Part shown: piece after piece, positions 1 through 64,000 of the stretch | Position numbering within the stretch: the stretch's first letter is position 1 | How the letters are laid out: each line of letters opens with the position of its first letter | Source of the DNA: Alphaproteobacteria bacterium | Lineage (GTDB): Bacteria > Pseudomonadota > Alphaproteobacteria > Puniceispirillales > Puniceispirillaceae | Reading direction: 5' to 3' | NCBI GenBank assembly: GCA_016779005.1 | Contig: JADHOL010000003.1 | Span: 1-64,000 of the forward strand | Length of the DNA: 64,000 nt | Position numbers and translations under genes: made by a program | Notes under the pieces: generated by a model | Told to the model about the DNA's origin: nothing | What the model saw: the letters and a program-made list of their open reading frames with translations, nothing else | Databases searched by the model: none

Positions 1-6
1 TTGTTA

Positions 7-24
7 TTGAAGGTTGTTGTCGTT
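7..24. repeat. Left copy of a short direct repeat, possible attachment-site half
   Basis: This short stretch recurs in the same orientation at 5178-5194 with a single one-base gap. The two copies flank the copper cassette and the polymerase-like gene. The right copy lies inside an imperfect palindrome, which would suit a recombinase or regulator site. The left copy sits at the window edge, so its outer context cannot be seen. Calling this an attachment site is inference from position only. Confidence 0.25.
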
Positions 25-110
25 TCTTTAGATACCCTTAGATGACAATAGTTCGCCTGTTCAAAGGCTCAACCTTAGACAGACTGATGATTAATTGGCT
101 GGGGTGTCTG

Positions 111-246
111 ATGTTATCAAAAGAAGGGGTTTAGAATGCCGATTGCTGACTCATACGGAGTCACTGAGTGGGTGTAAGAGGGTGGTGATATGTGAAGTAC
201 TGTAGAGGGTCTTAGGGGGCGCTGGTGAGTCTTATTTGGGGTTGTC
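111..246 (+). repeat. 136-bp dispersed repeat, left copy (inverted relative to 6496-6631)
   Basis: The reverse complement of 6496-6631 aligns along this whole stretch with two one-base gaps. By eye roughly three quarters or more of the bases match, with a near-identical block at 220-246. Both copies keep a small hairpin, GACTC-5nt-GAGTC (148-162 here), and a short reading frame beginning MxIADSY. The two copies point toward each other across the copper and polymerase region. Function is unknown. It behaves like a dispersed mobile or regulatory repeat rather than a gene. Confidence 0.75.
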
Positions 247-302
247 TTGTCTTCCAAAAAGTAAGGGGTAGCATGACAATGAACTACCCCTTTGCCTACT
301 TT

Positions 303-338
303 TAACGTCATTTTTAGGGAGGAAAGTAAATGACGTTA
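303..338. other. Perfect 11-bp inverted repeat (hairpin)
   Basis: Arms 303-313 and 328-338 pair perfectly over 11 bases around a 14-base loop that holds a GGAGG. A four-codon frame starts in the right arm. It has no T-tract, so it is not a clear terminator. It lies about 130 bases downstream of the copper operon's last gene, on the side where that transcript would end. It could be an operator or an mRNA-stabilising 3' hairpin. Confidence 0.4.
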
Positions 339-470
339 GTTTGATACAAAATAGTCTTGCTGCATCATACTGCTAATATTACAGGAGGGTGGTGCATTAT
401 TTGCAACGCTAATAAAGTCTTGATTGATTCTTGAACAAAAACATAACTTCATTATTAACTCATGATTTTT

Positions 471-1076
471 TCAATGATGACCTTTTGCCATCCTTTCGTG
501 AACGGCTTTCATTCCCCTTTCAGACATATCACTCACTTCAGCAGCATGAGTTTGCAACAATTTAACAACTAAGGGATTAATGGAAATTTGACTCACTTTT
601 ATGCCCAAATCGGTAAGCTCAATCTCTGTATCTATCTCATCATAAAATTTGAAAAGTGAATCTAACGTGGGAGATTGAATAATTACTTCTGGATTGTTAC
701 CCTCTTGAAGGCGGGTGACCATCATCGCGACGTGAGTTACTATTGACTGTCGCAATTTATCATCTTCTGCCTCTGTTACGGTGATTATTCCCCGCTCAAT
801 ATTGGAAACTTTCCGATTTATGCTTTCATGAAACGTGAATATCCTCTTTAAATCGCTAACTTCTTGTGAGGTAGTATTTTTACCTTGCAAACCTGGCATA
901 TTCACTTCGTCATGAACATGTTTACCCATTTCACCAGAAATTGACATGTGTTCTCCATGATGTGAACTATGCATTTTTGAATAATTGGATTGAGTTGTGT
1001 CTGCATTAAGATGAGCCGCGGGTATTACCCCTCCAATTGTTAAGATTAGAAGATATTTTAGCGAGCTTTTAATCAT
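471..1076 (-). CDS. Exported histidine- and methionine-rich protein of the copper cassette
   Basis: A 201-residue protein that I do not recognise as a named family. It begins with a signal peptide (basic MIKSS, then a hydrophobic stretch to about residue 25). The mature N-terminus is rich in His and Met (SSHHGEHM, GKHVHDE), and the chain ends KGHH, the composition expected of a periplasmic copper- or silver-handling protein. The rest is helical and charged. It is the last gene of a minus-strand set with a c-type cytochrome and a DUF4396 protein, downstream of a CueR-type promoter. Role inferred: periplasmic metal binding. The gap of about 100 bases to the cytochrome gene leaves open a promoter of its own. 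Confidence 0.8.
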   Translation of the reverse strand: MIKSSLKYLLILTIGGVIPAAHLNADTTQSNYSKMHSSHHGEHMSISGEMGKHVHDEVNMPGLQGKNTTSQEVSDLKRIFTFHESINRKVSNIERGIITVTEAEDDKLRQSIVTHVAMMVTRLQEGNNPEVIIQSPTLDSLFKFYDEIDTEIELTDLGIKVSQISINPLVVKLLQTHAAEVSDMSERGMKAVHERMAKGHH

Positions 1077-1173
1077 TAATTTATCCTGTTAGTTAGTGAA
1101 ATCAGAAGGTTAGAATACTAAATTGCCTTTTTCTATGATGCTTTATGTCATTTCTTTGCAAAGGTATAACTTC

Positions 1174-1674
1174 CTACTTTAAAATTGTACGAGCATTTAT
1201 TTGGTCATGCTGCCGCTGTATGCGGCTAGGCCAAGTACTCTTTATGTAAGATAGTGCTGCCAAAATTTCCCCATCAGTCAGCTTGTCTTCATAAGCGGGC
1301 ATGTTATTGGGGTATGTTTTGCCAATCATTTCTTCAATGCCATATTTAGTCATCAAAAAAAGGTATGAATCTGGGTGATGCCAAGTATGCCCTGTTTCAT
1401 CATGAGGTGGCGCAAGCAAATACCCATCAGCATCTCTCTGCCGCCAGTTGGCTTGACCCTTTAGAGCGATACCATGACATGATGCGCAGTTTTCGGCGTA
1501 CACATCCTTCCCCAAATCTACAATAGCACTATCTTTGTGTTGTAGAGATATGTCTGGTTCAGCTTTTTTTACTGGCCATGCAAGGTAAAATATAATGCCT
1601 CCAACCATCATTGAACCCACAACCGATAGTAGTAAAGGCAATAGTTTCAATTTGATTTTATGATGCATTCTCAT
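1174..1674 (-). CDS. Membrane-anchored class I c-type cytochrome
   Basis: A 166-residue protein with an N-terminal membrane anchor (about residues 9-33) followed by one cytochrome c domain. The haem site CASCH is near residue 63, and a distal methionine candidate lies in NNMPAYEDKL about 60 residues later, the usual spacing for class I cytochromes. The C-terminal helix ALSYIKSTWP is typical of the family. The start is one base beyond the stop of the DUF4396 gene, so the two are probably co-translated. Position under a CueR-like promoter suggests periplasmic electron transfer connected with copper stress, for example reduction of metal or oxidase support. That link is inference. Family assignment is firm. 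Confidence 0.9.
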   Translation of the reverse strand: MRMHHKIKLKLLPLLLSVVGSMMVGGIIFYLAWPVKKAEPDISLQHKDSAIVDLGKDVYAENCASCHGIALKGQANWRQRDADGYLLAPPHDETGHTWHHPDSYLFLMTKYGIEEMIGKTYPNNMPAYEDKLTDGEILAALSYIKSTWPSRIQRQHDQINARTILK

Positions 1675-1675
1675 C

Positions 1676-2122
1676 TCAATGACAGCCTTTTCCGAGAACC
1701 TTCAGACGCCAGTAGTTATAGGGAAGAGGTGTAACGAAACCTGCAACAAGCATAAACGGTATTACCCACCAAGTTAAAATAGCGCCACCTGTTAGCAGGA
1801 CATCAGTAACGTTCATAGCAGCCTCCATAGCTATCATGGATATCAACGACATACCAATGGCTGTTTTAAAGGCAAGTTTGAGCAACATCTGTCTAGAAAG
1901 GATGATTGTTTCAAGAAGAATTGATGTTATTAGTCCATTTAAAATTGCCAAGCTCATGATTGCCCAAACAGGCCAGTCGATACCCATAAACTGAAAGTAA
2001 GCAATAGTTCCCAAATCTCCGATGGCACAACCCAACAAGCACCATGATGTGTTATAAGAAGCTCTTTTCCATGTGTGCTTGCAAAGCCAATTTATGGCAA
2101 GATTCGCTGTTAATGCTGTCAT
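1676..2122 (-). CDS. DUF4396 family integral membrane protein
   Basis: A 148-residue polytopic membrane protein with about four hydrophobic segments. It matches the DUF4396 pattern as I know it: CAIGDLGTIAYF near the first segment, NGLITSILLET in the second, and MSLISMIAMEAAMN with a conserved acidic residue inside the membrane. The start codon follows a strong GGAGG site. It is the first gene of the set driven by the CueR-type promoter, directly ahead of a cytochrome c gene. DUF4396 proteins have no proven biochemical role that I know of. Metal transport or membrane copper handling is the reasonable guess from context. Confidence 0.85.
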   Translation of the reverse strand: MTALTANLAINWLCKHTWKRASYNTSWCLLGCAIGDLGTIAYFQFMGIDWPVWAIMSLAILNGLITSILLETIILSRQMLLKLAFKTAIGMSLISMIAMEAAMNVTDVLLTGGAILTWWVIPFMLVAGFVTPLPYNYWRLKVLGKGCH

Positions 2123-2143
2123 ATTTGACCTCCTTAGTTATAT

Positions 2144-2174
2144 CGTATAAACCCTCCACTAACAGGAGATACAA
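2144..2174 (-). promoter_or_regulatory. MerR/CueR-type promoter with a 19-bp spacer and dyad operator
   Basis: Read on the minus strand there is a -35 box TTGTAT (2169-2174), a 19-base spacer and a -10 box TATACG (2144-2149). The spacer carries a CTCC-N7-GGAG dyad (2154-2168). Overlong 19- to 20-bp spacers with a central dyad are the hallmark of promoters that MerR-family activators untwist. It drives the DUF4396-cytochrome-His-rich set and lies just upstream of the divergent regulator gene at 2182. Confidence 0.8.
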
Positions 2175-2181
2175 GAGAAAA

Positions 2182-2580
2182 ATGAATATAGGAAAAGCGT
2201 CCAAATTATCTGGCCTCACAGTAAAAACTGTAAGATATTATAGCGACATAGGGATTATTAATCCTAAGATTAATACTAGCACTGGCTATAGGAGTTTCTC
2301 AGAGCCTGATTTGGCCAAACTTCAGTTTATATCCAAAGCACGTAAATTTGATTTTAGCTTGGATGATTGCAGAGAACTGATTTCACTTTATGAGAATACC
2401 GAACGTTCTAGTAAAGAAGTTAAGGCCCTGACACTATTAAAAATCGCAGAAATTGATACTAAATTATCGGAGTTAAATATGTTGAGGGAACAGCTAAGCA
2501 CCTTAGCTTCTGCTTGCAAGGGTGATGACAGACCTGACTGTCCTATTTTAGAAGCACTTTCAGATAAAACGGATATGTGA
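2182..2580 (+). CDS. cueR: MerR-family transcriptional regulator, CueR-like
   Basis: A 132-residue MerR-family activator. The N-terminal winged helix-turn-helix reads MNIGKASKLSGLTVKTVRYY and continues with the family RSF wing. A long dimerisation helix (about residues 75-108) precedes a C-terminal metal loop, C-x7-C (CKGDDRPDC), the spacing of the copper and silver sensor CueR. An in-frame start at 2044 would add 46 residues unlike any MerR protein and would cover the divergent promoter, so the ATG at 2182 is chosen. It sits divergent to the DUF4396 operon and should activate it, and probably itself, on copper or silver. Metal choice is inferred from the loop. Confidence 0.9.
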   Translation: MNIGKASKLSGLTVKTVRYYSDIGIINPKINTSTGYRSFSEPDLAKLQFISKARKFDFSLDDCRELISLYENTERSSKEVKALTLLKIAEIDTKLSELNMLREQLSTLASACKGDDRPDCPILEALSDKTDM

Positions 2581-2583
2581 TAG

Positions 2584-2765
2584 AATGATGGAAGTTACTA
2601 CCAAATCTTTTGGACTTTACTCTTCAATAATTAGAGGGATTTAAACCTTATATTCAAATTTGGCACTAAACCAGTCTGTTTATGGAATTGTTCAGAGAGT
2701 ATTCTCATTCCTAACTCCTGGTCGGACTTACGAACAATAACCAATCATAAAAGCGAAGAAGACAA
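2584..2765 (-). pseudogene. Decayed 3'-end copy of the polymerase-like gene at 3340-4641
   Basis: This stretch aligns base for base, with a few gaps, to about 3280-3457, which is the last 120 or so coding bases of the polymerase-like gene plus its downstream flank. Translated on the minus strand it still reads VRKSDQELGMRILSEQF and then a stop at 2631-2633, matching VRKSDQELAMRILSEQF of the intact gene. A one-base deletion falls just after the motif-C tyrosine-aspartate. It directly follows the regulator stop codon. The two copies are direct repeats about 0.7 kb apart and enclose the small gene at 2876-3217. Confidence 0.85.
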
Positions 2766-2875
2766 CAAAAGATAGATGACCTAATAGTAGCTATCAGCAT
2801 AGCAATAGCCTTAGGTATTGGGCTAAGTGTCATCGCAGGAATTGTTTGGCTTCTCGCATACTCACGTAACTAATG

Positions 2876-3217
2876 CTATTCGTGTTCCCCACCGTTACCT
2901 CTTCCCAATCCACCAAAGTAATTTGGTTTTCTCTTGGCGGTCTCAAACGTGCCAAAGGTTATAAAAACTCCAGCTATCACTAAAGCATGTGCAATAGCAC
3001 TTATTTGAAATACTAAAATAGAGCCGACTGACATACTAAAGATAATACACCACATCCATGCAAGAACCTGCATAACAAGGTGTCTAGTGTTCACATCTGC
3101 AATATTCGAGAGGGGGTTTCGAGTACTGTTCATAATCATATTATATATATTCTTTATCATTGTAATGTTTCCTTCCATGATAACTATATACGAAGATTTA
3201 TGCCGAAGAGATTTCAC
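2876..3217 (-). CDS. Small two-helix membrane protein, unknown function
   Basis: Up to 113 residues. The likely start is an internal Met, MEGNITMIKN or MIKNIYNM, because the first residues are basic and unlike the rest. Two hydrophobic segments follow (about 46-66 and 70-90), then a basic, glycine-rich tail. The block RHLVMQVLAWMWCIIFS looks conserved in character, with paired aromatic residues at the membrane edge. I do not recognise a named family. It lies between the two copies of the polymerase 3' end and on the same strand, so it may be cargo of the element. The tail ends GGEHE. Confidence 0.6.
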   Translation of the reverse strand: MKSLRHKSSYIVIMEGNITMIKNIYNMIMNSTRNPLSNIADVNTRHLVMQVLAWMWCIIFSMSVGSILVFQISAIAHALVIAGVFITFGTFETAKRKPNYFGGLGRGNGGEHE

Positions 3218-3339
3218 ATAAGTCTTAGCAGAGTAGTAACTTGGGATGCAGTGGGCGACAGCACAGAGGGTCTGTTCGTCTATAATGGAACAAGTTACTA
3301 TTATATCTTTTGAACTTTACGCTCCAATAAGTAGGGGGT

Positions 3340-4641
3340 TTAAAACCCTTTCTTCAACTTTGGTACTAATCCTGTTTGTTTATAGAACTGCTCAGAGAGT
3401 ATTCTCATTGCTAACTCTTGGTCAGACTTACGCACAATAACGCAATCATATACAGGTAACGCTGGAGCGTTATGCACACTCATTAGTTCCAAAATAGTGC
3501 CAATTACGATTTCACTTTCCAAGTACATTAGTTTTGACCAACCAATGTCTTCTAAAGGTAAATCAGCCATAAAAGGGAAATACTCCAGCACCACTTTTTC
3601 GACCTTCCTTGCAGTCATCCAAGGCTTGTACTCAGGACATTTCTCCTTAATTTCTCGAAGCGACTTTGGCAGCCATTGCCTTGGAAACCTTCCAAGACCA
3701 AAACTTATGGCAAACCACATCTTAACAACTTCTCTTGGTATATTCCCGATGGCATATATATCTTCTCTAGTAGGAAGGGGTTGTTGTTTTATGCCATGCA
3801 TTATCGATATGTAAGTAGCATTAATGTCTACCTCCACAACATCCTCTCCATCTATCTTAATTAACTTACGCTTATCTTTATTCATTCGTATATAACCACC
3901 ACCATCGGCATGATTAAGACGACCACCTCTATCAAAGTTAAAGTTAGGAGCATCACCTTCATTAAATATACGCCTTAACCCTCCAAACGACATAGCCTCA
4001 TAAGTAAAAGAGGATAGGAACTGGTTTATTAATAAAACCTGCCACTCCAATTCTTTGTATTGCCTAGTTTCGGGCACTTTCATCTTCTTGCCTTTAAGTT
4101 TGCCTTTGGATGCCTTGCGTACCTCGATTACCTTTCTTGGAAGATGGGTGATAAAATGCTCGTGGATTGTGTCTTTTGTTATCCCGTTATCTTCAGCTAA
4201 CTGGATGAGTGCGTCGGTAGGTCTAAATCGAGTTGCTCGACCAGGGGCGAATGTCTCTTCTTGACCTTCTTCCCAAGTAAAAGGTCTATGGTTGCGACCT
4301 AACACAACCTCAATAAGACTTTGTTTTTCCATTAGGCTCTTGGTTATCTTGAAGTTGTCATACCCGACAGGGGCTTCGGAGAAAGCAGCTGCAGATAATC
4401 CATGGTAAGACCATCTGTTCTCTTCTTGCTCAAATCCAAGCAATAAGTCTCCTAAGATAAGACCAACTGCCTCTCTAAATGCCTTTTCATCATTAGCTTT
4501 TCGTTTGCGCTTTCGCTTTTCTATAGATTGTATTAAGTCTAATACTGATGATGTTAATTGTAGGGCATCGTTAGTAGTTGGTGGGGAGCTAAAGGTCATG
4601 TATCTTGCCTCTAGAATTTCCTTAAATTCTAACATAGACAC
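3340..4641 (-). CDS. Mobile-element protein with a polymerase-A-like palm (putative)
   Basis: A 433-residue protein. The C-terminal half carries three ordered motifs like those of family A polymerases. Motif A is EVDINATYI with Asp272. A motif-B-like helix is REVVKMWFAISFG with Arg303 and Lys307 at the R-x3-K spacing of Pol I. Motif C is LPVYDCVIV with Asp399 in place of the usual His-Asp. The helix before motif C (LESEIVIGTI) also fits. I know related proteins only as unannotated genes in bacterial mobile elements. The N-terminal 200 residues are charged and unrecognised, with no exonuclease motifs. The listed start is GTG; ATG at 4635 is possible. Polymerase activity is inference, and the fold assignment is moderately supported. 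Confidence 0.6.
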   Translation of the reverse strand: MSMLEFKEILEARYMTFSSPPTTNDALQLTSSVLDLIQSIEKRKRKRKANDEKAFREAVGLILGDLLLGFEQEENRWSYHGLSAAAFSEAPVGYDNFKITKSLMEKQSLIEVVLGRNHRPFTWEEGQEETFAPGRATRFRPTDALIQLAEDNGITKDTIHEHFITHLPRKVIEVRKASKGKLKGKKMKVPETRQYKELEWQVLLINQFLSSFTYEAMSFGGLRRIFNEGDAPNFNFDRGGRLNHADGGGYIRMNKDKRKLIKIDGEDVVEVDINATYISIMHGIKQQPLPTREDIYAIGNIPREVVKMWFAISFGLGRFPRQWLPKSLREIKEKCPEYKPWMTARKVEKVVLEYFPFMADLPLEDIGWSKLMYLESEIVIGTILELMSVHNAPALPVYDCVIVRKSDQELAMRILSEQFYKQTGLVPKLKKGF

Positions 4642-4739
4642 TCAGTCCTTACGCTTTCTAGCATGCTCCGGTCTACCTATAGGCATAGCTCTACTTTGGT
4701 GTTATCCACTACATCTACTACTAATATCTATAACTATAG

Positions 4740-4831
4740 TTCCTTAAGATACGATGGAGACACTTAGGCAACAATATGTCTAAAGTTACTTAAGATACTA
4801 TGGAGATACTTAGGCAACAATATGTCTAAAG
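4740..4831. repeat. Two tandem 46-bp direct repeats (iteron-like)
   Basis: 4740-4785 and 4786-4831 are head-to-tail copies that differ at only three positions. They lie about 100 bases upstream of the polymerase-like gene and directly downstream of a small membrane-peptide gene. Tandem repeats of this size next to a replication-type gene resemble iterons or an operator array, but two copies are few for an origin. Role unknown. Confidence 0.8.
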
Positions 4832-4857
4832 ATAAACCATAGTCCTTAGTTGTTTTG

Positions 4858-5022
4858 TTAGTAGAAGAAGGTGAATAGTAACTTATAGAAGAAGAACCTG
4901 TAGCTGTTTACCATAGCGAATATGTCGTACACCACAGCAACTGCTAATACTATAACTATAGCAATCGATAGATAACTAATGATGCTCTTTAGTTTACGAA
5001 AGTTAGACTTCAGTCTTCTCAT
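4858..5022 (-). CDS. 54-residue membrane peptide upstream of the polymerase-like gene
   Basis: An open frame of 54 codons on the minus strand. It begins with a strongly basic segment (MRRLKSNFRKLK), then one clear transmembrane helix (about residues 15-37) and an aromatic, basic tail ending LLFTFFY. The positive-inside pattern is that of a real single-pass membrane protein. It points the same way as the polymerase-like gene and sits between the terminator at 5145 and the tandem repeats. The ribosome site is weak (a GAG just upstream). No family recognised. It may be a regulator or a lysis- or toxin-type peptide of the element, which is speculation. Confidence 0.45.
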   Translation of the reverse strand: MRRLKSNFRKLKSIISYLSIAIVIVLAVAVVYDIFAMVNSYRFFFYKLLFTFFY

Positions 5023-5144
5023 GTCTCGTTTTTATGAAGTTCCCATACTACTTATAACCAACTTTGGCATAAGTCTTGCCTTAGTAAAGGATATTATTCT
5101 CCAGTGACGTACTTTTGACGTTACGCATAATCCTCCCTAGACTT

Positions 5145-5172
5145 TAGACCACCTTCGGGTGGTCTATTTTTA
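5145..5172. terminator. Rho-independent terminator, possibly bidirectional
   Basis: A perfect 9-bp stem (5145-5153 with 5158-5166) closes a TTCG tetraloop and is followed on the plus strand by TTTTTAT. On the minus strand it is followed by AAAG, so plus-strand termination is better supported. It separates the polymerase-like unit from the small genes beginning at 5294. Confidence 0.8.
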
Positions 5173-5177
5173 TGTCG

Positions 5178-5214
5178 TTGAAGTTGTTGTCGTTACCTAA
5201 GGTAAGACAACTTC
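5178..5214. repeat. Imperfect palindrome containing the right copy of the direct repeat at 7-24
   Basis: Outer arms GAAGTTGT (5180-5187) and ACAACTTC (5207-5214) pair perfectly. Inner arms TTACCT and AGGTAA pair around one base. The left part repeats the sequence at 7-24 in the same orientation. It may be a recombinase core or an operator for the gene at 5294. No recombinase gene is visible in the window. Confidence 0.35.
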
Positions 5215-5293
5215 ATTTCCTCTTTGAGTTATTTAAAATTTGTGATGTAATGAGAAGCATCTGGGGAGATATTCAACTTGAGAAGGACTGGCT

Positions 5294-5581
5294 ATGTTCC
5301 CCTATAAATCCAATGCGTTTCACGCATATCAAACCAATAGAAATCCCTTAAAATTGAGATTCTTTGTTTACCTGATAGCAATTGCTTCAATATTTGGTGT
5401 GCTTGTTTTTACTGAAGCGAGGGCTGCGGTGGTAGATGATGCAAAATGTAAGTTTTTATCAGACAGAATGATTGAAATGAAAGACGCAGTAGAGCGATAT
5501 GAAACTTTAATCATGGAAATAGAAGAAAATTTGGATATTGATCAATTTGCTACCATCTACAACGCTGCTTGCAAAGATTAA
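5294..5581 (+). CDS. Small exported or membrane-anchored protein, unknown function
   Basis: A 95-residue protein that I do not recognise. An AAGGA site lies about six bases before the ATG. After about 22 polar residues comes a hydrophobic segment (FFVYLIAIASIFGVLVF) ending in EARAAVV, which resembles a signal-peptidase site. The mature part would be about 50 residues, helical and acidic, with two cysteines, one near its start (DAKCKF) and one near its end (NAACKD), able to form a disulfide in the periplasm. It stands alone between a terminator and the DUF3303 gene, and no function can be given. Confidence 0.6.
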   Translation: MFPYKSNAFHAYQTNRNPLKLRFFVYLIAIASIFGVLVFTEARAAVVDDAKCKFLSDRMIEMKDAVERYETLIMEIEENLDIDQFATIYNAACKD

Positions 5582-5674
5582 CATTTTAAGTTTGCTCGTC
5601 TGTCACATAATTGCAATGATTGATAAATATTGTGAGTAGATAATAAAAAGATGATTATTTGAAAGGATAATAAA

Positions 5675-5974
5675 ATGTTATTTATGTGTGCATACCAAGT
5701 CGATAGAGATAAGCAAGCTGACACTCAAGCATTTTTCGCTAACATGACACAAGAACAAATAGATGGCGAAGTTCCTGATGGAGTTAAGCAAATTGGTCGT
5801 TGGCATGATATGCCAAATGGCAGAGGTTGGGCAGTTATAGAAGCTGATAGTCAAGAAGCTTTAACATCTTGGATGATGGGATGGTCAGGTCAGGCAACAT
5901 TTCCATTAGTCACTCCAGTTATGGATGACACAGATGGTCGTAAATTAGTGAAAGCCATGCTTGATAGTCAGTAA
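5675..5974 (+). CDS. DUF3303 family protein
   Basis: A 99-residue protein of the DUF3303 family. The hallmarks are the opening MLFMCAYQV, PDGVKQIGRWHDM in the middle, then GRGWAVIEADSQEAL and a tryptophan-rich helix with PLVTPVMDD. The family is small and likely folds as a dimeric alpha/beta ferredoxin-like barrel. No reaction is established that I know of. An AAGGA ribosome site precedes the start. It is monocistronic, with a terminator about 25 bases after the stop. It sits in a stretch of similar-sized small proteins (GYD at 7171 and unknowns at 7980 and 10690). Confidence 0.85.
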   Translation: MLFMCAYQVDRDKQADTQAFFANMTQEQIDGEVPDGVKQIGRWHDMPNGRGWAVIEADSQEALTSWMMGWSGQATFPLVTPVMDDTDGRKLVKAMLDSQ

Positions 5975-5999
5975 AATAGTAAATTATCATACGTTCTTT

Positions 6000-6039
6000 A
6001 AAGCTCCAAAGTTATACCTTTTTTCTTTGGGGCTTTTTA
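6000..6039 (+). terminator. Rho-independent terminator after the DUF3303 gene
   Basis: The 12-base arms 6000-6011 and 6025-6036 pair with one G-T wobble and are followed by a T-run. It lies 25 bases past the stop codon of the DUF3303 gene. Confidence 0.85.
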
Positions 6040-6111
6040 ATTGCTTTTGCTTATTGTATCCATCGTTGCGCAAGTGCAGTTGAACCCTAATTTGTTGTCA
6101 TTACGGTTACC

Positions 6112-6366
6112 TCAGCGGTCTAGCTCAACGCATTGGAGCTTGTCTACCCAACGTGTAGTGTCATACATATTATCATTTATCAAAACAGGGTCACCATTAT
6201 CAGTCTTTGTTATCTCTAGTTCATGTTCAGCAGCAAGTTGTACTATAGCTGCATGACATTGCGCTTCCGTTTCGTATGTAGGAAATGAAGTTTCAGGGTA
6301 GAAATCAATGTCACCTTCAGGGGATGTCGTAGAGAAAATGACGGTCATAAACACCATAGCGAACAT
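6112..6366 (-). CDS. Small protein, possibly exported, unknown function
   Basis: An 84-residue frame. It begins with a short hydrophobic run (MFAMVFMTVIFS), followed by a polar domain with two cysteines (TEAQCHAAI and DKLQCVELD), aromatic residues and many acids. The pattern looks like a small exported disulfide protein, although the hydrophobic stretch is short for a signal peptide. A GGAG lies 14 bases before the start. Two overlapping tiny frames precede it (6376-6435 and one from about 6445), and the 136-bp repeat lies just beyond them. No family recognised. Codon pattern and length support a real gene only moderately. Confidence 0.45.
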   Translation of the reverse strand: MFAMVFMTVIFSTTSPEGDIDFYPETSFPTYETEAQCHAAIVQLAAEHELEITKTDNGDPVLINDNMYDTTRWVDKLQCVELDR

Positions 6367-6375
6367 AGGTTTCTA

Positions 6376-6435
6376 TTAGCTCCTTAAAAACAACAACATT
6401 AGCGACAAAATTGATGCAGCGATGGTTTTCTTCAT
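6376..6435 (-). CDS. 19-residue leader-like peptide upstream of the 6112-6366 gene
   Basis: A tiny frame with a good GGAAGG site 8 bases upstream. The peptide begins MKKTIAASILSLMLL, which is exactly the form of a signal sequence, but stops after 19 residues. The next gene starts 10 bases after the stop. It may be the original start of an exported protein cut off by a frameshift, or a leader peptide. A second frame in another phase, starting MEGFDNEENH, covers the same bases. Confidence 0.25.
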   Translation of the reverse strand: MKKTIAASILSLMLLFLRS

Positions 6436-6495
6436 TGTCAAACCCTTCCATTGGTCTTTTTATCTCCTACGATACTGCTCACAACCACTACTTTA

Positions 6496-6631
6496 GACAA
6501 CCCCAAATAAGACTCACCAGCGCCTCTTGCGACCCTCTTCAGCACTCCTTCATATCTTCACCCTCTAACAAACTCTCAGCGACTCTGTATGAGTCAGCAA
6601 TCAGCATTCTAAAACCTTTTCACGACAACAT
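6496..6631 (-). repeat. 136-bp dispersed repeat, right copy (inverted relative to 111-246)
   Basis: Same length as the left copy, in opposite orientation, with the GACTC-5nt-GAGTC hairpin kept. The best-conserved block is 6496-6525. Read on the minus strand it contains a 22-codon frame beginning MLIADSYRVAESLLEGEDMK. The left copy shares the first residues but stops earlier, so the shared DNA rather than the peptide may be what is conserved. Confidence 0.75.
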
Positions 6632-6861
6632 AATTGCGCCTTCTCCAACTTAGAAAAAGTACATCAATGATATTAGTTTGATTTAGACGATTTAATTACC
6701 GATTCGCTTTTTCCTTTGTATTTCTATTAATAAAAATTTACATCGGATAATCCTAAAAACTCAATAAATTCAGATATAAAAAGAAAAAGCATTTACTGTC
6801 ATAAAACTGTAATGCCGGAATCGTTGATCTATTAGCTATAAAATAGTTCGAGGAGATGAAA
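6632..6861. other. AT-rich intergenic stretch without a gene
   Basis: Together with the repeat this leaves over 400 bases without a convincing protein gene. I see only AT-rich sequence and a good ribosome site (GAGGAG at 6850-6855) serving the gene at 6862. A minus-strand frame over 6753-7025 is a shadow of that gene. Confidence 0.5.
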
Positions 6862-7074
6862 ATGAAAAACCTAGTTCCCATTGTTAATGTTGCGGAGGCA
6901 CACAATGTCTCTACGCAGGAGTTAATGAGTTTAGTTAGATCAATGAAACTAACTTTATTCAACCTTGAGAATATATTTTTAGTTAATGCAGCGGAGTTTG
7001 ATTTTCTCAATATAGCAGATGACATTTTTCTACCAAATAAGATGGCGGATTTAGATACTTTTGCTCTTGATTAA
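6862..7074 (+). CDS. Small protein with a helix-turn-helix-like segment
   Basis: A 70-residue protein. The ATG at 6862 is preferred over 6856 because the GAGGAG site then sits at normal spacing. Residues 8-30 (VNVAEAHNVSTQELMSLVRSM) resemble a helix-turn-helix: a short helix, a turn at N-V-S and a second helix. The rest is hydrophobic and acidic, ending TFALD. No named family fits. It may be a small DNA-binding regulator or a remnant of one. It stands alone ahead of the GYD gene, with no shared operon evident. Confidence 0.5.
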   Translation: MKNLVPIVNVAEAHNVSTQELMSLVRSMKLTLFNLENIFLVNAAEFDFLNIADDIFLPNKMADLDTFALD

Positions 7075-7170
7075 CTGATCAAAATAATAAAATATTCTGG
7101 GTCAGTGTCATGAATTACGCTTGCTACACATTTCTTTTTTATACAAACATAAGTCTTTAGGAGTTTTTTT

Positions 7171-7488
7171 ATGGCTTTATATTTAATGATGGGAACTTAC
7201 ACCAATGATACAGCTGCCCCACTGATTAAAGGAAATTCTGACAGAAAAGCTGCGATGATCACAATGGTAGAGAGTGTTGGGGGTGTTTTCAAAGATTATC
7301 ATATCACAAGAGGGGAGTATGATTTTTGCATAATTGCAGAATTCGATGCTTATGAAAAGGTGGCTGCTATTGTACTAAATGCAAGGGCATCAGGAGCACT
7401 GAAAGACTCAATGATACTTGAAGCCATTGATATAGAAATGATTAGAAAGTACAGCGAAGATGTAAATTATACACCACCAAACACTTAA
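7171..7488 (+). CDS. GYD domain protein
   Basis: A 105-residue protein matching the GYD domain family. It shows LMMGTYTNDTAAPLIKGNSDR at the start, VGGVFKDYHITRGEYDFCII in the middle (GEYD taking the place of the name-giving GYD) and a closing ILEAIDIEMI. These proteins fold like small dimeric alpha/beta barrels and have no assigned reaction. The start is supported by AGGAG seven bases upstream. It is single and not part of an obvious operon. With DUF3303 at 5675 it forms a group of small barrel-type proteins in this accessory stretch. Confidence 0.85.
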   Translation: MALYLMMGTYTNDTAAPLIKGNSDRKAAMITMVESVGGVFKDYHITRGEYDFCIIAEFDAYEKVAAIVLNARASGALKDSMILEAIDIEMIRKYSEDVNYTPPNT

Positions 7489-7720
7489 TATAATCACCAA
7501 AGAGGCGAGTAAAAACACTTCTGCTAAAACAATGCTGCTAAAACACTCGGAAAGTTATACATTAGAATAGTCATACGTCTGCTCTTAATAAGTCGTAAGT
7601 TAAGTGGCCATTAACGCCACCTCAGCCATTACCTCGGAGAAGCCAGAGATTGGACGGATAAGTGCTGTCTTCTCCGTTTGTGCTTCTAGGTTTGAACAGG
7701 TCATAAAAGAGTATTTGATT

Positions 7721-7861
7721 ATGTTTTTAATTAAGGTTTTGGTCGCGCTTATCAAATCATTGTTTTACGGTATAATCTTATTCTCGGCATTATTCCTTGG
7801 AGTTATATTGTTAGAGTATCTTGGATTACTCCCATCCACCACCTTAACAGTAAGAATGTAG
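7721..7861 (+). CDS. Possible 46-residue single-pass membrane peptide
   Basis: An ATG-initiated frame encoding a hydrophobic peptide with one long membrane segment (about residues 5-33) and a short polar tail. The open frame extends upstream to a GTG at 7604, but the extra residues do not look coding. The ribosome site is weak. No family recognised. It could be chance, since AT-rich sequence readily gives hydrophobic frames. Confidence 0.3.
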   Translation: MFLIKVLVALIKSLFYGIILFSALFLGVILLEYLGLLPSTTLTVRM

Positions 7862-7979
7862 GCTCAGCCTCAAGCAACGCAAACACACACAGTGTGTACT
7901 GCGGTTATACCTATTGCGTAAGCAAGTCAAGCAACCATGATGGAACTTACAGTCCATCGCTATAACGGAGCTTAAAGTA

Positions 7980-8297
7980 ATGCAGATTAATATAACGGTT
8001 CAAACATTCAAAACTGAGAATGAACTTGAATATAGCCTTATACGGTGGAATAAAGTAAAAAATGAATTTATGCCACGTTTCAAAGAAATGGGTTTAATTA
8101 GATACACTACAAGCAAAATTAACACTAGCAAAGATAAATTTCAGCTAAGTCATGTATTTGAATATAAAGATGCAGAGGCTTCTCGAAATTGTTTGCCAAT
8201 TTGGTCAGATATTGAGCGAAAGTTAAAAGAGAAAATAGATAGTAAAACGACAAGTTTTCGTGGAACAATGGTAGACAGATTTGATTTTGACAAATGA
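7980..8297 (+). CDS. Small alpha/beta protein, unknown function
   Basis: A 105-residue soluble protein. The order of predicted strands and helices (MQINITVQTF strand, a charged helix to about 35, a strand near GLIRYTTSKI, LSHVFEYKDAEA, then a helix and a final strand FRGTMVDRFDF) is like a dimeric alpha/beta barrel of the monooxygenase-like kind. That is inference from pattern, and no motif identifies a family. It is followed after 50 bases by the remnant of a CueR gene, so the surroundings have been rearranged. No good ribosome site is visible apart from a weak GGAG 12 bases upstream. Confidence 0.55.
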   Translation: MQINITVQTFKTENELEYSLIRWNKVKNEFMPRFKEMGLIRYTTSKINTSKDKFQLSHVFEYKDAEASRNCLPIWSDIERKLKEKIDSKTTSFRGTMVDRFDFDK

Positions 8298-8346
8298 TGG
8301 GAAAAATCCCTCCTATTTTCTGCGGCCAATTACCACTATCATAAAA

Positions 8347-8439
8347 AACCAACTAAGTTCTTTAGCTTCAGACTGCTGCGGAGATGAAAAGCCAAACTGT
8401 CCTATTTTAGACGCGTTATCTTGTACAATATACGATTAA
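8347..8439 (+). pseudogene. C-terminal remnant of a second CueR-like MerR regulator
   Basis: The frame reads NQLSSLASDCCGDEKPNCPI and then LDALS before a stop at 8437-8439. This lines up with the tail of the intact regulator at 2182-2580 (LASACKGDDRPDCPI then LEALS), including both metal-loop cysteines. No helix-turn-helix or start codon lies upstream, only the tail of the unrelated 7980-8297 gene region. It is a truncated copy, divergent enough to be a paralogue or an older acquisition rather than a recent duplicate. Confidence 0.8.
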
Positions 8440-8456
8440 ATAGAACGCGTTGTTCA

Positions 8457-8723
8457 TTAAAAAAATATGTTGTTGAGGCAGCATTCAGAACTAATCAACC
8501 AAGCGCAAAGAAATATAATTAAATAACGCTGAGAAGCGTCGATAATTCTATTCATATCTATGAAGCTCGTATCTAGGCGGCTAGACTTTACTAATCTATC
8601 GAATTTGCCTGACGCCAAGTCCTTAGCAAATGATTGCAAACACGTCTCAATAAATTCTGAAGATTTTTCCAGCATGTTTTGCAGCTCTGGGGTTTTAGTA
8701 GCAAGAAATGCCTCAAAGCTCAT
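8457..8723 (-). CDS. Doubtful 88-residue protein
   Basis: An open frame starting at an ATG with MSFEAFLATKTPELQNMLEK. The first 60 residues are amphipathic and helical. The last 25 become hydrophobic and cysteine-rich, which looks like read-through past the original end of a gene. The plus-strand frame at 8560-8742 is its shadow. No family recognised. It may be an N-terminal gene fragment in a stretch that also holds CueR and TPR remnants. Confidence 0.3.
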   Translation of the reverse strand: MSFEAFLATKTPELQNMLEKSSEFIETCLQSFAKDLASGKFDRLVKSSRLDTSFIDMNRIIDASQRYLIIFLCAWLISSECCLNNIFF

Positions 8724-8947
8724 CAATCTCAGAATAGGCTGAGAAGTCTGGAAACCCACTTGGATAATGTGTGCTTATGAAAGGAAAAATACCATTTCGA
8801 TATGTTACTGAAAGCGTTTTTTAAATAAAGCTGTATAATTAAGCTAGGCTTTTGAGCTTTTTTTATAAATGTTTTTTTCTGAGCTGATGCTGCGAAGCTG
8901 TTTTAACAATGCGGTTATTCTGTTGGGGTAATAAACAAGCATTCTGT

Positions 8948-9300
8948 CATTATAATATAGCTTGTTTGAATTGATCTATCGCCTCATGCACCTTGCCGTA
9001 ATCTTTAAAGCTATTTCAAAGATTATTATAGCTTTCAGCCAAGGTTGGATTTAATCCACCCCCCCCTCTTAAATGCGGCTGATGCCTCCTCAATTTTGTT
9101 TAAAATAAAATATGCCACAGCGTCCAAATTATAACTGATGTTGGGCTCGTAACGCTATTATATTGAAACTGGTATATCTGATATATATTCAAACTGGGCA
9201 AGGACATTACAGCCAAGCCTATTCATAATATAGGTAAGTATGCACCTGATATGTGCCGCCATGGTACCGCTACCAACAAATCTATTTGAGAATACAGATT
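8948..9300 (-). pseudogene. Remnant of a tetratricopeptide-repeat (TPR) gene
   Basis: On the minus strand the pieces IEEASAAFKR, NPTLAESYNNL and FKDYGKVHEAIDQFKQAI follow one another but are split by a run of G at 9059-9067 and by stops. Together they spell a near-perfect TPR consensus (NPxLAExYNNLGxxxKDxGKxxEAIxxFxxAI). Upstream on the same strand is another broken piece, FVGSGTMAAHIR, of unknown origin. The absence of any open frame across the stretch makes it a pseudogene. Such TPR proteins often go with sulfotransferase or glycosyltransferase genes, but nothing of that kind is intact here. Confidence 0.7.
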
Positions 9301-9302
9301 TA

Positions 9303-10427
9303 TTACTGTAATTGCTCGGTAATGGCACCAATATCGTTGAATAGATTGCCTATCTTATACCGCTCATTAATTGAAATAGTGAGTAATAAGGTGTCGGTTA
9401 CCTCATCGAGCACCAAAAACTGTCCGCCATGACCCTGCAAAACCATCGCAGGAGATTCATGTATGTTGAAAACCCATGATTGATAACCGTATTTTGCGCC
9501 ATTTTTTTTACCTGTTTCAACAGATAATGCCACCCCTTCATTAAAAAACGCGCCAAGACAAGTATTGTCCCTTTTTTGTTGCATTAGGTAACTGCCAAAA
9601 TTAATCCAATCTCTAGCGCTCATCACCAAATCTGAAAAAGAAACAGTCGTCCCTAATTCATCGCTAGTCCAATGCATGTAGTTATTCTGCCCGAATTGGG
9701 TATAGATATGTTCATAAAAAAACTGGCTAAGGGGCATTCCAGAAATTTCCTCGATGAGTACCGATAATGCAAGCGTATCAGATGAGTGATAATTCATCCC
9801 TGTACCCTGCTCTCTTGCGGCGACATCATAAAAATTCAATGCCTCTCTGACACTTGCTTCACCCGCATATTTTTGCATTCCGCGAGCCTTTTGATTGAAT
9901 TTCTTTTCATCTGCTCGACCTAATGGACTAACCCCACTATTCATCTGTAATATGTTTCTAATTTTGACCTCTGAATAGGGCGTTGTCCTCAGAAACTCAG
10001 AATAAACACCTGCTTTATCATTAAGATTCAATATTTCATTCTGGCAGAGCAAAACGCCAATAGAAGCACTTGCCGCCGTCTTGCTCATAGACATACCAAG
10101 CAACGGTGTGGATGCATCGATAGAACGCGCTAGATTATAGCGCTCATAAACAACCTCATCATTGTTCATAATAATCGCTGCTAAATTAAATTTATCCTCG
10201 AAGAGATAGTCATATTTATCACTATTAGTCATTGGCGATTGCGACTTTTTAAATTCACCAAATTTTACAACGCTCACATCAAAGGGCCCAAGCATGCCTG
10301 TTTCTGCTAATTTTGAAAAAGCAGAAAAATTGCGCATTAATTGTTTAGGAGAATGGTCCGCAAAACCATGGCCAACAAAAGACATGGTGAACCATAAAAA
10401 TAAAATTATGTATTTTTGTCTGAGCAA
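9303..10427 (-). CDS. Serine hydrolase of the class C beta-lactamase fold
   Basis: A 374-residue protein of the beta-lactamase/penicillin-binding superfamily. It shows the nucleophile motif S-M-S-K (GMSMSKTAA, about residue 110), a YHS triad (NYHSSDTL, about 215) and a C-terminal GHGGQ in place of KTG. This set is seen in 6-aminohexanoate-dimer hydrolases, esterases and class C-like enzymes, so a peptidase or esterase role is more likely than antibiotic resistance. The start is a TTG with AAGGA seven bases upstream, which gives a complete signal peptide (LFLWFTMSFVGHGFA). Later Met codons would cut it. It is monocistronic and exported to the periplasm. Confidence 0.85.
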   Translation of the reverse strand: MLRQKYIILFLWFTMSFVGHGFADHSPKQLMRNFSAFSKLAETGMLGPFDVSVVKFGEFKKSQSPMTNSDKYDYLFEDKFNLAAIIMNNDEVVYERYNLARSIDASTPLLGMSMSKTAASASIGVLLCQNEILNLNDKAGVYSEFLRTTPYSEVKIRNILQMNSGVSPLGRADEKKFNQKARGMQKYAGEASVREALNFYDVAAREQGTGMNYHSSDTLALSVLIEEISGMPLSQFFYEHIYTQFGQNNYMHWTSDELGTTVSFSDLVMSARDWINFGSYLMQQKRDNTCLGAFFNEGVALSVETGKKNGAKYGYQSWVFNIHESPAMVLQGHGGQFLVLDEVTDTLLLTISINERYKIGNLFNDIGAITEQLQ

Positions 10428-10689
10428 CTATATCATCCTTATTATCATTTCCTATTATGCTATTTTATGTCTTATTTTAGGACGTAACTATCTTATCGAG
10501 GCTTATCAGAATAGATTTTTTTGTTGATACCCTGATGATAATACTACATTTTAGATATAACTAATAAAATTTATATCTTATGTATGTAGAATAAAACAAT
10601 GTTGCCCGATAGTGCTGTCCTTCTCTCAATTGTGAGTTTGATTAAATCGCAACATTAAGGGTCAAGGAGATGGTTTCATAAAACATTTT

Positions 10690-10980
10690 ATGTGCACCCA
10701 TACATCAAGCTCTTCAGAGTCTGATAATAATTGGCATCCAACTGACCGAGAGTTTTTTGAATTCTTCACAAGTGAAAAAGCTTATGTTGTTCAACATTGG
10801 AGACGAAGAGACGATTTCTTCTTCTGTCATTGGATAGCTGAGAGCGAAGATGACATCCTCGAGCTACTAGACAAAACAAGTATGTCTAACACAATTGTAA
10901 CCATGGCTAATGAGATGCATCGTTTCATTACGACTTATGATATCAAGGATGAAAAAATAATCATGCCTGATGAAATGTGA
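10690..10980 (+). CDS. Small protein, unknown function
   Basis: A 96-residue protein that I do not recognise. Residues 30-50 (AYVVQHWRRRDDFFFCHW) form a probable strand-turn-strand rich in aromatic residues and carrying His and Cys. A helix (SEDDILELLDKT) and another strand (HRFITTYDIK) follow. This order suits a small ferredoxin-like fold as in DUF3303 and GYD proteins. An AAGGAG lies about 18 bases before the start, farther than ideal. It may be the first gene of the run with the GST, MDR and thioesterase genes, 52 bases ahead of the GST start. Confidence 0.6.
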   Translation: MCTHTSSSSESDNNWHPTDREFFEFFTSEKAYVVQHWRRRDDFFFCHWIAESEDDILELLDKTSMSNTIVTMANEMHRFITTYDIKDEKIIMPDEM

Positions 10981-11032
10981 CGCCCATTTTCATAAATATC
11001 AAATCAAATTTATAAATTCGGAGTAGTGTTTA

Positions 11033-11713
11033 ATGTCCCTCAAATTAATTTATTTCAAGATGAGAGCTTTGGCAGAAGCGCCTTTAATGCTGATGCATTG
11101 CCATAACATAGAACATGAATATTTAATGTCGTGGGAGCATTTTGAAGATGTTTGGGCTAAGGTAAAACCCAAAATCGCGTTCCGGCAATTACCAATGCTC
11201 GAAGTTGATAATTCTACACAGATTTGCCAAAGCATTGCTATTCTGCAATTTCTTGAAAGCAGAGCAGGCCTTGCTATCGAGGATCCAATTCAGGCGGCGA
11301 AATCTTCTGCCATTTTGCAATCTGCACAAGAATTGTTTTTCCCATTAAATCCTGCTGTGAATTTCGCAGTAGGAGATAATTTCATATCAAAACGTGATGA
11401 AATGCGCGAAATGCTTATTGCCCGATTTGCAGACTTATCTAGGTGTTTGAGTGAAAATGATGCAAGATACTTTTGTGATGATATCCCCCGAGCTGCAGAA
11501 TTTGCAACATTCCATCATCTAGATTTATCAAAATTACTAGACCCAACACTTATTTCTGAATTTCCAAGACTTGAGATGTTTTTAGCGGATATGCAAGCCA
11601 TCCCCCAAATGAAAGATTATTTATTGGCACGTCCAGAATTAATAGAGGTAGGCATAGCCCCTAAATTAGTAATCAATGGCATAGCTCACCCAACTGGAAC
11701 TCAACAAACGTGA
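11033..11713 (+). CDS. Glutathione S-transferase family protein
   Basis: A 226-residue cytosolic protein with the two-domain GST layout. The N-terminal thioredoxin-like domain (about 1-80) has the opening strand LKLIYFKMR and the glutathione-contact segment LPMLEVDNSTQICQSIAIL, with the cis-proline and Gln-Ser pair. The all-helical C-terminal domain follows. The sigma-like spacing is recognisable, but the substrate is not. A GGAG lies 9 bases upstream. It is followed within 15 bases by the MDR gene, so a shared transcript is likely, perhaps for detoxifying electrophiles or quinones. Confidence 0.85.
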   Translation: MSLKLIYFKMRALAEAPLMLMHCHNIEHEYLMSWEHFEDVWAKVKPKIAFRQLPMLEVDNSTQICQSIAILQFLESRAGLAIEDPIQAAKSSAILQSAQELFFPLNPAVNFAVGDNFISKRDEMREMLIARFADLSRCLSENDARYFCDDIPRAAEFATFHHLDLSKLLDPTLISEFPRLEMFLADMQAIPQMKDYLLARPELIEVGIAPKLVINGIAHPTGTQQT

Positions 11714-11728
11714 AATCAAGGGAGCATG

Positions 11729-12709
11729 ATGGAAGCGATTATTTTAGGGGCGCATGGGGTTGAATTAGCCCTTATTGAGATGCCCGTTATAACCGAAAAT
11801 CAAGTTCTTATTGAAGTATATTCATCTTCTGTAAATCGCTCTGATTTGCTGGAAACACATGGGCAATCTTTTGGGCATTTATCAGGAAAGCAGAAAATAT
11901 TAGGGGCGACTTGCAGCGGCAAGATCGTAGAAATCGGCAGTAACATTAGTGGTTTTTCTGTTGGCGATAAAGTGGTTGCCCAAGGTTCTGGAGGTTGGGC
12001 GCAATTTTGTGCTGCAGATTACAGGCGGGTATTACCCATCCCCTCGCCCGAAATGTCGCTTCTTCAGGCAGGAACTTATAATTCTGCTGTATTAACCATG
12101 CATGATGCAATCGTAACACATGGTCAATTCAAAAAAGGCCAGACAATTTTTATACAAGGAGCCTCTAGCGGAGTTGGTTTAATGGGGCTTCAGATTGCAA
12201 GATATCTTGGCGCAAAAACGATATTTGGAAGTTCCAGAGATAAATCCAAATTCCCTATATTTGAGAAATATCATGCGGATATATGTATCGATATATCGCA
12301 GGATGATTGGCAAAATCAAATTTTAAATGCAACAGAGCAACAAGGGGTAGACCTTGTGATCGATCAACTATCAGGGGTTTTTGCGTCTGCCAATTTAAAT
12401 ATAACCAAAGTGGGCGGCAGAATAATTAATGTCGGCAGATTAAGCGGTCAACAATCTCAATTTGACTTCAACAAGCATGCAGAGCGCCGAATAACTTATA
12501 TTGGGACGACTGGCAGAACCCGAAATATTCACGAGCATGAACAAGTAGCACAATCTGCCTATCATGATTTATGGAATGCAATTTCTACTAATGATTTACA
12601 AATGCCAATTGATTGCGTTTTTGGCTTTAAGGATGTAGATAAGGCATTGCAGAGAATGGCAGAAAACCAACATCTAGGACGCATTATGCTGGAGTTTAAA
12701 CAAGAATGA
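11729..12709 (+). CDS. Medium-chain dehydrogenase/reductase, quinone oxidoreductase type
   Basis: A 326-residue NAD(P)H-dependent MDR protein. The GroES-like part has VYSSSVNRSDLLETHG, and the nucleotide-binding part has GASSGVGLMGLQIARYLGA near residue 145, the AxxGxxG motif of quinone oxidoreductases. The structural and catalytic zinc cysteines of alcohol dehydrogenases are absent, as in the QOR and PIG3 subgroup. The ATG at 11729 is preferred over 11726 because the GGAG site is too close to the latter. Its stop overlaps the thioesterase start by four bases (ATGA). The likely reaction is reduction of quinones or enones. The true substrate is unknown. Confidence 0.88.
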   Translation: MEAIILGAHGVELALIEMPVITENQVLIEVYSSSVNRSDLLETHGQSFGHLSGKQKILGATCSGKIVEIGSNISGFSVGDKVVAQGSGGWAQFCAADYRRVLPIPSPEMSLLQAGTYNSAVLTMHDAIVTHGQFKKGQTIFIQGASSGVGLMGLQIARYLGAKTIFGSSRDKSKFPIFEKYHADICIDISQDDWQNQILNATEQQGVDLVIDQLSGVFASANLNITKVGGRIINVGRLSGQQSQFDFNKHAERRITYIGTTGRTRNIHEHEQVAQSAYHDLWNAISTNDLQMPIDCVFGFKDVDKALQRMAENQHLGRIMLEFKQE

Positions 12710-13110
12710 ACAATACATCAGAAAATGGGATACTTGTTATTCGCACCATAGCAATGCCCGCAGATACAAACCCGTCAGGGGATATATTTGGTGGCTGGTT
12801 AATGTCACAGATGGACCTTGCTGCTGGCAATCTGGCAGGGCGTGTATCACGTGGCAGGAGTGCAACGGTTGCCGTAGAAGCAATGCAGTTTTTGCGCCCT
12901 GTTAGAGTAGGTGACGAGGTCACCATTTATGCTAAATTGCAGTCGGTTGGCAGAACCTCTATGCGGATTCATGTTGATAGTTGGGCAAGAAGTAGATTTG
13001 ATGCTGAAAGTAACGAGGTAACAAATGCCGAATTTGTATTTGTCGCCTTAGATGATGACGGCAAGCCAAGACAAATTAATTATCACGAAGATACCGCTAT
13101 TTTATCGTAA
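12706..13110 (+). CDS. Acyl-CoA thioesterase, YciA-like hotdog fold
   Basis: A 134-residue hotdog-fold thioesterase. The signature is clear: NPSGDIFGGWLMSQMDLAAG, with the catalytic aspartate region and the HotDog helix, followed by AVEAMQFLRPVRVGDEV. YciA-type enzymes hydrolyse a broad range of acyl-CoAs in the cytosol. It starts inside the stop of the MDR gene (ATGA) and so is translationally coupled, which suggests that the oxidoreductase and thioesterase act on related acyl substrates. The C-terminus is usual for the family. The gene converges on the cyclic-nucleotide-binding gene. Confidence 0.9.
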   Translation: MNNTSENGILVIRTIAMPADTNPSGDIFGGWLMSQMDLAAGNLAGRVSRGRSATVAVEAMQFLRPVRVGDEVTIYAKLQSVGRTSMRIHVDSWARSRFDAESNEVTNAEFVFVALDDDGKPRQINYHEDTAILS

Positions 13111-13172
13111 CTAACGATTTTTGGAATAGTCCAACAATTCTGCATATTTAACCAAGAAACAGTGTTGATAGA

Positions 13173-13520
13173 CTAGCGCGACCTCATTAATTTTTTGTTG
13201 GCTTCGCGAAGACGCACACTAAGCGATTTTATCAGTGCTTTTACAAGTGTGTCTGAACTCTCATATTTTTTAAGAAAAATTTCTCTTTCTATTTGCACAA
13301 CTTCACAGTCTGACAAGCAGGAAGAACGTGACTGGCGTAACTCATTATCAATCACGCCCATTTCACCAAAAGTTTCATTCTCTCTAATAGTGATATATGG
13401 ATTTTTTGGGTCGGTTGAGAAAAATAATCCAACCTCACCTGATATTACCAAATAGATATGAGAAGCAGGCTCACCATTTTTAAAAATAATCTCCCCTTTT
13501 TTGAAACTCAATTTTTTCAT
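13173..13520 (-). CDS. Cyclic nucleotide-binding domain protein
   Basis: A 115-residue protein made of a single cNMP-binding beta-barrel domain: GEIIFKNGEPASHIYLVISG, then FGEMGVIDNELRQSRSS, the phosphate-binding cassette with Glu and Arg in canonical places. There is no DNA-binding or kinase domain, so it is a stand-alone sensor or regulatory subunit. The ATG at 13520 is preferred to the GTG three codons earlier. It is monocistronic and convergent with the thioesterase gene. The partner is unknown. The DUF2652 protein nearby (13955-15067) has a cyclase-like N-terminal domain, but a link is only suggestive. Confidence 0.8.
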   Translation of the reverse strand: MKKLSFKKGEIIFKNGEPASHIYLVISGEVGLFFSTDPKNPYITIRENETFGEMGVIDNELRQSRSSCLSDCEVVQIEREIFLKKYESSDTLVKALIKSLSVRLREANKKLMRSR

Positions 13521-13754
13521 AGCACTCACTTATTCTCAATAGGTTCTAAATGGCTACTGATTATGACACCATAATGACAGTGCTTTTTTTGCACTATATT
13601 GACGCAAACAATGCATGACCAAAAAAAATTCTCTTTGAATAATTTTATTTATTCAGATCGCTTGTATCACTGGTGATTCCTGCATAGAGTTGAAACCTCA
13701 AAAAAAAATCATCTAAAAGTGACCAAAAAACCATTTGGGGTTAGGGTTATAACT

Positions 13755-13901
13755 ATGAATATGATTACAAAAATTGTAATTGCTGGCTCTGTATGGCTTA
13801 TCTGGACGCTCATTGCTGAAAAAGCAAATTTGTCAGGCTGGAAATATTGGACAGGTTTTAGTCTTGCGAGCCTTGTTACAATCGCCTTGTTCAGTGATTA
13901 A
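13755..13901 (+). CDS. Possible 48-residue membrane peptide
   Basis: A frame from the ATG at 13755 (MNMITKIVIAGSVWLIWTLI) encodes two short hydrophobic segments (about 5-21 and 31-46) joined by KANLSGWKY. The pattern is that of a small inner-membrane protein. The ribosome site is weak, and an upstream ATG at 13719 in the same frame adds only polar residues. No family recognised. It sits between two minus-strand genes. Confidence 0.4.
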   Translation: MNMITKIVIAGSVWLIWTLIAEKANLSGWKYWTGFSLASLVTIALFSD

Positions 13902-13954
13902 AGGAGAGGTTAATTTAGGGTCTCAGAATAATTTTTTTGCGCTGGTTTCTAAAA

Positions 13955-15067
13955 TTAATGTTTAGATTGCGCTAACTCATCTGCTAACTCTGCCATACTA
14001 TCGTGAACCGATGTTATGCCTTCAGCCATCATTGCTCGAACCTTCTTTCTGACAAGTAGCGCCTTTATGCTTCCCAGAAAATCTTGAGGCTCTATCTCAG
14101 AAAATCGTGTCTTTACAATACAGCCATTATCTTTTTTGATAAACTCTGTAGTTTCTCTCATAAATAAACCAAATGGAAGCATATGTTTAAGAGACACATA
14201 ATGGCTGGTTTGCCAATCTGTTATTTCCATTTTGAATACCACATCTCCGTGATGACAGTGAAAGGATGTGCCCTCACCTAATGTTGCTGATTGATTATTG
14301 AATATCTCCATTTTATCAGCATGCATCACTCTTTGCCGCCATTCAGGCTTGGTATAAATAAGGAATGCTAATTGCGCGCTGGCATTTATCTCTATCGAAA
14401 TCTCGTCAAATAATAATTTATCATCTGGCTCGATATAATATCGTTTTGCCTCACGATGCATTTTCCAGTGTTTGCTTAAATCATCAACAACAAATTGAAT
14501 CTCTCCTACATGCTCATAGCTTTGGGATAATGTATGTTTGTTTTGTGCATAATCAGTCAGAGCCATGGCATCTAATGCTTGCTGCGTGACCAGCAAATAA
14601 GGCTCGATATTTGTTTTTTCAACAACATCATTTTTCATTAACCTGAATAGGCTATTCACATCAGACCCTGCAAGCTCTTGCCTTCCTTGCAAAGACTGAT
14701 TGATATATTCGCCATAATGAACAAATAGTTTTAAATCAAGCTCCTTCATATGTTTGCATGCACTGCATACGCAGGAGGTATTAATGTTGATAAGCTCTTT
14801 TTTATCTGCAAATGAGTTATAAACGTCTTTTGAAAAATCCAACATATATTGTGAATTTAATATGGTCATATCATCATTATGAGCAAATATGGCATCTCCC
14901 ATAAAATTAGAAATCTCTACTGAGTTCTCAAAGACGGGAACAATAGCATCAAATAAATCTTTCAGGATTCCATTGGCGTGCTCCAGCTCTGTATCCGCTA
15001 GAAAACGAGTATATCCAGAAATATCGGCAACAACCAAAAACCCTTTTCTTGACTCTGATAGCATCAC
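13955..15067 (-). CDS. DUF2652 protein (cyclase-homology domain plus SRPBCC-like domain)
   Basis: A 370-residue cytosolic protein of the DUF2652 type. The N-terminal domain (about 1-190) resembles class III nucleotide cyclases: GFLVVADISGYTRFL, with the first metal-type aspartate, and NFMGDAIFAHND, with the second. A CxxC pair (CVCSACKH) lies near residue 105. The C-terminal part (about 215-340) is like an SRPBCC/START lipid- or ligand-binding domain. The substrate-specifying residues of true cyclases are not recognisable to me, so it is best seen as a degenerate or divergent cyclase-homology protein. It is monocistronic. Confidence 0.75.
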   Translation of the reverse strand: MMLSESRKGFLVVADISGYTRFLADTELEHANGILKDLFDAIVPVFENSVEISNFMGDAIFAHNDDMTILNSQYMLDFSKDVYNSFADKKELININTSCVCSACKHMKELDLKLFVHYGEYINQSLQGRQELAGSDVNSLFRLMKNDVVEKTNIEPYLLVTQQALDAMALTDYAQNKHTLSQSYEHVGEIQFVVDDLSKHWKMHREAKRYYIEPDDKLLFDEISIEINASAQLAFLIYTKPEWRQRVMHADKMEIFNNQSATLGEGTSFHCHHGDVVFKMEITDWQTSHYVSLKHMLPFGLFMRETTEFIKKDNGCIVKTRFSEIEPQDFLGSIKALLVRKKVRAMMAEGITSVHDSMAELADELAQSKH

Positions 15068-15259
15068 TCACCTCAATCATAAAAATTTACAAATATAACA
15101 ATAATACATACAGCAATAACAAATAGAGCAAAATATGAATAATAACTAATTTATTAAATTCTATACTGCAACAAAAATAGACAGCTATTGCATGAGCAAA
15201 CCAGCCTTTATCTTGTTGAGTTATGCCATTCTTAATTTTATTATCTGCTAATCTTATCT

Positions 15260-16408
15260 CTAAAAATACTGCTGAAGATCATTCAGATCCTGAGGTATCT
15301 CGAGGATACTGCCTGTTTTGGCAGCACAGTCAATCGCCATACATATCGCCAGATTCTCATGCCCCTCTTTGGCAGTAGTATGAGGCGTGTTGGCACCTGT
15401 AAGCAGACGATGAAACCAAGAGAATGTCTCCTCTCTTATGGGGCCCCACATCTCACTCTGGCTCCTTTGACCAAAAGGAATGCTTGTTAGGAAGTCAACA
15501 TTTCTATTTTGCCTATTTGATTTTAAATCAATTTGGGCATCACGCTTATATCCAGGGGGTTGATAGTGGTTGCTTGCGAGTATTACCTCTTTGTGCATAT
15601 CATCAATCTCAATGACGCCGTCTGTTCCTATCAGGCCAATCTGCATTCCATATACGCCGCCAGGCCAATTTTCTGGTGCGGCCCAGCTGTGAGCGACCGA
15701 AAGCAGCGTATCATTGTTAAACTCTATCACTGCCATTGTTGTATCTTTACTACCAGAACCGCCAAAAATCTTATCAGTGGAGCGTGCGAAAATGGATTTT
15801 GGTTTTATGTCACCCATCAGCCAAAAACACATATCAAGCATATGAGTACCGCTTGTAACAATTGGGGTGATATTACGATGCTCATTGGCTCTTGATAAAA
15901 CCATATTCGCAATTGTACGATTTAGCATTCCCTTTGCGGTAACAGAGGTAACATGGCCAATTTGGTTGGTATCAAGCTTCTCTTTGACGACAAGAAAGCG
16001 CTGTCTGAAACGCTGTGTATACCCCATTACAGCATCAATCCCTGCAGCCGCAATCTTATTGGATAACTCAATAGATTGAGCAAAATCCACAGCAAGTGGT
16101 TTTTCAATAAACATAGATAAATTTCGTTCTATCGCCAGTAATACTGGCGCGTAATGGGCCGTTTCGTTCGTTGCAATAATAACGGCATTTACTTCAGAGC
16201 GGGATAGCAACTCTGCTGCATCACTTGTTACAAAATCAGCCTGAATTTCATCTGCCAGAATCTGTGCTCGTTCTCTATTTACATCACAAACGCCCATCCA
16301 TTCAACGCCTGGATAAATCCGTGCAAATTCTGCTCTCGCTCTTCCAATATCCCCGCATCCGATTATTGCTAACCCTATTTTTGACGCTAATTTGTTAACA
16401 GACATCAT
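15260..16408 (-). CDS. Gfo/Idh/MocA family oxidoreductase
   Basis: A 382-residue NAD(P)-dependent oxidoreductase. The Rossmann start KIGLAIIGCGDIGRARAEFA binds the dinucleotide. EKPLAVDF (about residue 99) carries the family lysine, and GTHMLDMCFWLMGD the conserved histidine and aspartate of the active site. These enzymes oxidise or reduce sugars, inositols and related polyols. The particular substrate cannot be told. It is monocistronic, with no sugar transporter adjacent, and the nearest downstream genes are on the other strand. Length is normal for the family. Confidence 0.88.
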   Translation of the reverse strand: MMSVNKLASKIGLAIIGCGDIGRARAEFARIYPGVEWMGVCDVNRERAQILADEIQADFVTSDAAELLSRSEVNAVIIATNETAHYAPVLLAIERNLSMFIEKPLAVDFAQSIELSNKIAAAGIDAVMGYTQRFRQRFLVVKEKLDTNQIGHVTSVTAKGMLNRTIANMVLSRANEHRNITPIVTSGTHMLDMCFWLMGDIKPKSIFARSTDKIFGGSGSKDTTMAVIEFNNDTLLSVAHSWAAPENWPGGVYGMQIGLIGTDGVIEIDDMHKEVILASNHYQPPGYKRDAQIDLKSNRQNRNVDFLTSIPFGQRSQSEMWGPIREETFSWFHRLLTGANTPHTTAKEGHENLAICMAIDCAAKTGSILEIPQDLNDLQQYF

Positions 16409-16755
16409 ATCGCTCCATCACACACCCTAAAATATACGTTATTACCTGATAGCCAGAAAAGGATTAACCAGAAAAGAATAAAAATGCTTCTTAAATTAAA
16501 AAAACTATCCAAGTATTTAGCAATAACACAAAAATTTAAACAAAATTAGCGCCCTTTTCTGGAACCAGTATTTTCAGATCGTTACAAATCCATAGATCGT
16601 AAATACACATAACATTTTGCTGGTATTTCTAAATAAGTCACACTTTAACGAACCGTTATGTGGTATGAGTGGTTTAAATACTGGCCGAGTGCTGTGTTTT
16701 CAAGCTTGAGCAAATGAGTACATCATTTTCCCTTAATCTATCTGCGAGTGCCTGA
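16409..16755. other. Intergenic stretch without a gene
   Basis: About 350 bases separate two divergent genes (the Gfo/Idh/MocA oxidoreductase and the EamA exporter). The sequence is AT-rich and must hold both promoters. I found no open frame, stable hairpin or recognisable operator that I would defend. Confidence 0.5.
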
Positions 16756-17625
16756 ATGTCTTTATCTATAACTGATTCAATGAAGGCTGGGGTTTGGATG
16801 CTTGGGGCTGTTATAAGCTTTAGTTTAATGGCAATCGCTGGAAGAGAATTAGGAGGAGAGTTAGATAGCTTTGAGATTATGCTCTGGCGCTCTCTTGCTG
16901 GCATATTTATCGTGTTAGCACTGGCTTGGCGCTTTAATACGTTAAATCAAATAAAATTTAATACTCTAAAACTTCATACAATCAGGAATGTTAGTCACTT
17001 TTTTGGTCAAACATTATGGTACTTTGCGGTTACAAAAGTAACTCTTGCTCAACTCTTTGCATTTGAATTCACAGCACCTTTATGGGTTGCTCTGATAGCG
17101 CCCTTATTTTTAAAAGAGACCTTAACCAAAACCAAATTCCTGTCGATTTTTATTGGTTTTATCGGCATATTAATGATTGCCCGTCCTGAAGCAACAGGCC
17201 TATCGGCAGGCATGCTGGCGGCTATATTTTGTGCCGTAGGTTTTGCAGGAAGCATTCTTGCAACCAAGCTATTAACCCGCACCCAATCCGTTACATGCAT
17301 TTTATTTTGGCTAACTGTTATGCAATGCGTCATGAGTATTATTGGTGCTGGTTTTGATGGTATTATAGCACTTCCTAATACCGCAAATCTGCATTGGGTT
17401 GCTGTTATTAGCGTTGGCGGGTTAACCGCTCATTTTTGCATTACAACAGCGCTAACGCTGGCACCTGCATCTATTGTCGCACCGTTAGAGTTTCTGCGTC
17501 TGCCCCTTATAGCAGTGATTGGCTATTTTGTTTATGCAGAGGCATTATCACTGTTTATATTAGGTGGCGCGATATTAATCATTGGGGCAAATATAGCAAA
17601 TCTTAGAAAAGCGGAAACAGGGTAG
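16756..17625 (+). CDS. EamA/DMT family exporter (first of a tandem pair)
   Basis: A 289-residue inner-membrane protein with ten hydrophobic segments in two five-helix EamA repeats. Family features include ELDSFEIMLWRSLAG in the first loop, FIGFIGILMIARPEA closing helix 5, and PLEFLRLPLIAVIGY in the second half. DMT exporters carry amino acids, nucleobases or other small metabolites out of the cell; the cargo is not predictable. The next gene starts three bases after its stop and encodes a second EamA protein, so the two are an operon and may act as a heteromer or have separate cargos. Confidence 0.85.
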   Translation: MSLSITDSMKAGVWMLGAVISFSLMAIAGRELGGELDSFEIMLWRSLAGIFIVLALAWRFNTLNQIKFNTLKLHTIRNVSHFFGQTLWYFAVTKVTLAQLFAFEFTAPLWVALIAPLFLKETLTKTKFLSIFIGFIGILMIARPEATGLSAGMLAAIFCAVGFAGSILATKLLTRTQSVTCILFWLTVMQCVMSIIGAGFDGIIALPNTANLHWVAVISVGGLTAHFCITTALTLAPASIVAPLEFLRLPLIAVIGYFVYAEALSLFILGGAILIIGANIANLRKAETG

Positions 17626-17628
17626 AAT

Positions 17629-18504
17629 ATGTCACCTTACAATAGAACATCTCTTGGTATATTCTTATTTGTTGGGGCTGTAAGTATCAATGCTGTGAAA
17701 GATGGTATCTCAAAATTATTATCCGCAGAAATCACGGCTGTTACATTTTTATCTATCCAATATATGTTTCTGGTGATTCTCTTATCGATCCCAATAACCT
17801 TATATTTCGGGAGAAGCGCCCTTATTCCGCCTCGACCTTGGCTTCAGCTTTTGCGCGGCGGATCTGCCTGTCTTGGCATTGGTTTTTATTACTGGTCAGT
17901 TCATTTTATCCATATAGCAGACGCTATTGCGGTGGTATTTGTCTCACCACTGATTGTGACTACCCTATCTCCTTTTTTGCTGGGTGAACGGCCTCTTGGT
18001 GCAAGACGCATTATGGCTGTCCTAGTTGGCTTTATAGGCGTAATTATTATTGTACAACCAAGCTTTACTGGGCAAACACCTGGTTATCTCATAGCGCTTG
18101 GATCTGGGTTTTTCATATCCTTCTTCTACCTTTTGAATCGAAAATTATCCCAAGAAAGCCCGCTTATTTGTAGTGTTTTCCATACCGCTCTTTGTGCCTC
18201 GTTTTTTCTACTGCCATTGCTTTTTTTCTACGCAAGTCCGATACATCAATCACAGCTACCCCTATTAGCAAGTTTTGCGATTTTTTCTGCAATTGGCCAA
18301 ATTGGAATGATTGCGGCCTTCAGACTAGCTGCGGCAAATATCATTTCTCCATTTATATATGCCCAAATAATTGCTGCGACAGCTGTTGGATATTATCTTT
18401 TCGGCGCCATTCCAGACAAAATGACGTGGTTTGGTATCTTGATAATCGTCGGTGCAGGAATTTATATTGCGCTTCGGGAAATAAAACTTGAGCAAAATAA
18501 TTAA
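17629..18504 (+). CDS. EamA/DMT family exporter (second of a tandem pair)
   Basis: A 291-residue inner-membrane protein with ten predicted helices. It shows the same landmarks as its neighbour: VNAV or INAVKDGISK in helix 1, FVSPLIVTTLSPFLLGE after helix 4 and LVGFIGVIIIVQPSF after helix 5. Overall identity between the two is low by eye, so they are not a recent duplication. Starts three bases after the upstream exporter's stop and shares its transcript. Cargo unknown. Confidence 0.85.
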   Translation: MSPYNRTSLGIFLFVGAVSINAVKDGISKLLSAEITAVTFLSIQYMFLVILLSIPITLYFGRSALIPPRPWLQLLRGGSACLGIGFYYWSVHFIHIADAIAVVFVSPLIVTTLSPFLLGERPLGARRIMAVLVGFIGVIIIVQPSFTGQTPGYLIALGSGFFISFFYLLNRKLSQESPLICSVFHTALCASFFLLPLLFFYASPIHQSQLPLLASFAIFSAIGQIGMIAAFRLAAANIISPFIYAQIIAATAVGYYLFGAIPDKMTWFGILIIVGAGIYIALREIKLEQNN

Positions 18505-18598
18505 ATAATTAATATCTAATTGTCGTCCATAAATGCCCCTGCACCAGTATAAAACAACATAAAGCATAAGACTTAATTAGAATGGAACTGGAATTAAA

Positions 18599-19036
18599 AT
18601 GATACGCATCTTTTTAACATTACTAACCACATTAATATTGGGTTTTTCTGCAGCATCATATGCAAATAAGGACGCAACAGGTATTGTAAAAGAACGTATG
18701 GATTTGTTCAAAAAGAGCCAACAAGATATTAAAGCTTTATACGCTTCAATCAGAAGTGATGAATTAGAAGATATAAGGGCAAATGCTGTAGCATTAGCAC
18801 AATGGGGCGCTGTTATGCCTGACTATTTTCCAGAAGGAAGCGGCGGCGGCGTGTCTGAGGCATCTGCAAAAATTTGGAAGGATTTTGACGGCTTCAAAGA
18901 TTCTGCAAAAACATTCGAATTAGCGTCCCTATCAGTGGTTGCCGCGGTTGACCAAGGTGATAAAGAGGCCATAATCTCCGCTGCAAAATCCGTTGGCGAC
19001 AGCTGTAAATCCTGCCATCGGAAGTTTAGAAATTAA
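18599..19036 (+). CDS. Cytochrome c' (class II c-type cytochrome)
   Basis: A 145-residue periplasmic haem protein. A signal peptide (TLLTTLILGFSAASYA, cleavage near residue 22) precedes a four-helix bundle, with the haem site CKSCH right at the C-terminus (GDSCKSCHRKFRN), the class II layout. No distal ligand is needed, and these proteins bind NO and CO at the open haem face. The likely role is periplasmic NO handling or electron transfer. Family membership is clear, physiological role inferred. It is monocistronic, in a different setting from the class I cytochrome at 1174. Confidence 0.92.
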   Translation: MIRIFLTLLTTLILGFSAASYANKDATGIVKERMDLFKKSQQDIKALYASIRSDELEDIRANAVALAQWGAVMPDYFPEGSGGGVSEASAKIWKDFDGFKDSAKTFELASLSVVAAVDQGDKEAIISAAKSVGDSCKSCHRKFRN

Positions 19037-19371
19037 CGCTCTGTAACGCTCATAAAAATAGTTCTTAAATCTATTAGGCTAATTGGCCGTGCCTAATTTA
19101 GCTGCCAATCGTTTTTTATTGGGGACATAATTAATTAAATAAATTCAATCTGTTAATAATATTATGCAGAAAAAAAATATTATTACCGAAAAAACAGATC
19201 CACCCTAAAGCCTCATCCGTATAGATATATGTCCCTTAGCTGAGTAAAACTAGCCGGTCCCAACTCACCTGAGGGACACTCGCGCCAATTTCACGCGGAT
19301 GATCGCCCCCACAAATACACCCCCAAAATAGTAAATGGGTAGCTCGATGAAGCGGCTATCAAACATTATTG
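19037..19371. other. Intergenic stretch; possible membrane-protein fragment on the minus strand
   Basis: About 335 bases without a convincing gene. A minus-strand frame near 19259-19360 reads MFDSRFIELPIYYFGG and runs for 33 residues before a stop. It is hydrophobic and could be a remnant. A weak hairpin (19074-19079 with 19091-19096) follows the cytochrome c' gene but lacks a T-tract. Confidence 0.4.
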
Positions 19372-19575
19372 TTAAAAAGGCGTAATGGAAACACATAAAT
19401 CAGCAATAAATCCAACTAAATCAGGAGATCTTGCGATGAACGGCAATGCTGCTATGGCAATAAAGACAAGTCCTATCCAGATGAACCAGACTGTTCTGTC
19501 CTCATAAGAAATAGCCTCAATGCTATCTTGTGCCGCTTTTTCATGTTGAGACTGATTACCAAGTTTAGAGCGCAT
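19372..19575 (-). CDS. Small single-pass membrane protein
   Basis: A 67-residue protein with a polar N-terminus (about 1-27), one or two hydrophobic segments (TVWFIWIGLVFIAIAALPF and LVGFIADLCVSI) and no tail. Its start overlaps the end of the DUF2237 gene by about ten bases on the same strand, which argues for a real, coupled gene. No family recognised. It is the last of a set plsC-DUF2237-this gene. Confidence 0.55.
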   Translation of the reverse strand: MRSKLGNQSQHEKAAQDSIEAISYEDRTVWFIWIGLVFIAIAALPFIARSPDLVGFIADLCVSITPF

Positions 19576-19948
19576 GTTCGATGAGATCCTCTAAGGATAC
19601 AAGGCTAAGGGTTTTATAGTTCGATGCCTTCAAATTTACGTTAGGAGCAACGCCTGCTAACCTTGCCTCCTCCCATCTTGCTGCACATAGGCACCAATAA
19701 TCACCAGCCTTTAAACCAGCAAAATTAAATTCAGGACGCGGTGTGGATAAATCATTTCCCGCTTGTTTGCTAAATGTTAAAAAAGCATCATCCATTAATG
19801 CACATACAGTATGAATGCCTGCGTCCGCGCTATCAGTATGACAACATCCATCTCTGAAATAGCCTGTCAGGGGCTCAAGAGAACAGGTCTCTAACAGGCC
19901 TCCAAGCACATTTCGTTGAGAGCCACCAAATGGGCTTTCTCCATCCAT
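19565..19948 (-). CDS. DUF2237 family protein
   Basis: A 127-residue cytosolic protein matching DUF2237: NVLGGLLETCSLEPLTGYFRDGCC near the start, then HTVCALMDDAFL and a Trp-Cys motif DYWCLCAARWEEA. Several conserved cysteines suggest metal or disulfide chemistry, but no function is established. The Met at 19948 (MDGESPFGG) is preferred over 19990 because the longer form would run into the plsC gene and its extra residues are not family-like. It starts one base after the plsC stop, so the two are co-transcribed. Confidence 0.85.
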   Translation of the reverse strand: MDGESPFGGSQRNVLGGLLETCSLEPLTGYFRDGCCHTDSADAGIHTVCALMDDAFLTFSKQAGNDLSTPRPEFNFAGLKAGDYWCLCAARWEEARLAGVAPNVNLKASNYKTLSLVSLEDLIEHAL

Positions 19949-19949
19949 T

Positions 19950-20660
19950 TTAAATTCTCTTTTTTTCCAGCTCAGCGCATTTATCTTCAATATTACTTTT
20001 TAATTTTGCCATAAATTCTTTTCGTGGCAAACCTGTTTTAATTGGTGACATAAATATCACATCTATAATTCCAGGATTTTTAAGAAATCTTTTATTTGGC
20101 CAGTAACGTCCCGAATTCAATGCAACCGGGATAACAGGGATTGATAGTGCTTGATACAGTGAAAACACACCTATTTGATACGGTGTTGTATTATCGCGCG
20201 GCTCAACTCTGGTGCCTTGCGGAAAAATCAGAATGGACCTGCCTGTCTGTTTTGCTAAGAGCGCTTCTTCCTGAAGTTTTTTTAATGCACGCATTCCAGC
20301 TGATCTATCAACAGCAATACATCCAGCACGCTTCATAAATTGACCTACTATCGGAATGGATAATAATTCTTTTTTTAATACCACAATAGGGCTATCTAAT
20401 TGCCAGTATAAAATCAAAGTCTCCCATGCAGATTGGTGTTTGACCGCATAGATAACCTGCTTAGATTTTGCACTATCTCCCTTAAGGGAAAAACCAATCG
20501 GAATGATAAAGAGACATAAATGAACACAGCGCCCCCAGAGTGAACCTAGTTTAGAGGCATATCTGGCTGGCATTAATAAAATAGGAAGTCCCAAAACACC
20601 CATCAAGGCGGTGGTACTATAAAAAAACACCGAAAATAACACAGCGCGAAAAAAATTCAT
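19950..20660 (-). CDS. plsC: 1-acyl-sn-glycerol-3-phosphate acyltransferase
   Basis: A 236-residue membrane-associated acyltransferase that makes phosphatidic acid from lysophosphatidate. The HxxxxD-type catalytic block appears as KHQSAWETL (His near 83, with Glu rather than Asp). IFPQGTRVEP (about 149-158) is the second conserved block, for the glycerol phosphate. An N-terminal hydrophobic segment anchors it to the inner membrane. The acidic substitution in block 1 is worth noting, although I recall similar KHQSAW forms in other alphaproteobacteria. First gene of a three-gene minus-strand set with DUF2237 and a small membrane protein. Confidence 0.87.
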   Translation of the reverse strand: MNFFRAVLFSVFFYSTTALMGVLGLPILLMPARYASKLGSLWGRCVHLCLFIIPIGFSLKGDSAKSKQVIYAVKHQSAWETLILYWQLDSPIVVLKKELLSIPIVGQFMKRAGCIAVDRSAGMRALKKLQEEALLAKQTGRSILIFPQGTRVEPRDNTTPYQIGVFSLYQALSIPVIPVALNSGRYWPNKRFLKNPGIIDVIFMSPIKTGLPRKEFMAKLKSNIEDKCAELEKKRI

Positions 20661-20808
20661 AATAACTAGGTAGCGCGTTTAAGCCTCACAAGCAAGTCCG
20701 CACGCCCAACTCGATTAAAGCTGAATTCAATATATTTTTATCTCATAACAGGTTATTATGAGGGTTTAGGTCAGTTGCTTTTTTAGATAAGGGGTTATAA
20801 ATAAACCA

Positions 20809-21156
20809 ATGCAACTAACGTCAGATGAGCACCTAACAGCAGAAATCATACTTCAAAGCTTGATACAAACTAGAACAGCTATGTCCTATTCTGACTTTGC
20901 TGTTTGTATGAAGCTAACGGGGCCGCAAAAAATCAATCGAATTGTCACATGGCTGGAGAAAATCACGTTAGAGGATATGCGCGCAGGAAGGCCGTTGCGG
21001 GCATGTATGATATTCTCAAAGCAAACGCCTGGCCTGCCCTCTTCTGGTTTCTTCTCATTCTGTGCGGAAATAGGCGTTTTTGATTGGCAGAATGATCTCG
21101 CAAAAGCTCGTATTTTCACTCAGTCCCAGCAAGAAATGCTTTTTTCTACTCATTAG
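20809..21156 (+). CDS. Conserved-looking hypothetical protein opposite tusA
   Basis: A 115-residue soluble protein that I do not recognise. The N-terminal half looks like a small winged-helix-type unit (LTAEIILQSLIQTRTAMSYS, then KINRIVTWLEKI), and the C-terminal half contains PGLPSSGFF, FSFCAEIGVFDW. That suits a small regulator, but no motif proves it. Its last 11 bases overlap the 3' end of the convergent tusA-like gene. The ribosome site is poor. The long unbroken frame with balanced composition supports a real gene. Confidence 0.6.
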   Translation: MQLTSDEHLTAEIILQSLIQTRTAMSYSDFAVCMKLTGPQKINRIVTWLEKITLEDMRAGRPLRACMIFSKQTPGLPSSGFFSFCAEIGVFDWQNDLAKARIFTQSQQEMLFSTH

Positions 21157-21376
21157 ACTTGCGAATTAAAAAGGTAAATAAACCATCCTGCTCAGATTGT
21201 TGTTCAAGCATGTGACCGGATGTTTCGCAAAAATGCTGAAAATCTATTGGGGCTGCTGGGTCATCTGCTGTTATTTCTGCTAATTGACCTATCGCCATAG
21301 ATTTTAGAGCTCGCCTTGCTTTCAAGACTGGCAATGGACATTTCAAACCCGTAAAATCAAATAACAGTTTTTGCAT
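21146..21376 (-). CDS. tusA: TusA-family sulfur carrier protein
   Basis: A 76-residue cytosolic protein of the TusA/SirA family. The CPxP signature GLKCPLPVLKARRAL is near residue 13, with the cysteine that carries persulfide sulfur. DDPAAPIDFQHFCE is the second family block. TusA-like proteins pass sulfur to tRNA thiolation, molybdenum cofactor synthesis or other pathways; which one applies here is not shown. It is monocistronic. The 3' end overlaps the convergent 20809-21156 gene. Confidence 0.9.
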   Translation of the reverse strand: MQKLLFDFTGLKCPLPVLKARRALKSMAIGQLAEITADDPAAPIDFQHFCETSGHMLEQQSEQDGLFTFLIRKSNE

Positions 21377-21478
21377 TTAGATAAGGACACTCTGTTAGAC
21401 AAATTATCATCACACAATACATTTTTACAGGGCTTATGCAACTTGCAATTAACCCTAAAAACAGTCACAACATAGCCT

Positions 21479-22192
21479 ATGAATATCTGGGGAATTATCA
21501 TTGGCGGGGCTACTGGATTTGCAATTGGTGGGCCCATAGGCGCTCTTCTGGGAGCAGCAGCAGGTCATTATGCGGAGGCAAAGTTCAAAGGGCCTAGCGA
21601 TTCTTTTGAGTCTAAAAAAATCGCCTTTACGGTTGCTATCATCGCTCTTTCAGCAAAAATGGCAAAGGCAGATGGTGTTATCACCCGCTCAGAGATCACA
21701 GCATTCAGGCAGAAAGTTCACATCCCCACAGAAGATTTAAAACGTGTTGGACAATTCTGGGATCTGGCAAGACAAACCCCAGATGGTTTTCAGTCTTATG
21801 CAAAACAAAGTGTTGCGTTATTTGGGAGTCGCGCGCCCATTCTTGAACAATTACTAGAGTTGCTTTTTTTCATCGCAAAAGCAGATGGTGAAATCTCCAC
21901 ACCAGAATGGAATTATTTAAACATAGTCTCTTCCATTTTTGGATTTGATGAAGGTGAATTTCAGCGTATGGCAGATATCTACGGAAGTGGAGAAGGTGCC
22001 GCCCATACCATCCTTGGAATTGCATCAGATGCAAGTGAGCGCGAAATCAAGGTCGCTTGGCGTAAATTAGTGCGTGAAAATCATCCAGATAAATTAATTT
22101 CTCAAGGATTACCAGAAGAGTTTGTACAAGCTGCTACAGATAGATTGCGCCTTATTAATGCGGCATATCACTCCATGTTAAAGCGCATATGA
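21479..22192 (+). CDS. djlA: DjlA-like co-chaperone (TerB-type domain plus J domain)
   Basis: A 237-residue protein. A glycine-rich hydrophobic N-terminus (GGATGFAIGGPIGALLGAAA) is likely a membrane segment of the glycine-zipper kind. A TerB-like helical domain follows (AKMAKADGVITRSEI, and a repeat AKADGEISTPEW). The C-terminal J domain has ENHPDK with the HPD triad that stimulates DnaK. DjlA proteins are membrane-anchored DnaK partners. Start codon support is weak, but the N-terminal sequence fits the family. The ABC-F gene follows after 46 bases, probably on the same transcript. Confidence 0.87.
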   Translation: MNIWGIIIGGATGFAIGGPIGALLGAAAGHYAEAKFKGPSDSFESKKIAFTVAIIALSAKMAKADGVITRSEITAFRQKVHIPTEDLKRVGQFWDLARQTPDGFQSYAKQSVALFGSRAPILEQLLELLFFIAKADGEISTPEWNYLNIVSSIFGFDEGEFQRMADIYGSGEGAAHTILGIASDASEREIKVAWRKLVRENHPDKLISQGLPEEFVQAATDRLRLINAAYHSMLKRI

Positions 22193-22238
22193 TGCATCAA
22201 GACACACTTATTATAGTAGAAGAAAAGTTATAAGAATT

Positions 22239-24119
22239 ATGTCAACGCCGCTAATCACGCTTAAAAATGCTGGGGTAAATCTTGGCGATAGATGGTTACT
22301 TCGACATGTGGACTTATCATTGCATGCAGGTGAGAGACTAGCACTTGTTGGCAGGAATGGGGCTGGCAAATCTACTTTGATGAAACTCATTACAGCAAGC
22401 GTAGAGCCTGATGAGGGAAGTCTATGGGTTGCCCCTGGTGTTGAGGTTGCTTATCTGCCCCAAAATCCGATTATAAATGGGATACAAACACTTGCAAGTT
22501 ATGTTGGGGATTCCCTTCGAAACCCAGCAGAGTTGCATGTTGCAGAAGCGATGCTTATGAAAATGGATTTAGATCCTGCGCGTTTAACAAACACACTTTC
22601 TGGCGGGGAAGCACGCCGATTGGCACTTGCAAAAGCATTAGTAAATAAACCAGATATATTATTACTTGATGAGCCAACTAATCATCTTGACCTGCCGACA
22701 ATTGAATGGCTGGAAGCGCGTCTTTCTTCTCATCAAGGCGCTTTAGTAATTATCAGCCATGATAGAGCGTTTCTGCGCTCGCTAGGCAATAGTATTATCT
22801 GGATCAATCAATCAACGCTAAAAAGACGCGATGGGGCATTTTCAGAATTTGAGGAATGGTCAGAGACCATATTAACAGAAGAAGCTGTAAGACTTTCCAA
22901 GCTAGATAAAAAAATAGCAGAAGAGACGAGATGGTCACGCCAAGGTATAAGTGCAAGACGCAAGCGAAATCAGGGCAGACTAAGAGAATTAACTGCGTTA
23001 AGAGAAGTGCGAAAAAGCGACTTCAATAAAGCAGAACATGAATTTAAAATTTCAAGTGGCAAGGCAGAGGCAGGCGGCCAAATTGTTGTAGAAGCTCGCA
23101 ACCTTGGCCTGACCGTTCCGGCGAACATTCCGGCAAACATTCCGGCGAACATTTCAGAAAACATTTCGGCAAACATTTCAGCCGAAAATGGCAAAAACGC
23201 TTCTGTGATATTAGCAAGCCATTTTAATCTTGTTATAAAAAGACGCGATAGAATAGGAATCGTCGGCCCAAATGGTGCTGGTAAGTCAACGCTGGTTCGC
23301 ACATTGTTAGGACAAAGAGAGCCAGATTCTGGATATGTAAAAGCTGGAATTGGCCTGCTGCCAGCATATTTTGACCAGAAACGTGAACAGCTTGTGCAAG
23401 AAGCAACTCCGTGGAAGATATTATGCCCTGATGGCGGCGATACAGTAGAAGTAGCGGGAAAAACAAAGCATGTGGCAAGTTACCTTCGTGATTTTTTATT
23501 CGATGATTTTAAGATGACACAACGTGTCTATAGCCTCTCTGGAGGAGAGCAGAACAGATTGCTTCTTGCCAAAATTTTTGCACAGCCACATAATTTTCTT
23601 GTGCTCGATGAGCCGACAAATGATCTTGATTTAGAAACCATTGATCTTCTGCAAGAAGTTGTTGCTGACTATGATGGAACAATCTTGATTGTAAGCCACG
23701 ACCGTGATTTCATTGATAGAACTGTTACCTCTGTTCTAGCATTCGAAGAAGATGGCAAAATTCAAACTCATGCAGGTGGATATTCAGACTATCTGGAAAA
23801 AAGAAAATCTTATGGAAGTAAGAAAACAGCGAAGAAGATTAAAAAAACAGCTCATAAGCCAAAAAATAATACCAAAGACAGATTAACCTTTAAGGAAAAA
23901 TATCTATTGCAGACACTCCCCGAAGAAATTGAGGCATTGCAGGTAACGATATCTTCAATTGAGCAGAAATTATCTAATATGGCATTATTCCAAGAGCAGC
24001 CAGAAACTTATCGGAAACTGGCAACAGAAGTCGAAGATTTAAGAGAGCAGCATGAACAAAAAGAACAAAGCTGGCTTGAACTCGAATTACGCCGAGAGGA
24101 ACTTGGCGAGGCGTTATGA
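22239..24119 (+). CDS. uup: ABC-F family ATPase, Uup-like
   Basis: A 626-residue soluble protein with two ABC ATPase domains and no membrane part. Domain 1 has Walker A GRNGAGKST (about 38), LSGGEARRL and [12 protein letters not shown]. Domain 2 has GPNGAGKST (about 346), LSGGEQNRL and LDEPTNDLD. The C-terminal coiled coil (about 555-620, EEIEALQVTISSIEQ onwards) is typical of Uup, which acts on ribosomes and in genome stability. The linker carries an unusual short tandem repeat (23121-23180). Domain 2 also has an insertion before its signature (DGGDTVEVAGKTKHV). A terminator follows the stop. Confidence 0.88.
   Translation: MSTPLITLKNAGVNLGDRWLLRHVDLSLHAGERLALVGRNGAGKSTLMKLITASVEPDEGSLWVAPGVEVAYLPQNPIINGIQTLASYVGDSLRNPAELHVAEAMLMKMDLDPARLTNTLSGGEARRLALAKALVNKPDILLLDEPTNHLDLPTIEWLEARLSSHQGALVIISHDRAFLRSLGNSIIWINQSTLKRRDGAFSEFEEWSETILTEEAVRLSKLDKKIAEETRWSRQGISARRKRNQGRLRELTALREVRKSDFNKAEHEFKISSGKAEAGGQIVVEARNLGLTVPANIPANIPANISENISANISAENGKNASVILASHFNLVIKRRDRIGIVGPNGAGKSTLVRTLLGQREPDSGYVKAGIGLLPAYFDQKREQLVQEATPWKILCPDGGDTVEVAGKTKHVASYLRDFLFDDFKMTQRVYSLSGGEQNRLLLAKIFAQPHNFLVLDEPTNDLDLETIDLLQEVVADYDGTILIVSHDRDFIDRTVTSVLAFEEDGKIQTHAGGYSDYLEKRKSYGSKKTAKKIKKTAHKPKNNTKDRLTFKEKYLLQTLPEEIEALQVTISSIEQKLSNMALFQEQPETYRKLATEVEDLREQHEQKEQSWLELELRREELGEAL
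23121..23180 (+). repeat. Five 12-bp tandem repeats inside the ABC-F gene
   Basis: Five in-frame 12-base units (23121, 23133, 23145, 23157, 23169) encode ANIP, ANIP, ANIS, ENIS, ANIS. They fall between the two ATPase domains, just before the strand that opens domain 2. In-frame units of this kind can change in number by slippage without breaking the gene. Confidence 0.9.
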
Positions 24120-24159
24120 TCCCCCCGCATTATATCAGGTTTGTTATTGGGGATTTTTT
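24119..24159 (+). terminator. Probable rho-independent terminator after the ABC-F gene
   Basis: ATCCCC (24119-24124) pairs with GGGGAT (24149-24154), followed by six T. The stem is short and the loop long (24 bases), so efficiency is uncertain. It separates the ABC-F gene from the RNase P RNA gene. Confidence 0.6.
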
Positions 24160-24224
24160 GCCTATGCATCACGGTTTTCATAATCAATCTTGATTTTAAA
24201 TACGAAACACGTCACAACAAATAT

Positions 24225-24611
24225 GTTCAGAGAGCTGGATAGCTGCTTGGCTAACATTTTAAATGGAAGGTGAGAGGAAAGTCCGGGCTTCACAGGATCA
24301 GGATGCTGGATAACTTCCAGCGAGGGCGACCTTAGGGAAAGTGCCGCAGAAATTAAACCGCCTTAGCTGAAAAGATAGGGTAAGGGTGAAATGGTGCGGT
24401 AAGAGCGCACCGCAGTTTTGGTAACAAAACTGGTCAGGGTAAACCCCATCCGAAGCAAGATCATATAGGGACATACGCGTCTAGACGCACTGGCGGTCCT
24501 GCCAGATTGTCCGGGTAGATCGCTAAAGCCTATTGGTAACAATACGGTTCAGATGAATAGCTATCAATGAAGATTTCTTCTAACAGAACCCGGCTTATAG
24601 GCTCTCTGAAC
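24225..24611 (+). ncRNA. rnpB: RNase P RNA, bacterial type A
   Basis: A 387-base RNA gene. The ends form helix P1: 24225-24235 pairs perfectly with 24601-24611. Universally conserved pieces are present in order: GAGGAAAGTCCGGGC (the 5' core, CR I), GGGTGAAATGGTGCGGTAAGAG (CR II/III), AGGGTAAACCCCATCC-like P-loop sequence, and AGATGAATAGCTATC near the 3' end (CR V). As the catalytic subunit it trims the 5' leader of tRNA precursors together with RnpA, which is not in this window. The length and core fit the ancestral type A. Confidence 0.97.
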
Positions 24612-24845
24612 AGTATAATTAATAGCAGTATAAGCTCCCTTATATAGCTAATAATCCCCTTTTTTTTGTAGCTAAGAATGGTCTTGATTTTATCCCGCTC
24701 CCATTGAATTTTTACATAAAAACAAGAACAAAACATAAACAAAATAAAATTATCATTTAAATTCAGAATTTTAGATCGCACTCCTTATATTTTACATTGA
24801 AATAATTGAAAAATAACGCTTTTTTCTATGGAATTACAGTAAAAT
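24612..24845. other. AT-rich spacer between rnpB and the MraZ boxes
   Basis: About 230 bases of AT-rich DNA. A minus-strand frame across 24530-24781 overlaps the RNA gene and is not credible. The promoter of the cell wall cluster should lie at the right end near the MraZ boxes. I see no hexamer pair that I would defend. Confidence 0.4.
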
Positions 24846-24890
24846 ACCATTGACTACCATAGTAACCCATGATATCCCATAGTATCCCAT
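24846..24890 (-). promoter_or_regulatory. MraZ box array (TGGGN repeats, 10-bp period) upstream of mraZ
   Basis: On the minus strand TGGGN units start every ten bases: TGGGA, TGGGA, TGGGT and then two degenerate TGG units, corresponding to CCCAT at 24886, 24876 and 24866 and CCAT at 24856 and 24846. MraZ is known to bind tandem TGGGN separated by 5-bp spacers in its own promoter. The array lies 50 to 95 bases upstream of the mraZ start. The units are on the non-coding strand here, opposite to my recollection of the E. coli arrangement. Confidence 0.8.
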
Positions 24891-24940
24891 ATCTCATTTA
24901 ACAGCAGTTATCGGAGAAATAAAAATTAAGGAGGCGTTGG

Positions 24941-25408
24941 GTGGATCTGTTTTTATCCACTTTTGAAAACAAGATAGACAGAAAGGGACGTCTTTCTGTG
25001 CCTGCTAAATATCGCGCAATATTTGAGCGTAATCACACACCTCTTTATCTCTATAAATCGTTAACGCGTTCTTGTCTTGAGGGATGCGGCATTGAGCGTA
25101 TAAGCCAGATTGTCGATGCAATAGACCAAATGGATGTCTTGTCTGAAGACACCCTTACCCTGCAAACAATGCTATCAAGTGCGCAGGAGATGAAATTTGA
25201 TAATGAAGGCAGAGTAATGCTTTCAGATGATTTCATTCAATATGCAGAACTTGAAGAAGTGGCGTTATTTTCAGGAATTGGGCGCTCCTTTGAAATTTGG
25301 AATCCAGCGCACTGGAAGCCACGTGATGCCAAAACCCGCGATAATGCACGGAACGGCAAAGTACCTAAATTATCCTTTGCCGGAATACCTAACCAAGGAA
25401 TTTCCTAA
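24941..25408 (+). CDS. mraZ: Transcriptional regulator MraZ
   Basis: A 155-residue DNA-binding protein of the AbrB-like fold. It opens with LFLSTFENKIDRKGRLSVPAK, the first of two MraZ half-domains with the DRKGR motif. The second is around residues 85-95 (DNEGRVMLSDDF). It starts at GTG with AAGGAGG six bases upstream; no ATG fits the family start. MraZ binds boxes ahead of its own gene and represses the cell wall cluster. Five such boxes lie upstream. The stop overlaps the rsmH start by one base (TAATG). The 155-residue length is close to normal. Confidence 0.95.
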   Translation: MDLFLSTFENKIDRKGRLSVPAKYRAIFERNHTPLYLYKSLTRSCLEGCGIERISQIVDAIDQMDVLSEDTLTLQTMLSSAQEMKFDNEGRVMLSDDFIQYAELEEVALFSGIGRSFEIWNPAHWKPRDAKTRDNARNGKVPKLSFAGIPNQGIS

Positions 25409-26391
25409 TGAATATGGGCGCGCTTCACCATCCGGTTATGTTGCCCCAAATTATCTCTGCCCTCGCACCCGGAGATGGCGATCATATTATTGATGCGACC
25501 TTTGGCAATGGCGGATATAGCCGCGAAATTCTAAATCAAGCTGATTGTTGTGTTGCTGGGATAGACCGAGATCCAGATGCAATATCACGCGCGCAGGCAC
25601 AGATGCAAGATTTTGGCGAAAAATTTACTATTTTGGAGGGCTCCTTCTCTGAGATTGAACGACTAATAGCCAATACTCAGTTTAACAGACCAGACGGAAT
25701 TGTGTTTGATCTTGGCGTTTGCTCCACACAGCTAGATGAAGCAGAGCGAGGTTTTTCCTTTAAATCTGATGGTCCGTTGGATATGAGAATGTCTAAAGCA
25801 GGTGAGAGCGCAGCTGATATCGTTAATTCAATGCCAGAAAAAGAACTCGCTGATATAATTTTTACCTATGGAGATGAGCGCGCATCACGTAGGATTGCCC
25901 GCGCTATAAGTGCCAAACGCGAAGAAGCGCCCCTGCTTAGAACATCTGAGCTTGCGCAGATTGTTCGCTCTGTACTACCTCGCGCGAAAAAAGGTCAGTC
26001 AGACCCAGCCACTCGTACATTTCAAGCATTGCGAATTTATGTAAATAACGAAATTGGTGAGCTATGCGATGCTTTGCTTGCTTCAGAGAGAATTTTACCA
26101 GAAGGCGGTATACTCGCAGTTGTAAGTTTTCATTCATTGGAAGACAGAATTATTAAAAGGTTCTTTAGCCAGCGCGCAGGGTATGCAGCCCAGCCATCGC
26201 GTCATCAACCGTTTCAGCCAGATACAGAGCCAACATTTCGGCTTTTACCTCGCAAACCCATCCTTCCAGAGATAAGCGAGATTGAAACTAACCCTCGTGC
26301 ACGCTCTGCTAAATTGCGGGTTGGCATTCGAACGTCCGCTCCAGTGCAAGAAGCACGCGATGCGCGCGAGATAATGATGGGGAGAGATTAA
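25408..26391 (+). CDS. rsmH: 16S rRNA (cytosine-1402-N4)-methyltransferase
   Basis: A 327-residue cytosolic SAM-dependent methyltransferase, formerly MraW. HHPVMLPQII opens the protein. DATFGNGGYSREIL is the SAM-binding motif I. GIVFDLGVCSTQLDEAERGFSF is the family signature, and VVSFHSLEDRIIKRFF lies near the C-terminal side. It methylates C1402 of 16S rRNA in the decoding site. It is in its usual place after mraZ, overlapping both neighbours by one base (TAATG at each end), which implies translational coupling through the start of the dcw cluster. Confidence 0.96.
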   Translation: MNMGALHHPVMLPQIISALAPGDGDHIIDATFGNGGYSREILNQADCCVAGIDRDPDAISRAQAQMQDFGEKFTILEGSFSEIERLIANTQFNRPDGIVFDLGVCSTQLDEAERGFSFKSDGPLDMRMSKAGESAADIVNSMPEKELADIIFTYGDERASRRIARAISAKREEAPLLRTSELAQIVRSVLPRAKKGQSDPATRTFQALRIYVNNEIGELCDALLASERILPEGGILAVVSFHSLEDRIIKRFFSQRAGYAAQPSRHQPFQPDTEPTFRLLPRKPILPEISEIETNPRARSAKLRVGIRTSAPVQEARDAREIMMGRD

Positions 26392-26717
26392 TGCGCTTTG
26401 TACTTTTATCCTGCCTCATCGTTGCTGTACTCGGATCCGGGTTATATTTTGCAAAACTCACTGTTGATGAGCAATACCGAACGCTAAAACAGCTAGAGTT
26501 GGAAATAAAATCACAAACAGAGCATAATTATGTTCTTCAAGCAGAATGGACTTTCCTGACGCGCCCTGAGCGTTTGCTTAGATTGTCGCATTCTCTGCTT
26601 GGAATGAACGCCATAACACCAGAACGTATTCTGCCTATCTCATCAATACCGATGAGACGTTCAGTGACCACATCAATCCCGAATGCAGATGCAGGAGTTG
26701 AAAATGTGGCATATTAA
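26391..26717 (+). CDS. ftsL: Cell division protein FtsL
   Basis: A 108-residue bitopic membrane protein. One N-terminal helix (FVLLSCLIVAVLGSGLYFA) is followed by a coiled-coil periplasmic domain (VDEQYRTLKQLELEIKSQ, then LQAEWTFLTRPERLLRLS), the FtsL pattern seen in Alphaproteobacteria. It joins FtsQ and FtsB to recruit and activate FtsWI. The sequence is poorly conserved in general; identity rests on topology, the L-x-x-E-W-xx-L-xx-P motif and position between rsmH and ftsI. Its last 14 bases overlap ftsI. Confidence 0.9.
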   Translation: MRFVLLSCLIVAVLGSGLYFAKLTVDEQYRTLKQLELEIKSQTEHNYVLQAEWTFLTRPERLLRLSHSLLGMNAITPERILPISSIPMRRSVTTSIPNADAGVENVAY

Positions 26718-28419
26718 ATTTCTGAATATTTGTCGCAGCTTATTATGGCCAAGCCGCCCAGAACCATCAAAATCCAGAAAAATAGCTGGCTATAGACTAA
26801 TATTTTCAGGTTTCTCGATGCTTTTGATATTTACGCTTATCGGCGCGCAATCTATCGCGCTTGCGTTAAGCAAACCAAAAACATCTAACCATTCCTATGC
26901 CACTATTAACGATAAAGCCAGAGGCGCTATTTTAGATCAAAAAGGGCGCATCCTTGCCAGCACGGTTCCGGTCAATATCCTATATGCAGATCCAAAGCAT
27001 ATTTTTAATCCAGAAGAAGTTGCATCAGCGCTTCTACCTTATGTTCCAAAATTGGATAAACCAACGCTTATAAAGCGCCTCACTAAAAAAGGGCGATTTA
27101 CAGAGCTAGACAGAAAACTAACGCCCAAAAGGCATTCAGCTATTCTACAATTAGGTCTGCCTGGTATTTATGTTAAGCCAGCAACCATACGGATTTATCC
27201 GCAAGGAAGAGAGGCTGCCCATATTATTGGCGCTGTAGACAGAGATAATAACGGAATTGCTGGTATCGAGAAAAGCCAGAATGAAACATTAGCTTCTGGC
27301 GAGAATGTATATTTATCAATCGATACAGGGTTACAAACAGTTTTACGGGAATCACTAGATACTCAAATTAAAACATTTGAAGCATTAGGCGGCGCTGCAT
27401 TAATTCTGGACGTCAAGACTGGAGAGATTATGGCAGCAACCTCTCTTCCGGATTTTGATCCAAACCATATTATGACATCCACAGACACTGCGCGATTTAA
27501 TCAGGTTACCAAAGGCGTGTATGAGATGGGGTCTATTTTTAAAGTCCTCAATACTGCTATTGCCCTGGAAACGGGCGCAATTGATATGCAAGCCACAATT
27601 GATGTATCAAAACCTATTCGCGTTGCCGGCCAGCTTATTGATGACTATCACCCTATTAAAGGCTCGATTGGGCTAGCAGAAATATTAGTGAGATCTTCTA
27701 ACATAGGCTCTGCCCATATAAGCCAGCTAATCGGCTCTGAAACACAAAAAAATTATATGAAGCAACTCGGACTTCTATCAGCTTCTCCTCTTGAAATCGT
27801 GGAGAACGGCGTTCCCTTAGTGCCGCAAAACTGGTCGCATATCACCACAATGACAGTGTCTTATGGATATGGCTTATCCGTAAGCATGGTGCAGGCAGCT
27901 GCTGCAATTGCTGCTGCAGGCGGGGATGGTCATTATATCGCCCCTACTCTGTTAAGGCGAAACGCAAATGAGCCCATTGAAAAGTTAAGAATCTTTTCAA
28001 CAGAAACATCTATGGCGGTGCGTTCTATGATGCGTCTGGTTGTCAGCAATAAAATTGGCACTGGCAATTTTGCAGATGCGCCTGGCTACCTTGTTGGCGG
28101 AAAAACCGGCACTGCTGAAAAAGTGGAGAATAAGGGATTTAATCGGAAGGCTAACCGGGTGTCATTTGTTGCAACATTTCCAGCAAATGACCCTGCTTAT
28201 CTGATTATGATGATGGTAGATGAGCCAATTGGACAAAAGCATTCTTATAATTACGCAACGGCAGGATGGGTGGTTGCACCCGCAATAAAAGAGGTTGTGA
28301 ATCAAATTGCACCAATTTTAGGCGTTCATCCCGTTGACATAACAAAGCCAGAAAATAACCAGAATCTTCTGCCACCCATGATGCTAGATGGCAAGGAGTC
28401 CGTATATGCATCTTTCTAG
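26704..28419 (+). CDS. ftsI: Septal peptidoglycan transpeptidase FtsI (PBP3)
   Basis: A 571-residue class B penicillin-binding protein. A membrane anchor lies near residues 33-58, then the pedestal domain (DKARGAILDQKGRILA) and a transpeptidase domain with the three catalytic motifs in order: S277-x-x-K280 (GSIFKVLN), S331-S-N and K467-T-G (GGKTGTAEK). It crosslinks septal peptidoglycan in complex with FtsW. The ATG at 26704 is preferred because a good AGGAG lies just upstream; earlier in-frame Met codons fall inside ftsL. It overlaps ftsL and murE by 14 bases each. Confidence 0.95.
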   Translation: MWHIKFLNICRSLLWPSRPEPSKSRKIAGYRLIFSGFSMLLIFTLIGAQSIALALSKPKTSNHSYATINDKARGAILDQKGRILASTVPVNILYADPKHIFNPEEVASALLPYVPKLDKPTLIKRLTKKGRFTELDRKLTPKRHSAILQLGLPGIYVKPATIRIYPQGREAAHIIGAVDRDNNGIAGIEKSQNETLASGENVYLSIDTGLQTVLRESLDTQIKTFEALGGAALILDVKTGEIMAATSLPDFDPNHIMTSTDTARFNQVTKGVYEMGSIFKVLNTAIALETGAIDMQATIDVSKPIRVAGQLIDDYHPIKGSIGLAEILVRSSNIGSAHISQLIGSETQKNYMKQLGLLSASPLEIVENGVPLVPQNWSHITTMTVSYGYGLSVSMVQAAAAIAAAGGDGHYIAPTLLRRNANEPIEKLRIFSTETSMAVRSMMRLVVSNKIGTGNFADAPGYLVGGKTGTAEKVENKGFNRKANRVSFVATFPANDPAYLIMMMVDEPIGQKHSYNYATAGWVVAPAIKEVVNQIAPILGVHPVDITKPENNQNLLPPMMLDGKESVYASF

Positions 28420-29902
28420 ATTATTCGATTTAACAGATAAATTGACGCTTGAGAAAGGGGATGATGACTTAGTTATTACTCATCTAACAAGCGACTCTCG
28501 TAATGTTCGAAAAGGCTCTTTATTCGCTGCTATTTCTGGCAATTTATCTGACGGACATAACTACATAGATAGTGCGATAAAAAATGGCGCTGTTGCTATT
28601 CTAGCAGACGGCAGAGACTTGGTTATTCCAGATGGTATTGCCTTACTCCGCGCAGATAATGTCAGAGGTTGCTTTGCTATTGCGTGTTCTAAATTCTGGC
28701 CATCAAGACCTGGCTTTACAGTCGCTGTTACTGGCACTAATGGCAAAACGTCAACAGTAGAGTTCCTGCGACAACTTTGGGAGCGCAATACCTGGAATGC
28801 GGTATCTCTTGGCACGCTTGGTGCACGCTCCTCCACAGTGCTTAAAGTGCCTTCTTCTGGTCTTACCACACCCTCGTCAGAGTATTTTTTCTCAGCTTTA
28901 AACAGTTTTTCTAAACAAAATATTTCCTATCTTGCGATTGAAGCCTCCAGTCATGGTTTAGAACAACAAAGAATGAATGGCCTCAACGTTCAAGTTGCGG
29001 TTTTTACCAATCTGAGCAGAGACCATCTTGATTATCATTCAAACATGGATGCTTATTTCGAATCTAAACAAAAATTATTTTTAGACTATCTTGCAGATGG
29101 TGGTCATGCAGTTATTAACATTGATAATCCATATGGAAAAAAATTACTGGAAAATGTTAGAAAACGGCCAGTATCAATCGTCACTTTTGGCGAGGATTCG
29201 CAAGCTGATTTTTGCTTTGAATCTATCAAGCCAACTGGCTATGGATTAGAGTTAAACGTTCTTTTTAAAGATAAAAAATATACGTGTCCTCTGGGCTTAA
29301 CAGGTGCTTTTCAGGCCAGTAATGCGCTTGCGGCTGGCATATCTGCTTATCTATCTGGACTGCCAGTTGAAATTGCCCTCCGGTCGCTTTCGTTCCTGTC
29401 TGCGATTGATGGGCGTATGCAGCCTATCTATGGCCATCCAAAGAATGCTCTAATCATAATAGATTACGCACATACACCAGACGCCCTAGAACAGGTGCTT
29501 CTATCGCTGAAGAAACAGACCGAAAAACAAGTCCATCTGGTTTTTGGTTGCGGCGGCCAGCGTGATAAAGGCAAACGCATTTTAATGGGCAAAGTAGCCC
29601 ACCGATTAGCAGATAAAATCACTATTACAGATGATAATCCTCGAAACGAATCTCCCAGTGCTATCAGAGCAGAAATTATGGCCGGTTGCCCTGATGCAAT
29701 TGAAATAAGCAACCGAGATGAAGCCATTGAATTTGCAATCCAACAATTGCAAGGCTCTGACAGTCTTCTGATTGCAGGCAAAGGGCATGAAAGTCTTCAA
29801 TTAATAGGGTCAGAAACACTTCCCTTCAGTGACGCCGTTGTTGCTAGAAACATTGTAAAGGGCCTGAATGATGCCAGCCAGATTACAGGAGATAGCCAAT
29901 GA
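28406..29902 (+). CDS. murE: UDP-MurNAc-L-Ala-D-Glu:meso-diaminopimelate ligase
   Basis: A 498-residue cytosolic Mur ligase that adds meso-diaminopimelate to the nucleotide precursor. The ATP loop TGTNGKTSTVEF and the DNPRNE motif near residue 410 (ITDDNPRNESP) are both visible; the latter marks DAP rather than lysine specificity. The ATG at 28406 has AAGGAG at good spacing. The frame is open further upstream, but inside ftsI. It overlaps ftsI by 14 bases and murF by four (ATGA). Length is normal. Confidence 0.95.
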   Translation: MHLSRLFDLTDKLTLEKGDDDLVITHLTSDSRNVRKGSLFAAISGNLSDGHNYIDSAIKNGAVAILADGRDLVIPDGIALLRADNVRGCFAIACSKFWPSRPGFTVAVTGTNGKTSTVEFLRQLWERNTWNAVSLGTLGARSSTVLKVPSSGLTTPSSEYFFSALNSFSKQNISYLAIEASSHGLEQQRMNGLNVQVAVFTNLSRDHLDYHSNMDAYFESKQKLFLDYLADGGHAVINIDNPYGKKLLENVRKRPVSIVTFGEDSQADFCFESIKPTGYGLELNVLFKDKKYTCPLGLTGAFQASNALAAGISAYLSGLPVEIALRSLSFLSAIDGRMQPIYGHPKNALIIIDYAHTPDALEQVLLSLKKQTEKQVHLVFGCGGQRDKGKRILMGKVAHRLADKITITDDNPRNESPSAIRAEIMAGCPDAIEISNRDEAIEFAIQQLQGSDSLLIAGKGHESLQLIGSETLPFSDAVVARNIVKGLNDASQITGDSQ

Positions 29903-31320
29903 TGGAATCATTGTCTCCTTGGGATTTGGCCCTCATATGTGGCGGACATTGGCATCTTGACCAAGTGCCCTCCACCGAATTTACAAACGCCAAAATCAAT
30001 AGCCTTGAAATCAATAATAATGAGTTATTCTTTGCGCTAAAAGGCCATAATCTTGACGGGCATGATTTTGTAACAGGGTTAAAGCCTCCTGCAGCTGCGA
30101 TTGTCGAGCGGCCTGAAAATATTGCCCAAGTGCCTCAATTAATTGTGGCCTCCCCCTTAGATGCAATGCATCGATTAGCAGGGACATTCGCACAAGAAAC
30201 AAATGCAATAAAAATTGCGGTTACAGGATCTGTTGGAAAAACCGGAACCAAGGAGATGCTCGCCAGATGCTTGAGCCAATTTGGGGATACACACGCAAAT
30301 CGAGGTAATTACAATAATTATCTGGGCGTGCCGCTTACACTATTATCAATGCCATCCCTGCTCTCATATCTAGTAACAGAAATAGGAATGAACCATGAAG
30401 GGGAGATTGCCCCTCTTAGCCAACTTGTCAGGCCAAACATCGCGATTATTACAAAAATCGCTGAATCTCACATAGGTCACCTGCATTCACTTCAAGCAGT
30501 TGCTCACGAGAAAGCTAAAATATGCGCTGGGATGAGCCCTGATGGCTGTATTATTCTACCGCGGGACGATGACCAATATTCTATATTGGAAAAAGCGGCT
30601 ATTCACGCAAAAATTGGAACCATCATTAGCTTTGGAAAAAATAGCAATAGCACAGTTCAGCTTCTCTCACGCATAGTGGATGATGCGCATGACAGCCAGA
30701 TAAAACAGCATATTTCCTTTAGAATTGGCAAAAACACCTACCAGCTCGGCATCGCAATGCGGGCAGAACATTGGGCCATTAACGCGCTTAGTGTAATTGC
30801 CGCCTGTCATTTTATGGGCCTTGATATCGAAAAAGCCTGTGCAAGTCTGCAGAACCAAACCGAACTAGATGGCAGAGGGGCTGCGATACATCTTACCATT
30901 AATACCCATTCAACTCTTCTAATTGACGATGCGTATAATGCGTCCCCTTCTTCAATGAGAGCTGCTATTTTGGAGGTTGCCAGCCGGCCAGAAGCGAACA
31001 AAGTATTTATCCTCACCGATATGCTTGAGCTTGGTGAATTTAGCGACGAGATGCATGCCGAGTTAGTCCCTGACATCATTCAGGCGCACCCGTCAAGCGT
31101 AATTCTGGTTGGCCCTGCCCTGAAGAAAATAAAAAAAGCCCTGAAACCTATTACAGCAGTTCATACATTTGAAAATGTTGAAGAAGCTAAACCAGCGATA
31201 GAATCGCTTATTGATGAGGCTGATATAATACTTGTCAAAGGCTCTCATGGCTCTGGCGCATATTTGCTTGTGCAACATTTAAAATCATTATCCAACAAGG
31301 AGATCGCAAATGCTGTCTGA
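29899..31320 (+). CDS. murF: UDP-MurNAc-tripeptide:D-Ala-D-Ala ligase
   Basis: A 473-residue cytosolic Mur ligase that adds the D-Ala-D-Ala dipeptide made by Ddl (38374-39273). [14 protein letters not shown] is the ATP loop. [16 protein letters not shown] and [13 protein letters not shown] are MurF-specific blocks. It follows murE with a four-base overlap and overlaps mraY by 11 bases. It is somewhat longer than many family members but has no extra domain that I can see. Confidence 0.95.
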
Positions 31321-32395
31321 TATCCTTGTACCTTTGAGCGATCAGTACCAAATATTTAATCTTTTTAACTACATTACCTTTAGAACGGGCGGGGCTGTTC
31401 TAACAGCTCTTCTTTTCTCGCTTATTCTTGGCAAGCCTTTTATAGCTTGGCTAAAATCACGTCAGGCAGAAGGTCAACCTATAAGGGATGACGGGCCTGA
31501 TACACATTTTGCCAAAAAAGGCACCCCAACGATGGGCGGGCTTCTTATTCTATCAAGCCTTGTGATTTCTGCCCTTCTTTGGGTTCCACTTGGAAATCCT
31601 TATCTCTGGCCTGTTTTAGCCGTCATTGTTAGCTTTGGGTCTATTGGCTTGGTCGATGACTGGATGAAATTAAGCAAAAACACAAGCAGAGGTTTGAGCG
31701 GCAAGCGCAAACTTCTTCTTCAATTAGTTATCTGCATATTTGTTAGCATGTTCTTTGTCGAACTCTCACCAGAAGAGCTGAGATACAGCGTTGCTGTTCC
31801 CTTCTTCAAAGAACAGCTTCTTCCCCTTGGGTTATTCTACATCTTATTTACAAGCTTTGTAATTGTCGGTGCCTCACATGCTGTGAATTTAACAGACGGG
31901 CTTGATGGGCTGGCAATTGTTCCTGTGATGATTGTTGCTTCGTGTTTTGTCCTATTTGCTTATCTTTCTGGAAATATTAATTTTGCCTCCTATTTGCAGA
32001 TTAGCTACATTCCTGGGGTGGGCGATCTTGCTACGCTATGCGGAGCCCTGATAGGGGCTAGCCTTGGATTTTTATGGTTTAATGCCCCACCTGCCAAAGT
32101 ATTTATGGGGGATACAGGCTCCCTTGCATTAGGCGGCGCACTTGGCGCTATATCGGTTGCTACCCGCCATGAATTTGTACTGGCAATTGCAGGGGGCTTA
32201 TTCGTACTAGAAACAGTCTCCGTTATATTGCAAGTTGCGTCCTTTCGGCTCTTTGGCAAACGTATATTCTTGATGGCGCCTCTTCATCATCATTTCGAAA
32301 AGAAAGGCTGGGCTGAATCAACAATTGTAATCAGATTTTGGATTATTTCTGTTGTTCTCGCTCTAATTAGTCTTTCAACCTTAAAGTTGCGGTAG
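31310..32395 (+). CDS. mraY: Phospho-MurNAc-pentapeptide transferase MraY
   Basis: A 361-residue inner-membrane enzyme with about ten helices that moves phospho-MurNAc-pentapeptide to undecaprenyl phosphate, forming lipid [24 protein letters not shown] with the Asp pair, [25 protein letters not shown] and the C-terminal [13 protein letters not shown] are the expected active-site blocks. It overlaps murF by 11 bases and is followed after 11 bases by murD. Normal length. Confidence 0.97.
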
Positions 32396-32406
32396 AGGAT
32401 TTAGGA

Positions 32407-33759
32407 ATGTTGCACAACTCTAAATCCACAAATAAACAACAGCTGCAGAAAATTGCGGTACTTGGTTTAGGAAGGTCAGGATTGGCAGCCTTAAGACTGG
32501 CTGTCAGCAATCATATCATAACGTATGTTTTTGATGATAATGCAGAAAAAGTTCCAGAAGAATTTAGTGATTTATATGCACATTATTCAGACTGGCCTTG
32601 GGGTGAGCTTGATGCGGTTGTTTTTAGCCCTGGCATTCCAACCTATCTGCCAGAGCCACATCCTGCATCTCTGCTCTCTGCTAAATTTAAAGTGCCCATT
32701 ATAAGCGATATAGAGCTTGTGATTAGACTTCAGCCAGCATCTAAATGGATTGTAATAACAGGCACTAACGGGAAATCCACAACAACAGCGCTTACCGCTC
32801 ATATACTGAGTTGTTCTGGAAAAACGGTTGCTGTTGGGGGCAACCTTGGCACGTCAATGGCAGAATTAAATAGCCCTGGCGCAGATGGTTACAGGGTGGT
32901 TGAATTATCCTCATACCAATTAGAAATCACACCCTCCCTAAATCCAGATATATCTGCAATCCTTAACTTATCTCCTGACCATCTTGACAGGCATGGCTCG
33001 ATGGCAAATTACGCAGCTGCCAAGGCAGAAGCTGTACGAAACGTAAAGCCAGATGGGATAATTATTCTTGGGAATGGCTCAAACCTGCTACCGCTACTCC
33101 CCGCACGGTATGAGTGCCAGCTTCATTTAATAAGCAAAGATGACACCCCTGATGGGATACACCAAAACTTTGCGTTATCTGGGTCCCATAATGCTGAAAA
33201 CGCAGCGGTTGCGGCGACTATATGCAGATATGTTGGTATAAAAGAAGAGAAGATTAAAACAGCTATTTTGAGTTTCAAGGGATTACCGCACCGGTTAGAA
33301 CTGGTTGCAAGCTGTGATATAGCTGGAAATCAATTACGAATTATAAATGATTCCAAAGCAACAAATGATGCCGCAGCAGCGCGGGCATTATCTTCATTTC
33401 AGCAAATTTTCTGGTGTGCGGGCGGCCTTGCAAAAGAACCTAGCTTACCAAATTGTATAAAAGAATTAAGGCAGGTTAAGCACGCCTATCTATATGGAAA
33501 CTCTAAAACACAATTTCAGTCAGAATTATCAGGGTTAATCCCTACAACGCTGGCTGAGAATCTAGAAGACGCTACTAGCAAAGCATTTGCAGCTGCTAAA
33601 AAATTAACCCTTCAAGATGGGGTTGATAGTTTTGTTTTATTATCTCCAGCGGCTGCTTCTTTTGATACATTCGCCAATTTTGAAGAGCGGGGCAAACAAT
33701 TCACCAACCTTGCTAAAAAACTATGCCAACAGCAGCCTCACCATGTGGAGGCGCTATAA
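32407..33759 (+). CDS. murD: UDP-MurNAc-L-alanine:D-glutamate ligase
   Basis: A 450-residue cytosolic Mur ligase that adds D-glutamate. The N-terminal domain (IAVLGLGRSGLAALRLAV) binds the UMP part, the central domain has ITGTNGKSTTTAL, and LNLSPDHLDRHGSM and INDSKATNDAAA are MurD landmarks. The chain opens with ten or so extra polar residues (HNSKSTNKQQ) before the conserved start. Its stop overlaps the ftsW start by one base (TAATG). Confidence 0.95.
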   Translation: MLHNSKSTNKQQLQKIAVLGLGRSGLAALRLAVSNHIITYVFDDNAEKVPEEFSDLYAHYSDWPWGELDAVVFSPGIPTYLPEPHPASLLSAKFKVPIISDIELVIRLQPASKWIVITGTNGKSTTTALTAHILSCSGKTVAVGGNLGTSMAELNSPGADGYRVVELSSYQLEITPSLNPDISAILNLSPDHLDRHGSMANYAAAKAEAVRNVKPDGIIILGNGSNLLPLLPARYECQLHLISKDDTPDGIHQNFALSGSHNAENAAVAATICRYVGIKEEKIKTAILSFKGLPHRLELVASCDIAGNQLRIINDSKATNDAAAARALSSFQQIFWCAGGLAKEPSLPNCIKELRQVKHAYLYGNSKTQFQSELSGLIPTTLAENLEDATSKAFAAAKKLTLQDGVDSFVLLSPAAASFDTFANFEERGKQFTNLAKKLCQQQPHHVEAL

Positions 33760-34877
33760 TGTTGGATAGAACAGACAGATCTCTTATTGGAATTTGGTGG
33801 TGGACGGTAGATAGATGGCTGCTTAGCATTGTGCTTGTTCTTATGGCACTTGGAACCATCTTGGTTATGGCCGCCAGTCCGCCAGTAGCGCTCAGAATTG
33901 GCCTGCCAGAGCAACATTTTGTCTGGCGACAACTGATATTCCTCCTGCCCGCTTTGTGCATGATGTTATTTTTCTCCCTGATTTCAGCAAGACAAATTCG
34001 GGTTATCAGTTTATTAGGCCTTTTAGCTGCTATCGGATTAATGATTATAACAGCTTTAATTGGCAATGAAGTAAATGGCGCTACAAGGTGGGTTTCTGTT
34101 GGGCCATTCCGAGTTCAGCCTTCTGAATTCGCAAAACCATTTTTTGCAGTGATCTGTGCATGGTTATTAACGCTTTGGAGAGATGGTGAAGATTTCCCAG
34201 GCTGGATATGGGCAACAAGCCTTGCTGCTATCTTAGTGTTTATTCTGGTATTGCAACCTGATATTGGCATGACATCGGTAATTGCGCTCACATGGGGCTT
34301 TCAGATGTTCTTAGCTGGAATGCCGATGCTGCTCGTTCTAATTGCAATCGCATTAGCACCTTTATGTTTATATGCGGCCTACCTATTTCTGCCTCATGTA
34401 GAAGCCCGCATAAATCGCTTTCTAGATGGCGGCTCGATGCAAACAAGCAAATCAATCGAAAGCTTCTCAGAGGGCGGTTTCTTTGGGGTGGGACCTGGAG
34501 ACGGTCAGGTAAAACTTAATTTACCAGACGCCCATGCAGATTTTATTTTCTCTGTTGCCGCAGAAGAATATGGCGTTCTGGCCTGCTTATTTCTCATCGG
34601 GCTATATGGCTTTTTCTTATTGCGCGGGTTTGAGCGATCTGCAACTGGAACCAGCCTGTTTAATCTGCTAGCGGGTGCGGGGCTCATTATGCAATTTGCA
34701 GTTCAGGCATCTATTCATATGGCATCTTCTGTAAACCTTATTCCTGCCAAGGGGATGACATTGCCCCTCATTAGTTATGGTGGCTCATCTCTTGTAGCCT
34801 CTGGGATTACGGTTGGCATCATTTTAGCCCTAACCCGTGATACGCGTCACATGATTGGAGCAGATGATGACGTCTAA
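33759..34877 (+). CDS. ftsW: Septal peptidoglycan glycosyltransferase FtsW
   Basis: A 372-residue SEDS-family membrane protein with about ten helices that polymerises lipid II at the septum with FtsI. The family blocks are VNGATRWVSVGPFRVQPSE in the large loop, LQPDIGMTSV, and SYGGSSLVASGITVG near the end. The ATG at 33759 overlaps the murD stop; a frame from 33723 would lie within murD. The long polar extension of some relatives is missing, so the length is compact. Confidence 0.95.
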   Translation: MLDRTDRSLIGIWWWTVDRWLLSIVLVLMALGTILVMAASPPVALRIGLPEQHFVWRQLIFLLPALCMMLFFSLISARQIRVISLLGLLAAIGLMIITALIGNEVNGATRWVSVGPFRVQPSEFAKPFFAVICAWLLTLWRDGEDFPGWIWATSLAAILVFILVLQPDIGMTSVIALTWGFQMFLAGMPMLLVLIAIALAPLCLYAAYLFLPHVEARINRFLDGGSMQTSKSIESFSEGGFFGVGPGDGQVKLNLPDAHADFIFSVAAEEYGVLACLFLIGLYGFFLLRGFERSATGTSLFNLLAGAGLIMQFAVQASIHMASSVNLIPAKGMTLPLISYGGSSLVASGITVGIILALTRDTRHMIGADDDV

Positions 34878-35988
34878 TCGTATTTTACTAGCGGCAGGCG
34901 GAACCGGGGGACATGTTATCCCAGCATTGGCTGTTTGCAACGGATTAAGGGAACGCGGGTTTGATTGTAAATTCTTAACAGATATACGAGGTCAAGCTAT
35001 ATTAGAAAAAATTGCGCCTGAACAGAAAGTCAGCACTATTTCAGCATCATCCCCTGTTTCTGGAGCGTTTCTGAAAAGGCTTTTCTCATTATTTAAACTC
35101 AGCTTTGGGGTTATCCAATCTGTATTCCACATTGCAAGGTTTCGTCCATTTTGTATCGTCGGGTTTGGTGGATACCCATCCGCCCCGCCCCTAATTGCAG
35201 CAAATATATGCCAGCTTCCAAGTCTACTTCATGAGCAAAATGCACGTGTTGGCAGAGCGAATTTATTTCTTGCCAACCGTGTAAAAACCATGTTGCTTAG
35301 CTGGAAAAACAGCACGCCATTACCAAAAAACACAGATGTTAAATTAACAGGACTTCCGGTAAGAGATGTTTTTTTTGAACTTGCGGACTATCCAGAAAAA
35401 TCGTACTTTAATACAGATAAGCCCTGCCATATATTAATTATAGGCGGATCTCTTGGCGCAGAAATATTTGCAAATCTAATCCCAAACGCTATTTCAAAGC
35501 TGCCTGAAGAAGTGCAAAAGTCACTTACAATTACACAGCAAGTGCGCTCAGAGCAACAATCCGAACTTGAAGCCGCCTATTCTGCTATGTCAGTCACACA
35601 TTTCTGCTCCTCGTTTTTTACCAAAATGCCAGACGAGATGGCGAAAGCAGATATTATAATCTCAAGAGCAGGCGCAGCATCTGTTGCTGAGATTGCAGCC
35701 ACTGGAAGAGCCGCTATTTTTATTCCTTTCCCAGCGTCATTAGATGACCATCAAACAGTTAACGCCAAAAGTCTCACAGATGAGAATGCGGCTATTCTTG
35801 TGACACAAAAAGAGGCTGAGAGCGATCCTACATTACTTACAAAAGAGCTTTTATCGCTTATTACCAACCCGCAAAAATGCAAGCAAATGGCCGCAAAGGC
35901 TAGAAAGCTGGCACATAGAGATGCGTTACGCAAAATTATAGAAACAATTACATCTTGCCAGAATTCAGCTGCCCGGAGTGCTAAATGA
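34867..35988 (+). CDS. murG: UDP-GlcNAc:lipid I GlcNAc transferase MurG
   Basis: A 373-residue GT28 glycosyltransferase that turns lipid I into lipid II at the inner face of the membrane. The N-terminal loop is AAGGTGGHVIPALA; HEQNARVGRAN and the C-terminal nucleotide-binding SRAGAASVAEIAATGRAAI follow. The ATG at 34867 has GGAG six bases upstream, better than the preceding ATG (three bases) or the TTG at 34855. It overlaps ftsW by 11 bases and murC by four (ATGA). Confidence 0.95.
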   Translation: MTSNRILLAAGGTGGHVIPALAVCNGLRERGFDCKFLTDIRGQAILEKIAPEQKVSTISASSPVSGAFLKRLFSLFKLSFGVIQSVFHIARFRPFCIVGFGGYPSAPPLIAANICQLPSLLHEQNARVGRANLFLANRVKTMLLSWKNSTPLPKNTDVKLTGLPVRDVFFELADYPEKSYFNTDKPCHILIIGGSLGAEIFANLIPNAISKLPEEVQKSLTITQQVRSEQQSELEAAYSAMSVTHFCSSFFTKMPDEMAKADIIISRAGAASVAEIAATGRAAIFIPFPASLDDHQTVNAKSLTDENAAILVTQKEAESDPTLLTKELLSLITNPQKCKQMAAKARKLAHRDALRKIIETITSCQNSAARSAK

Positions 35989-37421
35989 CCGCCCTTCCCT
36001 TAACAATTGGAACCATTCATTTTATTGGCATTGGCGGCATCGGAATGAGCGGCATTGCTGAGATATTATTTTCTCTTGGCTATCAGGTTCAAGGAAGTGA
36101 TATCACAGAAAATAATAATGTTAAGCGCCTGCGCAAATTAGGAATTCAGATTTCTACACCTCAAGATGCTAGCAACATCAACAAAGTTTCTTTTGTTGTA
36201 GTTTCAACTGCGATTAAACCAGATAATATAGAATTAGAAGAAGCCAAAAGACAGTTTCTGCCGATTGTACATCGTGCTGAAATGTTGGGCGAATTAATGC
36301 GGCTTCGCTGGTCAATAGCAATTGCTGGAACGCATGGTAAAACCACCACTACTTCGCTTGTGGCCACAATTTTGGAAACAGCTGGTTATGACCCAACAGT
36401 GGTAAATGGCGGCATAATTCAAGGATGGGGAAGTAACGCAAGATTAGGTCTTGGAGACTGGATGGTGGTAGAGGCTGACGAAAGTGATGGTTCATTCTCT
36501 AAACTTAATCCCACCGTTGCAGTTGTAACTAATATTGATCCTGAGCATCTTGATTATCATGGCAGTTATGAGAATCTAGAACGTGCTTTCGCTAATTTTG
36601 TAGGTGCTATCCCGTTCTATGGATTTGCATCTGTATGCATAGACCACCCCTCTGTTCAAAGATTACTCCCTACAATTATGGATAGGCGAATTATAACCTT
36701 CGGTCTTGCCAGTAATGCAGATGTGCGTGCCAATAATGTGCATTCAAAAGACCGAAAAATGGTTTTTGATTTGCAATTATCTGACCGTATTGCAGGTTTT
36801 GAGAAGCAAACAGCAACCCTTCATTTCCCAATGCTAGGCGAACATAATATCCAGAATTGTCTGGCGGCTATTTCTGTTTGTCTTGAAATGGGCATTAATA
36901 TTACCACAATTGAAAAGGCGCTTGCAGATTTTAATGGTGTAGCAAGACGGTTCGATTACAAAGGATGTGAGGCTGGAATTACCATTATTGATGATTATGG
37001 GCACCATCCCGTTGAAATTAAAGCAGCCTTGTCAGCAGCTAGATTATATTGCGGTACTGGCAAAGTGATAGCTGTTGTTCAACCCCACCGCTACAGCCGA
37101 GTTCGCGATTTATTTTCAGATTTTTGTGCCTGTTTCAATAATGCAGACATCATTATCGTTGCCGATATCTATGCCGCTGGCGAGGCGCCACTTCAAGGAT
37201 ATGAGAAAGAAGATCTGGTACGAGGATTACATGAATTTGGTCATCGTAACGCGATGATTTTAGATCATCAAGATAATCTTGCCCAGATGATATATGAATA
37301 CACTAATGCAGGGGATCTTGTGGTTTGTCTAGGAGCTGGTACTATTACAAGCTGGGCTGCTGCATTACCAGAGCAAATTGCACAAATTGCACCTCAAAAA
37401 AAGCAGGAATCGGTACTATGA
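35985..37421 (+). CDS. murC: UDP-MurNAc:L-alanine ligase
   Basis: A 478-residue cytosolic Mur ligase that adds the first amino acid of the stem peptide. IHFIGIGGIGMSGIAEIL is the N-terminal UDP-binding start, IAGTHGKTTTTSLVA the ATP loop, and VDIYAAGEAPLQGY lies in the C-terminal domain. It overlaps murG and murB by four bases each (ATGA), so the three are coupled. Length is normal for the family. Confidence 0.96.
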   Translation: MTALPLTIGTIHFIGIGGIGMSGIAEILFSLGYQVQGSDITENNNVKRLRKLGIQISTPQDASNINKVSFVVVSTAIKPDNIELEEAKRQFLPIVHRAEMLGELMRLRWSIAIAGTHGKTTTTSLVATILETAGYDPTVVNGGIIQGWGSNARLGLGDWMVVEADESDGSFSKLNPTVAVVTNIDPEHLDYHGSYENLERAFANFVGAIPFYGFASVCIDHPSVQRLLPTIMDRRIITFGLASNADVRANNVHSKDRKMVFDLQLSDRIAGFEKQTATLHFPMLGEHNIQNCLAAISVCLEMGINITTIEKALADFNGVARRFDYKGCEAGITIIDDYGHHPVEIKAALSAARLYCGTGKVIAVVQPHRYSRVRDLFSDFCACFNNADIIIVADIYAAGEAPLQGYEKEDLVRGLHEFGHRNAMILDHQDNLAQMIYEYTNAGDLVVCLGAGTITSWAAALPEQIAQIAPQKKQESVL

Positions 37422-38377
37422 GCCTGCATCAACCCTCATCAATAAAAGGGCTGAGATGGAAAAACGTTCGCGGCAAGCTCACCTCAATGGCAGCATTAGA
37501 TAAGCTTACCTGGTTTGGCGTTGGAGGCCCAAGTGAATGGCTGTTTGAGCCAGCTGATACCCAAGACCTTGTCTTTCTGCTACAAAATTGTCCCAATGAA
37601 ATACCAATCCATGTTCTAGGCGCAGGTTCCAATACGCTGGTAAGAGATGGCGGCATTAAAGGGATTACCATAAAGCTAAATGGTTTATTCACACAAATCA
37701 CTTTTGAGAGCCCAAACAAAATCATCGCTGGCGCAGGTGCAAGTGACGCCGAAGTTGCCCGCTTTGCAGCCAGCAAGGAAATTGCTGGCTTGGAGTTTTT
37801 AATCGGCATACCAGGTACAATCGGCGGCGGATTGCGCATGAATGCAGGCGCTAATGGCGGAGAGTTTAAAGACGTGCTTGAACGCGCCTTTGCGATTGAC
37901 AGAAATGGCATCCAACATGTTGTAGGCGCATCTGATCTGGGGATGGATTATCGCCATACCCAGACACCTGAAGACTGGATATTCACCCATGCTGAATTTA
38001 TCGGCAGGAGTGCTGACAAGCAATCAATTCGTGAAAAAATGAAACAGAATCTAGCACATAGAGCAGATGCCCAGCCTATTGGAAAACGCACAGGCGGGTC
38101 TACTTTTGCCAATCCTGAAGGACATAAAGCATGGCAGCTTATCGAAGCTGCTGGTTGCAGAGGCCTTCGCATTGGCAACGCACAAGTATCTGACAAGCAT
38201 TGCAATTTCCTAATAAATAATGGGCAGGCAACCGCATCTGACCTTGAAGCCCTTGGCCTTGAAGTCTGCAAGCGTGTAAGGAAAAACAGCGGCATTGAGT
38301 TGCGCTGGGAGATAAAGCGAATTGGCTTGAATGAAGATATACAAACAAATATATATAAGGGGGAGCAGGTTAGATGA
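37418..38377 (+). CDS. murB: UDP-N-acetylenolpyruvoylglucosamine reductase
   Basis: A 319-residue FAD enzyme that reduces the enolpyruvyl group to make UDP-MurNAc, the step before MurC. TWFGVGGPSEWLFEP and VLGAGSNTLVRDGGIKG are FAD contacts. GIPGTIGGGLRMNAGANGGE is the signature, and KRTGGSTFANPEGHKAW carries the active-site serine loop of the type I or II enzymes. The ATG at 37418 lies in the murC stop (ATGA); an upstream open frame is not MurB-like. Ddl begins in its own stop, again ATGA. Confidence 0.95.
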   Translation: MSLHQPSSIKGLRWKNVRGKLTSMAALDKLTWFGVGGPSEWLFEPADTQDLVFLLQNCPNEIPIHVLGAGSNTLVRDGGIKGITIKLNGLFTQITFESPNKIIAGAGASDAEVARFAASKEIAGLEFLIGIPGTIGGGLRMNAGANGGEFKDVLERAFAIDRNGIQHVVGASDLGMDYRHTQTPEDWIFTHAEFIGRSADKQSIREKMKQNLAHRADAQPIGKRTGGSTFANPEGHKAWQLIEAAGCRGLRIGNAQVSDKHCNFLINNGQATASDLEALGLEVCKRVRKNSGIELRWEIKRIGLNEDIQTNIYKGEQVR

Positions 38378-39273
38378 GCAAGCTTCCAAAAATAGGTATG
38401 CTCTATGGTGGCTGGAATTCTGAAGCAGAAGTCAGCAGAGCATCTGCAGCCTTTTGCACTGCTGCAGCAAGAGAGGCTGGATACGACGTTAGCGAAATAG
38501 CGTTTGATAGAAACCTGCCACACTACCTCATGCAACATAAAGTCGATATTGTCTTCAACGCCTTGCATGGACAAGTTGGTGAAGATGGATCTGTTCAAGG
38601 ATTACTTAACATCCTAAATATTCCCTACACTCATAGCGGGGTGGCGGCATCTGCTATTGCCATGGACAAGACGTTATCTAGCAGACTGTTCGAGGGTGCA
38701 AATATTCAAACCCCGCCTCGTCTTTCTCTCAATGAGGCTGATATTGTCACTCCGGTGGATTATGAAGGCCCCTACGTTATAAAGCCGCGAAATGATGGCT
38801 CAAGCGTTGGCGTTGAAATCATATTAGATGGCAGAGTATGCCCCAGAAACAGATGGGCTAGCAATTGCCCATTAATTGCAGAGCGCTATATTGCGGGGCG
38901 TGAATTAACCGTATCTGTATTAAATGGTAACGCATTATGCGTAACTGAAATTATCACAAACACCCAATTTTATGATTATTCAGCAAAATATGATGTTGGC
39001 GGTTCACGCCATATACTACCAGCTGCTATCCCAGATAGCTGTACCCAAAAGGCGATGAGTTGGGCAGAGCGCGCCTTTGAACTTTTGGGGTGCCGGGGAA
39101 TAGCTCGGGCTGATTTTAGATGGGATGAAGATAATGACAGCTTATATTTGCTAGAGCTAAATACCCAGCCAGGCATGACAAAGACCTCCCTCGTCCCTGA
39201 ACAAGCATCATTCTGTAATCTTGAAATGCACCGTTTAATCACAACTTTGGTGGAGGCGGCACAATGCGATTAG
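38374..39273 (+). CDS. ddl: D-alanine:D-alanine ligase
   Basis: A 299-residue ATP-grasp enzyme that makes the D-Ala-D-Ala used by MurF. MLYGGWNSEAEVSRASA opens the N-terminal domain with the family GG-x-S-x-E-x-E-type motif; the usual HS is changed to NS. LHGQVGEDGSVQGLL, VIKPRNDGSSVGVEI and LELNTQPGMTKTSLVPEQA give the active-site loops and metal ligands. It overlaps murB by four bases and ftsQ by ten. The position between murB and ftsQ is usual. Confidence 0.95.
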   Translation: MSKLPKIGMLYGGWNSEAEVSRASAAFCTAAAREAGYDVSEIAFDRNLPHYLMQHKVDIVFNALHGQVGEDGSVQGLLNILNIPYTHSGVAASAIAMDKTLSSRLFEGANIQTPPRLSLNEADIVTPVDYEGPYVIKPRNDGSSVGVEIILDGRVCPRNRWASNCPLIAERYIAGRELTVSVLNGNALCVTEIITNTQFYDYSAKYDVGGSRHILPAAIPDSCTQKAMSWAERAFELLGCRGIARADFRWDEDNDSLYLLELNTQPGMTKTSLVPEQASFCNLEMHRLITTLVEAAQCD

Positions 39274-40058
39274 CAAAACAAATCGCCCCTGAAGATAAAA
39301 AAACACCGCGTAGAATGTCTCTTCGTGGATATCTATTTGGTTTTCTTGCCTTATGTTTTATTCTGGGCAGCGGTATCATTATTATTCAGTGGCCGACTAT
39401 CAAAACTGGCTTTCTTCACCAAATTGCAGAAGCTGGCTTTAAGCTTGAAACTGTAACGATCAATGGACGTAATCATACAACACATCAAGAGCTTAATGAT
39501 GCCTTAAAGCTTCAAAATGGAGCGCCAATTCTATCTATTAATCTTACCGAAAAGCGTCTTCAAATTGAGCAATTGGGCTGGGTTGAAAGCGCCTATTTAG
39601 AGCGCCTTCTGCCAAACACACTTAGACTTACTATTATTGAGCGCACCCCTATTGCGTTACTTCAAACCAATGAGGGGCATCAGTTAATCGATGATACTGG
39701 AGCGATTATTGCGGGCGCTGCGCCTGAAGCATTTAGTCATCTGCCTGTGGTATCTGGCAAGGATGCTGCTAGACAAGCCAACCATCTAATTGAAATTCTT
39801 AAAACAGAGCCTGAATTATATGCAGAAATTTGGGCAATCCAACATATTTCCAAGCGACGTTGGAACGTACATATGAAAAATGGAATCACGATAAAACTAC
39901 CTGAGAATGAGCCTGGTTTTGCCTGGTCTCGGCTGGCTAGATTTGAGCACCGGAACCAGATTATTCAAAGAGATTTAGCTGTTATTGATATGCGGCTTCA
40001 AGATCAGATTTTAATCGAGCCAAATTTGCCTATTCGAGGCAAAGGACAAGAAACATGA
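39264..40058 (+). CDS. ftsQ: Cell division protein FtsQ
   Basis: A 264-residue bitopic protein. The cytoplasmic tail is basic (KKTPRRMSLRG), the membrane helix is near 25-45 (FGFLALCFILGSGIIII), and a periplasmic POTRA domain follows (GFKLETVTINGRNHTTHQEL), then the FtsQ/DivIB beta domain (WVESAYLERLLPNTLRLTI, ERTPIALLQ). FtsQ links early and late division proteins and binds FtsL and FtsB. It starts within ddl, and its stop is directly followed by the ftsA start. Confidence 0.93.
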   Translation: MRLAKQIAPEDKKTPRRMSLRGYLFGFLALCFILGSGIIIIQWPTIKTGFLHQIAEAGFKLETVTINGRNHTTHQELNDALKLQNGAPILSINLTEKRLQIEQLGWVESAYLERLLPNTLRLTIIERTPIALLQTNEGHQLIDDTGAIIAGAAPEAFSHLPVVSGKDAARQANHLIEILKTEPELYAEIWAIQHISKRRWNVHMKNGITIKLPENEPGFAWSRLARFEHRNQIIQRDLAVIDMRLQDQILIEPNLPIRGKGQET

Positions 40059-41372
40059 GTGAACAAAGCAATGGTTAAAACAAAGCAAAAACCAACCTCA
40101 GCCTTTGCTATTCTGGATGCTGGAACCTCCAAGCTTGCTGCCATAATTGTAGAGCCAAGTAAAACAGGTGAGCTGAATGTGATAGGCGATGCCATTCAGG
40201 AAAGTGCTGGATTACGTGGCGGTGAAATTAATGATTTAGAATCTTTTAGCACCGCTATCGGAAATACAGTTCAACTGGCAGAGGATAAAGCTGGGGTTAC
40301 CGTAAAAGACGCGCATCTTGTGTGTAATGCGGGTCAGCCTAACATGCAAATTATCCGCTCGAACATAGAATTGTCTGATGCAAAAATTTCAAAGCGAGAT
40401 TTACGCAGAATAGTGAGCAAGCAAAATGACATTAAAACAGATGATTCAAGAACCATCATTCAGCATGAGCAATTTCTGTATATTCTTGATGGACAAACCC
40501 AAGTGCAAAACCCAATTGGAATGTTTGCACAAAAGCTCTCAAGTGACTCGCTGCTGTTAAGCATGCGCTCAACTTCAATTGCTAACTTGAAGCAGGCTTT
40601 GCAACAAAACCATCTAAACCCCGGACATATTCATCATGGTGCAAGTATGTCTGGCCTTGCGTGTTTGAGTGAGGAAGAAAAAGACCTTGGCTCGCTGGTT
40701 CTGGATATAGGCGGCGGTACATCCAGCCTATCCTTGTTTATGGAAGGCAAGGTAATTTACACAGACACAATTGCAATTGGTGGCATCCAGCTAACGCGAG
40801 ACATTGCCAAAGTCCTGTCAATTTCTATCCAAGAAGCAGAGAGACTGAAAGTTTTCGAAGGCACTGTTTTTGCCCCAAGCCCTGTCTCGCACACCGCTTC
40901 TGCGCGTTCATCTGGCATCCCTTCAAAAGGTGATAATTTCATTTTGTCAGGTGGCTTGTCAGATTTAGATACCATTACACTTTCTAACTCAGAGCAAATA
41001 GAGCGCCATCTGCTCAATAGTATAATCAAAACGCGATTAGAAGAAATTTTGGAAAAACTAATGGCAAGACTGGTGCAGGCTCATATGCATCAAGCAGTTG
41101 GCAACCGTGTCATACTGGTAGGCGGAACAGCAAAACTTACAGGAATTTGCGAATTCGTATCTTCAATCTGGAAAAAGAATGCCAGAATGGGAACACCAAA
41201 TCACATCTCTGGGCTTGGCGAAAGAGAAGATATAGAACCTCTTTCTGCGGCGCTCGGAATGGCAAATTACATTCAATCCTATCCCCAAAACGAACCGATC
41301 CAACATCAAACCAGAGCTATGCCATTTGGCAGGTTTGGTAGAATTGGCAATTGGTTAATTGAAAATATTTAA
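40059..41372 (+). CDS. ftsA: Cell division protein FtsA
   Basis: A 437-residue actin-like protein that tethers FtsZ filaments to the membrane. AILDAGTSKLAAIIVE is the phosphate-1 loop, VLDIGGGTSSLSLFMEG the phosphate-2 loop, and VILVGGTAKLTGI the adenosine motif. The C-terminal amphipathic helix that binds the membrane is FGRIGNWLIENI. The start may be the GTG at 40059, directly after the ftsQ stop, or the ATG at 40071. A 42-codon frame with a strong ribosome site follows before ftsZ. Confidence 0.95.
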   Translation: MNKAMVKTKQKPTSAFAILDAGTSKLAAIIVEPSKTGELNVIGDAIQESAGLRGGEINDLESFSTAIGNTVQLAEDKAGVTVKDAHLVCNAGQPNMQIIRSNIELSDAKISKRDLRRIVSKQNDIKTDDSRTIIQHEQFLYILDGQTQVQNPIGMFAQKLSSDSLLLSMRSTSIANLKQALQQNHLNPGHIHHGASMSGLACLSEEEKDLGSLVLDIGGGTSSLSLFMEGKVIYTDTIAIGGIQLTRDIAKVLSISIQEAERLKVFEGTVFAPSPVSHTASARSSGIPSKGDNFILSGGLSDLDTITLSNSEQIERHLLNSIIKTRLEEILEKLMARLVQAHMHQAVGNRVILVGGTAKLTGICEFVSSIWKKNARMGTPNHISGLGEREDIEPLSAALGMANYIQSYPQNEPIQHQTRAMPFGRFGRIGNWLIENI

Positions 41373-41387
41373 AAAAGGAGAAAGCAA

Positions 41388-41516
41388 ATGTCCCTTATCT
41401 GTTTTTATAAATTTAGATTATCCAAACCGGCGCGAATTTTACTTAAACCGCTCACCCAACCCAAATTTAAACCTAATTATTCAACTTATAATAATGGAGT
41501 GAATTATGCCTATTAA
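41388..41516 (+). CDS. 42-residue ORF between ftsA and ftsZ, overlapping the ftsZ start
   Basis: A small frame with one of the best ribosome sites in the cluster (AAAAAGGAG, 6 to 8 bases before the ATG). The peptide is basic and proline-rich ([17 protein letters not shown]) with no membrane helix. Its stop lies 8 bases inside ftsZ, in another phase, so ribosomes finishing it would reach the ftsZ start. It could be a leader that couples ftsZ translation, a small protein in its own right, or chance. No family recognised. Confidence 0.4.
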
Positions 41517-43386
41517 TCTTACAATCCCACAAACTACGCAAGAATTACGTCCTAAAATCACTGTAGTCGGCGTTGGTGGCGCCGGGTGCAATGCTGTCAA
41601 TAATATGATTAACGCTAACCTTGAAGGCGTTGAATTTCTGGTGATGAATACAGACGGTCAGTCACTATCACATTCTCTTGCACCTCGAAAAATACAACTC
41701 GGCTCTGAGATAACCCAAGGGTTGGGTGCTGGCTCCAAGCCTGAGATGGGAAAACTTGCTGCAGAGGAAAGCATGGAAGAGGTTCTAGCTGAACTGAATG
41801 ACTGCAATATGGTATTTATTACCGCTGGAATGGGCGGTGGCACTGGTACTGGAGCTGCCCCTATCATTGCGAAGGCTGCCAAAGATAGAGGCATTCTTAC
41901 CGTTGGGGTGGTAACAAAACCATTTTCGTTTGAAGGCCAGCGACGTATGGCGCAAGCGGATGAAGGCATTAGCGCATTACAAGCCTATGTGGATACCTTA
42001 ATTGTTATTCCTAATCAGAACTTATTCAGACTTGCTAATGAGAGAACAACATTCGCGGATGCCTTTAATATGGCTGATGCGGTTCTTCATCAAGGTGTAT
42101 GCGGTGTAACCGACCTGATGATAAAGCCTGGTATAATTAATCTAGATTTTGCTGATATTCGCTCCGTTATGACTGAGATGGGCAAAGCCATGATGGGTAC
42201 TGGCGAAGGAACAGGAGAAAACAGAGCTATTGAGGCCGCAGAAGCAGCTATCAATAATCCGCTCTTGGATGATACAACAATGCAAGGGGCGCAGGCACTA
42301 TTAATTAACATCACTGGCGGAATGGATATGACGCTGTTTGAAGTTGATGAGGCTGCAAACCGCATTCGAAGAGAAGTGGATGAAGATGCCACAATTATTT
42401 TCGGCTCAGCATTTGATGAGAGATTAGAAGGCATTATAAGAGTATCGGTGGTTGCTACTGGATTTGAAGCAGCTGAGCAAACTGGCTCTCTTCCATTCTC
42501 GAATGCAAAAGCACCTGCCATGTCCAATATTAATGAGGTCTCCCCTATCCCAGGTTTGTTTTCTGCCGCCATTCCAGCAGAGCAGGTGCCAGAGGCACAT
42601 AATATGGGGCGTTTTGCAGATAAGTTATCTCCTCCATCAGAGATGAGCGAGAGCGTGGCAGAAAAAATAGAGTTATCAGACACAAAAACGCCCTCTTCTA
42701 CTCAGTCAGAGAATGATGAGCCATCACAAGCATCCCCACTAGAAAATGATAAAGGCGTTGAGAAAACAGATGCACTGCCAGAGCAAATGAATGCAGCTGA
42801 GCAGAATTTGCCAAAGGCTTCATCCCCTGAGCTCTCGCCGCTCGGATTAATGAATGCACAGGCTACATCTTCTACCTTCTCAGAAAATGAAGCTAATAAA
42901 AGCTCTATTGCAGATGAAAAATTAGGCTCTTTGAAGGTAGAAGAAACAGAGAATACAGCCCAGCCGGTTTTTATTCCTGAACCAACTGAACCAATGTCTC
43001 CAAATGCAAGCTATGCACCTGTGCGACAGAAAACGGGTCTTATGGGCCGAATTTCCCAAATGTGGGGGGCCTCAGCAGCGGAAAGGAGCGATTCACAAAA
43101 ATCAAATCAATCCCCAACTGCCAATTCACTAGGAGGGAGCACACCGTCTCTCTCGCCGCTCTTAGCAAAGAGATCTGATGAGAGTGAACCCGCTATTAGG
43201 CGAGAGTTAGCCCCCCCAATTTCTGATGAGGCAGGAACATCTAATGGCGCAAATGAGACCCCTAAAATTCTGGACTTGCCAACTATTTCTGGTGGTCAGG
43301 CAGCAATGGCGTTTCAAGAAGTTCAAGAGCAAGAAGATCCTGATGAGCTGGATATTCCAGCATTCTTAAGACGTCAGGCAAATTAG
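41506..43386 (+). CDS. ftsZ: Cell division protein FtsZ
   Basis: A 626-residue tubulin-like GTPase that builds the division ring. [16 protein letters not shown], the T4 tubulin signature [10 protein letters not shown] (about residue 107) and the T7-loop region [11 protein letters not shown] are intact. After the globular part (about 1-320) comes a very long linker of about 290 residues, rich in Ser, Glu, Pro and Ala. The chain ends in the conserved tail [14 protein letters not shown], which binds FtsA and other partners. The spacer before it holds a small ORF. Such long linkers are common in Alphaproteobacteria, and this one is at the long end. Confidence 0.96.
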
Positions 43387-43427
43387 AGCTCCTGCAACAA
43401 TTTGTAACTAAACGTGATTTGTATATT

Positions 43428-43455
43428 ACCCAGACACTCGCTAGTTTGTCTGGGT
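43428..43455 (+). promoter_or_regulatory. Hairpin immediately upstream of lpxC
   Basis: A perfect 9-bp stem (43428-43436 with 43447-43455) ends six bases before the lpxC start codon. There is no T-run, so it is a poor terminator for ftsZ. It covers the place where the lpxC ribosome site should be and so may control translation, or act as a partial terminator between ftsZ and lpxC. Confidence 0.55.
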
Positions 43456-43461
43456 ATTATT

Positions 43462-44412
43462 ATGACTAAAGGTTTTAAATTGAATTACTTACAATCTACG
43501 ATAATAGAGCCCTTTTCCTTATCTGGGGTTGGGGTTCATACCGGGCGTGCCATAACCGCTAGAATTGAACCCTCTGATACAAATTCAGGAATTTGTTTCT
43601 GGCGTGAGGATATTCACGAACAGAATAATAAAATCCAAGCGCACATAAATAATACAGTTAGTGCATCGTTATGCACCCGAATAGAAAATAATGATGGGGT
43701 TGGGATTAACACCATAGAGCATTTTATGTCAGCTCTATTCGCAATGGGAATCGATAATGCCAATATCTATGTTGACGGTCCTGAAATGCCTATCCTTGAT
43801 GGTAGCTCAGAGCTTATTGTAAAAGCACTCCTTAAAGCAGGACAAAGGCAGCAAAAATATCCCGCAAGCTATCTTAAAATTCTAAAAGAAGTGAGCATTA
43901 TTAACGAGAATGGCGCATGGGCGCGCATCAACCCATCCTCTAATTTAGAGTTGTCCCTTCATATAGACTTTCCCGATCCCGGGATTGGACAGCAAAAAAT
44001 TGACTATTCTTTTACAACGTCAAGCTATATTGAAACGATTTCTCCTGCACGAACATTCTGTATGTTGCGTGACGTTGAAAATATGCAACATGCAGGGCTT
44101 GCCAAAGGCGGTACACTTGAAAATGCAGTTGTCGTAGATAACGGAAAAATCCTGAATGAGGGCGGTTTGCGTATGAATGATGAATGCGTGCGTCATAAAG
44201 CGTTAGATTGTATGGGCGATTTGTTTCTTACTGGCATGCCTATTTTTGGAAAAATTGAGGCGTTTAGGCCCGGACATGCATTAACCTTAAAATTGTTGCA
44301 TACGCTCATGGCTGATAAATCAGCCTATGTTGTTAAAACAATTTCAGAGGATGTTGCTCCAGGGCGCGGTTTTGTTAATCTGCCAAAATCTGCTGCGGCA
44401 ATCCCTGCTTAA
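43462..44412 (+). CDS. lpxC: UDP-3-O-acyl-N-acetylglucosamine deacetylase
   Basis: A 316-residue zinc enzyme for the committed step of lipid A synthesis, so the organism makes lipopolysaccharide. IEHFMSALFAMGIDNA gives the first zinc histidine, and VRHKALDCMGDLFL the other His and Asp ligands; HALTLKLLHTLM lies near the end. The ATG at 43462 is chosen because MTKGFKLNYLQSTI fits the family start, and the frame further upstream runs through a hairpin. LpxC follows ftsZ in many proteobacteria. In E. coli it is degraded by FtsH; nothing here shows that. Confidence 0.94.
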   Translation: MTKGFKLNYLQSTIIEPFSLSGVGVHTGRAITARIEPSDTNSGICFWREDIHEQNNKIQAHINNTVSASLCTRIENNDGVGINTIEHFMSALFAMGIDNANIYVDGPEMPILDGSSELIVKALLKAGQRQQKYPASYLKILKEVSIINENGAWARINPSSNLELSLHIDFPDPGIGQQKIDYSFTTSSYIETISPARTFCMLRDVENMQHAGLAKGGTLENAVVVDNGKILNEGGLRMNDECVRHKALDCMGDLFLTGMPIFGKIEAFRPGHALTLKLLHTLMADKSAYVVKTISEDVAPGRGFVNLPKSAAAIPA

Positions 44413-44542
44413 ATATCAAAAAATAGTTCCAACACTTAAAGTGTCTAGCCGTATCACCTGCGAGATGGTACTATATTGCAGTGTTGAAAAATCTCATTTT
44501 CATCATAGAACCTATGATTATAGAATAGATTAAGGAAAGCAG

Positions 44543-45385
44543 ATGACTATCAGTAATCCGTATAGTTCTGCTGTGTTTGCAGCTTTATTATCGTTATTTC
44601 TATTCTTTTCAGCGTGTAGCTCTAATCAAAATACAGACGATCTTGACCAAATAGACCTGCCTGTTGATTCCCTCTATAATAAAGCGCTGGATTCTGTTTA
44701 TAACGGCAATCCAAAAGAAGCAGCGTCATTATTTGAAGAAGTCGAGCGCCAGCATCCCTACTCTAGCTGGGCTGTAAAATCCCAAATCATGGCTGCTTGG
44801 GCCTATTATGAAGCCAATGATTATCCCCGAGCATTATCAACACTTGAGAGATTCATCGAATTATACCCAGCTCATGAAGATACCGAATATGCATATTATC
44901 TACGTGCATTATGCTATTATGAACAGATTGTTGATGTAGAGCGAGATGCCGCAATGACCAAACGCTCGATGGATGCTTTTTCAGAATTGCTTCGTCGTTT
45001 TCCAGATGGAGTATATGCACAAGACGGTCAATTAAAGCGCGATCTGGCTAGCTCAAACTTAGCTGGAAAAGAAATGGCAGTTGGAAGATTCTACCTCAAA
45101 CAAGGATATATCTCAGCAGCAATCAACAGGTTCCAAACTGTAACAGACAAGTATCAAACCTCTAATCAGGTTCCAGAGGCCTTATATAGGCTGACTGTTG
45201 CCTATAATATGATGAACCTAGATGACGAAGCTGAGAGAGCGTTAAAAGTAGTGCAGTATAATTTCCCAAATTCCCCTTGGACAGAAAAAGCAGAGGCTTT
45301 AATGGGTGTTGTGGGCAGCAGTGATGAGACTGACCAAAAAGGGGTGGTAGGCAGCATCATTAGTAGAATTAACATTTTTAAGTAA
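44543..45385 (+). CDS. bamD: Outer membrane assembly lipoprotein BamD
   Basis: A 280-residue lipoprotein. The signal peptide ends in the lipobox LFFSACSSN, with the lipidated Cys near residue 25. Five TPR-like repeats follow (SLYNKALDSVYNGNPKEAA, AWAYYEANDYPRALSTLERF, and further copies). BamD works with BamA to insert outer-membrane proteins and is essential in E. coli. The start has AAGGA nearby. RecN starts five bases after the stop, a neighbour pair common in Alphaproteobacteria. It was formerly called ComL or YfiO. Confidence 0.93.
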   Translation: MTISNPYSSAVFAALLSLFLFFSACSSNQNTDDLDQIDLPVDSLYNKALDSVYNGNPKEAASLFEEVERQHPYSSWAVKSQIMAAWAYYEANDYPRALSTLERFIELYPAHEDTEYAYYLRALCYYEQIVDVERDAAMTKRSMDAFSELLRRFPDGVYAQDGQLKRDLASSNLAGKEMAVGRFYLKQGYISAAINRFQTVTDKYQTSNQVPEALYRLTVAYNMMNLDDEAERALKVVQYNFPNSPWTEKAEALMGVVGSSDETDQKGVVGSIISRINIFK

Positions 45386-45389
45386 ACTC

Positions 45390-47054
45390 ATGCTGGTTCA
45401 CCTAAGCATCCGAAATATTGTATTAATCGAAAAATTAGATCTTGAATTTAATTCAGGATTAACAGTTCTCACTGGCGAGACAGGTGCTGGAAAGTCAATT
45501 CTGCTTGATGCATTAGGCCTGGCGCTTGGGAGCAGGGCTGATTTCTCGCTGGTGCGGCATGGGCATATATCGGCGCAAGTAACAGCTAGTTTTATCATTC
45601 CATCAGAACATCCCGTAAGAGATCTATTGATTGAGGCTGGAATCCCAATGCAAGATGAGCTGATTTTACGGCGTCAGTTACGCCAAGACAGGTCACCAGC
45701 CACTATCAATGATGAACCAGTATCTGTATCTTTGCTTCGCAAATGCGGGGATTTGCTTGTTGAAATACAAGGCCAGTTTGAAGGACGTGGTCTTCTTGAT
45801 ACCAGCACCCATCTCACTCTTCTAGATAGGATTTCTGGACATCCACACCTTGTTGTCAGCACCCAAGAAGCCTTTCAGCATTGGCGTCAATCACAGCAGA
45901 ATTATAATGATGCGGAAGCAATATTCATAAAGGCTCGAGCAGAAGAAGACTGGCTAAGAGAGTCTTTGACAGAATTAGATATGCTTCTGCCCGTTACTGG
46001 CGAAGAAGAAGAGCTCATGACGGAGCGGAATGTTCATGCAAATGCGAATAAAATTATTCAAGGATTACAATCTGCTCATGAAATTCTAAGTCATGATGAT
46101 GGCGCTATTAGCAAGCTAGGGTCTGCAAGCGCCCATCTAGATAAAATAGAAACGCTTGGTAGTAGTCTTGTAAATCCGGCAATTGAAAAATTACAGCAAA
46201 TTACATTTGAATTAAATGAAGTAGAAACAGAACTTCGCGATGCTGCTGAGAATTTAGATGCAGATCCAAGGCGGCTTGAAGAAATTGATGAAAGACTTCA
46301 TTTGCTTCGCTCCCTAGCGCGAAAACATAATTGCTCTGCAGATAATTTAGCTGAGTTGTATCATAGCTTCCAAGAAAAAATTACGCGTCTAGATGACGAA
46401 ACAGATAATATTGCCCAGCTCCGCTTACAACGTGATGCTGCTTATGAGCAGTATGTAAAGAAAGCCAAGGAGTTAAGTGCTTCCAGAATTACCGCAGCAC
46501 ACATCTTAGATCAGCAGGTTATGCAACAGCTTCCTGTTTTAAAACTTGAAAGCTCGGAATTTAAAACAAATATCCAATTATTAGATGAAGATAGGTGGAG
46601 CGCAACTGGTATTGATAAAGTACGCTTTGAGGCTCGCACCAACAAAGGTCAAGCAATCGGTGCCATCGATAAAATAGCCTCCGGAGGAGAATTAGCAAGG
46701 TTCTTGCTTGCGCTTAAAGTTGTATTATCTGAAGGAGAGCCAGATAAATGTCTTATATTTGATGAGGTGGATTCTGGTGTTGGTGGCGCGGTTGCAGATG
46801 CGGTTGGATCCCGCCTTTCTGCATTGGGAAAAACAACACAAACTCTGGTGATTACCCATTCACCGCAAGTAGCTGCCAAGGGACAAAATCACTTAAAAAT
46901 AAGTAAGCTGTCAGTTGGCGATAGCATTATCAGCAATACAACGCTTCTTGATGCGGATGGTCACCGCGAGGAAGTAGCCCGTATGCTTGCAGGAGAACAA
47001 ATAACCGATGCGGCAAGAATGGCTGCTCGAACCTTGATCGATGCTCGTCGTTGA
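45390..47054 (+). CDS. recN: DNA repair protein RecN
   Basis: A 554-residue SMC-like ATPase of double-strand break repair. LTGETGAGKSILLDALGLALG is the Walker A start (about 30), a long coiled coil occupies about 150-380, and the C-terminal part has the signature IASGGELARFLLALK and Walker B CLIFDEVDSGVGG. Length matches the E. coli protein. It lies between bamD and ligA, five bases after bamD. No LexA-type box was recognised in front of it, which is expected if it is read from the bamD transcript. Confidence 0.95.
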   Translation: MLVHLSIRNIVLIEKLDLEFNSGLTVLTGETGAGKSILLDALGLALGSRADFSLVRHGHISAQVTASFIIPSEHPVRDLLIEAGIPMQDELILRRQLRQDRSPATINDEPVSVSLLRKCGDLLVEIQGQFEGRGLLDTSTHLTLLDRISGHPHLVVSTQEAFQHWRQSQQNYNDAEAIFIKARAEEDWLRESLTELDMLLPVTGEEEELMTERNVHANANKIIQGLQSAHEILSHDDGAISKLGSASAHLDKIETLGSSLVNPAIEKLQQITFELNEVETELRDAAENLDADPRRLEEIDERLHLLRSLARKHNCSADNLAELYHSFQEKITRLDDETDNIAQLRLQRDAAYEQYVKKAKELSASRITAAHILDQQVMQQLPVLKLESSEFKTNIQLLDEDRWSATGIDKVRFEARTNKGQAIGAIDKIASGGELARFLLALKVVLSEGEPDKCLIFDEVDSGVGGAVADAVGSRLSALGKTTQTLVITHSPQVAAKGQNHLKISKLSVGDSIISNTTLLDADGHREEVARMLAGEQITDAARMAARTLIDARR

Positions 47055-47083
47055 GTTGGCAGTTGAGTTAGCAGTTGCGTTAA

Positions 47084-50956
<3,873 letters not shown>

Positions 50957-50963
50957 CTAATCT

Positions 50964-51866
50964 CTACCTTTTGGTATAATTGGTTTTGGGCGCAAGCAGG
51001 AGTGTTGACCATGCATCCATCTGAATATGTTGCATCACAAATAAATGATGATGTCGATAAATAGCCCGAATATCACGCATTTGACTTGTCAGAAGACCTG
51101 AGAGAATAACCCTGCCATTAGATGCGAGGTTTTGAGCAATTAGCGGTGCAAATTGTTTCAATGGTTTTGCAAGAATATTCGCAACTATCAAATCAAATTT
51201 GTGCTTTCCACGGAGCCTTTCATGCGAGAAACCATCAGAATGAAGTGCAAAAAATGCCGTCTTTGGATATTGGTTTATATGCCAGTTTTGGCGTGTGGTC
51301 TCAACTGATATTTTATCATAATCTGCTGCCATAACAGCGGCACTAGGATTAAGGGATTTTGCCGCCATTGATAATATCCCGCTCCCACATCCTAAATCAA
51401 GTATTCGCCTAATATGTCTTTTTGAGCGAGATGCGTTTTGTATTGCTAACAGACACCCTTTTGTTGTTGCGTGTGTTCCAGAGCCAAAAGCTTGTGCAGC
51501 ATCAACGCATAACGGAAATAAACCCGTAGGTGCTGGGTGTGTAATATGACTGCCATGCACCCAGAATCTGCCTATCTTAAATGCGGGAAACTCTTTTCGG
51601 TTTTCATGCACCCAATCTGTTGGCGGTAATTTTTGAAGCTGTACAGATTTTATGTTCGCAAGCAAGCATCTACTGAGATAAAAATCCACCTGCTCTAGGC
51701 TTGGCTCTATATCGAATAAAGCAACTACCTTAGTGAGCTGTTTTGTATCTTCCCGCCTTTCAAGAGAAATCGCATTAGCATCGAGTAATTGCTCAAAGAT
51801 GGCCTCCAATTCTGCTGTGGGGCCGGTACACTCTACCTGTAATTCATAAAATGTCTGCGCGATCAT
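50964..51866 (-). CDS. prmA: Ribosomal protein L11 methyltransferase
   Basis: A 300-residue SAM-dependent methyltransferase that modifies ribosomal protein L11. Residues 1-60 form the small substrate-recognition domain. FGSGTHATTKGCL and LDLGCGSGILSMAAK (about 158) are the SAM-binding core, and DLIVANILAKPLKQFAP carries the family NILA motif. It lies between uvrD and pepP, seven bases ahead of pepP. Function is not essential in E. coli. Confidence 0.92.
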   Translation of the reverse strand: MIAQTFYELQVECTGPTAELEAIFEQLLDANAISLERREDTKQLTKVVALFDIEPSLEQVDFYLSRCLLANIKSVQLQKLPPTDWVHENRKEFPAFKIGRFWVHGSHITHPAPTGLFPLCVDAAQAFGSGTHATTKGCLLAIQNASRSKRHIRRILDLGCGSGILSMAAKSLNPSAAVMAADYDKISVETTRQNWHINQYPKTAFFALHSDGFSHERLRGKHKFDLIVANILAKPLKQFAPLIAQNLASNGRVILSGLLTSQMRDIRAIYRHHHLFVMQHIQMDAWSTLLLAPKTNYTKR

Positions 51867-51894
51867 CTAGCTAAACACTCCCTAATTTGCGGCA

Positions 51895-54159
51895 TTATTT
51901 ATGACTGACAAAGCTAGCAATGACTTTCTTCCTACCTGCTTTATCAAACTGTATGTCGAGTTTATCCCCTTCAACGCCAAGGACATCCCCCATCCCAAAT
52001 TTCATATGAAACACTCTATCGCCAATAGAAAATGTGATTTGTTGTTGCTGCTCGATTATCCCGCCTGAATCTCTGCGAGGGGCGGCACGGTTAGCTGTTG
52101 TATTAGATGCCATTCTTTGCCAGCCTGCACCATATCCAGGCTTTCCAACACGGGTTTCTGCCTGTCCTATCATTATAGGCTCTACACGCCCAATAGACAG
52201 CCCCCGTGCCATATCTTCAATTAAGTTTCGCTCTGGTAATTCAGATATAAACCGAGATGGGATAGCAGATTGCCACAAGCCATGAATGCGTCTGTTTGCA
52301 GCAAAACTTATAAACAAGTTACGTCTTGCCCGCGTTATTCCAACATAGGCTAATCTGCGCTCTTCTTCTAGGCCAGCCCCCCCATTTTCTTCCAGAGTTC
52401 GTTGGCTTGGAAACACGCCCTCCTCCCAGCCAGGCAAAAACACGGTATCAAACTCTAAACCCTTGGCAGCATGAAGTGTCATTAAAGTCACTTCACCTTC
52501 TGTTGTTTGCGTTTCATTATCCATTACAAGGGAGATATGCTCAAGGAAGCCAGATAAACTCTCAAATTCTCCAATGGCAGAGACTAATTCTTTTAGATTC
52601 TCTAATCTTCCTGGGGCATCTGGGGATTTATGCATTTGCCACATTGTTGTATAGCCAGCTTCTTCTAATATCGTTTCTGCTAGTTCCGCAGGCGGCATGT
52701 CTGAGCGAGCAGAATGCCAGCGCATAATATCATCGATAAATTTACATAAAGCCCGTTTTGCTTGTGGTTTAAGCTCGTCTGAGTAAGAAAGATTTGTAGC
52801 CGCCGCAAATAACGGTATATTTTGCGCTCTTGATAATTGGTGTATCAGCTGTAGCGAGGCCTCACCCAAGCCACGTTTCGGGGTGTTAATTATCCGCTCA
52901 AATGCCAGATCATCTGATTGTTGATATACCAACCTTAGATATGCCAGTGCGTCTCTAATCTCAGCGCGCTCGTAAAACCGTGTCCCAACCACGCGGTAGG
53001 GAAGGCCTATCGCAATAAAGCGTTCTTCAAATTCACGTGTTTGGTATCCAGCCCGAACCAAAACAGCCATAGAAGATAGCTGTTGTCCGTCTTTTAAAAG
53101 AAACTCTATCTGGTTAGAGATAGTGCGAGCCTCTTCACTACCATCCCAATAGCCAGCAACGCGTATTTTCTCGCCATCTGATTCTGCTGTAAAAAGGGAT
53201 TTACCAAGACGTCCTTCATTATGGGCTATTAGTGTCGATGCTGCTGCTAATATATGTCCCGTAGAACGGTAATTTTCCTCTAGGCGAACAATATCTGCAC
53301 CTGGAAAATCTTTCTCAAACTTAAGAATATTGCCGACTTCAGCGCCTCGCCACCCATAGATTGACTGATCATCATCCCCAACGCAGCACAAATTGCCATG
53401 TGCAGCAGAAAGCAATCTTAACCAGAGATACTGAGCAACATTTGTATCCTGATATTCATCTACCATAATATGCGTTAGGCGATTTTGATATTTCTGTAAG
53501 ACATCCAGATTCTGGTTAAAAATGGTAAGCATATGTAATAGAAGATCGCCAAAATCAGCTGCATTTAATGTCAAAAGCCGTGATTGATAAGCGCTGTATA
53601 ATGTTTTAGCTTTTCCTTGCGCTGCATCCCCTGCTTCTGATTTCGTGATTTTATCTGGCGTAAGACCTCTATCTTTCCACCTGCTAAATAAGCCCAAGAT
53701 CATTCGTGGTGGCCAACGTTTTAAATCCAGACCCTCTGCTTCCATGACTTGCTTAATTAATCTTAACTGATCATCTGTATCTAAAATTGTAAAATTAGAT
53801 TTTAATCCAATCAGCTCAGCATGACGGCGAAGCATCTGTGCGGCAACGGAGTGAAAGGTACCAAGTGTGATCTGCTCCGCCATTGGGCCTACCAGCTCAA
53901 CCGCCCGAATACGCATTTCCCGAGCTGCTTTATTGGTGAATGTAACCGCTAATATATTGAATGGATTAGCAGTTCTTGTCGCAATTAGCTGCGCCAGACG
54001 AGACGTTAGAACACGTGTTTTTCCAGTTCCTGCTCCTGATAATACAAGCAATGGTCCATCTAAATTCGTAACAGCTTGCTGTTGTGGCTGATTTAGACCT
54101 TGTAACCAAATAGGGTGTAAGTCTCTTTGCGTTATTTCACTATTAGTTTCTAGATTCAT
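51895..54159 (-). CDS. uvrD: ATP-dependent DNA helicase, UvrD/PcrA family
   Basis: A 754-residue superfamily 1A helicase acting in nucleotide excision and mismatch repair. Motif Q and motif I are LNQPQQQAVTNLDGPLLVLSG and GAGTGKTRVLTSRL; then motif II VDEYQDTN, motif III GDDDQSIYGWRGAE, motif IV VRLEENYRS, motif V TLMTLHAAKGLEFD and motif VI RRLAYVGITRAR. The C-terminal Tudor-like tail (GDRVFHMKFGMGDVLGVEG) is the part that contacts RNA polymerase. It is first of the minus-strand set with prmA and pepP. Confidence 0.95.
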   Translation of the reverse strand: MNLETNSEITQRDLHPIWLQGLNQPQQQAVTNLDGPLLVLSGAGTGKTRVLTSRLAQLIATRTANPFNILAVTFTNKAAREMRIRAVELVGPMAEQITLGTFHSVAAQMLRRHAELIGLKSNFTILDTDDQLRLIKQVMEAEGLDLKRWPPRMILGLFSRWKDRGLTPDKITKSEAGDAAQGKAKTLYSAYQSRLLTLNAADFGDLLLHMLTIFNQNLDVLQKYQNRLTHIMVDEYQDTNVAQYLWLRLLSAAHGNLCCVGDDDQSIYGWRGAEVGNILKFEKDFPGADIVRLEENYRSTGHILAAASTLIAHNEGRLGKSLFTAESDGEKIRVAGYWDGSEEARTISNQIEFLLKDGQQLSSMAVLVRAGYQTREFEERFIAIGLPYRVVGTRFYERAEIRDALAYLRLVYQQSDDLAFERIINTPKRGLGEASLQLIHQLSRAQNIPLFAAATNLSYSDELKPQAKRALCKFIDDIMRWHSARSDMPPAELAETILEEAGYTTMWQMHKSPDAPGRLENLKELVSAIGEFESLSGFLEHISLVMDNETQTTEGEVTLMTLHAAKGLEFDTVFLPGWEEGVFPSQRTLEENGGAGLEEERRLAYVGITRARRNLFISFAANRRIHGLWQSAIPSRFISELPERNLIEDMARGLSIGRVEPIMIGQAETRVGKPGYGAGWQRMASNTTANRAAPRRDSGGIIEQQQQITFSIGDRVFHMKFGMGDVLGVEGDKLDIQFDKAGRKKVIASFVSHK

Positions 54160-54419
54160 AAATTAACCATATTCTAATATAAAGGGCTACGATTGGGTTC
54201 TTATATGGGGTACTGATATAGGCCCCTTAAATAGATTTTTATTCTTGGCCATCTGGCATACAAATACACATTCTTATTCCGCAATAGATGGCTGTGAAAC
54301 CTTTATAAGATACTCGCTCTTATATACCAATAATTGTGCCTCATTGATAAACAACAGATTAATAAAGATCACTATTGAGTCTAGCAAAAATTCAATGATA
54401 TCGATATATGTAAACTATT

Positions 54420-55184
54420 ATGAAATTTAAGTTTATGAAAATCCACCAATTCTATCTACCCATTATGATTTGTCTTGGTTTTATTTTAACAAGCTGCAGC
54501 GGCGTAGATAAGTCAGATGCCTCTCTCAACAGAGACCCGTTTGAGAATACAAACAGGCAAATCTACGCCTTTAATGACAGTGTTGATACATTAATATTAG
54601 AACCCGTAGCCTATGGCTATAAAAAAGCAATCCCGCAAAGTGCTAAGACAGCGGTTGCAAACCATGTGTTCTGGGCTGGGCTGCCTAATACTGCTCTAAA
54701 TTCTGGACTTCAAGGCAATTGGGAAAATGCAGCTTTATCTAGCCTGCATTTTTCTGTGAATGCGCTAACGCTTGGGTTAATAAACCTCGTCTCTGAAGAA
54801 GAGCCCCCGGTAAGTCAAGATTTTGGCAAAACTTTGAGTGTATATGATATCCCAGAAGGGCCTTATGTTGTGCTTCCAATATTAGGGGGGAAAACAAGTA
54901 GACACGCATTTGGGCAAGTTGCAAATATGATTGTTAATCCGTATTCTGCCCTTGAGGAGAAAAAAGCCATAAGCCAAGCAGTATCAATGCAACCTGTATT
55001 ATCTACTATATCATGGAGAGCTGCTAATTTTGACATTGTAAATGACATAAAATATAATAGTCTTGATGGATATGTAAGAGCGCGTTCGGCTTATTATCAG
55101 TTACGGTTTGGGGAGATGCCGTCTTCCAGCATTCACAAATCTGAGGCAGACTCTCTTTTTGATGATTTAGATTTTGAGGAATAG
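54420..55184 (+). CDS. mlaA: Outer membrane lipid asymmetry lipoprotein MlaA
   Basis: A 254-residue lipoprotein (VacJ). The signal peptide ends in the lipobox FILTSCSG, with Cys near residue 28. DPFENTNRQIYAFNDSVD and VSQDFGKTLSVYDIPEGPYVVLP are strong MlaA features. It forms a channel in the outer membrane that removes misplaced phospholipid and hands it to MlaC. The start may be the ATG at 54420 or 54435. MlaC follows with a two-base gap. The inner-membrane MlaFEDB transporter is not in the window. Confidence 0.93.
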   Translation: MKFKFMKIHQFYLPIMICLGFILTSCSGVDKSDASLNRDPFENTNRQIYAFNDSVDTLILEPVAYGYKKAIPQSAKTAVANHVFWAGLPNTALNSGLQGNWENAALSSLHFSVNALTLGLINLVSEEEPPVSQDFGKTLSVYDIPEGPYVVLPILGGKTSRHAFGQVANMIVNPYSALEEKKAISQAVSMQPVLSTISWRAANFDIVNDIKYNSLDGYVRARSAYYQLRFGEMPSSSIHKSEADSLFDDLDFEE

Positions 55185-55185
55185 G

Positions 55186-55806
55186 ATGACAGTTTATTCG
55201 AAATTATCTGTATTATTACTTTCGGTCTGCATGCTTTGCGGTATTTTTATAAATAATGCTGCCCTTGCTTCAAAGACAGATAATGCGGTTAGCCTTGTTA
55301 ATGAATTATTAGACGAAGTCTCAAATATTCAGAAAACAGAGATATCCATAGAGCAAAGACGAACTGATTTCCTAAAGCTCATCTATGCATATTTTGATAT
55401 TAATATCATTGCAAAAGCGTCAACTGGTCCCTATTGGCGGGCAGCAACGTCAGATGAAAAAGAGCATTATACCAAACTAATTTCGGAATTAATTGCAGAT
55501 GTTACATCATCTCAATTAGGTGATATTGATAATTTTAGTTTTGATTTTCAATCCTCTATCCCTAAGGGAGATAAAATGGTTATGGTATCAGGAAATTTGC
55601 TTGTTCCTAACCAATCTATTCCTAAAATCTCAGTAAAATGGCGGGTTTCAACGCCTGATAGTGATATAGCAAAAATCATTGATGTCGAATTTGAAAACAT
55701 ATCAATGCTCGTAACCCAAAAGCAGGAAAACGTCGCGATTATCCGAAAAAATGCAGGTTCTTTTCCTGCGCTGATTGAGGCGATAGAAGGTAAGTTACGT
55801 AAGTAA
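55186..55806 (+). CDS. mlaC: Periplasmic phospholipid shuttle MlaC
   Basis: A 206-residue exported protein of the MlaC/Ttg2D family. The signal peptide ends near AALA (about 31). The mature domain has FLKLIYAYFDINIIAKAS, GPYWRAATSDEKEHYTKL and WRVSTPDSDIAKIIDVEFEN, the usual order. It ferries phospholipid between MlaA and the inner membrane. The ATG at 55186 follows GAGGA at good spacing; the upstream TTG lies in mlaA. The gene converges on ettA with only two bases between. Confidence 0.92.
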   Translation: MTVYSKLSVLLLSVCMLCGIFINNAALASKTDNAVSLVNELLDEVSNIQKTEISIEQRRTDFLKLIYAYFDINIIAKASTGPYWRAATSDEKEHYTKLISELIADVTSSQLGDIDNFSFDFQSSIPKGDKMVMVSGNLLVPNQSIPKISVKWRVSTPDSDIAKIIDVEFENISMLVTQKQENVAIIRKNAGSFPALIEAIEGKLRK

Positions 55807-55808
55807 TT

Positions 55809-57491
55809 TCACCCTCTTGATATAGGTTTGTATTTTATTCGTGATGGTTGAGATGCATCAGCGCCCAGTCTGCGTTTTTTATCTGCTTCATAGGCTTCGT
55901 AATTGCCTTCAAACCATTCCACATGGGAATTACCTTCAAATGCAAGAATATGCGTTGCAATCCTGTCCAGAAACCAGCGATCGTGGCTTACCACAACTGC
56001 GCATCCCGCAAATTCAAGAAGCGCTTCTTCCAATGCACGCAAAGTATCCACATCAAGGTCGTTCGTAGGCTCGTCAAGAAGCAGCACATTTGCACCTGAT
56101 TTTAACATGCGTGCAAGATGCACCCGATTACGCTCTCCTCCAGATAATTGTGAGACTTTCTTTTGTTGATCAGAGCCTTTAAAATTAAATAAACTAACAT
56201 AAGCTCTTGAGGGCATAACCCGCTTGCCTAATTCCAACTCGTCATTCCCGTCAGATATAACTTCCCAAACTGTTTTGGCATCCTCTAAAGAGTCGCGTGA
56301 CTGGTCAACATATCCAAGTTTTACGGTATCACCAAGTTTCAAGCTTCCCTTATCTGGAGTTTCGTCACCAACGAGCATCCTAAACAAGGTTGTTTTACCA
56401 GCGCCGTTCGGGCCAATTACACCGACAATACCCCCCGGAGGAAGCCGGAAATCCAAATCCTCAACAAGCAGCTTACTTGCAAAGGCCTTGCTAAGATTAT
56501 CTGCTTCAATCACCACATCCCCTAATCTTGGGCCTGCTGGAATAATGATTTTTGCAACATCTTCACGGCTAGACTGCTGCTCTTCCAACATTTTCTCATA
56601 GGCGTTCAATCTTGCTTTTGATTTAGCCTGCCTTGCTTTTGGGGCAGAGCGAACCCAATCTAATTCGCGTGAGAGTGATCTTACCCGTGCATCATCTTTG
56701 CGCCCTTCAACTTCAAGACGCTTTTGTTTTTGCTCAAGCCAGCCTGAATAGTTGCCTTCATACGGAATGCCTTGGCCACGATCTAACTCAAGAATCCAGC
56801 CAGCAACCTCATCTAGAAAATATCTATCATGTGTGATTGTAACAACGGTACCTGGGAAATCATGTAAAAACCGCTGTAACCAAGCGACTGATTCTGCATC
56901 CAGATGGTTTGTAGGCTCATCCAATAGCAACATATCAGGCGCGCTTAATAGTAACTTGCATAATGCAACGCGTCTTTTCTCTCCACCTGAGAGAGTCGTC
57001 ACATCCGCATCTGGTTCAGGCACACGCAAAGCATCCATTGCTATTTGGGCTTTACGCTCAAGATCCCAGCCATCTGCAGCATCAATCTGTTCCTGCAACT
57101 CGGCCTGTTCATTGATAAGATCATTCATCTCATCATCGGTAAGCTCTTCAGCAAAACGGGCGCTTACCTCGTTAAATCTATCAACAAGCAATTTTGCGTT
57201 GCCAAGACCTGATAATACATTACCAGCCACATCCAGTTTTGGGTCTAACTCTGGCTCTTGCGCCAAATAGCCAATATTTAATCCGTCTGATGCTTGCGCT
57301 TCACCTGTAAATTCAGTTTCAATTCCCGCCATAATTTTTAGCAATGTAGACTTACCTGCACCATTCAAGCCAAGAACACCAATCTTAGCGCCTGGGAGAA
57401 AGGAAAGACTTATATCCTTTAAAACCTCTTTACCACCTGGATAGGTTTTTCCAAGACGGTACATTGAATACACATATTGAGAGCTCACCAT
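55809..57491 (-). CDS. ettA: ABC-F translation factor, energy-dependent translational throttle EttA
   Basis: A 560-residue ABC-F protein with two ATPase domains and no membrane part. The EttA features include a short N-terminus ([20 protein letters not shown]), the arm between strands in domain 1 and the linker [14 protein letters not shown]. Walker A motifs are [11 protein letters not shown] (about 43) and [11 protein letters not shown] (about 357). EttA binds the ribosomal E site and gates the first peptide bond according to ATP level. It is distinct from the Uup-like protein at 22239, which has the long C-terminal coil. Confidence 0.93.
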
Positions 57492-57631
57492 CGGCTTTGT
57501 TCCTTAAAGATAACATTAATGTGAGAATTTGATATACGATTTTACGTGGTTGCACCAGCTATCAATGACTCCCAAGAAGGAAAAATACATATCCATAATA
57601 GCGCTATGTGCGGGAGACTATCTGTCAGTTA

Positions 57632-57985
57632 TTATTTAACGGTTATGAAAAACTGGCTTTTAACGATTCCTGATTTATCAATATGCTGAATTAGCTGTTT
57701 CATATCAGAAGCGTTTGAATTCTCAATCCATAGTACTATACCGCCCTGTGCATCTGGGCTAACAGAAAGAATTTTTTGTCCCTCAGAAAGAGAAATTTCA
57801 ACTTCAGAATAAGCATCTGTTGTATCTGATAGTTTTTGCTGCAATCCAAAAATCAGCGCAATAAAGCCAAATATAATAAGAATGCCCATTATAATAGACG
57901 CCATTTTCACCAGTTTCAGCGATTTATCTGACATGGCAGCCTGCTTATTAGGTGTTATTTCCGCGCGTTCTGGTGTATTATTCAT
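57632..57985 (-). CDS. DUF6476-type single-pass membrane protein
   Basis: A 117-residue protein with a polar N-terminus, one helix (about residues 28-50, MASIIMGILIIFGFIALIFG) and a small outside domain with VSPDAQGGIVLWIE. I believe it belongs to the DUF6476 group found beside rluD in Alphaproteobacteria, but the family call is from memory of context. It is divergent from rluD, and the two start codons overlap (57983-57986). No function known. Confidence 0.65.
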   Translation of the reverse strand: MNNTPERAEITPNKQAAMSDKSLKLVKMASIIMGILIIFGFIALIFGLQQKLSDTTDAYSEVEISLSEGQKILSVSPDAQGGIVLWIENSNASDMKQLIQHIDKSGIVKSQFFITVK

Positions 57986-57989
57986 GATA

Positions 57990-58997
57990 ATGACAGATCC
58001 TCATCACATTACTATTATATGCTCGCCAGATCAGCCGAAACGCCGAATAGATAAATTTATAACAGAGCACATAACAGAAGGAAGTTATTCACGCTCTCGT
58101 ATAAAAACGCTTATTCAGGAAGGCCATTTATCCTGCGATGGCAGAACATTAGACGATCCCTCCGTGAGCGTCAAACCCGGTTGTTCCTATCAGCTAACAA
58201 TACCTGCCATAATTGACGATATACCGCTGGCAGAAGATATAAAGCTGGATATTCTTTATGAAGATAATGACTTAATTATTATCAATAAGCCTGCTGGACT
58301 TGTGGTGCACCCAGCCCCCGGTTCTAGAAATGGAACTTTGGTCAATGCTCTTTTACATCATTGCGGGCGAAGCTTAACAGGCATTGGCGGTGTTGCAAGA
58401 CCTGGTATAGTACATAGGCTCGATAAATATACATCTGGTGTAATGGTTGCCGCTAAATCTCAGGAAGCCCATCATGGGTTAAGCACCCTGTTTGCTAAGC
58501 ACCGAATTCACAGAAAATATGAGGCGTTATGCTGGGGGGTACCGTCAGAAATGACTGGGACTATTGATGCGCCTCTTGGCAGGCACTCTGTAGACCGAAA
58601 AAAACAAACAATTCGTGAAAATGGCCGGTCTGCTATTACCCATTATAGAGTGATAAAATTATTCCCGCCTTTTGGATGCCACATTGAATGCTCACTTGAA
58701 ACTGGCAGAACACATCAGATAAGAGTGCATTTAACCTCCATCGGTCACTCTATTATTGGAGATGCTGTATATGGAAGACCGCAGCGTGTAGCCCAAATGC
58801 CTGATAAAATCAGCAGACAAGCGCTTGCTACAATCAGAGCGTTTGAGCGTCAGGCGCTTCACGCATCTGAACTAGGGTTTATACATCCGGTAACAAAACA
58901 AGAGCTGGAATTCAAAGCCCCCTTCCCAGAGGATCTAAAAAATCTGCACACCATCTTGGAACAAGCCGTTTGGGAGCGTGGACACACTAATTACTAG
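57990..58997 (+). CDS. rluD: 23S rRNA pseudouridine synthase, RluA/RluD family
   Basis: A 335-residue cytosolic enzyme. An S4 RNA-binding domain lies at the front (RRIDKFITEHI, SRSRIKTLIQEGHLSCDG). The catalytic domain has PGIVHRLDKYTSGVMVAAKS with the active-site Asp (HRLDK). LETGRTHQIRVHLTSIGHSI is the second family block. RluD makes pseudouridines 1911, 1915 and 1917 in 23S rRNA; the site choice is by homology. The start is ATG 57984 or 57990. The next gene is rpoH, a frequent neighbour. Confidence 0.92.
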   Translation: MTDPHHITIICSPDQPKRRIDKFITEHITEGSYSRSRIKTLIQEGHLSCDGRTLDDPSVSVKPGCSYQLTIPAIIDDIPLAEDIKLDILYEDNDLIIINKPAGLVVHPAPGSRNGTLVNALLHHCGRSLTGIGGVARPGIVHRLDKYTSGVMVAAKSQEAHHGLSTLFAKHRIHRKYEALCWGVPSEMTGTIDAPLGRHSVDRKKQTIRENGRSAITHYRVIKLFPPFGCHIECSLETGRTHQIRVHLTSIGHSIIGDAVYGRPQRVAQMPDKISRQALATIRAFERQALHASELGFIHPVTKQELEFKAPFPEDLKNLHTILEQAVWERGHTNY

Positions 58998-59073
58998 TTA
59001 TGTCTTTAAAAAAATAGGGTTAATTCATATATAATAAGGAAGACTAATTTGCCACAGAAACAAAGGCAGGCAC

Positions 59074-59982
59074 ATGACAAAAAATGCACTTATCCCTGCG
59101 TTAACGCCAGATGGAAATTTATCTAAATATCTATCTCGCATCCGCTCATTTCCAATGCTGGAAAAAGACGAAGAATACATGCTAGCAAAATCATGGTCTG
59201 AGCGTGATGACGTTGAAGCTGCGCATAAACTTGTAACAAGCCATTTGCGATTAGTTGCAAAAATTGCCATGGGATATCGTGGGTATGGATTGCCCTTATC
59301 TGACCTGATATCTGAAGGAAATATCGGCATGATGCATGCTGTTAAGAAATTTGACCCAGAGCGGGGATTTCGATTAGCAACATATGCTATGTGGTGGATA
59401 AAAGCTTCTATTCAAGAGTATATATTGCGTAGCTGGTCGCTTGTTAAAATTGGAACAACCGCAGCCCAGAAAAAGCTTTTCTTTAATCTTAGGCGATTAA
59501 AAGGAAAGATAGACGCAATAGATGGCGGTGATCTAAAGCCAGAACAAGTCACTTATATTGCTGACACTCTAGAGGTAGCTGAAACTGAAGTTATTTCTAT
59601 GAATCAGAGAATGTCAGGAGGCGATAAATCATTAAACACGCCGATGGCAAGTGACATTGATGGGGGCGGTGAATGGCAAGATTGGATTGAGGATGACCGC
59701 GAAAATCAGGAAGTTGAGTTTGCTGAAAGAGAAGAATTTGAAGCTCAATATTCTGTTATGAGAGAAGCTTTGGAAAGTCTAAATCCAAGAGAACAGCGCA
59801 TCATTCATGCAAGACGATTAACAGAGCCTGCTCTTACACTAGAAGACCTCTCAGAAGAATTTAATGTTAGCCGTGAGCGTATTCGTCAAATCGAAGTAAG
59901 AGCGTTTGAGAAGTTGTCGCAGGCGGTAAAGATAAAATCTGCCGAGCTAAATTTACTGCCTCATTCTTCCCAAGAAAACTAG
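59074..59982 (+). CDS. rpoH: RNA polymerase heat shock sigma factor, sigma-32
   Basis: A 302-residue sigma-70-family factor. Region 1.2/2 holds [27 protein letters not shown] and [40 protein letters not shown]-type core (regions 2.1 to 2.4). The RpoH box [12 protein letters not shown] is intact, and region 4 ends in [16 protein letters not shown]. It directs transcription of chaperone and protease genes in heat stress. AGGCAGG lies just before the start. The last four bases overlap the convergent purA 3' end. Confidence 0.95.
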
Positions 59983-61274
59983 CTTGAGATAAACGGATCT
60001 TTCACCAGAATAGTATCTTCGCGCTCTGGACTGGTTGAGAGAAGCGCTACTGGAATTTGTGTGAGCTCTTCAAGGCGCCTGATATATTTTACCGCATTAG
60101 CTGGTAAATCAGCCCAGCTGCGTGCGCCAAATGTAGTTTCACTCCATCCTGGCATTTCTTCATAAATGGGAACACACGCGATTTGTGATTGCGTATCAGC
60201 TGGAAAATAGGTGATTTTCTGTCCATTAACTTCATAGCCTACACAAATTTTGAGAACTTCAAAACCATCAAGCACATCAAGTTTCGTAAGAGCCATTCCG
60301 GTAATGCCAGCCATTAACCCTGCTTGACGAACCATAACCGCATCAAACCATCCACATCGTCGCTTACGCCCCGTAACCGTCCCAAACTCAGCGCCTTTCT
60401 CGCCCATTCTTTGGCCATCTTCAGCAAAATCTTCAGTTGGGAAAGGCCCCTCCCCAACTCTTGTTGTATAGGCTTTGGTAATACCAAGTGTGAAATGAAT
60501 GTTTGATGGGCCAGTACCACTACCTGTTGCCGCTTGTGCAGCCACGGTGTTTGATGATGTAACAAACGGGTATGTTCCATGGTCAATATCAAGCATAACG
60601 CCTTGTGCACCTTCAAACAAGATACGTTTGCCACTTGCATGAGCAGCGCCAAGCACTTCCCAGCTTCTGCCTGTATAAGACAAAATTTCTGGAATTATTG
60701 GTTCAAGCTGTTCGAAAACCGAGCTAGCAGTGATACCTTCATCACCAGAAGCCTTAAGAAAAATATTATGCCAAGTAACAATCTGCTCTATTTTTTTCTT
60801 AAGGACATCTGTATCTGATAAATCTGCAATTCTAATAGCGCGCCTTGCTATTTTATCCTCATATGCGGGGCCAATTCCACGCCCAGTAGTGCCAATTTTA
60901 CCTGAACCCCGAAGCACCTCTCTTGCCTTATCTACTTGCGCATGAACAGGTAGGATTAAGGTCGCTGTTTCCGATAATAGCAAATTATCTGGTGAAATTT
61001 GAACACCCTGATTTTGTAAATGCGCTATTTCAGACAATAGGTGAAACGGGTCTACTACCGTGCCATTACCAATAATCGACAATTTGCCAGAACGCACTGT
61101 TCCAGAGGGCAGAATAGAGAGTTTATATTTCGTGCCGTCAATGACTAAGGTATGACCGGCATTATGCCCGCCTTGAAAGCGAACAACGATATCTGCTCGC
61201 TCTGATAGCCAATCGACTATTTTACCTTTACCTTCATCCCCCCACTGGGTTCCTATTACCGCTACATTTGCCAT
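59979..61274 (-). CDS. purA: Adenylosuccinate synthetase
   Basis: A 431-residue GTP enzyme joining IMP and aspartate on the way to [23 protein letters not shown] is the opening GTP-binding loop, then [11 protein letters not shown] with the catalytic His, [11 protein letters not shown], and [15 protein letters not shown] in the latter part. The ATG at 61274 is preferred; the codon before is TTG. It is in the minus-strand set serA-hisZ-purA, ten bases after hisZ, an order common in Alphaproteobacteria. Confidence 0.96.
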
Positions 61275-61283
61275 CAAAATACC

Positions 61284-62444
61284 TTATTCTTCAATTGATT
61301 CTGGCGGGGAGCCCGCATTACGTACAATAAATGCACAATTAAGCTGTTTTGCTTCTTGTAAAGCCATCTTATCGTCTGCTTTATACCTGCCCGATATAAC
61401 CGAGCGGCCTCTATCAACATAGTTAAGAATGGTCTGCTTTGGAATGTCGATTGGCATATAGATACGTTGCATCGGGGATAAATCTGGAAGTCCTCTTAGC
61501 ACTCGCTCCATATATACAGACAATCCCGTAGCAGGCTCTCCAAAGCCTGTAAGATAGGCACCGCCTCTTGCAATCTCGCCTCTAAGGCCTGTTGCAAATA
61601 TCGAAAAGCCTATGCCCGTATGATAGTCAAATCCGCGATTCTCGAGCGGATCAAGGGTAACAGGAAGGTCAGGATAGGCCTCTTTTAGCTGCTGTGCTAC
61701 AAACAATAAATCGCGCATCATATTCCCTGCATCCTCACTCATTTCGGGGATTAATGCGGCAAGGGCGTCTTGATTTGTTCCAGATGAATTTATTACCTTA
61801 ACAATAAGAGTGATTTCTGGATCATCAATTTCCTGTAATGCATCAATATCTTTATCTAAAATTGCAGTAGAAGCCAAAGCCCTATTATCTGGCGCAAGGG
61901 TGCTCATCAAGCTCTCTGCGAGCAAGGGTGCGCCAAGATCCACAGTAAGAGACGCAATTCCAACCTGAAATAACGCCTTTATTCCTAATATTAATATCTC
62001 TGCAGTTGCGGTGGCATCATTAAACCCGATTAATTCCGCCCCAGTTTGAAAAAGCTGGCGCTCTGAGTTTAAACTATCGGGGAGAACCCGCATCACATCG
62101 CCTTCATAGGCCAGTCTCAAAGGACGGGGATTATGGGCAAGTCTAGTACCAGAAATTCTAGAAATCTGCGCTGTCATATCAGAGCGAAGCACCATCATAT
62201 TTTGCGTTAGCGGATCCATTAACCGGAAAGACTTTGCTGCTGTTGTAGCCCCTGGACCTTTTGCAAGCAATGTTGCTTCAAATTCCACAAGCGGTGGTTT
62301 TACCCGCTGATAGCCAAATTGCGCAAAACAATTCAGCATGGTTGTGATCGCCTGACTATTTTGGCTTGCAACGGGATCAAGCAGATCCATTAATCCAGCT
62401 GGCAATAACCCTTGATTGTTATTATCATCTTCTGTCGGTGCCAT
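61284..62444 (-). CDS. hisZ: ATP phosphoribosyltransferase regulatory subunit HisZ
   Basis: A 386-residue protein related to class II histidyl-tRNA synthetase but without tRNA charging. LPAGLMDLLDPVASQNSQAI opens it, FMLMDPLTQNMMVLRSDMTAQI-like motif 2 follows (RLMDPLTQNMMVLRSDMT), and ENRGFDYHTGIGFSIFA stands in the place of a histidine-binding motif. With a short-form HisG it makes the first enzyme of histidine synthesis. hisG itself is not in the window. It is ten bases ahead of purA. Confidence 0.9.
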   Translation of the reverse strand: MAPTEDDNNNQGLLPAGLMDLLDPVASQNSQAITTMLNCFAQFGYQRVKPPLVEFEATLLAKGPGATTAAKSFRLMDPLTQNMMVLRSDMTAQISRISGTRLAHNPRPLRLAYEGDVMRVLPDSLNSERQLFQTGAELIGFNDATATAEILILGIKALFQVGIASLTVDLGAPLLAESLMSTLAPDNRALASTAILDKDIDALQEIDDPEITLIVKVINSSGTNQDALAALIPEMSEDAGNMMRDLLFVAQQLKEAYPDLPVTLDPLENRGFDYHTGIGFSIFATGLRGEIARGGAYLTGFGEPATGLSVYMERVLRGLPDLSPMQRIYMPIDIPKQTILNYVDRGRSVISGRYKADDKMALQEAKQLNCAFIVRNAGSPPESIEE

Positions 62445-62548
62445 CTGATTATTAACGTCCTAATTATATGATGCGATTAGCAAATCCCACAAATAGTGGC
62501 AAGCAACTCAAATAATTAGCGCAGATGAATGCTAAGTGCAAGTCTGTA

Positions 62549-64000
62549 CTACGGCGTGAACTGCAAATAATCTGCTCTGACGACTTGAGGTAGCTCACGA
62601 ACCTTGGTTAGAACAGATTGGTCGATTTTACCATCAACTTCAATTAACGCTACGGCTTCTTCTGTCCCTGACTTTCTGCCTAAATGAAATGTTGCCACAT
62701 TTATATCAAGTTCCCCAAGAAGACTACCCATCGCCCCGATAAATCCTGGCCGATCATAATTTCTTATATATAGTAAATCGGCTGGAAAATCAGATTCAAC
62801 TGAAATTCCCTGCACCTCAATAATGCGTGGCTTATTACCCCCCACCAAAGTGCCAACGATACTTCTCTCACCCCCTTTGTAACTAGCAGATACTTTGATC
62901 ATTGTCTCATAATCGCATCTTCTGTCATGTTTAACAGTAGAAACAGCGATGCCTTTGGAAGAGGCTATGGCAGAAGCATTTACCAGATTGGCAGAATCCA
63001 TTTTAGGCCCCAATAATCCAGCTATGATCGACGCAACAACCGGCGCATCGTTTAAACTAGCTGATTTACCATCAAATTCGATTTGCACCGCGGCAAGGTC
63101 ATTCATATCTACCTGTCCCAGAAACCCGCCCAAAAGCTGCCCAAGAGACATATATGGCTTTAAAATGGGGGCTTCTTCTGCCGTAACAGAGGCCATATTC
63201 AATGCGTTTGTAATCGCGCCATTCTGTAGATAATCTGCCATTTGCTCAGCTACCTGCAATGCAACTTTCTCTTGCGCTTCTATTGTAGAGGCACCAAGGT
63301 GCGGCGTTGCAACAACATTCGGATGCTCGAATAAAATATTATCTTTTGCAGGCTCTTCTGAGAAAACATCAAGTGCGGCACCTGCTACATGCTCTGAATT
63401 AAGAGCGGCATAAAGCGCGAGTTCATCAACAAGGCCGCCTCTTGCACAATTAATAATGCGCACACCCTTTTTGGTTCTATTCAAGGCATCTGCAGAAATT
63501 ATATTTCGAGTTGAATCTGTAAGCGGTGTATGCAGTGTAATAAAATCTGCTTGTGCGAGTAATTCATCAAGCTCGACTTTTTCAATACCGATTTGCGTTG
63601 CGCGCTCGGTAGTAAGAAACGGGTCATATCCAATCACCTTCATTTTTAAACCAAGAGCTCTGTTGGCAACAATAGCACCAATATTACCACACCCGATAAT
63701 ACCAAGTTTCTTGCCCGTAATCTCTGTTCCCATAAATTTGGATTTCTCCCACTTGCTCGCAATTGTAGACATATGCGCTTGGGGAATTTGACGTGTAAGA
63801 GACAGCATCATGGCAATTGCATGTTCAGCTGTTGTAATGGCATTTCCAAAAGGAGTATTCATAACCAATATTCCAGCCGCCGTTGCAGCAGGTATATCTA
63901 CATTATCAACACCGATACCGGCCCTTCCAACGACTTGCAAGTTAGCGGCTAGTGCGATTATCTCTGAGGTCACCTTGGTGGCAGAGCGAACCGCCAGCCC
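62549..64000 (-). CDS. serA: D-3-phosphoglycerate dehydrogenase (5' end beyond the window)
   Basis: A partial gene of at least 483 codons; the frame stays open to the right edge, and the visible N-terminus GLAVRSATKVT matches residues about 45-55 of the family. AGIGVDNVDIPAAT, LGIIGCGNIGAIVANRAL (NAD loop), NCARGGLVDELAL and the catalytic His in VATPHLGAST follow. After the catalytic part comes an intervening domain and a C-terminal ACT domain (LYIRNYDRPGFIGAMGSLL), the long type 1 layout of about 525 residues. It makes the first step of serine synthesis. Confidence 0.95.
   Translation of the reverse strand, partial: GLAVRSATKVTSEIIALAANLQVVGRAGIGVDNVDIPAATAAGILVMNTPFGNAITTAEHAIAMMLSLTRQIPQAHMSTIASKWEKSKFMGTEITGKKLGIIGCGNIGAIVANRALGLKMKVIGYDPFLTTERATQIGIEKVELDELLAQADFITLHTPLTDSTRNIISADALNRTKKGVRIINCARGGLVDELALYAALNSEHVAGAALDVFSEEPAKDNILFEHPNVVATPHLGASTIEAQEKVALQVAEQMADYLQNGAITNALNMASVTAEEAPILKPYMSLGQLLGGFLGQVDMNDLAAVQIEFDGKSASLNDAPVVASIIAGLLGPKMDSANLVNASAIASSKGIAVSTVKHDRRCDYETMIKVSASYKGGERSIVGTLVGGNKPRIIEVQGISVESDFPADLLYIRNYDRPGFIGAMGSLLGELDINVATFHLGRKSGTEEAVALIEVDGKIDQSVLTKVRELPQVVRADYLQFTP

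Follow-up and report, generated by a model that had tools for sequence, protein, structure and literature searches.

What does a 431-residue protein without a match among Pfam and NCBIfam models do in a marine alphaproteobacterium, and does its gene belong to a mobile element? The gene in question is located on the minus strand at positions 3340–4641 of a 64-kb stretch of DNA (referred to below as the window), in a genome of 1.97 Mb and 48 contigs whose close relatives among the named genomes are marine Alphaproteobacteria of the SAR116 cluster. An initial annotation, made from the letters of the sequence alone, had recognised in its product the motifs of a divergent family A polymerase and had suggested that the gene, together with adjacent tandem repeats and a duplicated 3' end, may form the replication or transfer core of an undescribed element.

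Gene and protein family

As listed, the reading frame comprises 433 codons with a GTG start at 4641; an in-frame ATG at 4635 is the likelier start codon and yields an intact gene for a protein of 431 amino acids. Residues are numbered here from this ATG, so that Asp272, Arg303, Lys307, Phe314-Gly315 and Tyr-Asp399 of the initial annotation correspond to D270, R301, K305, F312-G313 and Y396-D397. None of the Pfam and NCBIfam models matched the protein, and this includes the Pfam model of family A DNA polymerases (DNA_pol_A, PF00476); the PF00476 match in the window's genome comes from a separate housekeeping polA gene (978 aa) on contig C18. The protein was matched by the profile of phrog_4756 (E 9.3e-22, residues 91–310 plus a second stretch), a family of phage proteins of unknown function, for whose members the entry describes neither a function nor a structure nor the kind of element that carries them. 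It is a direct member of this family and possesses the same motifs as the phage members.

Homologues were detected in approximately 32 of the 385 sampled alphaproteobacterial genomes (~8%), in 12 of 61 genomes of the bacterial family to which the window belongs, where some of the best matches are fragmentary or partial, and in 25 of 398 genomes of a phylum sample, nearly all of these being Alphaproteobacteria. The genome counts are slight overcounts, as at least one weak match (G273) is an ordinary Pol I gene.

Predicted fold and catalytic motifs

With the AlphaFold2 model of the window protein (pLDDT 83.4, pTM 0.69) as a Foldseek query, the best 50 matches in the PDB were all family A DNA polymerases, 39 of them with E ≤ 0.001 and the best with 1.8e-5. 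A phage homologue, 18% identical to the window protein, was modelled as well; its top-ranking matches were again Pol I, apPol and Pol theta (best E 3.7e-6), with single-subunit RNA polymerases ranking below. It should be noted that both alignments have sequences in common, so that these predictions are independent only in part. Fold searching with both models thus agrees with what had been proposed from the motifs, and a model devoid of a right-hand palm, which would have spoken against it, was not obtained. In the predicted secondary structure a strand terminates in D270 and gives way to a helix, and D397 occupies a hairpin turn, as in Pol I. The best match in BFVD was a protein of Rheinheimera phage Barba31A annotated as DNA polymerase (E 2e-20). 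Global TM-scores were low (~0.3) in both fold searches, which we put down to the domains surrounding the palm, and an hhalign comparison with Pol I was weak (E 0.027, probability 1.8%), with the register right for motifs 1 and A. The polymerase assignment is therefore based on fold and residue conservation and not on overall sequence similarity.

The polymerase domain (residues ~191–431; 3340–4065, minus strand) harbours motif 1 (G237-G238-R239), motif A with D270 in the context VDINATYI (approximately 3805–3831), motif B with R301 and K305, and motif C with Y396-D397 in LPVYDCVIV (approximately 3433–3459), motifs A and C being placed by alignment with Pol I and by conservation. The alignment reference was a genuine Pol I that the phrog_4756 profile itself matches (E 2e-4). 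Against it, the members have GGR for TGR in motif 1, followed downstream by a Q in most of them, DINATY for DYSQIE in motif A, R...K......FG for R...K.......YG in motif B, and PVYD for QVHD in motif C. The motif set therefore aligns with a genuine Pol I in the family A order that the initial annotation had read from it. Seven residues (N204, G238, R239, R256, D270, K305 and D397) are invariant among 34 diverse homologues, and R301 is Arg in 32 of the 34; since they are conserved across this alignment, the motif residues of the window protein are not there by chance. The Tyr previously noted for the usual His of motif C is indeed present in the window copy and is atypical of the family, position 396 being His in 32 of 34 sequences and Tyr in the window copy alone.

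The family accordingly has the fold of family A (Pol I) polymerases, with an invariant pair of catalytic Asp residues and an invariant motif B Lys. It resembles Pol I/Klenow, apPol and Pol theta (PF00476) in the palm and in the order of motif 1 (GR), the motif A Asp, the R...K of motif B and the (H)D of motif C, but differs from them in its size of ~430 aa, a reduced thumb, the absence of recognisable exonuclease domains and an added probable winged helix. The canonical Pol I signature is also absent: motif C reads YDC in the window protein and HDS in most members instead of HDE, the O-helix Tyr is replaced, and His or Tyr takes the place of the steric-gate Glu.

Some of these replacements bear on the type of polymerase. 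The residue after the motif C Asp is Glu in Pol I and Ser in T7-type RNA polymerases, while the steric-gate residue is bulky in DNA polymerases (Glu in Pol I) and Gly in T7-type RNA polymerases. An enzyme akin to single-subunit RNA polymerases, acting in transcription or priming of the element, would account for the HDS of most members (Ser after the Asp in 28 of 34, Cys in three, including the window protein) and for the RNA polymerases among the lower-ranking fold matches. However, DNA polymerases come first in both fold searches, the steric gate of motif A is mostly bulky (His in 25, Tyr in three and Phe in one of 34) where T7-type enzymes have Gly, and a promoter-recognition domain of the T7 type is not evident. 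We consider such an enzyme very improbable, and lean towards a DNA polymerase.

The N-terminal region (residues ~1–168; 4130–4635, minus strand) is a probable DNA-binding domain. Its AlphaFold2 secondary structure elements, together with a weak match to the winged-helix protein eS25 (E 0.16), which was the sole match in a profile search against PDB sequences, suggest that the first ~165 residues probably form a winged helix. This domain probably takes the place of the exonuclease as well as of the greater part of the thumb, and the predicted protein would then be a compact one, with a winged helix directly joined to a reduced palm-and-fingers domain.

Association with small tRNA-integrated elements

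A tyrosine integrase was found in 18 of 25 homologue loci and in none of 19 control stretches placed at arbitrary offsets in the same genomes (Fisher p 5e-7, with an integrase profile built from the homologue loci). In most homologue loci the integrase adjoins a tRNA gene, and 12 elements of 6.4–13.9 kb could be delimited by direct repeats of 17–55 nt of the tRNA 3' end, of which the repeats of 44–55 nt (L074, L101, L103 and L104) are more secure than those of 17–20 nt. The wider family is thus associated with small tRNA-integrated elements, and the earlier suspicion of an uncharacterised family in mobile elements proved well founded. One tRNA-Gly(gcc) site, beside the same chromosomal genes, hosts elements in three bacterial families (L088, L101 and L104).

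Besides the polymerase and the integrase, the only recurrent genes were those of resolvases (8 loci) and of RNase HI (3 loci, none of the 19 controls), the latter adjoining the polymerase gene in all three (L103, L109 and L110). Defence-like genes are present in some elements, where PADLOC was applied to the proteins of neighbouring genes, namely type III restriction-modification (L101), an OLD/Gabija-like ATPase (L100), cytosine methyltransferases (L109 and L003) and a MORN-trypsin protein (L107). One explanation of this company is that the protein is an active polymerase serving defence or counter-defence, for example by making a DNA product when phage infection is sensed, and its occurrence as an accessory gene in phages (see below) would be in keeping with that. 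Yet the polymerase and integrase persist where the defence cargo varies between elements, so that the polymerase behaves as part of the core (in loci that were chosen for the polymerase), and a plasmid-borne copy is accompanied by RepA and ParA-like genes. We therefore regard a defence function as unlikely.

In their general organisation the elements are similar to P4-like satellites, PICIs and other small tRNA-integrated islands, with which they share a size of 6–14 kb, termination in direct repeats and a tyrosine integrase located at the 3' end of a tRNA, as well as a small HTH protein in a few cases and defence-like cargo in some. In contrast to these known islands, which carry a primase-helicase or Rep, they carry the PolA-like protein, and no packaging genes were seen among the element proteins covered by a non-exhaustive check. 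Conserved iterons were not found in the family; repeats occur upstream of the gene in 13 of 34 loci and in 27 of 95 control stretches, which is no clear enrichment.

Family members on plasmids and in phages

Searched against plasmid records, the window protein matched one distant Sphingomonas record only, and other family members occur in only a handful of the 72,556 records. Contig G165:C14 (loci L182 and L183) is apparently a small circular plasmid, its unit of ~8.9 kb having been assembled as 2.4 laps with 99.9% identity; the alternative is a true tandem array. It encodes the family member along with RepA_C, a ParA-like protein, a resolvase and a Dam-like methylase, and because this plasmid possesses its own RepA, the family protein is not in every case the initiator. 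Variable 108-bp repeats within a Sel1-like gene differ among the laps.

No phage record was matched by the window protein itself. Members of the family are present in 46 phage records, mostly of Vibrio and Aeromonas phages larger than 110 kb, several of which encode two or three members per genome, and among the matches listed all are annotated as hypothetical. In the three genomes inspected, the members are situated among accessory genes, and another PolA-type gene is present in each (sub-threshold in one of the three), so the small protein is added to the replicative enzyme and does not substitute for it.

These contexts would also suit a repair or gap-filling polymerase, acting after conjugative or viral entry of a mobile element and having no origin-binding role: the protein is compact, it is an accessory in phages with their own polymerase, and its plasmid copy lies beside a separate RepA. 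Against this, the conserved, probable winged helix at the N-terminus suggests recognition of a site, and tyrosine recombination produces no gaps that would need filling. A role of this kind appears to us as improbable as one in defence.

Proposed role in element replication

On balance, and with no great margin of confidence, we favour the reading that the family is an element-borne family A DNA polymerase that serves the replication of its own element; its polymerase activity, its substrate, the origin and the element's need for it are what we infer from the fold, the conserved residues and the association with elements. Excision by the integrase would yield a circular element, whose origin the winged helix would bind or mark; from a short primer, perhaps an RNase H-trimmed transcript, the palm would begin DNA synthesis, and the host replisome would take over thereafter. 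At ColE1 origins host Pol I extends a transcript trimmed by RNase H. The likeness to ColE1-type initiation concerns the proposed logic only, with RNase HI encoded in three elements; the polymerase would here be supplied by the element.

Several observations count against a replicative polymerase: the replacement of the Pol I Glu after the motif C Asp by Ser or Cys and of the O-helix Tyr, the carriage of the gene by large phages as an accessory beside their own polymerase, the RepA of the plasmid, the lack of conserved iterons, the motif C Tyr of the window copy and its missing integrase, as well as the weak hhalign result and the low global TM-scores. A stronger version, in which an origin-recognising winged helix and a minimal family A polymerase within ~430 residues would make up a one-protein replication system that both sets the site and starts DNA synthesis in widespread tRNA-integrated elements, is speculative and in our estimate rather unlikely. 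We know of no description of such a one-protein strategy in integrative elements or satellites.

Polymerases of this fold are already known, and so are islands integrated in tRNA genes; what may be new is that the two occur together and that a probable winged helix is fused to the polymerase. Neither the family nor this combination was found described in the literature covered, which comprised neither bioRxiv preprints nor most subscription journals. If the replicative role is correct, an uncharacterised family present in ~8% of the alphaproteobacterial genomes sampled, and also in large marine phages, would constitute a minimal polymerase of family A devoted to small mobile islands. The copying of many small tRNA-integrated islands that lack a known Rep or primase would thereby be explained, such islands could be found by using the family as a marker, and structural and biochemical work would gain a compact exonuclease-free polymerase.

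The window copy and its island

The nearest relative of the window protein is 60% identical to it, and the comparison of the two genes (dN/dS ~0.16; dN 0.30, dS 1.89) indicates purifying selection in this pair. In the tree, the window protein falls in a SAR116 group that is itself embedded among proteins of Alphaproteobacteria, most of them encoded on elements. The 64-kb window was found to contain no tRNA gene, and an integrase was found neither there nor in the 10 kb that follow; as position 1 is also the first base of the contig, the left side is unseen, and the integrase and tRNA-end repeats typical of the elements are missing around the gene on the visible side. Of the initial proposal of a replication or transfer core, then, the part that holds is that the family is borne by mobile elements, whereas the window copy itself does not lie in a recognisable intact one.

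Whatever the family does, the window copy may be a non-functional remnant. Its motif C Tyr is unique, integrase and tRNA are not found nearby, a truncated 3' copy adjoins it, and broken copies are frequent in relatives; on the other hand, the reading frame is full-length, all other catalytic residues are retained, and the dN/dS ratio is low. We consider loss of function possible but doubtful, and the best reading is that of a descendant that has been left stranded without an integrase and may be specialised or in decay.

The accessory nature of the surroundings, as initially described, is supported by mosaic synteny among relatives: modules consisting of cytochrome c/DUF4396/MerR genes, of a small hydrophobic protein of 113 aa and of the polymerase are rearranged in sister genomes. 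The gene for the hydrophobic protein (2876–3217, minus strand) lies between the polymerase gene and its 3' fragment and recurs near members or fragments in SAR116 genomes. Positions 471–2580 encode a hypothetical protein, cytochrome c, DUF4396 and a MerR regulator, a module that looks like metal-response cargo; its last three genes are kept at 78–90% next to a polymerase fragment in G037 C35.

The two repeat features that had been invoked as parts of a replication or transfer machinery do exist, but a role in it is not borne out for either. The tandem repeat is small, with 2.1 copies of a 46-nt unit at 4734–4831 upstream of the gene, and is not conserved in relatives; as candidate iterons such repeats were rejected, given their similar frequency in loci and controls. 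The duplicated 3' end of the gene is a truncated copy (2581–2749, minus strand) comprising the last ~33 codons and 3' flank, 3281–3441 being repeated at 2581–2741 with 81% identity. It belongs to a recurring pattern: four SAR116 genomes have truncated polymerase 3' ends, and others have copies with internal deletions. The same island contains a 3' remnant of a MerR-type gene (8350–8414, 74% like the intact 3' end at 2491–2555), and the polymerase duplication is for this reason read as suggesting general island turnover; it may also have a role as an attachment site. Several of the 3' fragments start near the motif C codons and others elsewhere, so a common origin by site-specific insertion is at most a possibility.

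Members of the window subfamily are found near contig ends in most of G037 C60, G056 C15, G013 C16, G012 C6, G010 C29 and the window contig, as expected of repeated sequence in draft assemblies. An Rfam search of the island gave nothing beyond a sub-threshold match to the suhB/mmgR sRNA at 5116–5180 (27.5 bits, gathering score 41). By sequence comparison, the island is enclosed by an inverted repeat of ~125 nt (84%), with its left arm at 124–247 and its right arm at 6495–6619; a further partial copy of this repeat is present at C10:23787, and a related one at the contig end of the relative G037 C60.
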